A program made the translations under genes and the position numbers. Positions 1-42,647 of a DNA stretch of 42,647 nt are shown piece after piece. The notes under the pieces are model-generated. The model saw only the letters and a list, made by a program, of their open reading frames with translations. It was not told the DNA's origin and did no database searches. Position 1 is the stretch's first letter. Each line of letters opens with the position of its first letter. Source of the stretch: Parcubacteria group bacterium GW2011_GWC2_48_17 (GTDB taxonomy: Bacteria; Patescibacteriota; Minisyncoccia; Phycocordibacterales; UBA10002). Location of the stretch: the NCBI GenBank assembly GCA_001003605.1, contig LCPL01000007.1:1-42647 (forward strand), written 5' to 3'.

Positions 1-132
1 CATGGCCCGGTTCGTATGCTTCATCCAGCATTTAAGCAGGCGCTTAATGAATCCAGAGTCGCATTTGAAAAAGACGAAAGTAAGCTTGGTCCAGCCATGG
101 CTTGGCGCGAACTCAATCAGGATGATTTCTGA
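1..132 (+). CDS. C-terminal end of an unidentified protein (5' partial)
   Basis: Frame 1 is open from the window edge to a TGA at 130-132 and gives 43 residues, ending AMAWRELNQDDF. The composition (charged, helical, no low-complexity) looks coding. A small gene with a good ribosome site follows 22 nt later, as in an operon. The family is not recognisable from this tail. A longer reading in frame 2 from position 2 exists but its first part looks like a shadow of this frame. The call rests on composition and gene spacing only. Confidence 0.5.
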   Translation, partial: HGPVRMLHPAFKQALNESRVAFEKDESKLGPAMAWRELNQDDF

Positions 133-154
133 ACCATCAACGAGAAAGGCACGC

Positions 155-361
155 ATGATCGACATGACACTAGAAGAATTTCGGGCAAAGTTGACTGAAC
201 ATGAACGACTGCAGAAAGCAAACTGGAAACGGCATTTCAAAGAGCATCCCGAACAACTTTTGCCTGGGGCAGAGGTTAAGCGCGTAGTTCCAATCAAAGA
301 AAGCGAACTTCTTGCGAAAATCATAGGGAGCAACACTATTGGTGCGCCTGATTCTGACTAG
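155..361 (+). CDS. Small hypothetical protein, 68 aa
   Basis: The ATG at 155 is preceded by AGAAAGG about 5 nt upstream, one of the few clear Shine-Dalgarno sites in the window, so I prefer it to the in-frame ATG at position 2. The product starts MIDMTLEEFRAKL and is charged and probably mainly helical, with no membrane segment or known motif. It seems to be the last gene of the operon entering from the left, because a hairpin-plus-T terminator follows 38 nt after its stop. Function unknown. Confidence 0.6.
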   Translation: MIDMTLEEFRAKLTEHERLQKANWKRHFKEHPEQLLPGAEVKRVVPIKESELLAKIIGSNTIGAPDSD

Positions 362-399
362 TAAACAACTGCCCCGATTTTGTTCTCCACACACACACA

Positions 400-425
400 G
401 GCGAGCCCCACGGTTCGCCCTTTTT
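400..425 (+). terminator. Rho-independent terminator
   Basis: An 8-bp stem (GGCGAGCC with GGTTCGCC, one G-U pair) has a 4-nt loop and is followed by CTTTTT. It closes the left-hand operon before serS. Confidence 0.85.
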
Positions 426-429
426 GTTG

Positions 430-435
430 TATACT
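430..435 (+). promoter_or_regulatory. Putative -10 box (TATACT) for serS
   Basis: TATACT lies just after the terminator and about 53 nt before the serS ATG. No good -35 hexamer lies at 16-18 nt. The intervening leader (about 456-488) is made of CTACTT/ACTA words like the right arms of the palindromic spacers, but no left arm is visible here. Confidence 0.4.
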
Positions 436-488
436 AAGTTGCATCGTCGTCTTTTCTTTGCTACTTACTACTAACTACTTACTTCTTC

Positions 489-1760
489 ATGTTAGATATA
501 AAATTCATCCGCGAAAATAAAGACCTTGTCGCCGAAGCAGCCAAGAAAAAGCGCGTGTCTTTTGATGTAGAAGAACTTTTGAAGCTCGACGATGAACGCC
601 GAGCCTTGCTTACGGTGGTGGAAAAGAAGCGCTCCGAACACAACATGAAGAGCAACCAGATGGTGCGCACGTCCATACCGGAGAGACGAGAGCTTCTTGT
701 GGAGGAACTTCGAACGCAGAAGTCCGGACTTGAGGAGGAAGAGACCAAATTGAAGGGTATCATGCAAAAATGGCAGGCGCTCATGCTCCAAGCTCCAAAC
801 GTTCCAGACATCTCGGTTCCTGATGGGGATAGCGAGAATGACAACAGTGAAGTAAGAACATGGGGCAGTATTCCTGAATTTTCCTCTCCTCCCAAAGGCC
901 ATATGGAGATTATGGAGTCCTGCGACATGGCCGATTTTTTGCGCGGAGGCGACGTATCTGGTTTCCGAGGATATTTTTTGAAAAATGAGGGAGCTCTTCT
1001 TTCTTTCGCGCTTTGGCAATTTACACTTGAGCATTTCGCAAAAAAGGGCTTTACCTTCATGATGGCGCCATCTCTCGTTCGCAAACAGACGCTTCTTGGC
1101 ACAGGATATCTTCCGCAAGGCGAGGACGACCTCTACAAAACACAAGACGGCGATTATCTTTCAGGCACCTCTGAAGTGTCTGCGATGTCGTATTTTTCAG
1201 AAACAATTCTTAAGAAAGAAGAACTGCCAAAAAAGATTCTCGCTTTTTCCACCTGTTTTCGCCGCGAAGCCGGAAGTTACGGCAAGGATACCAAAGGACT
1301 CATCCGCGTCCATGAATTTTTCAAACTCGAGCAGGTGATGCTTTGTGAAGCTAGCCATGAAATATCGGTGAAATTTCATGAGGAGCTCACAGGAAATGCG
1401 GAGGAGCTTTTACAAGCACTCAAGCTTCCGTATCGCGTTGTCATTAATTGCGGGGGAGACCTCGGACTCGGTCAGGTGAAAAAATACGACATTGAAACGT
1501 GGATTCCATCGGATAAAGCATATAGAGAAACTCATTCTTCTTCCTATTTCCATGATTTTCAAACGAGGCGTCTAAATATTCGTTACAAAGACACTGACGG
1601 TAAAACTCGTTTTGCGCACTCGCTCAATAACACGGCGCTTGCGACCCCCCGCATTTTGGCGCCGCTCGTTGAAAATTATCAACAGTCTGACGGTTCGATA
1701 AAGGTACCGGAAGCGCTCCAGAAATATATGGGGAAGACTGTTATCGCTCCTGTTCGTTGA
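489..1760 (+). CDS. serS: Serine--tRNA ligase (SerRS)
   Basis: This class II aminoacyl-tRNA synthetase charges tRNA-Ser (and tRNA-Sec where present) in the cytoplasm. The 423-residue product has the normal SerRS length. Residues 1-100 form the charged helical hairpin (tRNA-binding arm) after the typical start MLDIKFIRENKD. The catalytic domain shows the serine-pocket segment GTSEVSAMSYF near residue 225, motif 2 (FRREAGSYGKDTKGL) near 257 and motif 3 (NNTALATPRILAPLVENYQ) near 379. No Shine-Dalgarno sequence precedes the ATG; the upstream 30 nt are pyrimidine-rich repeated words. The family call is secure. Confidence 0.96.
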   Translation: MLDIKFIRENKDLVAEAAKKKRVSFDVEELLKLDDERRALLTVVEKKRSEHNMKSNQMVRTSIPERRELLVEELRTQKSGLEEEETKLKGIMQKWQALMLQAPNVPDISVPDGDSENDNSEVRTWGSIPEFSSPPKGHMEIMESCDMADFLRGGDVSGFRGYFLKNEGALLSFALWQFTLEHFAKKGFTFMMAPSLVRKQTLLGTGYLPQGEDDLYKTQDGDYLSGTSEVSAMSYFSETILKKEELPKKILAFSTCFRREAGSYGKDTKGLIRVHEFFKLEQVMLCEASHEISVKFHEELTGNAEELLQALKLPYRVVINCGGDLGLGQVKKYDIETWIPSDKAYRETHSSSYFHDFQTRRLNIRYKDTDGKTRFAHSLNNTALATPRILAPLVENYQQSDGSIKVPEALQKYMGKTVIAPVR

Positions 1761-1766
1761 GTCAAC

Positions 1767-1901
1767 AATATCGAATACCAAATTTCGAATTTCGAAAAAT
1801 ACGGAATATTAAATAAGAAAGCCAAAAAGATTTAGCATACTATCTTTCTTGTTAAGAGTTTCATGTTTTTCGATATTAGGTATTCGACATTCGATATTTT
1901 C
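1767..1901 (+). repeat. Word-palindrome spacer (TCGAAT words) between serS and ftsQ
   Basis: The left arm (about 1767-1799) and right arm (about 1865-1901) are imperfect inverted copies of each other. Both are built from iterated TCGAAT/ATATCGAA words, and one arm has an extra 7-nt word. The right arm ends a few nt before the ftsQ ATG. The central part holds a weak -10-like CATACTAT. Confidence 0.75.
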
Positions 1902-1906
1902 ATTTC

Positions 1907-2713
1907 ATGGCTCGACATAAAATAATCCGTTCTCCTCGCTTGGCGCGGAAAGAACGACGGAGAAAAATCAGAAAAATCTTCTTGCTTTCAGTTCTCTTCA
2001 CGGCGGCCGCCGCGGGGATAGTCTACGGATTATCTCGCCCAGAGCTTCGTATCATAAGTATCGAAGTCGCCGGCTCAAGACAGGTGCAGGAGGAACTTAT
2101 ACAAAGAACAGTGGCAAATGTCATGAAAAGGACATACCTCTGGTTTATTCCAAAATCACACACTTTACTTTACCCAAAGACCGAACTCAAGGAATCTCTT
2201 ATGAAAGAGTTTCCAGCTCTTTCCGGCGTGTCCATCTCGCTAAAAAGTCTTTCCGCGCTTCGCGTTTTTGTGTATGAACGCGAGCCGCAGGCGCTTTGGT
2301 GCGCCTCGCGGCAGGAATGTTCTATGATGGACAAAACAGGATTTGTGTTCGCGCCCGCAGAAATGGGCATGGAGCAGATGTATTACCGATTTCTGAAAAT
2401 GGATGCAAAGGCGCCTATCGGCACAGAGGTGATTCCGCAAGAAGAATTATCAAAATTATTGCTATTCCTTAAGAAACTAGAAATGGCCGGTCTTGAACCA
2501 AGAGAAGTGCTTTTGAAGGAGCAAGACGAGCTTGAAGTGGTGCTTAGCTTTGGAACGCGACTTTTGCTCCGCTCTGGCAACTATGATACAGCGCTCATCA
2601 ATTTGGAAACGCTCATGGAACAGGATAACCTCCTTTCAAGGAATAAAGGGGAACTTTCAGTGTCATATATTGACCTTAGGTATGGGAATAAGATTTATTT
2701 CAAACCACGATAA
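1907..2713 (+). CDS. ftsQ: FtsQ-like cell-division protein with POTRA domain
   Basis: FtsQ is a bitopic divisome protein that links early and late division proteins. The 268-residue product has a basic cytoplasmic N-terminus (RKERRRKIRK), one TM helix at about residues 25-42 and a POTRA-like segment starting RIISIEVAGSRQVQEELI. It ends with the typical FtsQ/DivIB closing strand YIDLRYGNKIYFK. Location near other division genes fits. The ATG follows directly on an inverted-repeat spacer and has no Shine-Dalgarno site. I infer FtsQ rather than another POTRA protein from the order of parts and the C-terminal motif. Confidence 0.82.
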   Translation: MARHKIIRSPRLARKERRRKIRKIFLLSVLFTAAAAGIVYGLSRPELRIISIEVAGSRQVQEELIQRTVANVMKRTYLWFIPKSHTLLYPKTELKESLMKEFPALSGVSISLKSLSALRVFVYEREPQALWCASRQECSMMDKTGFVFAPAEMGMEQMYYRFLKMDAKAPIGTEVIPQEELSKLLLFLKKLEMAGLEPREVLLKEQDELEVVLSFGTRLLLRSGNYDTALINLETLMEQDNLLSRNKGELSVSYIDLRYGNKIYFKPR

Positions 2714-2715
2714 GA

Positions 2716-2778
2716 AGCGGTTAGCGTATAGCGTTTGGTAAAGTGGAATCCTCCACTAAACGCTAACCGCTACACGCT
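2716..2778 (+). repeat. Word-palindrome hairpin (TAGCG words) after ftsQ
   Basis: The left arm is about 2716-2747 and the right arm about 2751-2778. They use TTAGCG/TAGCGTTT words and their complements with a very short loop, starting a few nt after the ftsQ stop. There is no T-run, so it is not a classic terminator. Unlike the other spacers, the right arm ends about 48 nt before the next ATG. Confidence 0.75.
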
Positions 2779-2792
2779 TTGAGCTGGTAAGC

Positions 2793-2798
2793 TATAAT
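2793..2798 (+). promoter_or_regulatory. Putative -10 box (TATAAT)
   Basis: A perfect TATAAT lies 27 nt before the ATG of the 2826 gene, just after the hairpin. No matching -35 hexamer is seen. Confidence 0.45.
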
Positions 2799-2825
2799 AA
2801 AGGCATAGTATTCTTAACAGTTCTT

Positions 2826-3212
2826 ATGTCACCACTGCAGTTACCAATCAGTTACTTCATTTGGCACTACAGTGCCGCGTGGGTTGACCTCATGCGGCTA
2901 TACAGGAATTTTTCGTGGTTCCTCTGGAATTTTTTCTCCATACGCATTTTGTGGGAAACACTTTTTTCTCCGTGGCACAGGATAAAAGAACATGCCGATA
3001 AAGATACCGCGGGCGTACTTGGCAGTTTCATTATGGACACGATTCTTCGCCTTGTCGGATTCTTCACCCGAATATGCACCATACTTTTCGGCCTTCTCGC
3101 GCTCATTCTGTTTTCAGCCTTTTCTCTTGTGTGTTTGGCGCTCTGGCCGTTTCTCCCAATATGCATCGTCGCATTTTTTATGCTTGGCGTTTCCGGAGTG
3201 ATTGCGTTTTAG
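2826..3212 (+). CDS. Small integral membrane protein, 128 aa
   Basis: The 128-residue product has an aromatic-rich amphipathic N-terminal half (SYFIWHYSAAWVDLMRLYRN), a short charged loop (HRIKEHADKDTAGVLG) and two strongly hydrophobic stretches near residues 75-100 and 103-127, likely TM helices. No enzymatic motif is seen. It sits directly before the membrane-anchored ClpC-like ATPase and may be a partner of it; that link is inference from position only. Confidence 0.75.
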   Translation: MSPLQLPISYFIWHYSAAWVDLMRLYRNFSWFLWNFFSIRILWETLFSPWHRIKEHADKDTAGVLGSFIMDTILRLVGFFTRICTILFGLLALILFSAFSLVCLALWPFLPICIVAFFMLGVSGVIAF

Positions 3213-3215
3213 GAA

Positions 3216-3346
3216 GATGCTCTCGTTAGAAGCCGCAATCGCCATGTGAACAGGCCTATATATCAATTCAATGCAATATGTCAAATGTAAGTGTAAAGTA
3301 ATCGTATCAGCTTGCGTGATTGCGATTTGCTTCTAACGGGATGCTC
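3216..3346 (+). repeat. Inverted-repeat spacer overlapping the ClpC-like start
   Basis: The left arm (about 3216-3242) contains CGTTAGAAGC and GCAATC. The right arm (about 3314-3346) contains GATTGC and GCTTCTAACG and runs into the ATG at 3341. The left arm begins 3 nt after the upstream stop codon. The central part is AT-rich, about 70 nt. The layout matches the other spacers although the words are less iterated. Confidence 0.7.
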
Positions 3347-5839
3347 TACTCAAACTTGCAACAAGAATCAATAGCGTATAATGGCGCGCTCCAAACAGAG
3401 GCGGTTATTTCCGGTAGACACCTTCACACCGCGGAAAAATCTCTGCGCATTGTTTTTGCCGTACTCTCCATTCTCGGAATTGCTTTTCTACTTATGAAGG
3501 CAATACCGGCCGTTCAATCCGCCTTTCCAGCTTTTTTTACTGTCGCTGGCGAATTTTTCCCGCTCTTCAAATCAATATTTCTTATAACTGCGGGACTCTG
3601 GCTCTGGTCGGCTCTTTGGTACGCATTTTTTGCCTCCTTTTACTTCAGGGACGAGGATGCAACGCTTCCAGAAATGTCAATGCGCCAGCCACCCATCCGT
3701 TTCGAGGTGGCAAAAGTAATCACTTCCGGATGCAATGAACCCGTGCTGGATTTCCTCGTGTCGCGTTACGGAAGCATGGCCATGCTGCGCCTCGGGCTTT
3801 CAAAAGAAGAAGTTATCGCTTTCATAAAAGACAGGGCGCGTCCCTCCGGAATATTTGACATAGGGACGTCGGATGAGCCGATAGGTCTCGGAGAGTTTGC
3901 GAAGGAACTGTTGCGCTACGACGAAGGCCTAAAACACTTTCTTTTGTCGCGCAAGATTGAAGCCGACGATTTTGTGGGCGCGGCAGGCTGGGTGTCGCAC
4001 AATGAAAGCGACCGCAAGAAATATCTGCGGTGGTGGGGTAAAGACGCTCTCGGCAGGATTCCCGGGATCGGCAAGGATTGGGGATACGGCGAAATAGTTC
4101 TCTTGTCGCGCTACGCCGTATCTATCGCGCGCCATCCGGCCTTTTCTTCTGGGAGCAAAGGGGCGTTCGGCAAGCACGAGGCCGAAGAAGTGGAGCGCAT
4201 TCTCTCGCGCGGACGCGAGGCGAATGTCCTGCTTGTTGGAGAAGAGGGCGTTCCAAAACTCGCCCCGCTCGCTCGTCTTCAGCGAAAAATCAGCGCCGGA
4301 ACGGTGCTTCCGCCACTTGAACATAAAGAAATCTACATATTCAATGGAGCGCCGTTCGTTTCGGCGATGAAAGAAAAAGCGGTCTTTGAAACTGAATTTA
4401 CAAAACTCCTTTCCGAAGCGGCGCGCGCCGGCAACATCATTTTCGTATTTGATAATTTTGAGAAATTCTATGAGGGCGCGAACGCAATTGGCTCGGACGC
4501 GCTTTCCATTCTTGACCCGTTTCTTACTTCAAAGAATATTCAAATCGTGGCAATAGTCGAACTCGGTGCGTTCCGCCAGGTTTTTGAGCCGAACGCAAAA
4601 GTGAAAGAACGCTTTGAGCGCGTACTCATAGCAGAAGCGGGCGTATCCGGTTCAATCCCGATTCTTGAGGAGGAGGCCATTCGCGCGGAGGCCAAACACG
4701 GAGTTATTTTTACCTATCCCGCGCTTCGCGCGGTAGCGGAAAGCGCAGACAGATATTTTTTTGAAGGCGTCATGCCGGACAAAGCCATAGACCTCCTCCT
4801 GGAACTTGTCCCCCAAATTAAATCCGCGGGGAAAAGTATCGTGCTTAAAGACGACGTGCTCGACCTTGTTTCGAGTAAAACCGGCATTGCTGCCTCCGAA
4901 GCAAAGGGGGAGGAAAGGACGAAACTCTTGAAGCTTGAAGAAATCTTACACGAGCGAATTGTCGGGCAGGAAGAAGCAGTCAAAGCTATCTCGGGAGCCC
5001 TCCGCAGGGCGCGTTCCGGCATTAGTTCAAAAAATCGCCCCATTGGCTCGTTCCTGTTCCTTGGTCCCACCGGCGTCGGAAAAACCGAAACGACAAAAGC
5101 TCTCGCGCAGGCGTTTTTTGGAGATGAAAAGTCAATCGTACGGCTGGATATGTCTGAATATCATAGCGATGATGCCTTGAATCGTCTCATCGGCACTTTT
5201 GAAGGAGGAAAGGCGGGCGTGCTCGCCTCGCTCATTCGCGAGCATCCGTACGGAGTTTTGCTCCTTGATGAATTTGAAAAGACTAGCAGGGAAGTGCATG
5301 ACCTTTTCCTGCAAATCCTTGACGAGGGTTTCTTCACCGACGTTTTTGGCAAAAGGGTGAACGCGCGCAATCTAATGATAATCGCGACATCAAACGCCGG
5401 CAGCGACCTCATCTGGAATATGGCGCAAGATGGAAAGAGGTTGGACAAAGACATCATTATCGCGGAAATCATAAATCGTGCCATCTTCAAACCGGAGCTT
5501 CTCAACCGTTTTGACGGCGTGATTCTATTTCATCCGCTCAATGACGAACACCTTCGTTTAATCGCGCGTCTGCAACTTGAAAAGCTTGGAAAACGTCTCA
5601 AGGAAAAAGGATTGGAGTTTTTGATAACAGACCCGCTTGTCGAGTATCTTGTGTCCGCGGGGCAGGACCCGAAGTTTGGAGCGCGGCCGATGGCTAGGGC
5701 TATACAGGGAACGGTTGAACAAGCGATTGCCGAGAAAATGCTTCGCGGAGAAATTGTTGCCGGGTCAACGGTCGAACTTTCTCCTTCAGATTTTCCTCAA
5801 GGAATTACCTCGTTTAACTCTTCCTCAAATCCCACTTGA
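3341..5839 (+). CDS. Membrane-anchored ClpC/ClpB-like AAA+ ATPase with degenerate first ATPase domain
   Basis: Two-domain Clp ATPases unfold proteins, often for ClpP. This 832-residue product lacks the usual Clp N-domain and instead has two TM helices (about residues 34-56 and 78-102). The first AAA+ domain is degenerate: the Walker A position reads GEEGVPKLA (near 300) and the Walker B position FVFDNFE (near 370) lacks the catalytic Glu after Asp. The second domain is intact: GPTGVGKTE near 575, LLLDEFEK near 640, sensor 1 ATSNAG near 683, arginine finger LLNRF near 719 and sensor 2 GARPM. I use the ATG at 3341 rather than an in-frame TTG 21 nt upstream. Substrate and protease partner are unknown. 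Confidence 0.88.
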   Translation: MLYSNLQQESIAYNGALQTEAVISGRHLHTAEKSLRIVFAVLSILGIAFLLMKAIPAVQSAFPAFFTVAGEFFPLFKSIFLITAGLWLWSALWYAFFASFYFRDEDATLPEMSMRQPPIRFEVAKVITSGCNEPVLDFLVSRYGSMAMLRLGLSKEEVIAFIKDRARPSGIFDIGTSDEPIGLGEFAKELLRYDEGLKHFLLSRKIEADDFVGAAGWVSHNESDRKKYLRWWGKDALGRIPGIGKDWGYGEIVLLSRYAVSIARHPAFSSGSKGAFGKHEAEEVERILSRGREANVLLVGEEGVPKLAPLARLQRKISAGTVLPPLEHKEIYIFNGAPFVSAMKEKAVFETEFTKLLSEAARAGNIIFVFDNFEKFYEGANAIGSDALSILDPFLTSKNIQIVAIVELGAFRQVFEPNAKVKERFERVLIAEAGVSGSIPILEEEAIRAEAKHGVIFTYPALRAVAESADRYFFEGVMPDKAIDLLLELVPQIKSAGKSIVLKDDVLDLVSSKTGIAASEAKGEERTKLLKLEEILHERIVGQEEAVKAISGALRRARSGISSKNRPIGSFLFLGPTGVGKTETTKALAQAFFGDEKSIVRLDMSEYHSDDALNRLIGTFEGGKAGVLASLIREHPYGVLLLDEFEKTSREVHDLFLQILDEGFFTDVFGKRVNARNLMIIATSNAGSDLIWNMAQDGKRLDKDIIIAEIINRAIFKPELLNRFDGVILFHPLNDEHLRLIARLQLEKLGKRLKEKGLEFLITDPLVEYLVSAGQDPKFGARPMARAIQGTVEQAIAEKMLRGEIVAGSTVELSPSDFPQGITSFNSSSNPT

Positions 5840-5993
5840 CCTTTCTTGAATAATGCGTATCATAGGATGCACATGATATTCAATGCCTGTTTTTGGAACT
5901 ATTTCTTTAACAGCACTCGCCAATCGAGGGTCGGTTCCTGTGTTGGTTGTGGAATAGTCGTAGACTAAAGAAAAGCTACTCCTAACGAAAACA

Positions 5994-6030
5994 GAAACGG
6001 ACACTCGAGCAATCAGTGTCCGTTTCGTTT
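5994..6030 (+). terminator. Rho-independent terminator after the ClpC-like gene
   Basis: A 12-bp perfect stem (GAAACGGACACT with AGTGTCCGTTTC) has a 9-nt loop and is followed by GTTTT. It lies 155 nt after the ClpC-like stop. The spacer 5840-5993 holds no supported gene. A second hairpin (CCTCCGCT with AGCGGAGG, 6033-6056) follows at once, without a T-run. Confidence 0.7.
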
Positions 6031-6094
6031 TACCTCCGCTTCGAGTAGAGCGGAGGATGAGGACGAAATTGAACTCCACAACTCAACTGGCAGT

Positions 6095-6394
6095 ATGCCC
6101 ATCAACAGCAAATTGCTTACAGGATTTCGCACAACCCAGCACATTCACAACTTTTCCGACGTTCCCGACGGAATACTCCTCGTGCTCGCCAAGGACGTCA
6201 CAACCACCGGCCCGAAGCGCCGCACGTATCCAAGAGGATCGGCGGGACGCAAGAGAAAATCGTATAGCAAAGGAGTAATTTTGCAAATGGAAGATGGAAG
6301 CAAAATCCCAGTCCGCGTAGATTTTCTTGAGCTTCAAATAGCCACTCCGCAACCGAAGCAAACAACCTTAATCCCGTACGTATCATCGCTATGA
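6095..6394 (+). CDS. Hypothetical protein, 99 aa
   Basis: The frame gives a basic, proline- and threonine-rich 99-residue protein with a central KRRTYPRGSAGRKRKSYSKG stretch, which could bind nucleic acid or be a linker. Its TGA overlaps the next ATG (ATGA), typical of translational coupling. The start is uncertain: no Shine-Dalgarno site precedes 6095, and the frame stays open upstream to at least 6053 without an ATG. No family is recognised. Confidence 0.6.
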   Translation: MPINSKLLTGFRTTQHIHNFSDVPDGILLVLAKDVTTTGPKRRTYPRGSAGRKRKSYSKGVILQMEDGSKIPVRVDFLELQIATPQPKQTTLIPYVSSL

Positions 6395-6633
6395 AATCAC
6401 CGCGCATGAATCAGAATCATTCAATCACGGCCGCGTTTCGAAAGGGAAAGAAAGTCATCCTTAAGGAAACTTGGGAGGACTCTGCAAAAAAGGGGCTACG
6501 CTTCCACAAGGGTACGCAGGGTGAAGTTGTGGATGGAGAAATCACTGGTGGCAGGATTCCAGTGCTGATGCGTTTTCCGCATCAACCATCCATGGTCGCC
6601 CATTTCCCGCTCTCTATTTTGGAATCGGCATAA
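6391..6633 (+). CDS. Hypothetical protein, 80 aa
   Basis: The ATG overlaps the stop of the preceding gene by 4 nt, so the two are probably one transcript. The product (MKSPRMNQNHSITAAFRKG...) appears beta-rich, with FRKGKKVILKETWE and GTQGEVVDGEITGG resembling a small barrel or KOW/SH3-like fold; that fold is a guess. A strong terminator follows 21 nt downstream. Function unknown. Confidence 0.62.
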   Translation: MKSPRMNQNHSITAAFRKGKKVILKETWEDSAKKGLRFHKGTQGEVVDGEITGGRIPVLMRFPHQPSMVAHFPLSILESA

Positions 6634-6654
6634 TGCCAGTTGAAGTTTTTCAAG

Positions 6655-6684
6655 ACGGCCCGCGCTTTGCGCAGGCCGTTTTTC
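6655..6684 (+). terminator. Rho-independent terminator (plus strand)
   Basis: The stem ACGGCC/GGCCGT extends inward with GCGC/GCGC around a TTT loop and is followed by TTTTT. It ends the 6095-6633 pair. Confidence 0.85.
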
Positions 6685-6710
6685 CTTGCATCTTCAGGGA
6701 AGGTTTTCGT

Positions 6711-6747
6711 AAAAAAGCCGGCGAATGGAAGAATCCACCACGCCGGC
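6711..6747 (-). terminator. Rho-independent terminator (minus strand)
   Basis: On the minus strand a 7-bp stem (GCCGGCG with CGCCGGC, 17-nt loop) is followed by six T. It closes the convergent 6768-7307 gene. Confidence 0.8.
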
Positions 6748-6767
6748 TCGCATAAAATTGCTTCTCC

Positions 6768-7307
6768 CTAATTCCATCTTGGAGTCTGTTCCGGAATTAC
6801 CGTGGCTCGTATATTCGCGCGCTGGTCATACTCGAGCTTGAGGAGACACGGCCTAGGAGGTAGCGCCTCCTTTTTGGTGAGTACGCAGAAGAGGTCATTA
6901 CATAGAACTTCTCCCGTTGATGTGTCAGTCAGGCACTGCGCCTTTGTGACTTTTTGAAATGTCGCGATAACCCATCCATTGCCGAGTTCGTGCGCGCCAC
7001 GGAAGCGGAAGAAACTCTTGCTTTGTGGCAGTATGGTTCCAGGCCACGTCAGCCCATGAAACCACATCGCCCGTCCAGTACGCAATCGCTTGGACTGTTC
7101 AAAACCTACGAAGAAAGAAGCAATGGCTGTTAGGAGTGAGAACACGATGGCGTAAAGCACGTACATCCATTTTTCGCCCCTCTGTGTCAACTCGGCAACG
7201 AGAAACGATAGTGCAACGATGCCTCCCAAGAACATGATACTGATATTCGTGTAAAAGACGGCGACAAGCGCGCGGATGGGAATCTTACCCCAGATAATTT
7301 CTTTCAT
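6768..7307 (-). CDS. Hypothetical membrane protein with two TM helices, 179 aa
   Basis: The product starts MKEIIWGKIPIRALVAVFY and has two predicted TM helices at about residues 12-38 and 48-68. A soluble C-terminal part of about 100 residues follows, with two cysteines (CLTDTSTGEVLCNDLFC). AGAGGT lies 5 nt before the ATG at 7307, so I prefer it to the in-frame GTG 6 nt upstream. It has its own terminator and is transcribed towards 6391-6633. It resembles no family I can name; the soluble part could be an extracytoplasmic sensor or binding domain. Confidence 0.65.
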   Translation of the reverse strand: MKEIIWGKIPIRALVAVFYTNISIMFLGGIVALSFLVAELTQRGEKWMYVLYAIVFSLLTAIASFFVGFEQSKRLRTGRAMWFHGLTWPGTILPQSKSFFRFRGAHELGNGWVIATFQKVTKAQCLTDTSTGEVLCNDLFCVLTKKEALPPRPCLLKLEYDQRANIRATVIPEQTPRWN

Positions 7308-7344
7308 AGACACCTCTTAAGGTACTATAGTATCTGATTTCAAT

Positions 7345-7374
7345 TTGTCAATTTAGTCACTTCTGCGGTACAGT
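7345..7374 (+). promoter_or_regulatory. Promoter for dus, leaderless layout
   Basis: TTGTCA (7345-7350), an 18-nt spacer, then TACAGT (7369-7374). The GTG start lies 6 nt after the -10 box, so transcription should begin at or next to the start codon. Confidence 0.65.
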
Positions 7375-7380
7375 GCTTTC

Positions 7381-8388
7381 GTGAAAAACGGATTTTGGGG
7401 AAAACTGCAAAGACCGATTATGGCCCTCGCGCCGATGGCGAACGTTACGGACGCGGCGTTTCGACGCATCATCGCACAGTATGGAAAGCCTGCCCGACCC
7501 GGGGAACGGGGCGGGCCGGATGTCATGTTTACCGAGTTTGTTTCGGCTGATGGGCTTGTAAGCAAGGGAAGGGATAAACTTCTCGTTGATTTGATGTACT
7601 CGGAAAGCGAACGGCCAATCGTTGCCCAGCTCTTTTCGGGCAATCCGGAGAAAATGTATGAGGCAGCTAAACTGGTGAAAGAACTCAAATTTGACGGACT
7701 GGATATCAACATGGGCTGTCCCGACCGTTCGATTGAAAAAAGCGGAGCAGGCGCGGCACTCATTAAAAATCCGAGATTGGCAAGAGAACTTATCAGAGCG
7801 GCAAAAGAGGGTTCAGGACTTCCAATCTCAATCAAAACACGGCTCGGATACAACAAAGACACACTGGAAGAGTGGCTACCGGAACTTCTCGCGGAAAAAC
7901 CCGCCGTCGTAATACTACATGCTCGCACGCGTAAAGAAATGTCCAAAGCGCCGGCGCGCTTCGAGCGGGTGAAGCGAGCGGTGGAAATCAGAGATGAGTG
8001 CCAGAAAACGTTGGCAGTCAAAACCCTCATTCTTGGTAACGGCGATGTAATGAATCTTACTGACGCGTGCCAAAAGGCAGCGGAAACGGGCGCCGACGGC
8101 ATCATGCTCGGCCGCGCGATTTTTGGTAATCCATGGTTGTTTGCTGGCGGGGAAAGGTCAGACCTTATGGAGCCATCAATTGAAACCAAGCTTAAGGTTC
8201 TTATCGAACACACCAAGCTATTTGAAAAGCTCTTGGGGGAACACAAGAATTTCGCCATTATGAAAAAGCACTTCAAGGCGTATGTTGAAGGGTTCGCCGG
8301 GGCAAAGGAGCTTCGCATGAAGCTCATGGAAGCCGTTTCGGCTTCTGAAGTTGAGAACATCGTTGCTCGCTTTATCGCGAGCCAATGA
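7381..8388 (+). CDS. dus: tRNA-dihydrouridine synthase (Dus family)
   Basis: Dus enzymes are FMN- and NADPH-dependent and reduce uridine in tRNA D-loops. The 335-residue TIM-barrel protein starts with a phosphate-binding strand (PIMALAPMANVTDAAFRRI) and has the diagnostic INMGCPDRSIEKSGAGAAL with the catalytic Cys near residue 112. It also shows IKTRLGY, ILHARTR, NGDV and the FMN-phosphate motif GADGIMLGRAIFGNPWLF. The helical C-terminal domain is present. Start is GTG, with no Shine-Dalgarno site and a -10 box 6 nt upstream, so the mRNA is probably leaderless. Whether it is of the DusA, B or C type cannot be told. Confidence 0.93.
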   Translation: MKNGFWGKLQRPIMALAPMANVTDAAFRRIIAQYGKPARPGERGGPDVMFTEFVSADGLVSKGRDKLLVDLMYSESERPIVAQLFSGNPEKMYEAAKLVKELKFDGLDINMGCPDRSIEKSGAGAALIKNPRLARELIRAAKEGSGLPISIKTRLGYNKDTLEEWLPELLAEKPAVVILHARTRKEMSKAPARFERVKRAVEIRDECQKTLAVKTLILGNGDVMNLTDACQKAAETGADGIMLGRAIFGNPWLFAGGERSDLMEPSIETKLKVLIEHTKLFEKLLGEHKNFAIMKKHFKAYVEGFAGAKELRMKLMEAVSASEVENIVARFIASQ

Positions 8389-8404
8389 CGAGAGTTCTAC
8401 AGAA

Positions 8405-9346
8405 TCACCAAGCGGTTACTTCCAACTCCGGCTTGCCCGTCGCGTTTTCTTTGGAGTAGACATCAAAGCCGTCGGTGCCGGTGGAATCAATGCCTAAAGA
8501 CATAATTTGTCCGGCCTTGGCGGCCGCTTCGGCGGTTATATCAATTTCAATGATGGAGCCGACTGACTTAAGGCCCGGCAAAGAAGCGACGGTCACGCCA
8601 AGCGCAGGCCGGCTGCTGTAGGTTAGAGTCGTTTCAGACCAGCTATTATCATCAACCCGCTTGACGACTTGAGTGCTATTGGATTTATCGGCTACCTTAA
8701 CTCTCAATTTAGCCGAATTAATCGCCCGTCCCGCGAGCGAAGACAGGTCAAACTTAATATAGGTGATGTAGATCGGACTGCCGTCAACAAGAAGCGTGGT
8801 CTTAATTCCTTGACTGAGCGTGGGATTGCGAGAGTCGGCGTAGGTGTCGTCTGAGGGAGAAAAGAGTACCGTTGAAGGAGGAGGGGCGACAATATTATCA
8901 ACAATGATATTTACGGGAAACGCGGTAACCGTATTGCCGGCGGTATCTCGCGCCATCGCGCCTATGGAATGCGCGCCGTTCGCGACCGAATTAGAGTCCC
9001 AAGTCAGGGAATAGGGCGCGGAAGCGTCTTCACTCCCCAGATCGCCTCCGTCTATAGTGAACTGAACTCCGGCTACGGCAACATTGTCGGCAGCGTCCGC
9101 CGCTAAGGTGATTCCTTTTCCCGAAACAACACTGCCTTCAATGGGCGCGGTTATGGTTGCTGTCGGCAAAATCGTATCGGCTTCAGGCGTGGTGGCCATA
9201 GCGGGCGCCGACCCCGCCGATTGGTTGCCGGCCGCGTCAAACGCCGAAATAGTGTATGTGTAGGGTATGTCTTCGACTGTAGCCGTTAAAGAGTGCAGTA
9301 ACCCATTCATCAGTGATACCGTCGAATGAATTCTGTAACCCTTCAA
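8405..9346 (-). CDS. Truncated cell-surface protein: FN3 remnant, Ig-like domain, DNRLRE domain
   Basis: The C-terminal part is a clear modular surface protein. A fibronectin-III end strand (YTYTISAFDAAGNQS) is followed by an Ig-like module (PTATITAPIEGSVVSGKGITL...) and a DNRLRE-type domain (DDTYADSRNPTLSQG, YIKFDLSSLAG, ending KPELEVTAW). Such proteins are secreted and bind cell-surface or carbohydrate targets. The N-terminus is missing: no signal peptide, and residues before about 25 do not fit FN3. The sequence upstream of about 9290 belongs to another reading frame, so the gene has been cut and joined to foreign sequence. It is probably not expressed as a secreted protein. Confidence 0.7.
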   Translation of the reverse strand: MKGYRIHSTVSLMNGLLHSLTATVEDIPYTYTISAFDAAGNQSAGSAPAMATTPEADTILPTATITAPIEGSVVSGKGITLAADAADNVAVAGVQFTIDGGDLGSEDASAPYSLTWDSNSVANGAHSIGAMARDTAGNTVTAFPVNIIVDNIVAPPPSTVLFSPSDDTYADSRNPTLSQGIKTTLLVDGSPIYITYIKFDLSSLAGRAINSAKLRVKVADKSNSTQVVKRVDDNSWSETTLTYSSRPALGVTVASLPGLKSVGSIIEIDITAEAAAKAGQIMSLGIDSTGTDGFDVYSKENATGKPELEVTAW

Positions 9347-9476
9347 GTAACATCCGTCCGACCTGCTCCTTCATCCCCTCATTTGTTTCATCAAGTGGCA
9401 ACACGGAAATCTGGCGCTGTTCAAGTGCTATAAGTTCTCCTTCTTCATATAGGGGCTTGATAGAGCATTGTTTCCG
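9237..9476 (-). pseudogene. Gene scrap, open frame without a start codon
   Basis: Between a TAA at 9477-9479 and a TGA at 9237-9239 the minus strand carries an open frame with coding-like composition (IALEQRQISVLPLDETNEGM and EQVGRMLLEGLQNSFDGITD). It has no usable start, overlaps the 3' end of the GNAT gene, and runs out of frame into the FN3 remnant. It looks like an internal piece of a lost gene trapped at the junction. Family not recognised. Confidence 0.45.
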
Positions 9477-9948
9477 TTACACCACTTTTGTAATGGCTGT
9501 CTGAACTTCCAGCTCTGATGAATCCTTTACGTAGGAAGAATTGAAGTGCTGCAACGTTTTGCTCCGCTACTGTGCAGTAGAGCTGATGAGCTTGGTGCTT
9601 TCGCGCGTAACTCTCCGCATATGCGAGAAGTCGGCTACCAAGACCGAAACGGCCTTGGAATTCGGGTGCCACGATCAGCGGACTTATTTTGTACGTTGAT
9701 TGACGCTTACCAACCAAGTGAATCATCCCAGCACGTTCGCCGTCAACTTCCGCGATGAACATCCGTTGCTCAAACGAGAAAAAACCGAGATGATCAACTC
9801 CGCCCTTTATATGCGCATCGAAAATACGTTTTGCATGCGCTCGATGATCGCCGCCGTAGTATGCCTCTAGCGCATGTTGCATAACTTCCTCAATCCAACT
9901 GAAATCATCGTCCAGCGCTTCTCTAATCTCAATATTTACAGAATTCAC
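9445..9948 (-). CDS. GNAT-family N-acetyltransferase
   Basis: Acyl-CoA-dependent acetyltransferase of the GNAT fold, 167 residues. The acetyl-CoA-binding motif A reads KISPLIVAPEFQGRFGLGSRLLAYAE (R/Q-x-x-G-x-G/A form), and motif B reads LYCTVAEQNVAALQFFLRKGF. I chose the GTG at 9948 because AAGGAG lies 6 nt upstream; the longer TTG form has no such site. It is a lone minus-strand gene beside the truncated surface protein. The substrate cannot be inferred; the fold and reaction class are clear. Confidence 0.82.
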   Translation of the reverse strand: MNSVNIEIREALDDDFSWIEEVMQHALEAYYGGDHRAHAKRIFDAHIKGGVDHLGFFSFEQRMFIAEVDGERAGMIHLVGKRQSTYKISPLIVAPEFQGRFGLGSRLLAYAESYARKHQAHQLYCTVAEQNVAALQFFLRKGFIRAGSSDSHYKSGVTETMLYQAPI

Positions 9949-10127
9949 TATTATCTCCTTCGTCTGGCCATTACTCTTCTGCAAAAGTATGCATAGCCAA
10001 AAGGTTTAAGTTGTCAACGTCCTACTATTGCCCTGGACCGCTCAAGGTTACAAAGTAATAGCACTCCTTACAACGTAAGTCAACTTTTCTGCCACTAGTC
10101 TATCGCCGCAACACCGTAAGCTTCTTG

Positions 10128-10136
10128 TGCTATAAT
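10128..10136 (+). promoter_or_regulatory. Extended -10 promoter (TGCTATAAT)
   Basis: TG-C-TATAAT, a perfect extended -10 box, lies 31 nt before the ATG of the 10168 gene and would start the 10168-13404 operon. No clear -35 is seen. Nothing else was recognised in 9949-10127. Confidence 0.6.
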
Positions 10137-10167
10137 TCCCCGTGTTAGGGCAAGAAGCAATCATCAC

Positions 10168-10350
10168 ATGAATCTTCAATCAAAGCTTTTCCTTCTCGTC
10201 TTACTCTATGCTATGGCAGTTGCGACAGCTCTTTCGTATTATCGGTATGTCGTTCATCATGACTATCTCATAGAAGGCGACCCCGCTATGGAGGAGGGCG
10301 CGGGGGCACAAGGTGATAGCGGCGGCGTTACTCTTTCAGTAAGTGAATAA
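10168..10350 (+). CDS. Small single-TM protein, 60 aa
   Basis: The product begins MNLQSKLFLLVLLYAMAVAT, with one TM helix or signal anchor at residues 6-24. A short acidic, glycine-rich tail (EGDPAMEEGAGAQGDSGG) follows. It is the first gene after an extended -10 promoter, and its stop codon is one nt before the ATG of the methyltransferase fusion, so the two are likely co-translated. No family is recognised; a small partner of the neighbouring membrane proteins is possible. Confidence 0.6.
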   Translation: MNLQSKLFLLVLLYAMAVATALSYYRYVVHHDYLIEGDPAMEEGAGAQGDSGGVTLSVSE

Positions 10351-10351
10351 C

Positions 10352-11743
10352 ATGAGTATCCTGGACATAATCGGTATTGCGTCCGGCCTCTTGGCGTTCA
10401 GTTCATATTTTTTCTATATCCCCGCGATTCTTCAGGGAAGGACGAGACCGAACCGAGCATCCTGGTGGATTTGGGGTGGCATCGGAGCTCTTATCGTCGC
10501 AAGTTACTATGCCTCAGGAGCGCGTGGCACTATATGGGTACCACTTAGTGAAGCAATCGGCCCCGCGATCATTGCACTGCTTTCCATCAAATATGGAGAA
10601 GGTGGATGGACTCGTCTTGATAAATGGTGCCTGTTCGGAGCTAGCATCGGCACTTTTCTTTGGTGGTTCACGGACTCGGCCGTTGTCGGGCTTGTGGCGT
10701 ATCTTCTTACCGACCTCATGGCCGTTGTGCCCACGCTTCGGAAATCTTTGCACCGCCCGGAACATGAGGATCGAAATGCATGGGGCTTAACATTTGGAGG
10801 CCAGGTACTGAATTTCTTTGCTCTGGAAACATTCTCCTTTTCCCTCGCACTTTATCCTGTTTATATGATCATCACCAACGGTATAATCTTTGCGCTCCAA
10901 TTCAAAAAACGCGGGGCGAAAGCTTTTAGTTCGATCGACATCGTAAGCCAGTGCTTGTCCGACATTCCGCGTACCAGCGCTTTTCAACAGGCAATACAAG
11001 AGTCTGTCAAACCTGGCGATACCGTCCTTGAATGCGGTGTCGGCTCCGGAATCCTAACCCTATTTGCGGCAAAAGCCGGGGCAAGAAAAGTCGTTGCAGT
11101 TGAGTACGACCCATTTGTTGCTGAGGCCGCAAAAAGAGTCATCGCTGTCAATAACCAGCACACCGTTGATATGCGGATTGGTGATGGACGTTCCTATGAA
11201 TTTGAGCCAGGACTTAAATTCGATGCGGTTATCATAGAGATGCTCACGACCGGTATGATTGAGGAGTACCAGGTGGGCGTGATAAACAACCTCCACCGCC
11301 AGGGAGTTGTTAAGGACAGTACCGTATTCATCCCTTCACATCAGGACACCTTTGCTACTCTGGGTAATTTTGATTTTACCTGCTACGGATGCACGGTGCC
11401 GTTCATTCGACATACGTGGAAGTTCTATGATGCTCCTATGAAAGACTTTAAGCCATTTACCGACCAGGCTCTGCTTCATTCGGTCGATTTTTCACGGGCA
11501 ATAGCCGAAAAATTTGAAGGAACAATAGATTTCGTCGCTAACAAGAGCGGGGTAATCAATTCGGTTCGGCTCTCGAGCGTGTGCCACCCCACTCGGAATT
11601 CTTCACTTTCGGATACCCATTCACTAAACGGACCGGTTGTGATTCCAATGGAGGAGAAGCAAGTTGAAGCGGGGGAAAAAATACATTTGTCCGTCAGCTA
11701 TGTCTTTGGGGGAGGTTATGAAGGCTTTCATGCTAGTATATAA
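10352..11743 (+). CDS. Multi-TM domain fused to a PRMT-like SAM methyltransferase
   Basis: The 463-residue product has an N-terminal membrane half (residues 1-190, six to seven TM helices) with two similar units, each with a proline-centred motif (FFYIPAILQGRTRPNRASWW and VVPTLRKSLHRPEHED). This recalls PQ-loop/SWEET-like repeats; that likeness is by eye. The C-terminal half is a class I methyltransferase: SAM motif LECGVGSGILTLFAAKAGA near residue 226, acidic VEYD, then IIEMLTTGMIEEYQ near 295, which resembles the double-Glu loop of protein arginine methyltransferases. It lies between a small TM gene and a histidine kinase. Substrate unknown. Confidence 0.75.
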   Translation: MSILDIIGIASGLLAFSSYFFYIPAILQGRTRPNRASWWIWGGIGALIVASYYASGARGTIWVPLSEAIGPAIIALLSIKYGEGGWTRLDKWCLFGASIGTFLWWFTDSAVVGLVAYLLTDLMAVVPTLRKSLHRPEHEDRNAWGLTFGGQVLNFFALETFSFSLALYPVYMIITNGIIFALQFKKRGAKAFSSIDIVSQCLSDIPRTSAFQQAIQESVKPGDTVLECGVGSGILTLFAAKAGARKVVAVEYDPFVAEAAKRVIAVNNQHTVDMRIGDGRSYEFEPGLKFDAVIIEMLTTGMIEEYQVGVINNLHRQGVVKDSTVFIPSHQDTFATLGNFDFTCYGCTVPFIRHTWKFYDAPMKDFKPFTDQALLHSVDFSRAIAEKFEGTIDFVANKSGVINSVRLSSVCHPTRNSSLSDTHSLNGPVVIPMEEKQVEAGEKIHLSVSYVFGGGYEGFHASI

Positions 11744-11754
11744 GTTCTAAAATC

Positions 11755-13404
11755 ATGGCACCCGAACTCGCACTATGTTTCGCGGAGAGCGCCCGGTATC
11801 TGGTGTTTTCAAGCCATGTCCCGAAATTCATTTATTACTCGCATCTTACGGCGCTCGTCTTGTCGTTACTCATCGGTCTTTTCGTATACTTTAAAGACCG
11901 AAAAAGTCTAACAAACAAAATACTGTTCTGGAGCCTTGTGCCGTTCTTGATTTGGGTCTTTTTCAACATAATCATTTGGGCGAGCAATAGGAGTGACCTC
12001 ATCATGTTTCTGTGGTCTATACAGATTATGATAGAACCGCTTACCTATATCGGCATGTTCTACCTTGTGTATGTGTTCATCAACAAGCATGATGTTGGCC
12101 TCACGACAAAGGTCATTACCGGAATCATTTACGCGCCGCTCATCATCATCACTCCGACAATATACAGTCTTGCAGGGTTTGACCTATCGCTCTGTATTCC
12201 CATTGAATCATTCTATTCGTACTACACCTATGTACTTGAACTCTCGGCGATTATTGGAATAGCGTTCTACGCTCTTTTCCGCTACTCAAAGGAGCAGAGC
12301 ACGAATATCAAGAAAGAAATACTTCTTTTGTCCCTCGGCGTCATCGCCTTTTTGCTCGTATTCGCTTCGGGGAATATATTTGGAAGCTTGACCGACGATT
12401 GGGTCACCTCGCAATTCGGACTGTTCGGCACCCCTATCTTCGCAACCTTCATCGGATATCTCATCATTCGATACAGGATATTTAACGTTAAGATTCTTGC
12501 TACCCAAGTCCTCGTTACCTCGCTCTGGATTCTCGTGGCGTCAATATTATTTTTGCGAACGATTGACACCGTTCGAATTATTGTCGTTGTAACATCGGTA
12601 CTCCTCCTCATCCTCGGCATCTATCTGGTAAAATCGGTTAAGCGTGAGGTTGAGCAACGGGAAAAAATTGAAAAACTGGCGAAAGAACTCGAAAAAGCGA
12701 ATGAGAGATTGAAAGAACTTGACCAGCTTAAGAGCGAATTTGTGTCTATGGCGACACACCAAATTCGTGGCCCGCTTACCGCGATAAAGGGGTATGCGTC
12801 AATGATGCGTGAAGGGGACTATGGAGACATTCCCGAAAATCTGAAGGGAACGATAGATATCATCTATGAATCAAGCAACGCGCTTACTGTAATTGTGCAG
12901 GATTTCCTTGATATCTCGAACATTGAACAGGGGAAAATGAAATTTGATTTTTCCGTTGTTGACCTAAGCAAACTTGCCTACGACGTAGCCGAAGCATTGG
13001 CGCCAAACATTGAGCAGAAAGGACTTCGCCTAAAGCTGGAAATAGAGCCAGACATTGTTGTCGAGGCCGATGTGGGCAAAATGCGACAGATTATCGGCAA
13101 TCTCATTGACAACGCCGTCAAATACACCCCGAAAGGAAGTATAACGGTTAGGGTTAGGAAGCTTGACAAAACGATGCGTCTTGAAATATCCGACACAGGT
13201 GTGGGCATCAAGCCCGAAACGCTTCCGAAGCTCTTCCAGAAATTCAGCCGCGCCGAGGATGCGAGCAAGGCCAATGTGCTTGGGACAGGTCTCGGCCTCT
13301 ATGTCGCAAAGAAACTCATTGAAGCGCAAAATGGGAGAATCTCCGCGGAGTCGGAAGGGGAAGGGAAGGGTGCGGCGTTTTCAGTTGAGTTATCACTAAA
13401 ATAG
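11755..13404 (+). CDS. Membrane sensor histidine kinase, 549 aa
   Basis: Sensor kinase of a two-component system. Residues 20-300 hold about eight TM helices, resembling 7TM-type sensor inputs. A coiled linker (EKIEKLAKELEKANERLKEL) follows. The HisKA domain has phospho-acceptor His at about residue 335 (SMATHQIRGPLTAIKGY). The HATPase domain has the N box NLIDNAVKYTPKG, G1 DTGVGI, F box FQKFSRA and G2 GTGLGLYVAKKL. No response regulator is in the window, so its partner must be elsewhere. It starts 11 nt after the methyltransferase fusion and is probably in the same operon. Its 3' end is repeated at 17207-17422 and, as a stub, at 18307-18381. Confidence 0.93.
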   Translation: MAPELALCFAESARYLVFSSHVPKFIYYSHLTALVLSLLIGLFVYFKDRKSLTNKILFWSLVPFLIWVFFNIIIWASNRSDLIMFLWSIQIMIEPLTYIGMFYLVYVFINKHDVGLTTKVITGIIYAPLIIITPTIYSLAGFDLSLCIPIESFYSYYTYVLELSAIIGIAFYALFRYSKEQSTNIKKEILLLSLGVIAFLLVFASGNIFGSLTDDWVTSQFGLFGTPIFATFIGYLIIRYRIFNVKILATQVLVTSLWILVASILFLRTIDTVRIIVVVTSVLLLILGIYLVKSVKREVEQREKIEKLAKELEKANERLKELDQLKSEFVSMATHQIRGPLTAIKGYASMMREGDYGDIPENLKGTIDIIYESSNALTVIVQDFLDISNIEQGKMKFDFSVVDLSKLAYDVAEALAPNIEQKGLRLKLEIEPDIVVEADVGKMRQIIGNLIDNAVKYTPKGSITVRVRKLDKTMRLEISDTGVGIKPETLPKLFQKFSRAEDASKANVLGTGLGLYVAKKLIEAQNGRISAESEGEGKGAAFSVELSLK

Positions 13405-13589
13405 CTACTGATAATCACATAACTCGTTAGCGGTTTTCATGCCCTTGTTAAGCCATTATTCGCGTTAAGTAGATTTGTGAGAATCGGTAGTAATAATTAC
13501 AGGCTTAAATTTGGTATCCCCGTTTGGAATTACACTTTTTGGTACCAATCGATGAAAAAATATTTCGCTGGTGAAAATCTAGAAGCCAG

Positions 13590-14339
13590 CTACGTTTTTG
13601 CCATGAGTTCACTTAAAGGGAGAAACTCTCCGCTGGAGAGTATATGTTCGTGATGGGATTTACCCTTACTCCAGAATACTCGGTAAGCACCGACATGTGG
13701 CTTAGAGGTGATAATTCTGTATGTATTACCAACAATCTCCATTGCCGCACAATTATCAAGCGCGATGGCAACACCCGCAGTTTTCTTCATCATCTTCTTT
13801 AAAGCCGGTTTTCTTTGCCACTCGCCGTTATAGTGTGGGCAACACAAAGCAGGGACCAACCCAAGCCCCTTAACTCTTATCATCGGTGCTTTCGGATTTG
13901 TAAATCTGCGAGAGTCCGAGTTTGCGTAGTTAAACCAACACACAGCACCAGCACTAACACCTGAGAAAATGGTTCCTTTTCGGGCGGCTTCCTTCAATAT
14001 CTTATCAACCCCCGACTTTCTCCATACAATCATCATTTTCAAGGTATTTCCGCCACCGGCATAGACAATATCTGCACCCATTATTTTTTTCCTAATCTCC
14101 TGCCGAGAGGGTTTATTTTTGAGCAAGTATAAAATATCAACGCGACATCCAAGTCGCTTGCCAAAATACCTTTTTATCACCTCAACATATCCTTCAGAGT
14201 CTGAACTTGCCGTCGGAATGAAAAGCAGCTTCGGGTGTTTTTTGCCCGACAACTTGATAGTTTCTTTATCTATTTTTTCGGTTTCAATGGGAGTTCCCGG
14301 TCTTCCAATTTCACCTCCTCCTACAGCCACAATCTTCAT
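13590..14339 (-). CDS. Peptidase family S51 (dipeptidase E-like)
   Basis: S51 serine peptidases (PepE, cyanophycinase) have a class I glutamine-amidotransferase-like fold with a Ser-His-Glu triad. The 249-residue product starts with MKIVAVGGGEIG, then IPTASSDSEGY, then AGGGNTLKMM. The nucleophile elbow GVSAGAVCW puts Ser at about 129, and a likely catalytic His is in CCPHYNGEW. PepE cleaves Asp-X dipeptides; exact specificity here is not known. It is on the minus strand, downstream of the aspS/asnS-like pair, with its own -10 box 7 nt before the ATG. The gap 13405-13589 after the kinase shows nothing recognisable. Confidence 0.85.
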   Translation of the reverse strand: MKIVAVGGGEIGRPGTPIETEKIDKETIKLSGKKHPKLLFIPTASSDSEGYVEVIKRYFGKRLGCRVDILYLLKNKPSRQEIRKKIMGADIVYAGGGNTLKMMIVWRKSGVDKILKEAARKGTIFSGVSAGAVCWFNYANSDSRRFTNPKAPMIRVKGLGLVPALCCPHYNGEWQRKPALKKMMKKTAGVAIALDNCAAMEIVGNTYRIITSKPHVGAYRVFWSKGKSHHEHILSSGEFLPLSELMAKT

Positions 14340-14346
14340 ATGGGCT

Positions 14347-14374
14347 ATACTAGCATTAATTTAGCCATTCTCAA
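14347..14374 (-). promoter_or_regulatory. Minus-strand promoter for the S51 peptidase, leaderless layout
   Basis: On the minus strand TTGAGA (14369-14374), 16 nt, TAGTAT (14347-14352) with extended TG-C, then 7 nt to the ATG at 14339. Confidence 0.6.
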
Positions 14375-14378
14375 GCAT

Positions 14379-14410
14379 AAAAAACAGCCGAGACCTTTCG
14401 GTATCGGCTG
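14379..14410 (-). terminator. Rho-independent terminator of the aspS2/asnS-like operon
   Basis: An 11-bp stem with one mismatch (CAGCCGATACC with GGTCTCGGCTG on the minus strand) has a 4-nt loop and is followed by TTTTTTA. Confidence 0.85.
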
Positions 14411-14431
14411 TGTGAACTCTCAAACGAACTG

Positions 14432-15736
14432 TTACGGTGTCAAGCGGTTCGGACCGCGATAGAGGTAGGTAACCTCTCGAACATTCCCTCTGTTGAGGAG
14501 AACCATCAGGAGTCGGGTAAGTCCGACCCCGAACCCTCCGTGCGGCGGACAGCCGTAGCGGAAAAAGTTCAGATAGTGTTCAAGCGGTGCGAGGGGTAAG
14601 CCCTTCTCGCGCGCCTGCCGTTCGAGAATCTCGATGCGGTGTTCGCGCTGTGCACCAGTCGTCACCTCAAGCCCCTTCCAGAGAAGGTCGAAGCTCCTGG
14701 TGAGATTCGGGTGGTCGGGATGCCGCATGTGGTAGAACGGGCGAACGACGATCGGGTAGTCAGTGACGAACACGAACTCGTGCCCGAACTCTTCACGGAT
14801 GTGCTCCGCGATTCCTCTTTCCCCAGCGGGGTCAAGGTCGGGAGTGTGCTCAATCGAGTGACCTTGACGGGCGAGAATGTCGCGAGCTTTCGCAAGCGGT
14901 ATCCTCGGAAACGGCAGTTTCGGAACCACAACCTCAACACCAAGGGTGTCCTTGATCGCTTTCCCGTGCCTCTCGGCGAGGCATGCTATGGTGTCGCGAA
15001 GCCAAGTTTCCTCAAGCAGCATCAGGTCTTCGTGGGAGTCCACCCAAGACACCTCCATGTCAATCGATGTGAACTCGGTATCGTGCCTAGATGTAAATGA
15101 TGGATTGGCTCGAAACACCGGCGCGACCTCAAATATACGATCAAAACCGGCAACCATCGCCATCTGTTTGTAAAACTGAGGTGATTGAGCGAGTGTAGCT
15201 TTCTGCCCGAAATACTCGAGCTGGAACAGTTCCGCCCCGGACTCACTCGCCGTGGCCATGAGCTTCGGCGAATGTATCTCGATGAAACCGTTCTCCTCCC
15301 AGAACTTCCGCATCGCTTGTTCCATTGTGGTCTGGACTTGGAACACTAAGAAGTTTTCCCGGCGGCGCAAACTGAGCATCCGCCAGTCCATCTGCAGGTC
15401 AAGCGATGACTCCGCAGTGATCGGCAATGGCGCAATTGCAATACTCGAGACGGTAACCGATTCGGCCACCACTTCAAGCCCTCCCAGTTTTACCTTGTCG
15501 TTTGCGACAACTCGGCCCACAACTTCAATGGCAGACTCTGCCGTGAGCGACGAGATGGTCGTCTTGAGCACATCGGCATCGTCTACTTTTTCGTGAAAGA
15601 CCTGCACTAAACCGGTCTGGTCACGCAGAACGACAAACTGCATCTTCTTTTGGTCACGAATCGCGTAGACAAATCCAGCAATCCTAACCTGCTCCCCGAT
15701 TCGGGCGGGGAGTTCTCTTATAAGCGTTCTTTTCAT
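14432..15736 (-). CDS. aspS: Aspartate--tRNA ligase, archaeal/eukaryotic-type (AspS2, possibly non-discriminating)
   Basis: Class IIb synthetase that activates aspartate; archaeal-type forms often also charge tRNA-Asn for amidation by GatCAB. The 434-residue product has the OB-fold anticodon domain at residues 1-100 (IGEQVRIAGFVYAIRDQKKM). The catalytic domain follows: FIEIHSPKLMATASESGAELF, the Asp-pocket motif AQSPQFYKQM, motif 2 FRANPSFTSRHDTEFTSIDME, TTGAQREHR, FRYGCPPHGGFGVG and the RLTP C-terminus. It has no GAD domain and none of the bacterial C-terminal extension, unlike the second aspS at 24187. It lies 21 nt after the AsnRS-like gene and shares its transcript. Confidence 0.9.
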   Translation of the reverse strand: MKRTLIRELPARIGEQVRIAGFVYAIRDQKKMQFVVLRDQTGLVQVFHEKVDDADVLKTTISSLTAESAIEVVGRVVANDKVKLGGLEVVAESVTVSSIAIAPLPITAESSLDLQMDWRMLSLRRRENFLVFQVQTTMEQAMRKFWEENGFIEIHSPKLMATASESGAELFQLEYFGQKATLAQSPQFYKQMAMVAGFDRIFEVAPVFRANPSFTSRHDTEFTSIDMEVSWVDSHEDLMLLEETWLRDTIACLAERHGKAIKDTLGVEVVVPKLPFPRIPLAKARDILARQGHSIEHTPDLDPAGERGIAEHIREEFGHEFVFVTDYPIVVRPFYHMRHPDHPNLTRSFDLLWKGLEVTTGAQREHRIEILERQAREKGLPLAPLEHYLNFFRYGCPPHGGFGVGLTRLLMVLLNRGNVREVTYLYRGPNRLTP

Positions 15737-15757
15737 ATCGTGTTTCTCTTTCTTTCG

Positions 15758-17071
15758 TCACGGTGATATTCTTCTTCGGAACATTCTCGGAAACGGTATG
15801 GCATCCCTCACATGAGGGATGTTCAAAAGCCAGCGAATCAGTCGCTCGACTCCCATGCCGAACGCCGCGTGAGGTACGCAGCCGACCTGATGAACATCGC
15901 GGACGAACTCGTACCGAGGATCCGCATGTCTGTCTTTGTCGCGCATCCGCTCTTCAAGCATGGCAATGTCGTGAATCTTCTCGGCTGTGCCTAGAAGCTC
16001 CCCGTACCCATTGCTTGCAATGAGATCGGCGACGCGCGTGATTCGCGAATCTGTCGGATCGATGACATACGGAAACGGCTCGACCATTCTCGGTATTCCT
16101 GATACCCAAAATGGTTTGCCTATTACTTTCGAAAGCTCCTCTTCTTCTCTCGAACCAAGGCTGTTTCCGAATTCTGTCGGGAAATCGCACTTGGAGAGAA
16201 TCTTGAGTGCTTCTTCGTATGTAATCTGCGTGAATGGGGACCGCAAACCGTCGAGGCATGCGTTGCGCCCGAGTATCGTGGCTGTACGCTCAAGCTCATC
16301 TTGACTATGTTCAATGATGTACTTCATCAGGGACTCAACAAGTCCAATGATGTCGCCAAGGTTCGCCCACGCGACTTCTGCTTTGATGTGCCAGTATTCC
16401 AAGAGGTGCCGTCGACTCCGTGACTCTTCGTTACGGAAACTCGGTCCCATGTTGTACACCCGCTCGAATGCGTGTACTGCAGCTTCAAGATAATACCCCA
16501 CGCATTGCGTGAGAAAAACCTTTTCTCCGTGAATGGTCACGGAAATAGCTGTGCGGTCTTCGTAGAGCGGGACTGGCGTTAAAACGGGCGCGTCAATTGC
16601 GGTAAAATGATTCTCGTGGAACCACTGTCGCGTGTACGACATAACCGTGTCGCGAAGCTTAAGAATTGCCATTAACTTCGGATTTCGCAGATAGAGGTGG
16701 CGGTAGCTCAAAAGTTGATCCGTCAATCTCTCATCGAAAATATCGACATCTCCTCTCGGACTGGGGGAAACTGGTTTTGTCACCCCGCCAACAAGATAGA
16801 TACGTCTAACATTCACTTCTTGTCGCGCGTTTTGAACGCAGATGGTACCATTAATGGCAATCGCCGACTCGACAGGCATTCCTTTCACAAGATTGAACTG
16901 AATTTGTCCGACTTGCTGTTCTTCAATAACTGCCTGGATTGTACCCGTACTGTCGCAGACATCAAGGAAAATGACTTTTCCTTGATGTCGCTTGGCGCGG
17001 ATCCACCCAAGCAACATGACTTCGCACCCGATAGACCGGGTATGAAGGTCACTTACATAGATGTCTTTCAT
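15758..17071 (-). CDS. AsnRS-like class IIb aminoacyl-tRNA synthetase with altered active site
   Basis: The 437-residue product aligns by eye to archaeal AsnRS end to end. An OB-fold (CEVMLLGWIRAKRHQGKVIF) is followed by LLSYRHLYLRNPK, motif 2 (FRNEESRSRRHLLEYWHIKAE), VPHAAFGMGVERL and C-terminal FPRMFRRRISP. Several usually conserved positions differ: QSAQLY is QCVGYY, GSQRE is GTAEK, and RYGxPPH is QVGCVPH. It may still make Asn-tRNA, or it may be a paralog with another amino acid or acceptor. I start at the ATG at 17071, with AGGGAA 6 nt upstream, not the longer form at 17167. It is co-transcribed with the archaeal-type aspS. Confidence 0.75.
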   Translation of the reverse strand: MKDIYVSDLHTRSIGCEVMLLGWIRAKRHQGKVIFLDVCDSTGTIQAVIEEQQVGQIQFNLVKGMPVESAIAINGTICVQNARQEVNVRRIYLVGGVTKPVSPSPRGDVDIFDERLTDQLLSYRHLYLRNPKLMAILKLRDTVMSYTRQWFHENHFTAIDAPVLTPVPLYEDRTAISVTIHGEKVFLTQCVGYYLEAAVHAFERVYNMGPSFRNEESRSRRHLLEYWHIKAEVAWANLGDIIGLVESLMKYIIEHSQDELERTATILGRNACLDGLRSPFTQITYEEALKILSKCDFPTEFGNSLGSREEEELSKVIGKPFWVSGIPRMVEPFPYVIDPTDSRITRVADLIASNGYGELLGTAEKIHDIAMLEERMRDKDRHADPRYEFVRDVHQVGCVPHAAFGMGVERLIRWLLNIPHVRDAIPFPRMFRRRISP

Positions 17072-17206
17072 AACTGATTTCCCTTTCATGTGTTTGTTTG
17101 AGTGTCTCGAAGCGTCAAATACAATGAGAATAAGGGCTTTTTTGACAATGAAGCATTCCATTAACACAGTAGGTTCTTTTTATATTTTTGTCAATCTTGT
17201 GTAAAA

Positions 17207-17422
17207 GACACGGGCGTTGGCATTAAGCCGGAAACACTCCAGAAACTTTTCCAAAAGTTCAGCCGCGCCGAGGATGCGAGCAAGGCCAATGTTTTGGGGA
17301 CCGGCCTCGGTCTTTATGTCGCAAAGAAACTCATTGAAGCGCAAAATGGGAGAATCTCCGCGGAGTCGGAAGGGGAAGGGAAGGGTTCTGCGTTTACTGT
17401 TGAGCTTCCAGTCAAACAGTAA
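17207..17422 (+). pseudogene. Second copy of the histidine-kinase 3' end (fragment)
   Basis: The frame reads DTGVGIKPETLQKLFQKFSR to the TAA at 17420-17422, which is the last 71 codons of a kinase closely related to the intact one at 11755. DNA identity is very high: 17315-17386 equals 13300-13371 exactly (72 nt) and 17258-17292 equals 13243-13277 exactly. There is no start or upstream kinase sequence; the 5' side is the promoter side of the minus-strand AsnRS-like operon. Confidence 0.85.
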
Positions 17423-17441
17423 AGAATTTCTAATTCCCCCG

Positions 17442-17469
17442 CCTGCGCCGAAGGGCTTCGGCGGGCAGG
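17442..17469 (+). repeat. GC-rich hairpin in the non-coding stretch 17423-17628
   Basis: CCTGC-CCGAAG pairs with CTTCGG-GCAGG over a 2-nt loop, with a small bulge. No T-run follows. The rest of 17423-17628 holds only the -10 box of the CYTH gene. Confidence 0.6.
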
Positions 17470-17628
17470 TAATTTACACCGATAGCAGAACCCCCCCAGT
17501 ACCAGAGCCAAGCTCGGTACGGGACACGACGCAGACTTTGTTCACTACGTGGCATGCCTAATTTCTAACAGATGCGGAAAAATCTCGCGGGTGCGTTTTT
17601 CGCGGGACTTCAAGCGGCAGTGTCATGC

Positions 17629-17634
17629 TACAAT
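17629..17634 (+). promoter_or_regulatory. Extended -10 box (TGCTACAAT) for the CYTH gene, leaderless layout
   Basis: TG-C-TACAAT with the -10 hexamer at 17629-17634, then 6 nt, then ATG at 17641. No strong -35. Confidence 0.6.
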
Positions 17635-17640
17635 GCGCGC

Positions 17641-18234
17641 ATGATAGAAGTTGAAAAGAATTTTGACCTTCGTGCGGGGGACAAGGAACGACTTATCGCG
17701 GGTGTCGCTCTTGTACAAAAGAAAACATTTACCGATGTTTATTATGATACTCCCGATTACTCGCTGACAAGCAAGGACTTTTGGCTTCGCATGCGCGATG
17801 GGCGGTTTGAACTCAAGGTTCCTCTTAATAGAGGGAGTATCGGCAAGCGTATGACCGACCAGTACCGCGAGCTTGAGACCGATGCGGAAATAGCGAATGA
17901 ACTGGGGATTGCCGTGCGCGGTGATCTGGGAAAAACACTGAGCACCCTCGGTTACAAACCGTTCGCGCGAATCGTCACCACCCGGGAGAGTTACCAAAAA
18001 GGAGATTTTCACTTGGACTTTGACGAGGTAGATTTCGGTTTCAGCGCGTTTGAAGTGGAACTTATGGTAAAAAGAGCGGAGGACATTTCTGCTGCTGAAA
18101 AACGGATTATGGATCTTGCCCGCGAGCATCATCTTACCGTGACCGAGGGGGCAACCTACGGCAAGGTAATTGAGTACATTAAGCGCAACAACCCCAGGCA
18201 CTATGCTTTTTTGGCTCGCAAAGGGGTGGTGTAG
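17641..18234 (+). CDS. CYTH-domain triphosphatase, thiamine-triphosphatase-like
   Basis: CYTH proteins form an eight-strand tunnel that binds triphosphates with divalent metal. The 197-residue product starts MIEVEKNFDL, matching the ThTPase-type IEVERKF start. It then has FTDVYYDTPDYSLTSKDFWL, LRMRDGRFELKVP, a central basic stretch, DEVDFGFSAFEVELM and a C-terminal KVIEYIKRNNP. The acidic and basic pairs lining the tunnel are all present. The human thiamine triphosphatase is the closest pattern I recall; tripolyphosphatase activity is equally possible. It lies between two remnants of the kinase 3' end. Confidence 0.85.
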   Translation: MIEVEKNFDLRAGDKERLIAGVALVQKKTFTDVYYDTPDYSLTSKDFWLRMRDGRFELKVPLNRGSIGKRMTDQYRELETDAEIANELGIAVRGDLGKTLSTLGYKPFARIVTTRESYQKGDFHLDFDEVDFGFSAFEVELMVKRAEDISAAEKRIMDLAREHHLTVTEGATYGKVIEYIKRNNPRHYAFLARKGVV

Positions 18235-18306
18235 CGGATTTCCACATGAGATAAACTCTGCTACAGAAGTTTCTTTAACTGTGCGAGTGATTTTTTATTC
18301 GGCCGG

Positions 18307-18381
18307 GCAGAATCGGAAGGGGAAGGAAAGGGCTCGATGTTTACGTTTACTGTTGAATTGCCACTAAGGGCGGAATTTTGA
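18307..18381 (+). pseudogene. Third stub of the histidine-kinase 3' end
   Basis: The frame reads AESEGEGKGSMFTFTVELPL to TGA at 18379-18381. This is the closing G-rich strand region of the same kinase family, more diverged than the second copy. Its last codons contain TTGCCA, which forms the -35 of the promoter for the next gene. Confidence 0.7.
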
Positions 18382-18387
18382 TATACT
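18358..18387 (+). promoter_or_regulatory. Promoter for the 18395 gene, leaderless layout, inside the kinase stub
   Basis: TTGCCA (18358-18363), an 18-nt spacer, then TG-A-TATACT (18382-18387), then 7 nt to the ATG at 18395. Confidence 0.7.
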
Positions 18388-18394
18388 TGTTTGT

Positions 18395-18673
18395 ATGAAG
18401 GCGAAGGGAACAAAAAAAGTAACCACCGATGACCTTGCACGAATGGTGCAAAACGGTTTTTCTGACTTGAAAGGTAACATGGTGTCTAAAAAAGAATTCT
18501 CGGAATTCCAGGGGGTGGTATTGGATCAATTTCGGTTGCTCAATGCTGAAGTTAAGGATATCAAGACCACACTTGGCCCAACTGTCGTTATTGTGGCGCA
18601 ACAAGAAAGGAGAATACAAACTCTTGAATCGCGATTGGATCATGTTGAGAAGAAAGTTGGCATTGTCCACTAA
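18395..18673 (+). CDS. Small coiled-coil protein, 92 aa
   Basis: The product begins MKAKGTKKVTTDDLARMVQN and is soluble and helical. Heptad-like repeats run through DQFRLLNAEVKDIKTTL and ERRIQTLESRLDHVEKKVG. A lysine-rich N-terminus (KGTKKVT) precedes the coil. Short proteins of this layout (DDLA-MVQNGF, then a coil) occur in CPR genomes as far as I recall, without known function. It has its own promoter with a leaderless layout. Confidence 0.72.
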   Translation: MKAKGTKKVTTDDLARMVQNGFSDLKGNMVSKKEFSEFQGVVLDQFRLLNAEVKDIKTTLGPTVVIVAQQERRIQTLESRLDHVEKKVGIVH

Positions 18674-18688
18674 GCTGATAGACACATC

Positions 18689-18988
18689 ATGAATTGGAAA
18701 AACTGGCCGTATTGGCTCCGTGGAGGGGTGATTGGGGGAGGTGTTACACTTGTTTTCATTGCGTTATTTTATACGTGTGTATGGACAACAACGCCTGGTG
18801 GTTTTATTTGCCTTCCACTTCTTTTTGTAAGCCCCATTCTTCCTTTCGCGATTTTGTTTGATGAGTTAAATCCAACCCTCCAGTATCAGTTACCTTTCAT
18901 CTTGGTTCCAATAGTTAGTATTGTAAGTTGGTTTATCGCTAGTTCCTTTATCGGTTTTTTGGTTGGCCACATCAAATCTAAAAAATAA
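18689..18988 (+). CDS. Small membrane protein, three TM helices (paralog 1)
   Basis: The 99-residue product starts MNWKNWPYWLRGGVIGGG and ends SSFIGFLVGHIKSKK. TM helices lie at about residues 12-32, 40-57 and 70-93. It is clearly homologous to the gene at 19426 (shared WPYWLRGG, central LP-F region, GxLxGxIKSKK tail). A minus-strand terminator follows the stop at once. The two copies each face the 3' end of a minus-strand secreted protein, so the whole block appears duplicated. Function unknown. Confidence 0.72.
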   Translation: MNWKNWPYWLRGGVIGGGVTLVFIALFYTCVWTTTPGGFICLPLLFVSPILPFAILFDELNPTLQYQLPFILVPIVSIVSWFIASSFIGFLVGHIKSKK

Positions 18989-19013
18989 AGGAGCCCACCC
19001 GGAAGGTGAGCCC
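18986..19013 (-). terminator. Rho-independent terminator, minus strand
   Basis: On the minus strand GGGCTCACC pairs with GGTGGGCTC over a short loop (two wobble pairs), followed by CTTTATTTTTT. It serves the truncated minus-strand copy at 19035-19403. Confidence 0.75.
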
Positions 19014-19034
19014 TGTGAAGAACAGAGTGAAGAA

Positions 19035-19403
19035 CTATGGCACCACCGCTCGATAAAATCTTGCGGGTGCGTTTGTTGAAACTGAATCCACGAAACGGAC
19101 CAGGCCGTTTGTGTTCACGAGAATCGCCACTGTTGACCAACTGACTAAGTTTGTTGAAGATTCAACCCTATAGTTGAAGCCCGACGGCCCTGCAAGTTGT
19201 AGCAACAGCAAACCGTTCAAACTGGCACCGGTGAATGAGAGCGCGAACTGTTCTCGAACTTCCGCAAACACGAGCGCGACATTCGCAACCGTTACGCTGG
19301 ACTGAATAGCAGAGAACGCATCCAGTCGGAATCCAAGCATTCGTGTACCGCTGGTTGCCGTTTCCGGAAGAGGAAATGAAAGCTGTGCATAATACATGCA
19401 CAA
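19035..19403 (-). pseudogene. C-terminal fragment of a secreted protein (duplicate of the 19799 gene end)
   Basis: The frame carries GPSGFNYRVESSTNLVSWST and AILVNTNGLVRF, ending ARFYRAVVP, nearly the same as the last 60 residues of the large minus-strand protein ending at 19799. Upstream it has a shared beta-rich part (GFRLDAFSAIQSSVTVANVAL). There is no signal peptide or catalytic part. The 5' end abuts the promoter of the 19426 gene. It is a leftover of a segmental duplication. The motif style is typical of Verrucomicrobia secreted proteins. Confidence 0.75.
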
Positions 19404-19410
19404 TGAGTGC

Positions 19411-19416
19411 TACAAT
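19411..19416 (+). promoter_or_regulatory. Extended -10 box (TGCTACAAT) for the 19426 gene
   Basis: TG-C-TACAAT ends 9 nt before the ATG at 19426. The start was chosen by homology with the paralog (MNWKNWPYW against MKFWKHWPYW), so the leader is a few nt at most. Confidence 0.55.
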
Positions 19417-19425
19417 ATGGTTAAT

Positions 19426-19737
19426 ATGAAATTTTGGAAACATTGGCCGTACTGGTTGAGGGGTGGAATTATAACGGTGGGGATTACCATTGTAGATATT
19501 TTGTTAATGTATTCTTGTGATTTGTTTACTTCTGGTTATAGCAGTCTTGGTTGTGGTTTAGTATTCGCCGTGTTTGGTCCTATATTTCCGCTTTTCTTGT
19601 TTAGTGAATCTTTCGGACCCTTTCCAATATCTACAGAGGTTTTTATGATGATAGGAGTGATAGTTTGGTTCATCATCGGCTCACTCGTCGGTTTATTAAT
19701 TGGTTACATAAAATCTAAAAAGAAAAACGTTCAATAA
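19426..19737 (+). CDS. Small membrane protein, three TM helices (paralog 2)
   Basis: The 103-residue product starts MKFWKHWPYWLRGGIITVG and ends GSLVGLLIGYIKSKKKNVQ. It shares the WPYWLRGG start, three TM helices and IKSKK tail with the 18689 gene, but the middle has diverged. Two cysteines are present (MYSCDLF and LGCGLVF). Its stop is next to a terminator used by the convergent HAF/lipase gene. Function unknown; tandem paralogs facing duplicated surface-protein ends suggest the pair was copied as a block. Confidence 0.72.
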   Translation: MKFWKHWPYWLRGGIITVGITIVDILLMYSCDLFTSGYSSLGCGLVFAVFGPIFPLFLFSESFGPFPISTEVFMMIGVIVWFIIGSLVGLLIGYIKSKKKNVQ

Positions 19738-19762
19738 AAAGAGCTCCCCCGAAGGCGAGCTC
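19735..19762 (-). terminator. Rho-independent terminator of the HAF/lipase gene
   Basis: On the minus strand GAGCTCGCC pairs with GGGGAGCTC over a TTC loop (one bulged or mismatched position), followed by TTTTTATT. Confidence 0.85.
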
Positions 19763-19798
19763 TGTGTGAAAGAACTAATCTAGCCGCGCATGCGGTTG

Positions 19799-21649
19799 TC
19801 ACGGTGCAACCGTGCGATAAAATCGGCGATTTGTGTTTGTTGGACTGGGGTCAGAAAAATTGACGATGCCGTTTGTGTTGACCAGTATCGCAATCGTTAC
19901 CCAGTCCACCAAATTTGTTGAAGACTCAACCCTGTAATTGTAACCGGATGGTCCGGTTAAACCAAAGACAGGGGAACTGTTTGTGCCGGCTCCGATTACA
20001 GTCAGCGAGAAAGGTTCCTTGAGGCCTATGAAGCCCAAAGAAACATTCGTAATCGCTATGCTCGAAACCGTGTTTGCGAAGGAATCCAAGCGGAATCCAA
20101 GCGTGAACGAGCCGTTTGTTACAGATGAACCGAGACCGTAGGTGTAATGTTTAAGCCCTGGGGTAACCACACGCTCGTCAATGGAGCCGATTTGATTTGT
20201 TTCCCAATATGTTGTCAGCAACCCTTCTGCCTTAACGCTCAAGAATTGCGCGTCAAAGGAAAGGAAGTTGACAGCATTGGTGACAATGATTGACGCCGCG
20301 AGCCAGGCGTATGAAGAGTCTGATGAAACCTTCTTGCTCACGGATTGAAGCGACTGCTGTCGCAGTCTATTGCCGGAAGTGATAATGAGTCCGCTTCCGT
20401 TGTTTTTTATGTTGCCGGCGGTACTCGTTACGGTTTGGACTTGAGTGAAGTCCACCTTCGGTCCCGAGTATGTTGGCACCGAACTTTCTCCAGGCGCGGC
20501 ACAGTCCGAATCCGACCGACCCAAGACTTTGATGTACGAGGATTTTACCTCTACAGGATAAATCTTGGTCACCAAATCCCAGCCGCCGCCCTCTTTGGAT
20601 AACGGGAAACCGAATCCTTCAGACCCTATGACCGTTTCCGGCGGGATGGTTTTTAGGTAGAAATCATGCGGCCATTCGTGAGTCGTGACCGTGTATTGAC
20701 ACGGCATATTGCCGGTAATGCCATTACCCGAGCGATAGACACTGATTGTTCTTTTGTTCGGCTCAATCCATGTGATTTCCACGCCGTACGCGTAGTCAAG
20801 GTGTCCTTCGGTGCGCGAGAACAAACTATCAAACGTGTCCGGGTCACGGGCGAAGTAACTGTCAGACCAGTCAGAGGCTAAACCGTATTTGCTTCTGCCG
20901 TTGTAGGTGAATCCGACATACGCATCCAGGAAGGTGGTATGAATCGTGGTTGATATGTCATTCTCTTTGACGAGTAGTGAGGCGGTTTGGATTACCGCCG
21001 CCCCGGCGCTGTGTGCAATGAAATGCACATGCTTCCATCCTTGATTTTTAAGGTAATTACCCAAGCTACCACCTTCTTTGTCAGAATTATCTAGAAGGGT
21101 ACCCCGTAGCATATCTATCCAGTTCATCCACGCTTTCTCTTTCCACTTGTACGGTTCAACCTGCCAGTTGTTCAGTCCTCGACTCGCCAGATTTTGACGA
21201 ATGGCTTTCACCATGTCATCAACCCACACAGGGTCAGGAGGAGCGATTTGATTATTCTCCTTGGGTATCCACCCATGCGTTATCACGATAAGGCTATCCT
21301 TGCCGTTTTCGCGCTTGGGAGGTTCTCCGTATGTTGGCTGCACTGGCTGCGTTCCAATCCCCGGTGGAGCATCCGGAGCCGGTAGTAAACTAAGCAAGAA
21401 TCCATGTTCCTGGCCGGACGGGTTTCTTCCAGTACCGACTATTTGTCCCGCATTGTTGATCGCAACCGCCTTATTTAGGCGCCATTTCGAAGTCGGGTCA
21501 ATTAAGTCATTTAAATCGCGCATGACGCCGTCCAAGTAGAGAAAGGCATGAATCTCTCCAGCAACCTTTGACTCGCCAACTACCTGGCCGTGGTCGTTGA
21601 CTCCATACGCCCAACTTGAGGTTCCTCCAAGCGTTCCAATGTCCTGCAT
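19799..21649 (-). CDS. C-terminal part of a frameshifted secreted protein: HAF repeats, lipase-like domain, C-terminal beta domain
   Basis: The part downstream of the frameshift begins MQDIGTLGGTSSWAYGVNDH and holds the last two HAF repeats (ending IVGTGRNPSGQEHGFLL). An alpha/beta-hydrolase-like domain follows, with oxyanion strand SLIVITHGW, nucleophile elbow IAHSAGAAV (Ser in AHSAG) and FLDAYVG with a likely acid. The C-terminal domain ends YRVESSTNLVDWVTIAILVN and RFYRTVAP, a pattern I associate with Verrucomicrobia secreted proteins. If translated alone from the in-frame ATG at 21649 it would lack a signal peptide. Most likely role: secreted esterase or lipase on a propeller scaffold; activity is inferred. 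Confidence 0.75.
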   Translation of the reverse strand: MQDIGTLGGTSSWAYGVNDHGQVVGESKVAGEIHAFLYLDGVMRDLNDLIDPTSKWRLNKAVAINNAGQIVGTGRNPSGQEHGFLLSLLPAPDAPPGIGTQPVQPTYGEPPKRENGKDSLIVITHGWIPKENNQIAPPDPVWVDDMVKAIRQNLASRGLNNWQVEPYKWKEKAWMNWIDMLRGTLLDNSDKEGGSLGNYLKNQGWKHVHFIAHSAGAAVIQTASLLVKENDISTTIHTTFLDAYVGFTYNGRSKYGLASDWSDSYFARDPDTFDSLFSRTEGHLDYAYGVEITWIEPNKRTISVYRSGNGITGNMPCQYTVTTHEWPHDFYLKTIPPETVIGSEGFGFPLSKEGGGWDLVTKIYPVEVKSSYIKVLGRSDSDCAAPGESSVPTYSGPKVDFTQVQTVTSTAGNIKNNGSGLIITSGNRLRQQSLQSVSKKVSSDSSYAWLAASIIVTNAVNFLSFDAQFLSVKAEGLLTTYWETNQIGSIDERVVTPGLKHYTYGLGSSVTNGSFTLGFRLDSFANTVSSIAITNVSLGFIGLKEPFSLTVIGAGTNSSPVFGLTGPSGYNYRVESSTNLVDWVTIAILVNTNGIVNFSDPSPTNTNRRFYRTVAP

Positions 21650-22452
21650 AGCGCCGTCTGAATAGAGGAAAGCATGGGTATCCCAAAGCCTCCGGTGGTT
21701 GACTCGCCGACCACGTAACCGCCATCACTGATTCCATTTGCCTTGCTAGTGTTGCTTCCTAATGTGCCCAGGTCTTGCATAGTACCTTCTGAATACAGAA
21801 ACGCATGGTCTCTACCAAAGCCGAAGGTTGCTGATGCACCAACCACCTGACCTACATTATTGATTCCAAATGCTTCGCTATTGTTACCTCCTGCCAGTCT
21901 ACCCAGACTTCGCATGACGCCGCTAGAGTAGAGAAACGCACGATTGGAGCCCAGCGCATCACCGATTCTTGACCAACCGATTACTTGTCCGGCATTGTTA
22001 ACGTCAAAGGCAATACTATACTTTCCTCCCAAAGTCCCCAAGTCCTCCATGGTGCCGTCGGAGTACCGAAAGGCATGGTACAAGCTGTAATCGTTATTCC
22101 ATATTACCCCAACAATCTCGCCGTGATCGTTGATTCCCAATGCTTCACTGTGCTCCGCGTTGAGCGTCCCAAGATCCTGCAGAGAACCATGTGAGTATAG
22201 GAATGCATGATAGCTACCGGAATCGCCGTTTAGTGATACACCAACCACCTGACCGCGCTCATTGATGTCGCGCGCGTGGCTTTCCGTGCCCCCCAATGTG
22301 CCGAGATCAATCACGATGTATTTAGGAGCTTGCGCCAATTTGGAATTTTGGCGTACCTCACTCGCAGCAAAGACTTGAGTATCAGCACCCGTCAATTCAT
22401 TGTGAATTGTTGTCAACAGTCCGCCGATCAGCAGGGTTAAGTTTGCGTTCAT
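21580..22452 (-). CDS. N-terminal part of the frameshifted HAF-repeat secreted protein
   Basis: Starting at the ATG at 22452, it has a hydrophobic N-terminus (MNANLTLLIGGLLTTI) that may be a signal peptide, then about five HAF-type repeats of 40-45 residues (DLGTLGG, INxxGQVVG, HAFLYSxG, M). Together with the next part, seven repeats suggest a seven-bladed propeller. The frame is lost near 21685: after GGFG the sequence GGGATACCCATG needs one more G to read GDTHAFLYSDG. The bases after that only give a nonsense tail in this frame. So 19799-22452 was one gene with a one-base deletion in a G run, or the base was missed in assembly. Confidence 0.75.
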   Translation of the reverse strand: MNANLTLLIGGLLTTIHNELTGADTQVFAASEVRQNSKLAQAPKYIVIDLGTLGGTESHARDINERGQVVGVSLNGDSGSYHAFLYSHGSLQDLGTLNAEHSEALGINDHGEIVGVIWNNDYSLYHAFRYSDGTMEDLGTLGGKYSIAFDVNNAGQVIGWSRIGDALGSNRAFLYSSGVMRSLGRLAGGNNSEAFGINNVGQVVGASATFGFGRDHAFLYSEGTMQDLGTLGSNTSKANGISDGGYVVGESTTGGFGIPMLSSIQTALCRTLERLEEPQVGRMESTTTAR

Positions 22453-22576
22453 GGTATTTTCAGTTTTCAACTTTTTCGCGCCAGCTCACACGAGAGGCGC
22501 TTCTTTTGAGATACTACTACGGAAAAGCGTCTGCTACTACCCACGGATACATCTCGCCAAAGCACCTAAATACTGG

Positions 22577-22582
22577 TAGTAT
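22577..22582 (+). promoter_or_regulatory. -10 box (TGGTAGTAT) for trpS, leaderless layout
   Basis: TG-G-TAGTAT followed by 7 nt and the ATG at 22590; weak TCGCCA at the -35 position (17-nt spacer). It supports the 22590 start over the longer open frame from 22407. Confidence 0.55.
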
Positions 22583-22589
22583 TTTCAGT

Positions 22590-23546
22590 ATGGCGCAAGG
22601 CAAGAAAATCCTGCTGTCCGGCATTCAACCGTCGGGCCGGCCGCATATCGGAAATTATTTCGGCGCGATGAAGCAGTTCGTGGAGATGCAAAGGGACCAC
22701 GATTGCTTTTTCATGATTGCCGACTACCACGCGCTGAACACCATTCAGGACGCAGGCGCGCTGCAAAAAGGCATTATTGACCTTGCAATTGACTACCTTG
22801 CCGTTGGTCTTGACCCAAAGAAATCCGTCATTTTCAAGCAATCCGATGTTTCCGAACATACGGAACTCGCGTGGATATTTGACGCCATTACTACGATGCC
22901 TTTCCTCGCTCGCGCCCACGCCTTCAAAGACGCGGAAGCAAAAAACAAAGAAATCAGCGTCGGACTCTTCAATTATCCGATGCTCATGGCGGCCGACATT
23001 CTGCTCTATGATACAGATATCGTGCCGGTCGGAGCCGACCAAAAACAGCACGTGGAAATCACCCGCGACACGGCGGAGAAATTCAACAGGATTTTTGGGA
23101 AAACGTTCAATCTGCCAGAGGCGAAGATTTTGCCGACAGTCGCTGTCGTGCCTGGAATTGACGGCAGGAAGATGAGCAAGAGTTATGGAAACACTGTTCC
23201 GCTTTTTGCCGAAGACGAGGAAATTGAGAAATTGGTGATGAGCATCGTTACCGATTCTTCAGGAGGAATCCCAAAAAATGTGTACGAAATTCACAAACTT
23301 TTTCGCTCCGAGGATGACCTAGCTTCTCTTTACCAAAGTAAAGAAGGGAAGTATAAGGAATTGAAGGAGAAGCTCACTCACGACATCAAGGCGTTCATCC
23401 GCCCGCTTCGGGAAAGACGCAAAGCGATTGCTAATGATACTGACGCCGTTCGGAACATCTTGAAGGACGGAGGCACGAGAGCAAAAGAAAAAGCATCGGC
23501 AAAGATGGAAGAGGTGAGAGAGAAAGTAGGGGTCAAGTTGTATTGA
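22590..23546 (+). CDS. trpS: Tryptophan--tRNA ligase (TrpRS)
   Basis: Class I synthetase for tRNA-Trp. The 318-residue product has the normal bacterial length. The HIGH-type motif is SGRPHIGNYFGA (His near residue 19). ADYHALNTI and FQ/NYPMLMAADILLYDTDIVPVGADQKQH form the Trp and adenylate pocket. KMSKS is canonical in GRKMSKSYGN near residue 195. I start at MAQGKK because the 61 residues before it are non-conserved and overlap the divergent HAF gene's start region, and a -10 box lies 7 nt upstream. Its stop overlaps the -35 of the toxin-antitoxin pair. Confidence 0.95.
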   Translation: MAQGKKILLSGIQPSGRPHIGNYFGAMKQFVEMQRDHDCFFMIADYHALNTIQDAGALQKGIIDLAIDYLAVGLDPKKSVIFKQSDVSEHTELAWIFDAITTMPFLARAHAFKDAEAKNKEISVGLFNYPMLMAADILLYDTDIVPVGADQKQHVEITRDTAEKFNRIFGKTFNLPEAKILPTVAVVPGIDGRKMSKSYGNTVPLFAEDEEIEKLVMSIVTDSSGGIPKNVYEIHKLFRSEDDLASLYQSKEGKYKELKEKLTHDIKAFIRPLRERRKAIANDTDAVRNILKDGGTRAKEKASAKMEEVREKVGVKLY

Positions 23547-23571
23547 AGCTTTGGATTAGAAATGCTACACT
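23543..23571 (+). promoter_or_regulatory. Promoter for the MNT/HepT pair, leaderless layout
   Basis: TTGAAG (23543-23548), 17 nt, TG-C-TACACT (23566-23571), then 6 nt to the ATG at 23578. Confidence 0.7.
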
Positions 23572-23577
23572 CCGAAT

Positions 23578-23865
23578 ATGAGCCTCAATGAAATCCAAAA
23601 CAAAATATCGCCGATACTTCGTAAGTACGACGTTCGTCATGCGGCGGTATTTGGCTCTGTTTCGCGCGGTACGAATCGGCCGGAGAGCGATATTGACCTT
23701 CTGGTGAAATTGGGGAAGCCGATGGGTATGTTCGCCTATATGCGTCTTCTTCGTGAATTAGAATCCACCCTGGGAGTTAATGTAGACCTCGTGACCGAAA
23801 ACAGTTTGAATAAATTTGTTAGGCCTTATGTTACTCCCGAACTCAAGACCATATATGAAGGATGA
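23578..23865 (+). CDS. MNT-type nucleotidyltransferase, antitoxin of a HepT/MNT system
   Basis: Minimal nucleotidyltransferases of this type modify the cognate HepT toxin by AMPylation and so silence it. The 95-residue product has the signature AAVFGSVSRGTNRPESDIDL (GSxxRG then DxD) and a third acidic position in VNVDLVTE. It overlaps the next gene by 11 nt. That arrangement (MNT, then HepT with overlap) matches known pairs. The promoter directly upstream lies across the end of trpS, so the pair has its own expression. Family call secure; activity not shown. Confidence 0.9.
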   Translation: MSLNEIQNKISPILRKYDVRHAAVFGSVSRGTNRPESDIDLLVKLGKPMGMFAYMRLLRELESTLGVNVDLVTENSLNKFVRPYVTPELKTIYEG

Positions 23866-24178
23866 TTCCGTTTACATCAATCAGATGCTTGAATCGGTGG
23901 GAAAGATTAGCTCGTTCACGAAAGACTTGAATCGAGATGATTTTTTTGCAGATGCCAAGACACAAAGCGCGGTCATCATGCAACTTTTGCTAGTCGATGA
24001 AGTTTCTAAGAAAGTTTCGGAGAAAACAAAGAGTTCGGTTGATTTGCCGTGGAAAGATATTGCCGGATTTCGTGACCGCGCGATACATAATTACTTTGAG
24101 ATTGATTTGGATGTCGTTTGGAATACTTTGCTTTCCGATATTCCCGAATTGGCCGAAAAGTTGAAAGGCGGGGCTTAA
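23855..24178 (+). CDS. HepT-like (DUF86) toxin
   Basis: HepT toxins are helical HEPN ribonucleases with an RX4-6H motif. Here the motif is FRDRAIHNYFEID, with Arg and His in the expected spacing and a following Tyr, the residue usually AMPylated. The 107-residue product begins MKDDSVYINQMLESVGKISS, typical of the family. I start at 23855, where ATG overlaps the MNT stop, not the longer 23816 form. aspS follows 8 nt after the stop, so the toxin gene and aspS are probably co-transcribed. Confidence 0.9.
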   Translation: MKDDSVYINQMLESVGKISSFTKDLNRDDFFADAKTQSAVIMQLLLVDEVSKKVSEKTKSSVDLPWKDIAGFRDRAIHNYFEIDLDVVWNTLLSDIPELAEKLKGGA

Positions 24179-24186
24179 TTTTATCT

Positions 24187-25584
24187 ATGCAAAGAACACC
24201 CATAAAGGATTTAAAGGAGCAAGTAGGCAGCGAAGTAACCATCGCGGGTTTCGTGGATGTTCGCCGAGACCATGGGAAGCTCATATTCATTGACCTGCGC
24301 GATGAAAGCGGGAAGGTGCAGATGATTGCGCTTCCGAGTCATAAGGAGGCGCATGAGCTTGCTGGAACTATTCGACCGGAATGGGTTATTTCTGTAACCG
24401 GCAAAGTGAACAAGCGGCCGGAGAAGTTAGTTAATAAAAACGAGCCCAACGGTGACATTGAGCTTGAGATTTTGAGCATTGCTGTCATAAACAAAGCCGA
24501 GACTCCGCCATTTGACGTGCGAAGTGATGGTTTGGAAATCGGAGAAGAATCACGTCTCAAATACCGTTACCTCGACCTGCGACGCCCGCGGATGCAGAAA
24601 AATATCCGTCTTCGCCACAAGGTAACGACGCTTATTCGCGAGTACATGAACCGAAATAACTTCGTTGAGATAGAAACTCCAATGCTCACCAAAACCTCGC
24701 CTGAAGGCGCGCGAGACTTCCTGGTGCCATCTCGCATGCAACCTGGGAAGTTCTACGCGCTTCCGCAGGCACCACAACAATACAAACAGCTTCTCATGCT
24801 TTCGGGCTTCGAGCGTTACTATCAACTCGCGCGCGCGATGCGGGATGAAGACCTTCGCGGCGACCGCCAGTTCGAGCATACGCAGATAGATCTTGAGATG
24901 GCTTTTGTGAAGGAGCGAGATGTGCTTGACCTGGTTGAAGGGTTGATGATTTATGTCGCCGAGTCGGTAGGGAAGAGAATATGGAAGAAACCGTTTCCAG
25001 TCTTCACGCATGAAGAGGCGGTGAAGGAGTTCGGCGCCGACAAATTCGATATGCGTCCGGAAGGGGAGCGTGACCCGAACGTGATGGCCTTCGCGTGGGT
25101 GGTTGATTTTCCTCTTCTTGAGAAGGATGCGGACACGGGCAAGTGGACATTTGCGCATAACCCGTTTTCTGCGCCGAAGTCGGAACATGTGGAGAAGCTA
25201 ATGCATGGTGAGGACCTGGGAAATCTTCACGCCCAGCAATACGACCTCGTTTGCAACGGATACGAGCTGGCCTCCGGCGGAGTACGCATCTCTGACCCGA
25301 TGGTACAGCGAAAAGTGTTTGAAATTATGGGGCTTACGCCGGAACAAACCGAGGAGCGTTTCGGACACATCATCAAGGCGTATGAGTATGGTGCGCCGCC
25401 CCATGCTGGCATGGCGCCCGGCCTCGACCGCCTCGTGATGCTTCTTGCGAATGAACCGAACATCCGCGAAGTCATCGCCTTTCCGATGAATGCTTCCGGC
25501 CAAACATCTGTCATGAGTGCTCCTTCGGAAGCGCGTTCGGAACAGCTTAAAGAACTCGGCATTAGATTAGACAATAGCAGGTAG
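24187..25584 (+). CDS. aspS: Aspartate--tRNA ligase, bacterial-type, without the GAD insertion
   Basis: The 465-residue product is clearly bacterial-type AspRS but about 120 residues short. It has the OB-fold (VTIAGFVDVRRDHGKLIFID), SRLKYRYLDLRRPRM, motif 1 FVEIETPMLTKTSPEGARDF, QAPQQYKQLLM, motif 2 FRDEDLRGDRQFEHTQIDLE (here MRDEDLRGDRQ) and motif 3 APGLDRLVMLL. The deletion is exact: GADKFDMRPEGERDPNVMAF passes directly to WVVDFPLLEKD, so the inserted GAD domain is absent. The start is at MQRTPIKDL. A second, archaeal-type AspRS is at 14432-15736. Which of the two charges which tRNA is not known. Confidence 0.93.
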   Translation: MQRTPIKDLKEQVGSEVTIAGFVDVRRDHGKLIFIDLRDESGKVQMIALPSHKEAHELAGTIRPEWVISVTGKVNKRPEKLVNKNEPNGDIELEILSIAVINKAETPPFDVRSDGLEIGEESRLKYRYLDLRRPRMQKNIRLRHKVTTLIREYMNRNNFVEIETPMLTKTSPEGARDFLVPSRMQPGKFYALPQAPQQYKQLLMLSGFERYYQLARAMRDEDLRGDRQFEHTQIDLEMAFVKERDVLDLVEGLMIYVAESVGKRIWKKPFPVFTHEEAVKEFGADKFDMRPEGERDPNVMAFAWVVDFPLLEKDADTGKWTFAHNPFSAPKSEHVEKLMHGEDLGNLHAQQYDLVCNGYELASGGVRISDPMVQRKVFEIMGLTPEQTEERFGHIIKAYEYGAPPHAGMAPGLDRLVMLLANEPNIREVIAFPMNASGQTSVMSAPSEARSEQLKELGIRLDNSR

Positions 25585-25663
25585 ATAGTAGACAGTAGTA
25601 GAAATAGAACAAAGAGAATCGGTACATCCCTCTGTCCCAAGATTTTCTACCTTCTACCTTCTC
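25579..25663 (+). repeat. Word-palindrome spacer (TAGTAGA/TCTACCT words) between aspS and GNAT
   Basis: The left arm (25579-25607) starts at the last aspS codons and contains its TAG stop. It is made of GTAGA/AGTAG words. The right arm (25643-25663) is TCTACCT repeated. ATG follows 7 nt later. Confidence 0.8.
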
Positions 25664-25670
25664 TTTTTTC

Positions 25671-26237
25671 ATGAATCCGGATACATTCTTACTTCCCGTT
25701 CGCGATAATATAACGCTTCGCTTTATCCGGCCTGATGAGGCCGAAGCGCTATACAAACTCGTTGACCGAAACCGCGCGTATCTTCGAAAGTGGCTCCCTT
25801 GGGTGGATGCACAGACAGGACCGGAAGCGTCTAAGGAAAATATTTTAGGACGTATTGAAAAAGTAAAAACAATGGGAATGCTTGATCTCGGAATATACCT
25901 TGAAGGGAAGCTTATCGGCTCAATGGGATTTAACCGGATTGTTGCTGACCAGAGGAAGGCCTCCATCGGCTACTGGATCTCCCCTGAGTTCCAAGGGAAG
26001 GGAATTATGACCGATTGTGTTCGTGCGCTTTTAGACTACGGCTTTAACGAACGTCACCTGCACCGCATCAGAATTCAGTGCAGCGTCAACAACAAAAGAA
26101 GCGCGGCAATTCCGGAACAGCTTGGGTTTACTTTTGAAGGCATCGCCAGGGAAGATGAATTTCTCTACGACCATTTTGAGGACAGCAGAATATACAGTAT
26201 CCTTGCGCAGGAATGGAAATCGCGGAACAAGCAGTAG
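25671..26237 (+). CDS. GNAT N-acetyltransferase, RimJ/RimL type
   Basis: The 188-residue product matches RimJ/RimL-like acetyltransferases, which acetylate protein N-termini or small molecules with acetyl-CoA. Visible features are ITLRFIRPDEAEALYKLVDR at the start, YLRKWLPWVDAQ, LIGSMGFNRIV, motif A ASIGYWISPEFQGKGIMTDC and HRIRIQCSVNNKRSAAIPEQ followed by LGFTFEGIARE. This is the usual order and length. It sits between two word-palindrome spacers. The substrate is unknown; ribosomal-protein modification is only one option. Confidence 0.88.
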   Translation: MNPDTFLLPVRDNITLRFIRPDEAEALYKLVDRNRAYLRKWLPWVDAQTGPEASKENILGRIEKVKTMGMLDLGIYLEGKLIGSMGFNRIVADQRKASIGYWISPEFQGKGIMTDCVRALLDYGFNERHLHRIRIQCSVNNKRSAAIPEQLGFTFEGIAREDEFLYDHFEDSRIYSILAQEWKSRNKQ

Positions 26238-26338
26238 ACAGATGGTAGAAAGTAGAGAGTAGATGGTAGACTATAGATGCAAGAAACAGAAGCGTACCGT
26301 TTCCTTTCTACTTTCTACTTACTACTATCTACTTACTC
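26233..26338 (+). repeat. Word-palindrome spacer (TAGAAAG words) between GNAT and scpA
   Basis: The left arm (26233-26276) includes the GNAT stop TAG and repeats GTAGA/AGTAGAT words. The right arm (about 26305-26338) repeats CTACTTT/ACTACTA words. Together they can form a long imperfect stem with a loop of about 28 nt. ATG of scpA follows 8 nt later. Confidence 0.85.
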
Positions 26339-26346
26339 TTTGTGCC

Positions 26347-27066
26347 ATGGTTTTCGAGATTAAACAGGAAAAATTTGAAGGACCACTAGACCTTTTGCTC
26401 ACACTTATCGAGCAAAAGAAGCTTCACATAAACGATATCACGCTCTCAAGTGTTACAGATGACTTTCTGAATTACGCTAAAAGTTCCACAGATTTCCCGA
26501 TAGCCGAAAGCGCGGAGTTTGCCTTCGTTGCCGCGACTCTCCTTCTAATAAAGTCCAAAGCGCTTCTGCCTCAGCTTTCATTATCGAATGAGGAGGCGGA
26601 GAACATAGATGAACTGCAAAATAGATTAAGACTCCTACAACGCTTCCGAAGGTTAGGCCGCAATATTCGGGAGTTATACGGAAGCGCTCGATTGTATTTG
26701 CCGCTCCCCCGAGAGATAGAGCCGGTTTTCGCCCCTCCGAGCAAAATGGTATCTTCCATAATTCTAACCGCCATAAAATCAGTTCTAGCCGCTATCCCAA
26801 AGACAGAGGCGCTTTCAAAAGTTGCAATCACGAAAGTGATAAGTTTGGAATATATGATAGAGAATCTAAAGAATCGCATATCTTCGGCGCTTCGCATGAG
26901 TTTCAAGGAATTCGCAGGCGCTCACAAAGGCGCGCGTGTGAACATTATTGTTGGATTTCTGGCGATGTTAGAGCTTGTAAAGGATGGGATAATCACGGCG
27001 AGTCAAGACAGGCCGAACGGTAATATTATGATGGAAACAGGTCGCGTGGACATACCACGCTATTAG
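26347..27066 (+). CDS. scpA: Segregation and condensation protein A (ScpA)
   Basis: ScpA is the kleisin subunit that bridges the SMC dimer in bacterial condensin. The 239-residue product has the classic start FEIKQEKFEGPLDLLLTLIEQKKLHINDI, then AEFAFVAATLLLIKSKALLP and a C-terminal winged-helix region (VNIIVGFLAMLELVKDGIIT, then ASQDRPNGNIMME). It lies directly before scpB, the usual order. I take the ATG at 26347; the 28 residues upstream read through the palindromic spacer and are not conserved-looking. Confidence 0.93.
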   Translation: MVFEIKQEKFEGPLDLLLTLIEQKKLHINDITLSSVTDDFLNYAKSSTDFPIAESAEFAFVAATLLLIKSKALLPQLSLSNEEAENIDELQNRLRLLQRFRRLGRNIRELYGSARLYLPLPREIEPVFAPPSKMVSSIILTAIKSVLAAIPKTEALSKVAITKVISLEYMIENLKNRISSALRMSFKEFAGAHKGARVNIIVGFLAMLELVKDGIITASQDRPNGNIMMETGRVDIPRY

Positions 27067-27160
27067 ACGGTAGAAGGTAGCAAGTAGAAAGTAGAGAAAC
27101 TCAATATGTTTGCTACAATTCACTTCTGACCTGCTACTTTCTACCCTCTACTTTCTAAAC
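27064..27160 (+). repeat. Word-palindrome spacer (TAGAAAG words) between scpA and scpB
   Basis: The left arm (27064-27099) begins at the scpA stop and repeats GTAGAA/AGTAG. The right arm (about 27130-27159) repeats CTACTTT/CTACCCT. An extended -10 box lies between the arms, so transcripts starting there carry only the right arm. Confidence 0.85.
27111..27119 (+). promoter_or_regulatory. Extended -10 box (TGCTACAAT) inside the scpA-scpB palindrome loop
   Basis: TG-C-TACAAT; expected start near 27126, close to the beginning of the right arm, giving a leader of about 45 nt for scpB. Confidence 0.55.
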
Positions 27161-27169
27161 ACTAAATTC

Positions 27170-27763
27170 ATGGAATTGGACAAGCAAATTGAGGCTATTC
27201 TCTTCTGGAAAGGAGAGCCGATGACGCTCGCGGACCTTTGTCGCGCGCTCAAAGCGCCTTCAGACGAAGTAAAGAAAGCTCTTCATATCCTAAGTGAGAA
27301 ACTCCAAGGAAGAGGAATTGCTATAATCCAAACCGAGGAAGAAATCGCACTTGCTACGGCACCAATTGCGCGCGAGCTTATAGAGCGCGTTCTCAAAGAG
27401 GAACTGTCAAAAGATTTAAGCAAGGCGGCCTTGGAGACTCTTTCTATTATTCTCTACAAAGGTTCTCTAAGCCGCCGCGAAATCGAATACATACGGGGCG
27501 TTAATTCGACTACGATACTGCGAAGTCTATCTTTGAGAGGTCTTGTGGAAAGAACGCAAAGTAAAATTGATGAGCGGCAGTTTCTTTACCGCGGCGCCGT
27601 CGAGCTTTACGCGCTTCTCGGCATCACCAAAGCCGAGGACCTACCAGAATTCGCCGCAGTACAAAAAGAACTTAATGCCGTAAATTTGGAGTCGGAAGGA
27701 ACATTATCTCCAGAGGACGGTGAATCGTCCGAAGAAGTTGCGTCAGAAACTCTACATGAATAG
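27170..27763 (+). CDS. scpB: Segregation and condensation protein B (ScpB)
   Basis: ScpB forms dimers of winged-helix domains that bind ScpA and regulate the SMC complex. The 197-residue product starts MELDKQIEAILFWKGEPMTL, has two winged-helix units (DLCRALKAPSDEVKKALHIL; ALETLSIILYKGSLSRREIEY) and RGVNSTTILRSLSLRGLVER, typical of the family. It has an acidic serine-rich tail. Its stop overlaps the start of the carboxypeptidase gene by 8 nt. The start is set at 27170 because the upstream residues come from the palindromic spacer. Confidence 0.92.
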   Translation: MELDKQIEAILFWKGEPMTLADLCRALKAPSDEVKKALHILSEKLQGRGIAIIQTEEEIALATAPIARELIERVLKEELSKDLSKAALETLSIILYKGSLSRREIEYIRGVNSTTILRSLSLRGLVERTQSKIDERQFLYRGAVELYALLGITKAEDLPEFAAVQKELNAVNLESEGTLSPEDGESSEEVASETLHE

Positions 27764-28724
27764 CGTGCTATACAATTTGCAAAAATACATGCCGTCGGAG
27801 CTCTTTTTTTGGACTGCGGCAATTTGCGCTTTTTTTCTGCTCGTATCGCCGGAGGAGGATTTTCGACTCGGTTATGGCAGAGAGGTCGTAGCCGCTATAG
27901 TCCTGGAGAAGCCAAAAGAGAATCCGTATCAGAGGTTGGAGCTTACCGCAAAAGCCGCTTATGTCTTTGATGTCAAGGCTCAAAAACCTCTTTTTGCCAA
28001 AAACGCGCTCCAAATCCTTCCGCTCGCTTCAATAACAAAAATAATGACGGCAATAACAGCGCTGTCGTTCATTCCAGAGACGACATATATTACAATCAGC
28101 ACGCGTGCCATAAGTGAAGAAGGGGACAGCGGTCTCAAAGTTGGCGAGCGTTGGCTACTTCGCGATCTTCTCAAGTTTATGCTTCTAGAATCATCAAACG
28201 ATGGAGCCGTCGCGATTTCCTCGACCGTTGGCGGGATACTTGCCACAAGCACGACGACAGTTGAGGAAAATCGCCATTTGTTCATTGGAAAGATGAATGA
28301 ACTTGCCGATACACTCAACTTTTCTTCAATGCGCTTTTTGAACGAGAGCGGACTGGACATTGATGAGAGTCACGCGGGAGCGTACAGCTCGGCCTCTGAA
28401 ACCGCACGCATACTCGCGTACGCTCTTGAGAGATTTCCTCTCATATTTAGCGAAACAAGATGGAGCGAGCTTCAATTGGGAAATGAAAACGGCGATGAGC
28501 ATCCCGCCATAAACACCAACAAAGACATCAGTACTCTCCCTTTGCTTATCTCCAGCAAGACAGGATACACTGACCTTGCCGGCGGGAATCTAGTAATCGC
28601 TTTTGACGCCGGTTTTAATTATCCAATTATCATCTCTGTTCTTGGCTCGACCATAGACGGCCGATTCACAGATGTGGAGAAACTCCTGTGGGCCACGCTG
28701 GAGTACTTATCGCAAAACTTATAA
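27756..28724 (+). CDS. D-alanyl-D-alanine carboxypeptidase (peptidase family S11)
   Basis: This penicillin-binding-protein type enzyme removes the last D-Ala from peptidoglycan stem peptides outside the cell membrane. The 322-residue product has a TM or signal helix at about residues 10-25 (ELFFWTAAICAFFLLV). All three active-site motifs are present: SITK near 92, SSN near 146 and KTG near 268 (SSKTGYTDLAGGN). The core is short, and no C-terminal amphipathic anchor helix is seen; the N-terminal helix could anchor it. It overlaps scpB by 8 nt. Confidence 0.9.
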   Translation: MNSVLYNLQKYMPSELFFWTAAICAFFLLVSPEEDFRLGYGREVVAAIVLEKPKENPYQRLELTAKAAYVFDVKAQKPLFAKNALQILPLASITKIMTAITALSFIPETTYITISTRAISEEGDSGLKVGERWLLRDLLKFMLLESSNDGAVAISSTVGGILATSTTTVEENRHLFIGKMNELADTLNFSSMRFLNESGLDIDESHAGAYSSASETARILAYALERFPLIFSETRWSELQLGNENGDEHPAINTNKDISTLPLLISSKTGYTDLAGGNLVIAFDAGFNYPIIISVLGSTIDGRFTDVEKLLWATLEYLSQNL

Positions 28725-28799
28725 CGTGTAACGTATAGCGCCTGAGGACAAAACCTAGATTCTACTCCCATTGCGCTACACGCTACACGCTACACGCTT
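28723..28799 (+). repeat. Word-palindrome spacer (TACACGC words) between dacA-like and mraY
   Basis: The left arm (28723-28741) reads GTGTAACGTATAGCGC. The right arm (28773-28799) is CGCTACA repeated three times. It begins inside the upstream stop region and ends just before the mraY ATG at 28801. Confidence 0.85.
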
Positions 28800-28800
28800 C

Positions 28801-29859
28801 ATGCTACTCGATCTCATCAAAGTTTTCATACCTGCGCTATTTGCCTTCTCAATCGGAATAGGCATAACTCCAGTATTCAGCCATTACCTCTACGCACATA
28901 AAATGTGGAAAAGAAAAGCCGGCAAAGGGGACGAAACGCCGCTTTTTAACAAACTTCATGAAAGCAGGGAAACAGGAATTCCGCGAATGGGCGGTATCGT
29001 TATATGGTTCTCATCGGCGATTGCGATATTTGGAGTTTCAGCCGCGAGCATAATCTTTGACGGTTCTCTTTTTTCTAAATTGGACTTCCTTAGCCGCGAC
29101 CAAACGTGGATTCCACTTTCCGCGCTCATTATCGGGGCCGTCATCGGACTTATCGACGACTTCCTAGAAATACGCGGAAGAGGCGACAATAAAACCGGCG
29201 GCCTATCGCTACTTAAGCGACTACTAGTCGTTTGCATTGTCGGCTTGCTTGTCGGTATTTGGTTCCACTATAAGCTTGATGTAGTAACAGTAGGGCTTCC
29301 TTTTATAGGCCCGCTTTATATTGGCTGGCTGATTATTCCTCTCTTCACGGCAGTAATGCTTTCCGTCTATTCTGGTGGAATCATTGACGGAATAGACGGA
29401 CTTGCGGGAGGTATTTTTGCCGTTATTTTCGGCGCCTATGGCGCTATCGCCTTCTTTCAAAATCAAATCAACCTTGCGGCTTTCTGCGCGGCGGTGATAG
29501 GCGGCATTCTGGCGTTCCTTTGGTTTAATATTCCGCCCGCAAGGTTCTACATGTCAGAAACAGGCAGTATGGCGCTGACGCTATGTCTTTCGATTGTAGC
29601 TTTTATGACCGATTCCCTCGGGGAAGGAGAGGGACTCTTCGTACTCCCCATCATCGCGTTTCCGCTTTTTGCCACCAGCGCGTCCGTTATACTGCAAAAA
29701 TTCTACAAGCGATTTTTGGGAAGGAAACTTCTTATCATCTCTCCGCTCCACCATCATTTTGAAGCTCTCGGCTGGCCGTCGTATAAAGTAACGATGCGAT
29801 ATTGGGTACTCGCCGTCATCTTCGCCATATTCGGTCTCACGCTTACTCTAGTGAGTTAA
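28801..29859 (+). CDS. mraY: Phospho-N-acetylmuramoyl-pentapeptide transferase (MraY-like)
   Basis: MraY moves phospho-MurNAc-pentapeptide from UDP to undecaprenyl phosphate, making lipid I. The 352-residue, ten-TM-type product has NKLHESRETGIPRMGGIVIW, LIDDFLEIRGRGDNKTGG (the DD motif), IIDGIDGLAGG and the HHHFE motif near residue 318. One usual position differs: the Asn of the N-x-x-D motif (NLTDGLDG in typical MraY) is Gly here (GIIDGIDG). It lies upstream of ftsW and murG, as in dcw clusters, but separated by a non-coding block and a small transcription unit. Confidence 0.9.
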   Translation: MLLDLIKVFIPALFAFSIGIGITPVFSHYLYAHKMWKRKAGKGDETPLFNKLHESRETGIPRMGGIVIWFSSAIAIFGVSAASIIFDGSLFSKLDFLSRDQTWIPLSALIIGAVIGLIDDFLEIRGRGDNKTGGLSLLKRLLVVCIVGLLVGIWFHYKLDVVTVGLPFIGPLYIGWLIIPLFTAVMLSVYSGGIIDGIDGLAGGIFAVIFGAYGAIAFFQNQINLAAFCAAVIGGILAFLWFNIPPARFYMSETGSMALTLCLSIVAFMTDSLGEGEGLFVLPIIAFPLFATSASVILQKFYKRFLGRKLLIISPLHHHFEALGWPSYKVTMRYWVLAVIFAIFGLTLTLVS

Positions 29860-29890
29860 CATTTGATTGTGTCATCTCACGCTTTTGTCC

Positions 29891-30033
29891 AAGGTTCGAC
29901 CTTGAATCGGGAAAAAGGTCGAACCTTAATTCCCAAAAAGCGGAAAATTGTCTGCCTGCCCTGCCTGTCAGCAGAAGAACATAGCAGGCAGTTGGCACTG
30001 CGAACCCGTCCGAATGGATTCATCCGGGCGGAC
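29891..30033 (+). repeat. Hairpin-rich non-coding block after mraY
   Basis: The stretch 29860-30140 holds no supported gene. It contains a 13-bp perfect inverted repeat (29891-29903 with 29915-29927, 11-nt loop), CTGCCTGC (29952-29959) with GCAGGCAG (29984-29991), and a nested GTCCG/CGGAC hairpin (30008-30033). More GC-rich short stems follow up to about 30115. No T-run follows any stem. It could be a structured RNA or a mobile palindromic element. Confidence 0.6.
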
Positions 30034-30140
30034 GCCGCTCATGAAAATACCCCGCGCTCCTGCGCAGGGTACATTTGGTCCGACCCCGAGGGTAACGCCC
30101 CGCGGTGTCGCGCCTAAACTTTACTTATTTCTCCTTCTCT

Positions 30141-30536
30141 CTAGTTGCAATTGTAATTATTGTCTTCCAATTTCTTAAGCGCGGCGGTATTTGCTTGAAG
30201 TTGTGTTCCTAAACTTGTTCTCATTTTAAAGAAGCGCTGCGAGCTAGCGGTAACCGATTCTTTGATTTCTTTGACAATCATTTCCGTGGGCAAGCAAGCA
30301 TTGGTAAAACTAACAGTTTCTGCCAGACTCGCGATTCCAAAGGAACCTCTATAATACGGACTCGGAAGAGCAAGATTAATTGGGAAAGGAATATTGCAAT
30401 CAGTCCGCTTGTTATCCTCATCACGATTGATGCCCATACTTATCATACCTGTGGGACCAGACGCTAAAATTGACCGGTAATACTTTTGGACCGCAAGTTT
30501 GGTCGTACCTACCCTGTGTATAACATTTGTTGACAC
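30141..30536 (-). pseudogene. Probable remnant of a secreted-protein gene
   Basis: The minus frame starts only at a GTG at 30536, without ribosome site, and gives 131 residues with coding-like composition (PFPINLALPSPYYRGSFGIA, MIVKEIKESVTASS, ending LEDNNYNCN). There is no signal peptide or known domain. The first residues overlap the strong plus-strand promoter at 30530. I judge it a C-terminal leftover of a longer gene; a real short gene is possible. Family not recognised. Confidence 0.4.
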
Positions 30537-30558
30537 CGTCCAAGAAGAATGCTAATAT
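30530..30558 (+). promoter_or_regulatory. Strong consensus promoter of the 44-aa peptide unit
   Basis: TTGACA (30530-30535), exactly 17 nt, then TAATAT (30553-30558) preceded by TG-C. Among the strongest promoters in the window. Confidence 0.8.
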
Positions 30559-30566
30559 AATCGCAG

Positions 30567-30641
30567 CTGTTCTTCCAGAAAACAGCTCGATAAGGCCCGC
30601 TAGCGTGTGGGCAACTTCCTTATTGTTTCAACGCAAACAAT
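30567..30641 (+). other. Structured 5' leader with three hairpins
   Basis: In the leader of about 95 nt: AGCTGTT/AACAGCT (about 30567-30589), GCCCGC/GTGGGC (about 30595-30612) and TTGTTT/AAACAA (about 30624-30641). The ribosome site AGAAAGG lies just downstream. It could control translation of the peptide. Confidence 0.55.
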
Positions 30642-30658
30642 CAACAGAAAGGCCGCTT

Positions 30659-30793
30659 ATGGATGATTCAATGGTAGTGTGGATTCTGCTCGCTGTGTAC
30701 GCCATTGTGACTTTTGTTGAGAGCCACGCCCTATTTTTACTGGCGATAGGTTTGGTAGCAACTCTCGCCGTTGCCTGGCGGCGACGTGCATAG
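30659..30793 (+). CDS. 44-aa single-TM peptide in its own transcription unit
   Basis: The ATG at 30659 follows AGAAAGG by 6 nt, a clear ribosome site. The peptide starts MDDSMVVWILLAVYAIVTF, has one or two hydrophobic stretches (residues 5-20 and 24-38) and ends AVAWRRRA, a basic cap. A strong promoter, three leader hairpins and a tight terminator make a stand-alone unit of about 290 nt. The layout recalls small membrane toxins or regulatory peptides, but no family is recognised and no antisense promoter was found. The open frame from 30527 upstream is non-coding leader. Confidence 0.65.
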   Translation: MDDSMVVWILLAVYAIVTFVESHALFLLAIGLVATLAVAWRRRA

Positions 30794-30818
30794 TCGCTAC
30801 TGCTGGCGAAACACCGAA

Positions 30819-30850
30819 GCCGCTGCGTTCAACCGCGGCGGCTTTTATTT
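30819..30850 (+). terminator. Rho-independent terminator of the 44-aa peptide unit
   Basis: A 9-bp stem (GCCGCTGCG with CGCGGCGGC, one wobble) has a TTCAAC-type loop and is followed by TTTTATTTT. Confidence 0.9.
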
Positions 30851-30926
30851 TACAGAATTTCGCACCTGCTTGTTGAACTCATGTGATAAGATAGTGTATT
30901 AACATCTGGATTCTTCCAATCGCTGA

Positions 30927-32039
30927 ATGATTAAATCATATTTTAAAATATCTAATCCCGTTGACAGATGGCTCTTTTGGATACTTGCTCTCCTTCTTTC
31001 CGCGGGGTTCCTTATTTTCCTATCGGCCTCAATCGGTCTTCACGCGAGAGAGGGGGTCTCCTTCGGCAGTATCGCGACCTCACGGCTTCTCGCCACAGCG
31101 ATTGGGATTGGCGTCGCCTACGCGGCTTCCTTATTTCACTATAAACATCTTCGACATTATGCTTTTACCATCTTTCTTTCTTCCATTGTTCTTACAGGCC
31201 TCGTATTCATTCCAGGGTTAGGAGTGGAGCACGGCGGCGCGCGCCGATGGATTTCCATTTTCGGCCTGTCGTTTCAGCCGGCGGAACTATTAAAACTCGC
31301 GTTTGTCATCTATGCGGCCGCGCTGTTTTCCTCGGCCAAGGATAAAATTCAAGATTTTTCCTCAGGACCTCTCCCTCTTCTCGCGCTTCTTATCGCCGCT
31401 GGCTTACTGCTTTTACTGCAGCCAGATACGGATACTTTCGTTGTCCTATTCATAGCGATTCTCTCGATGTTTGTCGTGGCAGGCGGCAGAATCCGCCATA
31501 TAGGCATTATAGGGCTCATAGGACTCCTAGGACTTAGCGCTCTTATTCTTTCACGTCCGTATCTCAAAGAGCGCGTAATAACCTTCATTAATCCCGCGAG
31601 CGACCTCCAAGGGGCGGGGTGGCAAATTAATCAATCGCTCATAGCAATCGGTTCCGGCGGGTTTTTGGGAAGAGGTTTTGGTCAAAGCGTGCAAAAATTC
31701 TCATTCCTTCCCGAACCAATAGGAGATTCCATATTTGCAGTTGCGGCGGAGGAATTTGGTTTTATCGGAAGCATTTTACTCATAGGCTTGTTTCTGGCAT
31801 TTCTTTTGCGCGGCATGCGCGTTGCTTCACGCTCGCCCGATATGTTTAGTGGACTCCTCTCGGTCGGTATTGTTATACTCATAGGTGCTTCAGCGTTCAT
31901 GAACATCGGCTCGATGCTGGCGATTATCCCCCTTTCCGGCCTGCCGCTTGTATTCGTAAGCCATGGCGGAACCGCGCTCGTTATCGCGCTTCTTGAAGCG
32001 GGGATATTGCTTAACATTTCGCGATACCAGAAGTCATGA
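30927..32039 (+). CDS. ftsW: FtsW/RodA/SpoVE-family peptidoglycan glycosyltransferase
   Basis: SEDS-family glycosyltransferase that polymerises lipid II with a partner PBP at the septum or side wall. The 370-residue product has about ten TM helices and the family signatures GVEHGGARRWISIFGLSFQP, AELLKLAFVIY, LQPDTDTFVVLF, GSGGFLGRGFGQSVQKFSFL, PEPIGDSIFAVAAEEFGFIG and NIGSMLAIIPLSGLPLVFVS. Position next to murG favours FtsW over RodA. A weak -10 (TAAGAT at 30887) may drive it. It ends in the word-palindrome before murG. Confidence 0.92.
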   Translation: MIKSYFKISNPVDRWLFWILALLLSAGFLIFLSASIGLHAREGVSFGSIATSRLLATAIGIGVAYAASLFHYKHLRHYAFTIFLSSIVLTGLVFIPGLGVEHGGARRWISIFGLSFQPAELLKLAFVIYAAALFSSAKDKIQDFSSGPLPLLALLIAAGLLLLLQPDTDTFVVLFIAILSMFVVAGGRIRHIGIIGLIGLLGLSALILSRPYLKERVITFINPASDLQGAGWQINQSLIAIGSGGFLGRGFGQSVQKFSFLPEPIGDSIFAVAAEEFGFIGSILLIGLFLAFLLRGMRVASRSPDMFSGLLSVGIVILIGASAFMNIGSMLAIIPLSGLPLVFVSHGGTALVIALLEAGILLNISRYQKS

Positions 32040-32129
32040 ATTATGAAGTATGAATACTGAATTATGAAACAAGAAAGAATCTCATCCATCCATAATTCAT
32101 AATTCTTAATTCCGTATTCATTTTCATTC
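32035..32129 (+). repeat. Word-palindrome spacer (AATTATGAA/TTCATAATT words) between ftsW and murG
   Basis: The left arm (32035-32070) contains the ftsW stop and repeats AATTATGAA/GTATGAATA. The right arm (32091-32129) repeats CATAATTC/ATTCATAATTC. ATG of murG follows 2 nt later. The loop is about 20 nt. Confidence 0.85.
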
Positions 32130-32131
32130 CT

Positions 32132-33256
32132 ATGAAAATCTTATTCACCGGCGGCGGCTCTGGCGGGCATTTTTATCCAATCATTGCGATTGCGGAAGAA
32201 TTACTCGCGCGTTCAAAAGAGGAGCGGCTCATCACTCCGCAGCTATTTTTCATGGCTCCGGAACCGTACGATGCCGGCCTTCTGTTTGAAAATGGAATAA
32301 CATTTGTTCCTGTTCCAGCTGGAAAGTTTCGCCGTTACTCATCATGGAAGAATGTTACAGATATATTTAGGACTGCTTTTGGAGTAATAAAGGCTACTAT
32401 TCTCATGTTCCGTATCTATCCCGATGTAGTGGTTGGGAAGGGAGGATTTGGCAGTTTTCCCGCTCTATTTGCCGCGCGATTTTGGAAGATTCCAGTCTTC
32501 ATTCATGAGTCGGACACAATCCCCGGCCGTGTTAGCGCATGGGCGGGAAAATTCGCCGCACGCGTTGCCGTATCTTTTTCACAGGCCGTTTCAGCTTTTC
32601 CAGGGGGACGCGTCGCGCACACAGGCAATCCAATAAGGCGAGGACTCCTTTCAACAATTATGCCCTCCCGACGAGAATTTGGTCTTGAGAAAAATACGCG
32701 GATTTTGTTGGTAATCGGCGGGTCACTCGGCGCTGTGGCGCTGAATGAAGCGGTACTTCATGCCCTTCCTCTGCTCCTAGAGAAATATGAAATAATACAC
32801 CAGACCGGCAGGGAAAATCTCGCCGACATCTCGGCGCGCGCGGAGGTTATTTTGCAGAATAATCCGTTCAAGCCCCGATATCATCCGTTCGGGTATCTTT
32901 CAACGCCGAAGGTTGTAGCGGCGGGACGGCTGTCGAATCTCGTCATTTCGCGAGCCGGCTCGACTATTTTTGAGATAGCCGCGTGGGGCAAACCCTCAAT
33001 ACTTGTTCCCATTTCCAATTCAAGCGGCAACCATCAGCGTGAAAATGCCTACGCTTACGCTGAAAATGGAGCGGCCGACGTGCTAGAAGAGGGCAATTTA
33101 ACGACAAACATTCTCATAAACCAAATAGGAAGGATTCTTGATAATAAAAATCGCGCGCAAGAAATGTCCGAGCGCGCCTCGCACTTTGCCAAGGCCGACG
33201 CCGCGTCTGTCATCGCTCGCGAGATTCTTGAAATCGCGCTAAAGCATGAACACTAG
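32132..33256 (+). CDS. murG: MurG, lipid I N-acetylglucosaminyltransferase
   Basis: MurG adds GlcNAc from UDP-GlcNAc to lipid I to give lipid II on the inner face of the membrane. The 374-residue GT-B protein shows TGGGSGGHFYPIIAIAEEL at the N-terminus, VVGKGGFGSFPALFAARFWK, NPIRRG, GGSLGAVALNEAV and the UDP-GlcNAc site SRAGSTIFEIAAWGKPSILV followed by NHQRENA. One variant: the usual HEQN after the second strand is HESD (FIHESDTIPG). Between ftsW and gltX, each side bounded by a word palindrome. Confidence 0.94.
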   Translation: MKILFTGGGSGGHFYPIIAIAEELLARSKEERLITPQLFFMAPEPYDAGLLFENGITFVPVPAGKFRRYSSWKNVTDIFRTAFGVIKATILMFRIYPDVVVGKGGFGSFPALFAARFWKIPVFIHESDTIPGRVSAWAGKFAARVAVSFSQAVSAFPGGRVAHTGNPIRRGLLSTIMPSRREFGLEKNTRILLVIGGSLGAVALNEAVLHALPLLLEKYEIIHQTGRENLADISARAEVILQNNPFKPRYHPFGYLSTPKVVAAGRLSNLVISRAGSTIFEIAAWGKPSILVPISNSSGNHQRENAYAYAENGAADVLEEGNLTTNILINQIGRILDNKNRAQEMSERASHFAKADAASVIAREILEIALKHEH

Positions 33257-33341
33257 CTTTTCAGCTGTCTAGCTTACTAGCTGATTAGTCTTCAGGGAAA
33301 CTATCTTGCTAAAGAGCTAAAAAGCTAATAAGCTAAAAAAC
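33252..33341 (+). repeat. Word-palindrome spacer (AGCTAATAAGCT words) between murG and gltX
   Basis: The left arm (33252-33288) includes the murG TAG stop and repeats CTAGCTT/TAGCTGA. The right arm (33305-33341) repeats AGCTAAAAAGCTAATA. ATG follows 1 nt later. Confidence 0.85.
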
Positions 33342-33342
33342 T

Positions 33343-34668
33343 ATGAATGTTGTTACTCGCTTCCCACCATCTCCTACAGGCAATTTGCATATTGGCGGCG
33401 CCAGAACAGCGCTCTTTAATTATCTTTTTACGAAACACCACGGCGGGAAGATATATCTTCGCCTTGAGAACACAGACGAGGAACGCTCGAAACCGGAATA
33501 CGAGCGAAATATTTTGGAATCACTCGGATGGCTCGGCCTTGCTTTCGACACTATTTGCAATAAACCATTTTGGAGGCAAAGCGAACGTAAGGAAATCTAT
33601 CGGAGCCATTTGAAGAAGTTGGTAGAAGATGGATTTGCGTATCTTTCAAAAGAAACTGGAGGAAAGCGTCAGGAAGTGGTGCGTTTCAGGAATCCGAACA
33701 AGAAGATTGCGTTCAAGGACCTTATCAGAGGGTCTATCGAATTCGATACGGCTGAACTTGGAGACATGGTAATAGCAAAGTCGCTCGAAGAGACGCTGTA
33801 TCACCTCGCCGTCGTAATTGATGATTATGAGATGGGCATTACGCATGTGATTCGAGGAGAAGAACACATATCCAACACGCCAAGGCAGATATTGCTTCAG
33901 GAAGCTCTTGGTTTTAGCCGCCCGGAATATGCCCACATTCCGCTCATACTTGCTCCTGACAGAAGCAAGCTCTCGAAAAGGCATGGCGCCGTTTCGGTAA
34001 TCGAATATCGCGACCAGGGGTTCATTCCCGAGGCCTTTAACAACTACCTAGCGCTTCTTGGTTGGAACCCGGGGACTGAAAAAGAAATCTTTACAGTTAA
34101 GGAGCTTATAGACGAATTCTCTCTGAATAAAGTCCAAAAGGGAGGGGCAGTCTTCAATGAAGAAAAGCTTCGTTGGATAAACAGGAAACATATTGAAAAA
34201 TTGGGAGAACCGGCAGCCATTACCGCGCATATTCCGGGCGCGCTTTTGGAGGGACGAGATGAGAATGAGCGAACCGCTATAGCAGAGATGTTCTATTCTC
34301 GCATCAGCGTGTATGGCGACATGGAAAAAGAAATGGCGGCTGGAGAATATGATTATCTTCTAGGCGAACCCAAATATCCCGTTGGACTTCTTAAATGGAA
34401 GAAAGCGACAGATGACCCAAAGAAACATCTTGAAAAAGTTATATCCCTCATTGAAGCTGTCAGAGAAGCTTCTTTCACTAAATCCACCGTCAAAGAAGCG
34501 GTTATGCCGTACGCGGAGGCGAACGGGAAGGGAAATGTGCTCTGGCCCATGCGTGCCGCTCTGTCTGGAAAAGAGCAATCTCCAGACCCGTTTACCCTTG
34601 CCGCAATGGTAGGCAAAAAGGCCGCGCTCCAACGTCTAAAACAAGCGCTCAATCTTCTTGGAAACTGA
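33343..34668 (+). CDS. gltX: Glutamate--tRNA ligase (GluRS)
   Basis: Class I synthetase for tRNA-Glu, and often tRNA-Gln for later amidation. The 441-residue product is slightly short. It has FPPSPTGNLHIGGARTALFN, LRLENTDEERS, YHLAVVIDDYEMGITHVIRG, EEHISNTPRQ and the KMSKS-type KLSKRHG. The anticodon-binding half is present but short. No other Glu/Gln synthetase is in the window. It is translated directly after a palindromic spacer, with no Shine-Dalgarno site. Confidence 0.95.
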   Translation: MNVVTRFPPSPTGNLHIGGARTALFNYLFTKHHGGKIYLRLENTDEERSKPEYERNILESLGWLGLAFDTICNKPFWRQSERKEIYRSHLKKLVEDGFAYLSKETGGKRQEVVRFRNPNKKIAFKDLIRGSIEFDTAELGDMVIAKSLEETLYHLAVVIDDYEMGITHVIRGEEHISNTPRQILLQEALGFSRPEYAHIPLILAPDRSKLSKRHGAVSVIEYRDQGFIPEAFNNYLALLGWNPGTEKEIFTVKELIDEFSLNKVQKGGAVFNEEKLRWINRKHIEKLGEPAAITAHIPGALLEGRDENERTAIAEMFYSRISVYGDMEKEMAAGEYDYLLGEPKYPVGLLKWKKATDDPKKHLEKVISLIEAVREASFTKSTVKEAVMPYAEANGKGNVLWPMRAALSGKEQSPDPFTLAAMVGKKAALQRLKQALNLLGN

Positions 34669-34739
34669 TAGGTCGTGAACTCCTCTCCACACCTGCCACA
34701 AAACGGCTTCATTCCTCCTTTTCTAAAGCCGCTCGCCGA

Positions 34740-34901
34740 AGCTATCGCCTTGCCGAAGCCATCGGCGAAGCGAAGGTCGGCACAGGCGTGGGGGTGGCCG
34801 AGTCGGCGAGGTCCCGGGGGTATCCCACTTAGTAAATGGGGGCAGGGGGTTGTTACATCCCACGCCATCGGAGACTCGGGCACCCCCTTTAGGAAAGGGG
34901 G
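34740..34901 (+). repeat. GC-rich structured non-coding block after gltX
   Basis: 34669-34934 has no supported gene. GGGGGTGGCCGAGTC (34790-34804) pairs with GACTCGGGCACCCCC (34873-34887), with two mismatched positions. CCCCCTTT (34883-34890) pairs perfectly with AAAGGGGG (34894-34901). Upstream, GCCGAAGC/ATCGCC words recur at 34735-34775. No T-run follows, so a terminator is not obvious. Confidence 0.6.
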
Positions 34902-34934
34902 AATTTGGAGTGTGATGGGTTACGGCATAGCAGT

Positions 34935-34964
34935 TTGACAATATGAAAGTGTTCATGGTAAAAT
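34935..34964 (+). promoter_or_regulatory. Consensus promoter without an assigned gene
   Basis: TTGACA (34935-34940), 18 nt, TG-G-TAAAAT (34959-34964). It would start a transcript near 34971, over 200 nt before the M23 gene, which has its own -10 box. The region 34971-35160 holds a GTGCA/TGCAC hairpin and a TGAGCTCA palindrome but no supported ORF; a small RNA or long leader is possible. Confidence 0.55.
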
Positions 34965-35166
34965 ACCATCGGTTTCAGGATTGAACCTTGAGCAAAAGTC
35001 GGTAGTCACGCATGACGCGGAAACTGCCGAGATACAGAAAGAGAGGCCGAAATGAAAGTGCATAGCTTTGCACATTCGTTCTGCTGAGCTCAGTATTTCG
35101 TCGCCGAAACTCCTCAACAGGCAGGTTTCTTCAAGGCAGTCGCTTCTCACAGTCCGTGATTCAACG

Positions 35167-35172
35167 TACAAT
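35167..35172 (+). promoter_or_regulatory. -10 box (TACAAT) for the M23 peptidase, leaderless layout
   Basis: TACAAT ends 6 nt before the ATG at 35179; TTCTCA lies at the -35 position (17-nt spacer). Confidence 0.6.
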
Positions 35173-35178
35173 ATATTA

Positions 35179-36447
35179 ATGACCAGCTTTAGGTTCGTTA
35201 CGCTCGGACTCATCGGATGCTTCTTGTTAGCACCCTTTTTTTACGTTTATGGAGACACAATATCAGAACTAAAAAACAAGATTCTTGAACGCAACACGGC
35301 CATAGAGGAACTTGAAGCGGAAATCGCCAATTATCAAAAGCAAATCGAGACAACGGGCAAAGAAACCAAAACGCTCCAAAGCACCATCAAAAATATAGAT
35401 CTCGAACAGAAAAAACTTTCCGCGGAGATTAAATTGACCGCGAACAAGATTGCGGCGGTAAATTTACGGCTAGAGGAACTCGGGGATGCCATCAGTATAA
35501 AGGAGAACAGCATAGGGAAGAGCCGCGACGCTCTAGCGCAGACGATACGCAGTCTCGCCGACCTTGAGAAGAAGACATTAGTTGAGGTCCTGCTTTCAGG
35601 AGCCACGCTTTCCGCTTTCTGGGGAACTACCGATGACCTTGAACGCTTTGAAAGAGATGTTCAAACAGATTTATCACGTACGAAGGAACTCAAGGCAGAC
35701 CTCGAAAGTACGCAAGCGGAAACGGAAGCGAATCGAAAGAAATTGGTATCGCTTCGCGCGGATTTGGCGGACAAAAACCAATTGCTCTCCCAAAACAGGA
35801 AAGCCAAAAGCAATCTCCTCACGGTCACTAAGAGCAAGGAAACTGAATACCGAAAAATACTTGCGGAGAGAGTGGCCAAGCGAGACGCTTTTGAAAAGGA
35901 ACTCCTTCAATTTGAATCTGAACTCCGCTTCGCCATTGACCCTTCGAAACTGCCGGCAGCCGGTTCTGGCGTGCTGAAGTGGCCGCTCGATTCAATCAAA
36001 ATCACGCAGGAGTTTGGAGACACGGCCTTTGCCCGAAGTGGTGCGTACAAGGGAAACGGACACAACGGAGTGGATTTTAAGGCATCAACAGGCACGCTCG
36101 TTAGAGCGGCGCTTAACGGCAGAGTTGCGGGGGCAGGGAACACCGACGCCGTTTGCCCCGGCGCTTCATATGGGAAATGGGTTCTCATAGAGCACGGGAA
36201 CGGACTCTCCACGCTTTATGCCCACCTCTCACTAATTAAAGTTTCCGATGGTCAGAATGTCTCCACAGAAGAAATAATTGGCTACAGCGGTGATACCGGC
36301 TATGCAACAGGCCCGCATCTTCACTTCACCGTTTATGCCACGCAAGGCGTTCGCGTTATGAGCCGCAAATCGGCCGTGTGCGGAGGGAGTTATACGATGC
36401 CCATCGCGGACCTAAAGGCGTATCTCGATCCCTTGAAATATTTATGA
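35179..36447 (+). CDS. Secreted coiled-coil M23-family peptidase (murein hydrolase-like)
   Basis: The 422-residue product resembles EnvC/NlpD-type proteins, which cut peptidoglycan or activate amidases during division. It has a signal peptide or anchor (residues 1-24), a long coiled coil to about 255 (SELKNKILERNTAIEELEAE and following), then an M23 domain. Zinc ligands are intact: GHNGVDFKA near 295 (His, Asp) and GPHLHF near 380 (HxH), with TLYAHLS between. It is therefore probably an active endopeptidase, not a degenerate activator. I start at 35179; 37 upstream residues in frame are not signal-like. Confidence 0.9.
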   Translation: MTSFRFVTLGLIGCFLLAPFFYVYGDTISELKNKILERNTAIEELEAEIANYQKQIETTGKETKTLQSTIKNIDLEQKKLSAEIKLTANKIAAVNLRLEELGDAISIKENSIGKSRDALAQTIRSLADLEKKTLVEVLLSGATLSAFWGTTDDLERFERDVQTDLSRTKELKADLESTQAETEANRKKLVSLRADLADKNQLLSQNRKAKSNLLTVTKSKETEYRKILAERVAKRDAFEKELLQFESELRFAIDPSKLPAAGSGVLKWPLDSIKITQEFGDTAFARSGAYKGNGHNGVDFKASTGTLVRAALNGRVAGAGNTDAVCPGASYGKWVLIEHGNGLSTLYAHLSLIKVSDGQNVSTEEIIGYSGDTGYATGPHLHFTVYATQGVRVMSRKSAVCGGSYTMPIADLKAYLDPLKYL

Positions 36448-36505
36448 GGTCTTCTGGCCAGTTTCGAACTAGGGAAGAGAGATTAGTATGTGTGGATAGC
36501 AGACG

Positions 36506-36534
36506 TTGCCATTGGATACCATACCCCGTATAAT
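36506..36534 (+). promoter_or_regulatory. Consensus promoter for the Xer operon
   Basis: TTGCCA (36506-36511), 17 nt, TATAAT (36529-36534). The ATG at 36575 has AGGAAAAAGAA upstream, giving a leader of about 34 nt. Confidence 0.8.
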
Positions 36535-36574
36535 GTAGGTTAATCCACGTCTAGGCCGAGGAAAAAGAAAAGCT

Positions 36575-37522
36575 ATGAGTAAACCACTCCCCCAACATCT
36601 AAATGATTTTCTTGAATACTGTGAGGTGGAAAAAGGGCTTTCTTTGAACACAGTGAAAAGTTACTCGCGTTTTGTGCAGAAATTTCTTTCGTGGTTGAAG
36701 GAGCAAAAATTGGAGCGACTTTCCCCTGAGGATTTGACAGAAGATCACGTTTCCAAATATCGCGTTTGGCTCTCTAGACGCCCTAATATCGTCCGTCGCT
36801 CCTTTCCGACCCTTCACTCCTCTACCCAAATACGCTATCTCATAGCGCTCCGGTCATTTCTGTCTTATTTTCATGAGAAGAATATCTCGACGCTTCCTAC
36901 GGAAAAAATTAAACTCCCGAAGGACCGCAAGGAGCGTCTTATCAAGTTTTTGGATATAGAACAGCTTCGCCGTCTTTTTGAATCTCCTAATATCGAAACA
37001 TTGACTGGACTTCGTGACCGAGCGGTTCTGGAGACGCTTTTTAGTACCGGACTTCGTGTTGCAGAGCTTACCGCGCTTAATGCAAAGCAACTGGTGAGCG
37101 CGCTTAACAGAGATGATTTTGAGTTAGGTGTGGTTGGTAAAGGCGGATACCCGCGGGTGGTCTATTTTTCAGATAGAGCTCTCCATTGGCTTAAGAAGTA
37201 TATCCAAAAACGTCAGGATGACGACGATGCCCTTTTCATTAACTTTAAGGGCCCTAAAAAGGATTCCAGACGTATTTCTGTGCGTGGGGTTGAGATGATT
37301 GTAGAAAAGTATTCCAAAATGGCCGGAATCCCTTTTCTGGCGACTCCACATACGCTCCGGCACTCATTCGCGACCGACCTTATGAATAAGGGCGTTGACT
37401 TGCGTATTGTGCAGGAGTTTTTAGGCCATCGCAATATCGCAACGACTCAAATGTATACCCACGTTACTTCAAAGCACTTACGAGATATTCATAAGAAATT
37501 TCATGGAGGAGAAGGACTCTAA
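36575..37522 (+). CDS. Tyrosine recombinase, XerC/XerD-like
   Basis: Xer recombinases resolve chromosome dimers at dif, or move integrative elements. The 315-residue product has the SAM-like N-terminal domain (LNDFLEYCEVEKGLSLNTVK) and a complete catalytic domain: Arg in STGLRVAELTALN near 161, Lys in GKGGYPR, HTLRHSFAT near 262, LGHRNIATTQMYTHV with the second His and the Tyr nucleophile near 294. All catalytic residues are present. It overlaps the next gene by 20 nt. Normal length for Xer; chromosomal role likely, but the neighbours make a mobile-element role possible. Confidence 0.93.
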   Translation: MSKPLPQHLNDFLEYCEVEKGLSLNTVKSYSRFVQKFLSWLKEQKLERLSPEDLTEDHVSKYRVWLSRRPNIVRRSFPTLHSSTQIRYLIALRSFLSYFHEKNISTLPTEKIKLPKDRKERLIKFLDIEQLRRLFESPNIETLTGLRDRAVLETLFSTGLRVAELTALNAKQLVSALNRDDFELGVVGKGGYPRVVYFSDRALHWLKKYIQKRQDDDDALFINFKGPKKDSRRISVRGVEMIVEKYSKMAGIPFLATPHTLRHSFATDLMNKGVDLRIVQEFLGHRNIATTQMYTHVTSKHLRDIHKKFHGGEGL

Positions 37523-38063
37523 TCAAAAAGGTCTCCCTTGGCATATGGTTGAGAAAGCTATTGCAAAAGAACATGCGTGGCTGAAAAAGGTACTTGATTT
37601 TGGTCCGAGATTTAAAGATCAGGATAAGATTGCAGACGAACTTGGAATTGAAAAATATCAAATGCTTCGACAGATAAGTATCTTTATCACGAGTGGAAGA
37701 ATCCAAGCGCGCGAAATTACCACGGCAAAGGCAAACAGTTTGTGGACCGACTTTGACGAAGAGGAGAAACATGCAGAGAGGCACGGTGGCGAATGGCATA
37801 TGACCGTGATGGGTAGAGTAAAAAGGCATTTTGAAAGGGGAGGTTTTGAGGTCATAAATGAACCATATCTTAATTTCGGCAGAGCAGACTTGGGAGTCTA
37901 TAAACCAAATTACCCGAATTTGTACGTTGAAGTAGGTACAACTTCTCTATTTAAGCTCTGGAGAAATCTTTCTTCTATGCCTGGCGCAATATTCCTCTTT
38001 GTCCCGACTGAATTTGGAGCAATTGAGTTGATAACAAAGAACACCGATGACAAATCTATCTAA
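37503..38063 (+). CDS. Uncharacterised protein with possible PD-(D/E)XK-like region, 186 aa
   Basis: The gene overlaps xer by 20 nt and the next recombinase by 17 nt, a tight operon. The N-terminal half has an HTH-like stretch (DKIADELGIEKYQMLRQISI). The C-terminal half reads MGRVKRHFERGGFEVINEPY, then FGRADLGVYKPNYPNLYVEV, spacing an Asp and a Glu as in PD-(D/E)XK nucleases. The Lys two residues after the Glu is not there (VEVGTTSLFK), so catalysis is doubtful. It could be a DNA-binding partner of the recombinase. I do not recognise a named family. Confidence 0.6.
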   Translation: MEEKDSNQKGLPWHMVEKAIAKEHAWLKKVLDFGPRFKDQDKIADELGIEKYQMLRQISIFITSGRIQAREITTAKANSLWTDFDEEEKHAERHGGEWHMTVMGRVKRHFERGGFEVINEPYLNFGRADLGVYKPNYPNLYVEVGTTSLFKLWRNLSSMPGAIFLFVPTEFGAIELITKNTDDKSI

Positions 38064-39024
38064 CGAAATCCCATACGTTGACGAGTTTCTTGCTGCACTT
38101 TCTATGAGAAACTATTCATCTGAGACTGCTTTCAACTATGAGCGCGACTTGTTGAGTTCAGTAGATTCCTAAGTGAACGCTCCTGTCCATTTGATCAAAT
38201 CTCTAATCAGACTATTGAGGATTTTAAAGTGTATTCAATTTCAAAGAATCGCAAGACGGCCCATGGGGCGAAGAGTCTTGAAAAACTTTCTGCTGGTTCA
38301 ATTAATCGGACGCTTTCAAGTCTCCGGAGCTACTTCAAATACCTCGTGGACTCCGATTATGATACGCCGGTATCGCCCCAATCGATTAAACTGCTTAAAA
38401 TGCCTCGTACGCACGCGAGAGTCGCAGAGCTTGCCTCATTTGGTCGAACTTATCGAATCACCGCTTAAATTCGAGAGGAACAAGCGCATTGCGCTTCGCA
38501 ATCGGATGATGCTGGAAGTGTTATTTGCGACAGGCATGCGTATCTCCGAACTTTTGTCGCTTAATCGCGACCAGATAAACGACACTGGAAAGGTCTTTAT
38601 TCGCGGTAAAGGTAAAAAAGAGCGGTTTGTGTATCTTACGGACCGCGCGAAGAGCCTTCTTAAGGATTACCTCCTTACACGGGATGACGATAATCCCGCG
38701 CTCTTCATTCCCTACAGCGGCAGGAACAGTGGCAAGGCTAAAATCCGTATCTCTTCGAATTACCTACAGATGAAGATAAAACGTTACAAGGAGCTTCTCG
38801 GTATTATCGTACCAACTTCCGCGCATTCGTTTCGCCATGGTTTCGCAACCTATCTTGCCGAGCAAGGGGCTAATCCGGCCGCCATTCAGATACTTCTTGG
38901 TCATGAATCGCTCCAGACCACAACGAGGTACGTTCACGCTTCTGACAAATACGCAGAAAGCACACATCATGAATTTCATCCTCTCAAAAAACTGAATCCG
39001 CCTAACAAAAGCCCCTCCAATTAG
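38047..39024 (+). pseudogene. Second tyrosine recombinase (Xer-like), two compensating frameshifts
   Basis: Three reading-frame pieces make one recombinase. 38047-38172 gives the N-terminal start (MTNLSNEIPYVDEFLAALSM). About 38157-38468 gives FSRFLSERS to LLKMPRTHARV. About 38435-39024 gives LPHLVELIESPLKFERNKRI and the catalytic domain with TGMRISELLSL, GKGKKERFVYL, HSFRHGFAT and LGHESLQTTTRYVHA. The first shift is -1 (one base lost near 38155), the second +1 (one base gained near 38425), returning to the original frame. The catalytic residues remain. It could be a decaying paralog or assembly error. Its end meets a bidirectional terminator. Confidence 0.85.
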
Positions 39025-39038
39025 GATGGGCTTTTGTT
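39004..39038 (+). terminator. Bidirectional terminator between xer pseudogene and lytic transglycosylase
   Basis: An 11-bp perfect stem (AACAAAAGCCC with GGGCTTTTGTT) has a 13-nt loop, with A/T-rich flanks on both sides. Confidence 0.85.
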
Positions 39039-39040
39039 AT

Positions 39041-39517
39041 TTAGTTAGTTGTCACCTTGATGTTGTACGCTCTAGCCAATGTATCGGATTTCTGCCAACA
39101 CTTAGACGATGAGAGCCACGGCGCGAGGCCTTCTTTTGCGTAAAGCCACCTCGCGTACGCAAGGTTCCCATCAAGCGTATGTAGGTCAAAGCCGAGCGCT
39201 TTTGCGTTGTCTTCGTGGTAAAACTCATTGATTTGCATAACACCCAGGTCTTCAGCCGTCACTTTTCCTCGGAGTACCTTGCCGCTTTTTCCAAGGTGAC
39301 GAAAGCTGGATTCGCATCTTGCGATCTCGGCCATGATTGGCGTGTCTCTGAAGTACTCACGCACATATTGTTCCAGAGTGAGCGGTCTCTCTGTCACGGC
39401 AACTTGCTGAAATCCAGTGTCAGTCGCGGAAAGACCGTTGGCCGCCAGTTCACCAGACGGAGCGCCGTAGAAGGTTGAGAAAAGAAGTATAACAGCTGTA
39501 GCTAGTTTAGTGGTCAT
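39041..39517 (-). CDS. Secreted lytic-transglycosylase-like (SLT) protein, 158 aa
   Basis: Lytic transglycosylases cleave the MurNAc-GlcNAc bond of peptidoglycan. The product has a signal peptide (residues 1-20, MTTKLATAVILLFSTFYGAP) and a small SLT-like domain: catalytic Glu at about 69 in IAEIARCESSFRH (here IMAEIARCESSFRH), then LGVMQINEFYHEDNAKALGF and AYARWLYAKEG, APWLSSSKCW. This matches the soluble lysozyme-like resuscitation-factor or SLT type. The start at 39517 was chosen because it opens the signal peptide; the longer form at 39595 does not. A strong minus promoter lies 135 nt upstream. Confidence 0.85.
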   Translation of the reverse strand: MTTKLATAVILLFSTFYGAPSGELAANGLSATDTGFQQVAVTERPLTLEQYVREYFRDTPIMAEIARCESSFRHLGKSGKVLRGKVTAEDLGVMQINEFYHEDNAKALGFDLHTLDGNLAYARWLYAKEGLAPWLSSSKCWQKSDTLARAYNIKVTTN

Positions 39518-39652
39518 AGTAGTTAACTTAAATCCCTTGCTTTGCCGAAGTTGAGCCACGCCAACCGATACAAACGACGTGCTGCAGAATCGCACTTGAG
39601 GCGGTCAAGGGATTAAAGACAACAACCAGACCTGCGTCTGATTGTCAGGGCA

Positions 39653-39681
39653 ATACTAGCACGATTTTGTACCGCTGTCAA
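39653..39681 (-). promoter_or_regulatory. Strong minus-strand promoter and structured leader of the SLT gene
   Basis: On the minus strand TTGACA (39676-39681), 17 nt, TAGTAT (39653-39658) with TG-C. The leader of about 128 nt contains a 9-bp inverted repeat (39606-39614 with 39531-39539) ending 14 nt before the ATG. No known riboswitch class was recognised. Confidence 0.7.
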
Positions 39682-39752
39682 TATTTCCACACACTCGCGC
39701 GTCCGCGTCAATGAGGTAAAACGGCCTTGTCAGGTCGTATTATATAGAGTGG

Positions 39753-39766
39753 TCTAGCGCGCTAGA
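39753..39766 (+). repeat. 14-bp perfect palindrome
   Basis: TCTAGCGCGCTAGA lies 2 nt beyond the stop of the minus-strand methyltransferase. It could be a weak terminator stem or a protein-binding site. Confidence 0.5.
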
Positions 39767-39768
39767 TT

Positions 39769-40386
39769 CTAACCGCCCTGAGGATACTCCGCGACAAGAT
39801 ATCCTACAAATCCTCGGACAGTCCCTTCTTTTACAGCAATGAACCCATTTTGCTCAATCTCGCCTATAGTAAACTCCCAATTCCCTTTGGTGTAGGAGTG
39901 TAGATTGAACCAAAAGCTAAAGAACCCGCCCAATCGTGTGTTTGGGCGGAATAAATCCAATATCACGACTCTGCCGTCTTTTTTTAAGACTCGCGCTATC
40001 TCCCCTATCGCCTTCTTTTTCACCTCACATGGCATATGGTGCAACGCGAGAATGGAAACGACTGCGTTAAACGTTTTGTCACGGAATGGCAAGCTTGAAG
40101 CGTCGGCGTATTGAAACGAAATATCTCCAGCGTTTTTTCTCGCTTCGTGAAGCATATCATCACTCGCGTCCACTCCAGTAAGAGCGAGCGGAATACTTGA
40201 ATTGGCTCGGAGAAGTTTTAAAAAAGTGCCGGTTCCGCACCCGACATCTAGTAAGCGTTCGTGCGCTCTAGGTTTTAGAAGAGATAGTGCCTGTCTGTAT
40301 ACGCGCTCTGCCCCACAGACCGACATTATCTTTGAATAGAAGCGCGCGCGAAAGCCGGTGATTGTGTCGCTGCCGTGCTTACTCAT
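39769..40386 (-). CDS. Class I SAM-dependent methyltransferase (UbiE-like)
   Basis: The 205-residue product has the Methyltransf_11 motifs: LLDVGCGTGTFLKLL (SAM loop), TGVDASDDMLHEARKNA, FQYADASSLPFRDKTFNAVV and LALHHMPCEVKKKAIGEIAR, then VLKKDGRVVILDL. It has no TM segment. The start ATG overlaps the stop of the exonuclease gene (ATGA), so both are one minus-strand transcript. UbiE-like methylases act on many small molecules; this organism type usually lacks quinones, so ubiquinone or menaquinone as substrate is unlikely. Substrate unknown. Confidence 0.88.
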   Translation of the reverse strand: MSKHGSDTITGFRARFYSKIMSVCGAERVYRQALSLLKPRAHERLLDVGCGTGTFLKLLRANSSIPLALTGVDASDDMLHEARKNAGDISFQYADASSLPFRDKTFNAVVSILALHHMPCEVKKKAIGEIARVLKKDGRVVILDLFRPNTRLGGFFSFWFNLHSYTKGNWEFTIGEIEQNGFIAVKEGTVRGFVGYLVAEYPQGG

Positions 40387-40973
40387 AGGCGCGGTGGAAT
40401 GGGAAATGAGGAATACTCGGTTAGGAGATTCTTCCCATACACTAATCTGGAAAAGGCCTCACTCTCCAATTTTGCGTCATTGAGCGCGTTGTGACTTTCA
40501 TCGCGCGATCTAAGCCCGACATGCTCCAAGATTCTATCAAGATTAAGCGCGGAATGATTGTTTTTGCGCGGAATGTCCTTCCCCAACCTAACAAACTCAT
40601 AGTAGGCGATGGAGTGGAGGTCAATCGTTCGGTGCGCGAGCGGCCAGTCTAAGTGATAGCGATGCGCCGTTTCTTGTAGGAAGTCACGGTCAAAGGAAGG
40701 ATTTTGGCCAGCAAGCGTCCACTCACCGCACCCTTTCATCCATTTTAAAAATGCGACGACCACTTCCCTATCAGTTTTCTTCGCAGCGTCATGAATTTGT
40801 TCCGAGCTAAAACCGGCGATTTTCAAAGCCTCTTTCTCAACATGCGAGCCCTCAAAAGCGCGGCATTCCATGTAGAATTGATTTCCAGGATTGTTAAAAT
40901 CAACAGCTCCAACTGAAAGGAGCGAGCACAATCGTGAATCTACTCCCGTTGATTCTACGTCTACAATTATCAT
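40383..40973 (-). CDS. DnaQ/RNase T-like 3'-5' exonuclease
   Basis: DEDDh exonucleases trim DNA or RNA 3' ends. The 196-residue product has MIIVDVESTGVD (D-x-E), GQNPSFDRDFLQE (second Asp), then SHNALNDAKLESEAFSRL (His and last Asp). All four acidic positions and the His are visible. I start at 40973, where the domain begins, not the GTG at 41072. Proofreading, RNA trimming or nucleotide scavenging are all possible. It is in one operon with the methyltransferase. Confidence 0.85.
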   Translation of the reverse strand: MIIVDVESTGVDSRLCSLLSVGAVDFNNPGNQFYMECRAFEGSHVEKEALKIAGFSSEQIHDAAKKTDREVVVAFLKWMKGCGEWTLAGQNPSFDRDFLQETAHRYHLDWPLAHRTIDLHSIAYYEFVRLGKDIPRKNNHSALNLDRILEHVGLRSRDESHNALNDAKLESEAFSRLVYGKNLLTEYSSFPIPPRL

Positions 40974-41085
40974 TTGATAAAGACTATATAGCTTCCGGGA
41001 TAGAAAATCCAGGAAGTGTCGAACAAACTTCTCGCGCGAAGATTGTAGCGCGAATGAAGGCATCCATACCACGAGGATAGCACAG

Positions 41086-41337
41086 TTAGAAGCTATTTAT
41101 GTCAGCGTCCATTGAGCCAAAATCGGCGCCAGGGTCATCAACTCCGATGGAGTCTATATCCTTCGTTATACTTTCTGTCGTATCGTCGAAGACCGGAAAA
41201 TCCCCAGTAATAATTTCGTCAGCTGGTTTCGGCTGGTTGGTGGTAGGGTCAGGAAACGTTGTTTTGGAATACTTCCAAAACACCAGCGCAGCGGCAACAA
41301 TGATAACTATTACGACAGCAATTAGAGATTTTTTCAT
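41086..41337 (-). CDS. Small membrane-anchored protein with acidic tail, 83 aa
   Basis: The product starts MKKSLIAVVIVIIVAAALVF, one TM helix at residues 4-20. A proline-rich linker and a strongly acidic tail (IGVDDPGADFGSMDADINSF) follow. I start at 41337, the ATG right before KKSL; the longer form adds nine residues without a ribosome site. Anchored proteins with acidic tails of this type are common in CPR genomes as far as I recall. Function unknown. Confidence 0.7.
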   Translation of the reverse strand: MKKSLIAVVIVIIVAAALVFWKYSKTTFPDPTTNQPKPADEIITGDFPVFDDTTESITKDIDSIGVDDPGADFGSMDADINSF

Positions 41338-41457
41338 GTTATTTTTTGCTGGAGCCAATCTCAATAATAATGGCTAAGATAAATACTCAAAATTCTGCTT
41401 CAAATGGTACGACGCAACGAATTTTGGACATTTCATCTATGTATTATAAAATAGGCT

Positions 41458-42414
41458 CTAATCCTCCACAGCTTCGTTTACACTCGGTATTTTAGAGAGT
41501 ATTGACGCGGCGCTTCTCACTGCCTCATGCGCGGCTTTTACTAGGTTTCTAACTTTCGTAAGGTCGTTTCGTAACGACGCTCTAGCGTCTTCCGCTCCCT
41601 GCCTAAGCGCTCCTTCCGTCGTTATCTCAATGAGATAAATCTTCGCCGCCTGCAGGGCCACGGCGGCACGAGTCGACGCGATGACTCCTTCTGCGGAGGA
41701 AATTGCAGCGCGCACAGCACTCACATCATGCGAATCGGCGAAGGCCTTATCGGCTCTGGAACTTATCTTCCGCAGGGCCTCCTCCATTTTGTTCAGCGCG
41801 TTTGAAAAATTGTCGACATGTCTGTCATTTATATTGGCAAACTGCTCATGCAGTCCTTCAACAGTAAGCTTCTTTTTCTCACTCTTGATTGCCTGAAGCC
41901 TCTCCTTAAGCTGTTCGCGCTTTTGCGTGATTTGCGCCTTTGCCGTTTCTTTACGCGCCGAAAGTAGTTTCTTAAATTCCTCACGCCTCATTTCTATGGC
42001 TTTCTTCAATTCCTCTCTCTTCCCCGCAAGCACATTCCGTACATCTTCGCGCTTTTGCGAAGATGCGTCCCGAAACTGCTCCTTTGTCGTAGAGGCATTT
42101 CCGCGCAGAGTTTTGATATCGGCTCGGGCATCCTGACGCGCATCCTTGGCGTAATCCAGAGCATCCTGCCGAATTGTTCGCACTTCCTGCCGTAACTCCC
42201 CTCGTGCATCCTTTGTGGTACTAGCCAAACCCTTGTGAATGACCTTAATCTCCGCGCGAGTTTCCTGGCTAACCTCTCTTTTTTGTTCGGCTAGTACAAT
42301 AGCGGACTGAACAGGCGACTCCTCCGTATGCGCAAATGCTACAGTTGCCGCTAAAAGCAGGACAAATGCGGTGGCGAGCGCGAACTCCTTTGAACTTCCG
42401 ATGTATTTCGTCAT
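41458..42414 (-). CDS. Secreted or periplasmic long coiled-coil protein, 318 aa
   Basis: The product has a signal peptide (MTKYIGSSKEFALATAFVLL and cleavage near FAHTEE). A long, highly charged helical body follows, with repeats of the form QxxREDVRxxxxxKREELKKA (for example SSQKREDVRNVL and RREEFKKLLSARKE) and several STTK turns. A short C-terminal helical domain ends at VNEAVED. There is no catalytic motif. It resembles extracellular filament or spacer proteins. A promoter lies at 42454-42482. Confidence 0.8.
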   Translation of the reverse strand: MTKYIGSSKEFALATAFVLLLAATVAFAHTEESPVQSAIVLAEQKREVSQETRAEIKVIHKGLASTTKDARGELRQEVRTIRQDALDYAKDARQDARADIKTLRGNASTTKEQFRDASSQKREDVRNVLAGKREELKKAIEMRREEFKKLLSARKETAKAQITQKREQLKERLQAIKSEKKKLTVEGLHEQFANINDRHVDNFSNALNKMEEALRKISSRADKAFADSHDVSAVRAAISSAEGVIASTRAAVALQAAKIYLIEITTEGALRQGAEDARASLRNDLTKVRNLVKAAHEAVRSAASILSKIPSVNEAVED

Positions 42415-42453
42415 ACTTTGGTAAAAGAATTAACTGGCAATACTTAAATGATA

Positions 42454-42482
42454 AGTATACGACACGCCACCTTCGCTTACAA
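42454..42482 (-). promoter_or_regulatory. Minus-strand promoter for the coiled-coil protein
   Basis: On the minus strand TTGTAA (42477-42482), 17 nt, TATACT (42454-42459). Leader about 34 nt. Confidence 0.65.
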
Positions 42483-42647
42483 CTCATCGCCGAAAGGCAA
42501 GCACAACTTCCTCCCAGCGCATACTCATCTCTCCGTCGCCTCGCTTTTTCGGGACGCCGAGATTTGATCCTTACAGGATCAATACAGGTTTCCCATTTTC
42601 TCGCGATAAGAATCGCTTGAAAATATGGGAGAACCTTTTCAAATCTC
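42483..42647 (+). other. Right-end non-coding stretch with inverted repeats
   Basis: No gene is supported. Small inverted repeats are present: GATCC/GGATC near 42567-42581, CCCATTTTC (about 42592-42600) with GAAAATATGGG, and GAGATTTG near 42560 with CAAATCTC at the window end. Confidence 0.4.

Follow-up and report, generated by a model that had tools for sequence, protein, structure and literature searches.

A PQ-loop-like membrane domain fused to a divergent PRMT-like methyltransferase in a histidine kinase cassette of Patescibacteria

The 42,647-nucleotide stretch of Parcubacteria group bacterium GW2011_GWC2_48_17 analysed here (the window, from genome G000) encodes a protein in which a seven-helix membrane domain, modelled with the PQ-loop/MtN3 fold, is joined to a methyltransferase that by sequence belongs to a divergent PRMT-like branch. 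The fusion represents one form of a modular histidine kinase cassette, in which SET methyltransferases often fill the same slot and arginine or polyamine enzymes are common. We tentatively propose that it is a membrane-tethered protein (arginine) methyltransferase which may tune a kinase that senses arginine-derived or polyamine solutes, its substrate being putative. No description of a cassette joining protein methylation, arginine/polyamine chemistry and sensing was found in the literature searched.

Architecture of the fusion protein

The fusion reading frame is uninterrupted from an ATG at 10352 to a stop codon at 11741-11743, the mechanically listed frame starting at a GTG at 10343. Its ATG sits 1 nt past the stop of a 60-residue one-TM protein, which has no match in Pfam or NCBIfam, and a histidine kinase gene (HisKA 3e-15, HATPase_c 1e-26 in Pfam) begins 11 nt beyond it. 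Pfam recognizes only generic class I methyltransferase models in the second half of the fusion and nothing in the first, and the PHROGs matches are likewise generic methyltransferases only.

A search for the same fusion in other CPR genomes yielded one further copy, with 68% protein identity, in Parcubacteria GW2011_GWA2_49_9 (G003; locus L049, 2278-3675), a genome of the same genus. The order of small gene, fusion and kinase is common to both genomes, with spacings of 1 nt and 11/17 nt and the counterpart of the small gene at L049 2106-2276. The operon proposed in the preliminary description and its union of a transporter-like domain with a methyltransferase are both borne out. The two fusions align across the linker without a gap and have evolved under selection, the synonymous sites being saturated at a dN of 0.17 for the TM half and 0.29 for the methyltransferase half. 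The fusion is real but young, and it was seen in no genome other than these two in the overlapping samples searched.

Table 1. Features of the fusion gene and its operon in the window.
Feature	Coordinates	Strand	Basis and remarks
PQ-loop-like 7TM / PRMT-like methyltransferase fusion, 463 aa	10352..11743	+	ORF list, Pfam, phmmer, AF2; ortholog in L049
Seven TM helices, predicted PQ-loop/MtN3-clan fold, residues 1-182	10352..10897	+	AF2, VIA, PDB profile search
Short positively charged linker around FKKRGAKA, residues 183-191	10898..10924	+	predicted cytosolic; AF2 helix ends at 182
PRMT-like methyltransferase domain, residues 190-463	10919..11743	+	Rossmann and putative beta-barrel, from the profile alignment
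SAM-binding motif I VLECGVGSG, residues 225-233	11024..11050	+	aligned to PRMT6 VLDVGAGTG
Double-Glu loop EMLTTGMIEE, residues 296-305	11237..11266	+	phmmer alignment to PRMT6 double-E loop; alignments A2, A4
DTHSLN, position of the PRMT THW loop	11612..11629	+	alignments A2/A4, PRMT9 alignment; His/Trp replaced by SLN
Small one-TM protein, 60 aa, MNLQSK...SYYRYVVHHDYLIEGD	10168..10350	+	ORF list; short SK-TM-YYRYxVxKDF family
7TM sensor histidine kinase, HisKA + HATPase_c; constant element of the cassette	11755..13404	+	Pfam, relatives, neighbourhoods

The membrane half was first described as having six or seven TM helices and two proline motifs, and the AF2 model built with 28 relatives contains seven (pLDDT 92.6, pTM 0.85), the motifs being TRPNRASW (P33) and VVPTLRKS (P127). 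In VIA searches with this model the best match is cystinosin (Z 13.9, rmsd 3.4, 187 residues aligned), and AtSWEET13 (Z 12.2) and the KDEL receptor (Z 11.3 to 9.8) follow; the top 16 rows all belong to these three families, with Z 13.9-9.8 over 168-189 residues, and the next, unrelated one scores 6.3. Foldseek ranks the same families first with a probability of about 1 at weak E-values of 0.01-0.5, while the sole PDB sequence matched by a profile of 12 relatives is the SemiSWEET 4rng (E 0.005). As modelled, the TM half has the 3+1+3 seven-helix fold of the PQ-loop/MtN3 clan and shares with cystinosin, PQLC2/Ypq, SWEET and the KDEL receptor the proline at the second repeat. The earlier designation as PQ-loop-like therefore stands for the fold but not for the signature, as the PQ dipeptide is missing from both repeats (FYIP in repeat 1, PY in most relatives; VVPT in repeat 2), and the Pfam PQ-loop and MtN3_slv models match neither the fusion nor two relatives. 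A further difference from the clan is the soluble C-terminal enzyme; two surveys of SWEET and SemiSWEET proteins make no mention of methyltransferases. PQ-like residues such as P33, W38, S78, D90, D121, K131 and E139 are retained in both fused copies. Since in SWEET and cystinosin the C-terminus is cytosolic, the C-terminus of the fusion, and hence the enzyme half, is by homology expected in the cytosol, and the positive charge of the linker FKKRGAK is consistent with that side. PQ-loop proteins of yeast and mammals transport basic amino acids (PMC4649669, PMC6803629).

For the C-terminal half, the top ranks of a phmmer search against PDB sequences are occupied by PRMT6, PRMT7, CARM1, PRMT1, PRMT3 and PRMT8, with E-values from 1e-10 (PRMT6). 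A profile built from seven Patescibacterial homologues hits PRMT7 at 1e-32 and aligns with PRMT1, PRMT8 and PRMT9 almost to its end, into the putative barrel, the PRMT8 and PRMT9 alignments extending to position 284-285 of 302 in a region where AF2 confidence is low. The PDB matches shown are PRMTs, then PrmA and others, GAMT being absent among them, so by sequence this half does not appear to be a GAMT. The AF2 model of the half is weak because it rests on two alignment rows, its pLDDT at best lying mostly in the range 55-75 and falling lower in the putative barrel; with it, Foldseek places PRMT6 first and VIA finds Trypanosoma brucei PRMT7 at Z 13.4 (rmsd 3.8, 146 aligned).

In A4, an alignment of six divergent sequences from the close PRMT-like branch, G229, G231, S232 and G233 of motif I, E251 of the post-motif-I segment and the Asp of the LxD helix are invariant, and E296 and E305, invariant in both A2 and A4, lie nine residues apart, which is the double-E spacing of PRMTs. 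The segment EMLTTGMIEE had been read as a post-I double-Glu loop; it does align with the double-E loop of PRMT6, a guanidine-binding element, but it comes after the strand FDAVIIE, and the post-motif-I segment, as aligned to PRMT6, is VEYD instead.

The THW loop is not kept in the six A4 members, which read DTHSLN, DTDSLN, DTSSLN, DTAALN, DTLALN and GTSDMN, a pattern of S/A/D-L/M-N without a conserved His or Trp. Likewise, YFxxY was not found before the LxD helix, where the sequence is FKKRGAKAFSSIDIVSQ, and the profile alignment shows a deletion of about 15 residues relative to PRMT7 and PRMT8 close to the dimerisation arm, where model confidence is low. Because the THW loop is replaced and YFxxY is absent, the half is, judged by its sequence, a divergent PRMT-like branch and not a canonical PRMT, which qualifies the PRMT-like label of the preliminary description; PRMT-like chemistry is plausible, and for the same reason activity on protein arginine is uncertain. 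The eukaryotic PRMT5 and FSW also lack the THW His. Overall, the protein resembles eukaryotic PRMTs (PRMT6, PRMT1, PRMT7, PRMT9) in motif I, the post-I Glu, the LxD..RT helix, the double-E spacing and a profile match through the putative beta-barrel, and besides the two lost motifs and the apparently shorter arm it is unlike them in being bacterial, fused to a membrane domain and placed within a kinase operon.

Arginine and lysine methylation of proteins has been studied mostly in eukaryotes, and no literature joining an arginine methyltransferase with Patescibacteria was found in the literature searched, which covers few subscription journals. In viral contigs, a scan with the single protein gave no PRMT relative and the A4 scan gave one distant match at 31%, A2 yielding no usable stretch.

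Unfused relatives and the kinase cassette

Members of the TM family occur on their own in many genomes and at 31 named loci, which range over Parcubacteria, Nomurabacteria, Micrarchaeota, Acidobacteria and Nostocales. Few genomes carry the methyltransferase branch: 4 of 380 in the phylum sample, some of these being more distant, and 9 of 397 in the order sample, distant PRMT-like proteins included. Both halves are present as separate, often adjacent genes in G583, G655, G002 and G012. Separate halves in relatives had been named as an observation that would refute the fusion; they are literally found, but since the halves are often adjacent in other families, the protein is a derived fusion of linked genes and is not refuted. 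The order in G583 is SpeD, small TM protein, divergent PQ-like TM protein, PRMT and kinase, and in G655 it is PQ-like TM protein, small TM protein, amidinotransferase, PRMT and kinase; the TM homology in both is weak but detected, with E-values from a three-sequence search, and PNRxSW is retained in G583. G002 and G012 each have a close PQ-like gene (46-47%) with a distant PRMT-like gene and then the kinase after it, and G113 has the PRMT and the kinase without a TM gene. By eye, three cyanobacteria carry a PQ-like 7TM gene directly upstream of a sensor-kinase-like gene of about 930 residues (L055 6911-7618, L061 6980-7612, L063 6980-7576).

With the 7TM region of the kinase as a query, matches were found in 37 of 197 related genomes, and a limited set of genes lies upstream of these kinases: the small one-TM protein (consensus MDKKSK-TM-YYRYxVxKDF, at most of the 46 kinase loci examined), a SET or PRMT-like methyltransferase and a PQ-like or EamA transporter, as well as arginine/polyamine enzymes, a GARS-like ATP-grasp protein and a protein of about 270 residues with no Pfam match. 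Seven of the eight PRMT-branch loci (G000, G003, G655, G583, G1072, G948 and G113), across several GTDB families, precede a member of this one kinase family either directly or with one gene between, the intervening gene being a GAMT homologue in G113 and a SET gene in G1072; the eighth, in G228, adjoins another membrane protein (TM273) and not this kinase. Of 38 kinases, 19 have a SET gene no more than 3.5 kb away, versus 0.21 expected from SET density (Poisson about 1e-30, a figure that ignores shared ancestry). As SET and PRMT-like genes co-occur in G1072, G002 and G012, the slots are not strictly exclusive. The SET cassettes share with that of the window the kinase family, the small protein, a PQ-like or EamA transporter and often arginine/polyamine enzymes, and differ in their lysine-type SET enzyme and in that the TM protein and the enzyme are unfused.

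Several further features of these loci were noted. Long forms of the small TM protein have a Cys-rich extracytoplasmic tail, CDPxxExCF...C (L161 2952-3290, L152 3921-4331, L136 4301-4720), possibly for redox or ligand sensing. In several cassettes the protein of about 270 residues, with the motif YTPxEEAxxEIxRR, is encoded immediately ahead of the kinase or the small protein (L159 2452-3255, without a Pfam match, L160 2069-2896, L161 2066-2941 and others). A second, related cassette consists of a multi-TM protein of about 275 residues and a protein of 91-93 residues (L092 1664-2497 and 1386-1667; L037 4732-5553 and 4441-4716), beside a PRMT gene in G228 or SET and PvlArgDC genes in G120. As candidate methylation targets, a kinase position switching from Lys at SET loci to Arg at PRMT loci was sought and no such column was found, and the small TM protein was set aside, as Arg is absent from the predicted cytosolic tail (MNLQSK) of the copy in the window.

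Arginine and polyamine neighbours

The arginine/polyamine enzymes of the cassettes comprise PvlArgDC, SpeD or a SpeD-SpeE fusion, agmatinase-family proteins, AguA/AguB, deoxyhypusine-synthase-like proteins and an AGAT-type amidinotransferase. There are 12 PvlArgDC copies in 178 genomes, of which six either adjoin a PQ-like gene (G131, G120, G088) or lie no more than a few kb from the kinase (G019, G537, G540). In G655 the gene immediately preceding the PRMT gene encodes the amidinotransferase, which matches SxtG, HsvA and human AGAT (E 1e-112 to 1e-100); in G113 the PRMT has as its neighbour a separate gene that matches GAMT at 1e-43.

SpeD is found upstream of the fusion in G003 and of the TM and PRMT genes in G583. 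No polyamine gene is adjacent in the window, the SpeD of G000 being on another contig. SpeD is stand-alone in all three genomes, and spermidine synthase was undetected in 9 of 12 genomes checked, these three included. Li et al. 2023 (PMC10407285) show that in candidate-phyla bacteria SpeD homologues which occur without SpeE can act as decarboxylases of ornithine or arginine, and the same situation in G003 and G583 is suggestive of such an activity by analogy. The clusters in that source have the same SpeD-derived or PvlArgDC enzymes in the same kind of bacteria; the word transporter is absent from its text, and no kinase linkage was noticed there. SpeD is fused to spermidine synthase (AdoMet_dc and Spermine_synth) within two kinase cassettes (L152 2816-3913; L158 3292-4443, the latter by similarity).

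Possible function and its alternatives

In the model that we tentatively prefer, a cytosol-facing PRMT-like methyltransferase would operate at the membrane within a histidine kinase sensory cassette. The 7TM half might bind a cationic, arginine- or polyamine-like solute or carry it across the membrane, while the methyltransferase half would methylate an arginine-type guanidino group of a system protein (the kinase, the response regulator or a partner) on the cytosolic side. The methylation would set the output much as CheR methylation sets chemoreceptors, with SET-domain lysine methyltransferases often occupying the same slot in relatives. CheR serves as an analogy only, being likewise a methyltransferase that tunes a histidine kinase sensory system, but it is a Glu O-methyltransferase of another family, and neither CheB nor receptor methylation sites were seen here. 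The solute, the activity, the protein target and the role in adaptation are all what we infer. The observations that speak for the model are the PRMT relationship with its invariant double-E and motif I residues, the predicted 7TM fold with its cytosolic C-terminus, the linkage of PRMT-branch and SET genes to one kinase family, the PvlArgDC and SpeD neighbours, the basic amino acids carried by PQ-loop proteins of yeast and mammals, and the PQ-like genes next to kinase-like genes in three cyanobacteria. That SET and PRMT interchange next to one kinase favours protein methylation; the lost THW and YFxxY, the small-protein tail devoid of Arg, the lack of a Lys/Arg switch in the kinase and of an adjacent polyamine gene in the window count against it, and the GAMT and amidinotransferase neighbours point equally to a small-molecule substrate.

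Such a substrate defines the main alternative, which we regard as somewhat doubtful: the PRMT-like half would methylate the guanidino group of a free metabolite (agmatine, arginine or a guanidino-polyamine), the PQ-loop-like half would move the product or precursor, and the kinase would sense it. It is favoured because of the arginine decarboxylase, amidinotransferase and GAMT neighbours, namely the AGAT/SxtG/HsvA-family gene in G655, the GAMT homologue adjoining the PRMT in G113, and PvlArgDC, SpeD, agmatinase and AguA/AguB in sister cassettes, as well as by the guanidine-binding nature of the double-E loop. However, the nearest relatives of the PRMT-like half are protein methyltransferases and not GAMT, and arginine/polyamine genes are missing from the vicinity of several PRMT or SET loci. 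We place protein methylation slightly ahead because SET enzymes, the alternative occupants of the slot, are protein (lysine) methyltransferases and many SET loci lie without a polyamine gene nearby.

It appears unlikely that the TM half serves as no more than an anchor or neighbour, with the PRMT-like half methylating general cytosolic targets and the fusion having no joint function. While the fusion occurs in just two genomes of one genus, the halves are separate elsewhere and G113 pairs PRMT and kinase without a TM gene, the PQ-like residues listed above are retained in the fused copies, the dN of the TM half is below that of the enzyme half, and the unfused halves neighbour each other in other families. 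Less likely still, the PRMT-like half could be a catalytically dead SAM-binding sensor, as suggested by the loss of the THW His and Trp, the apparently shortened dimerisation arm and an AdoMet synthetase gene adjoining one cassette (L056); against this, six divergent members all keep both catalytic Glu residues and the glycines of motif I, and PRMT5 and FSW have likewise lost the His. An assembly or frameshift artefact, conceivable for a genome assembled in 29 contigs, is already refuted by the second fusion with its ungapped linker, 68% identity and saturated synonymous sites.

Extending the protein-methylation model to Patescibacteria at large is more speculative than the model itself: SET lysine or PRMT-like arginine methylation on the cytosolic face would be linked with a 7TM transporter-receptor and with a kinase that responds to arginine-derived polyamines, receptor and methyltransferase being one protein in this genus, a transporter-enzyme that would write a methyl mark when the solute is present. 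A recurrent linkage of both enzyme classes to one bacterial kinase family would provide bacteria with a two-component system that is tuned by methylation and differs from CheR/CheB; thanks to the natural fusion, this idea can be tested in a single protein. Arginine/polyamine solutes would also be a first functional lead for a widespread, unannotated 7TM family (no Pfam match in the members tested), in cells with small genomes rich in unexplained genes.

Beyond the kinase, the window contains tandem class II aminoacyl-tRNA synthetase genes of AspRS/AsnRS type, recognized by eye from the translations (14432-15736 and 15758-17167, both on the minus strand), and many related cassettes likewise have a tRNA synthetase gene downstream, often TrpRS. 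Past these two genes, 198 bp at 17207-17404 (plus strand) are 88% identical to the 3′ end of the kinase gene in the HATPase region, which suggests a duplication or insertion beside the cassette.
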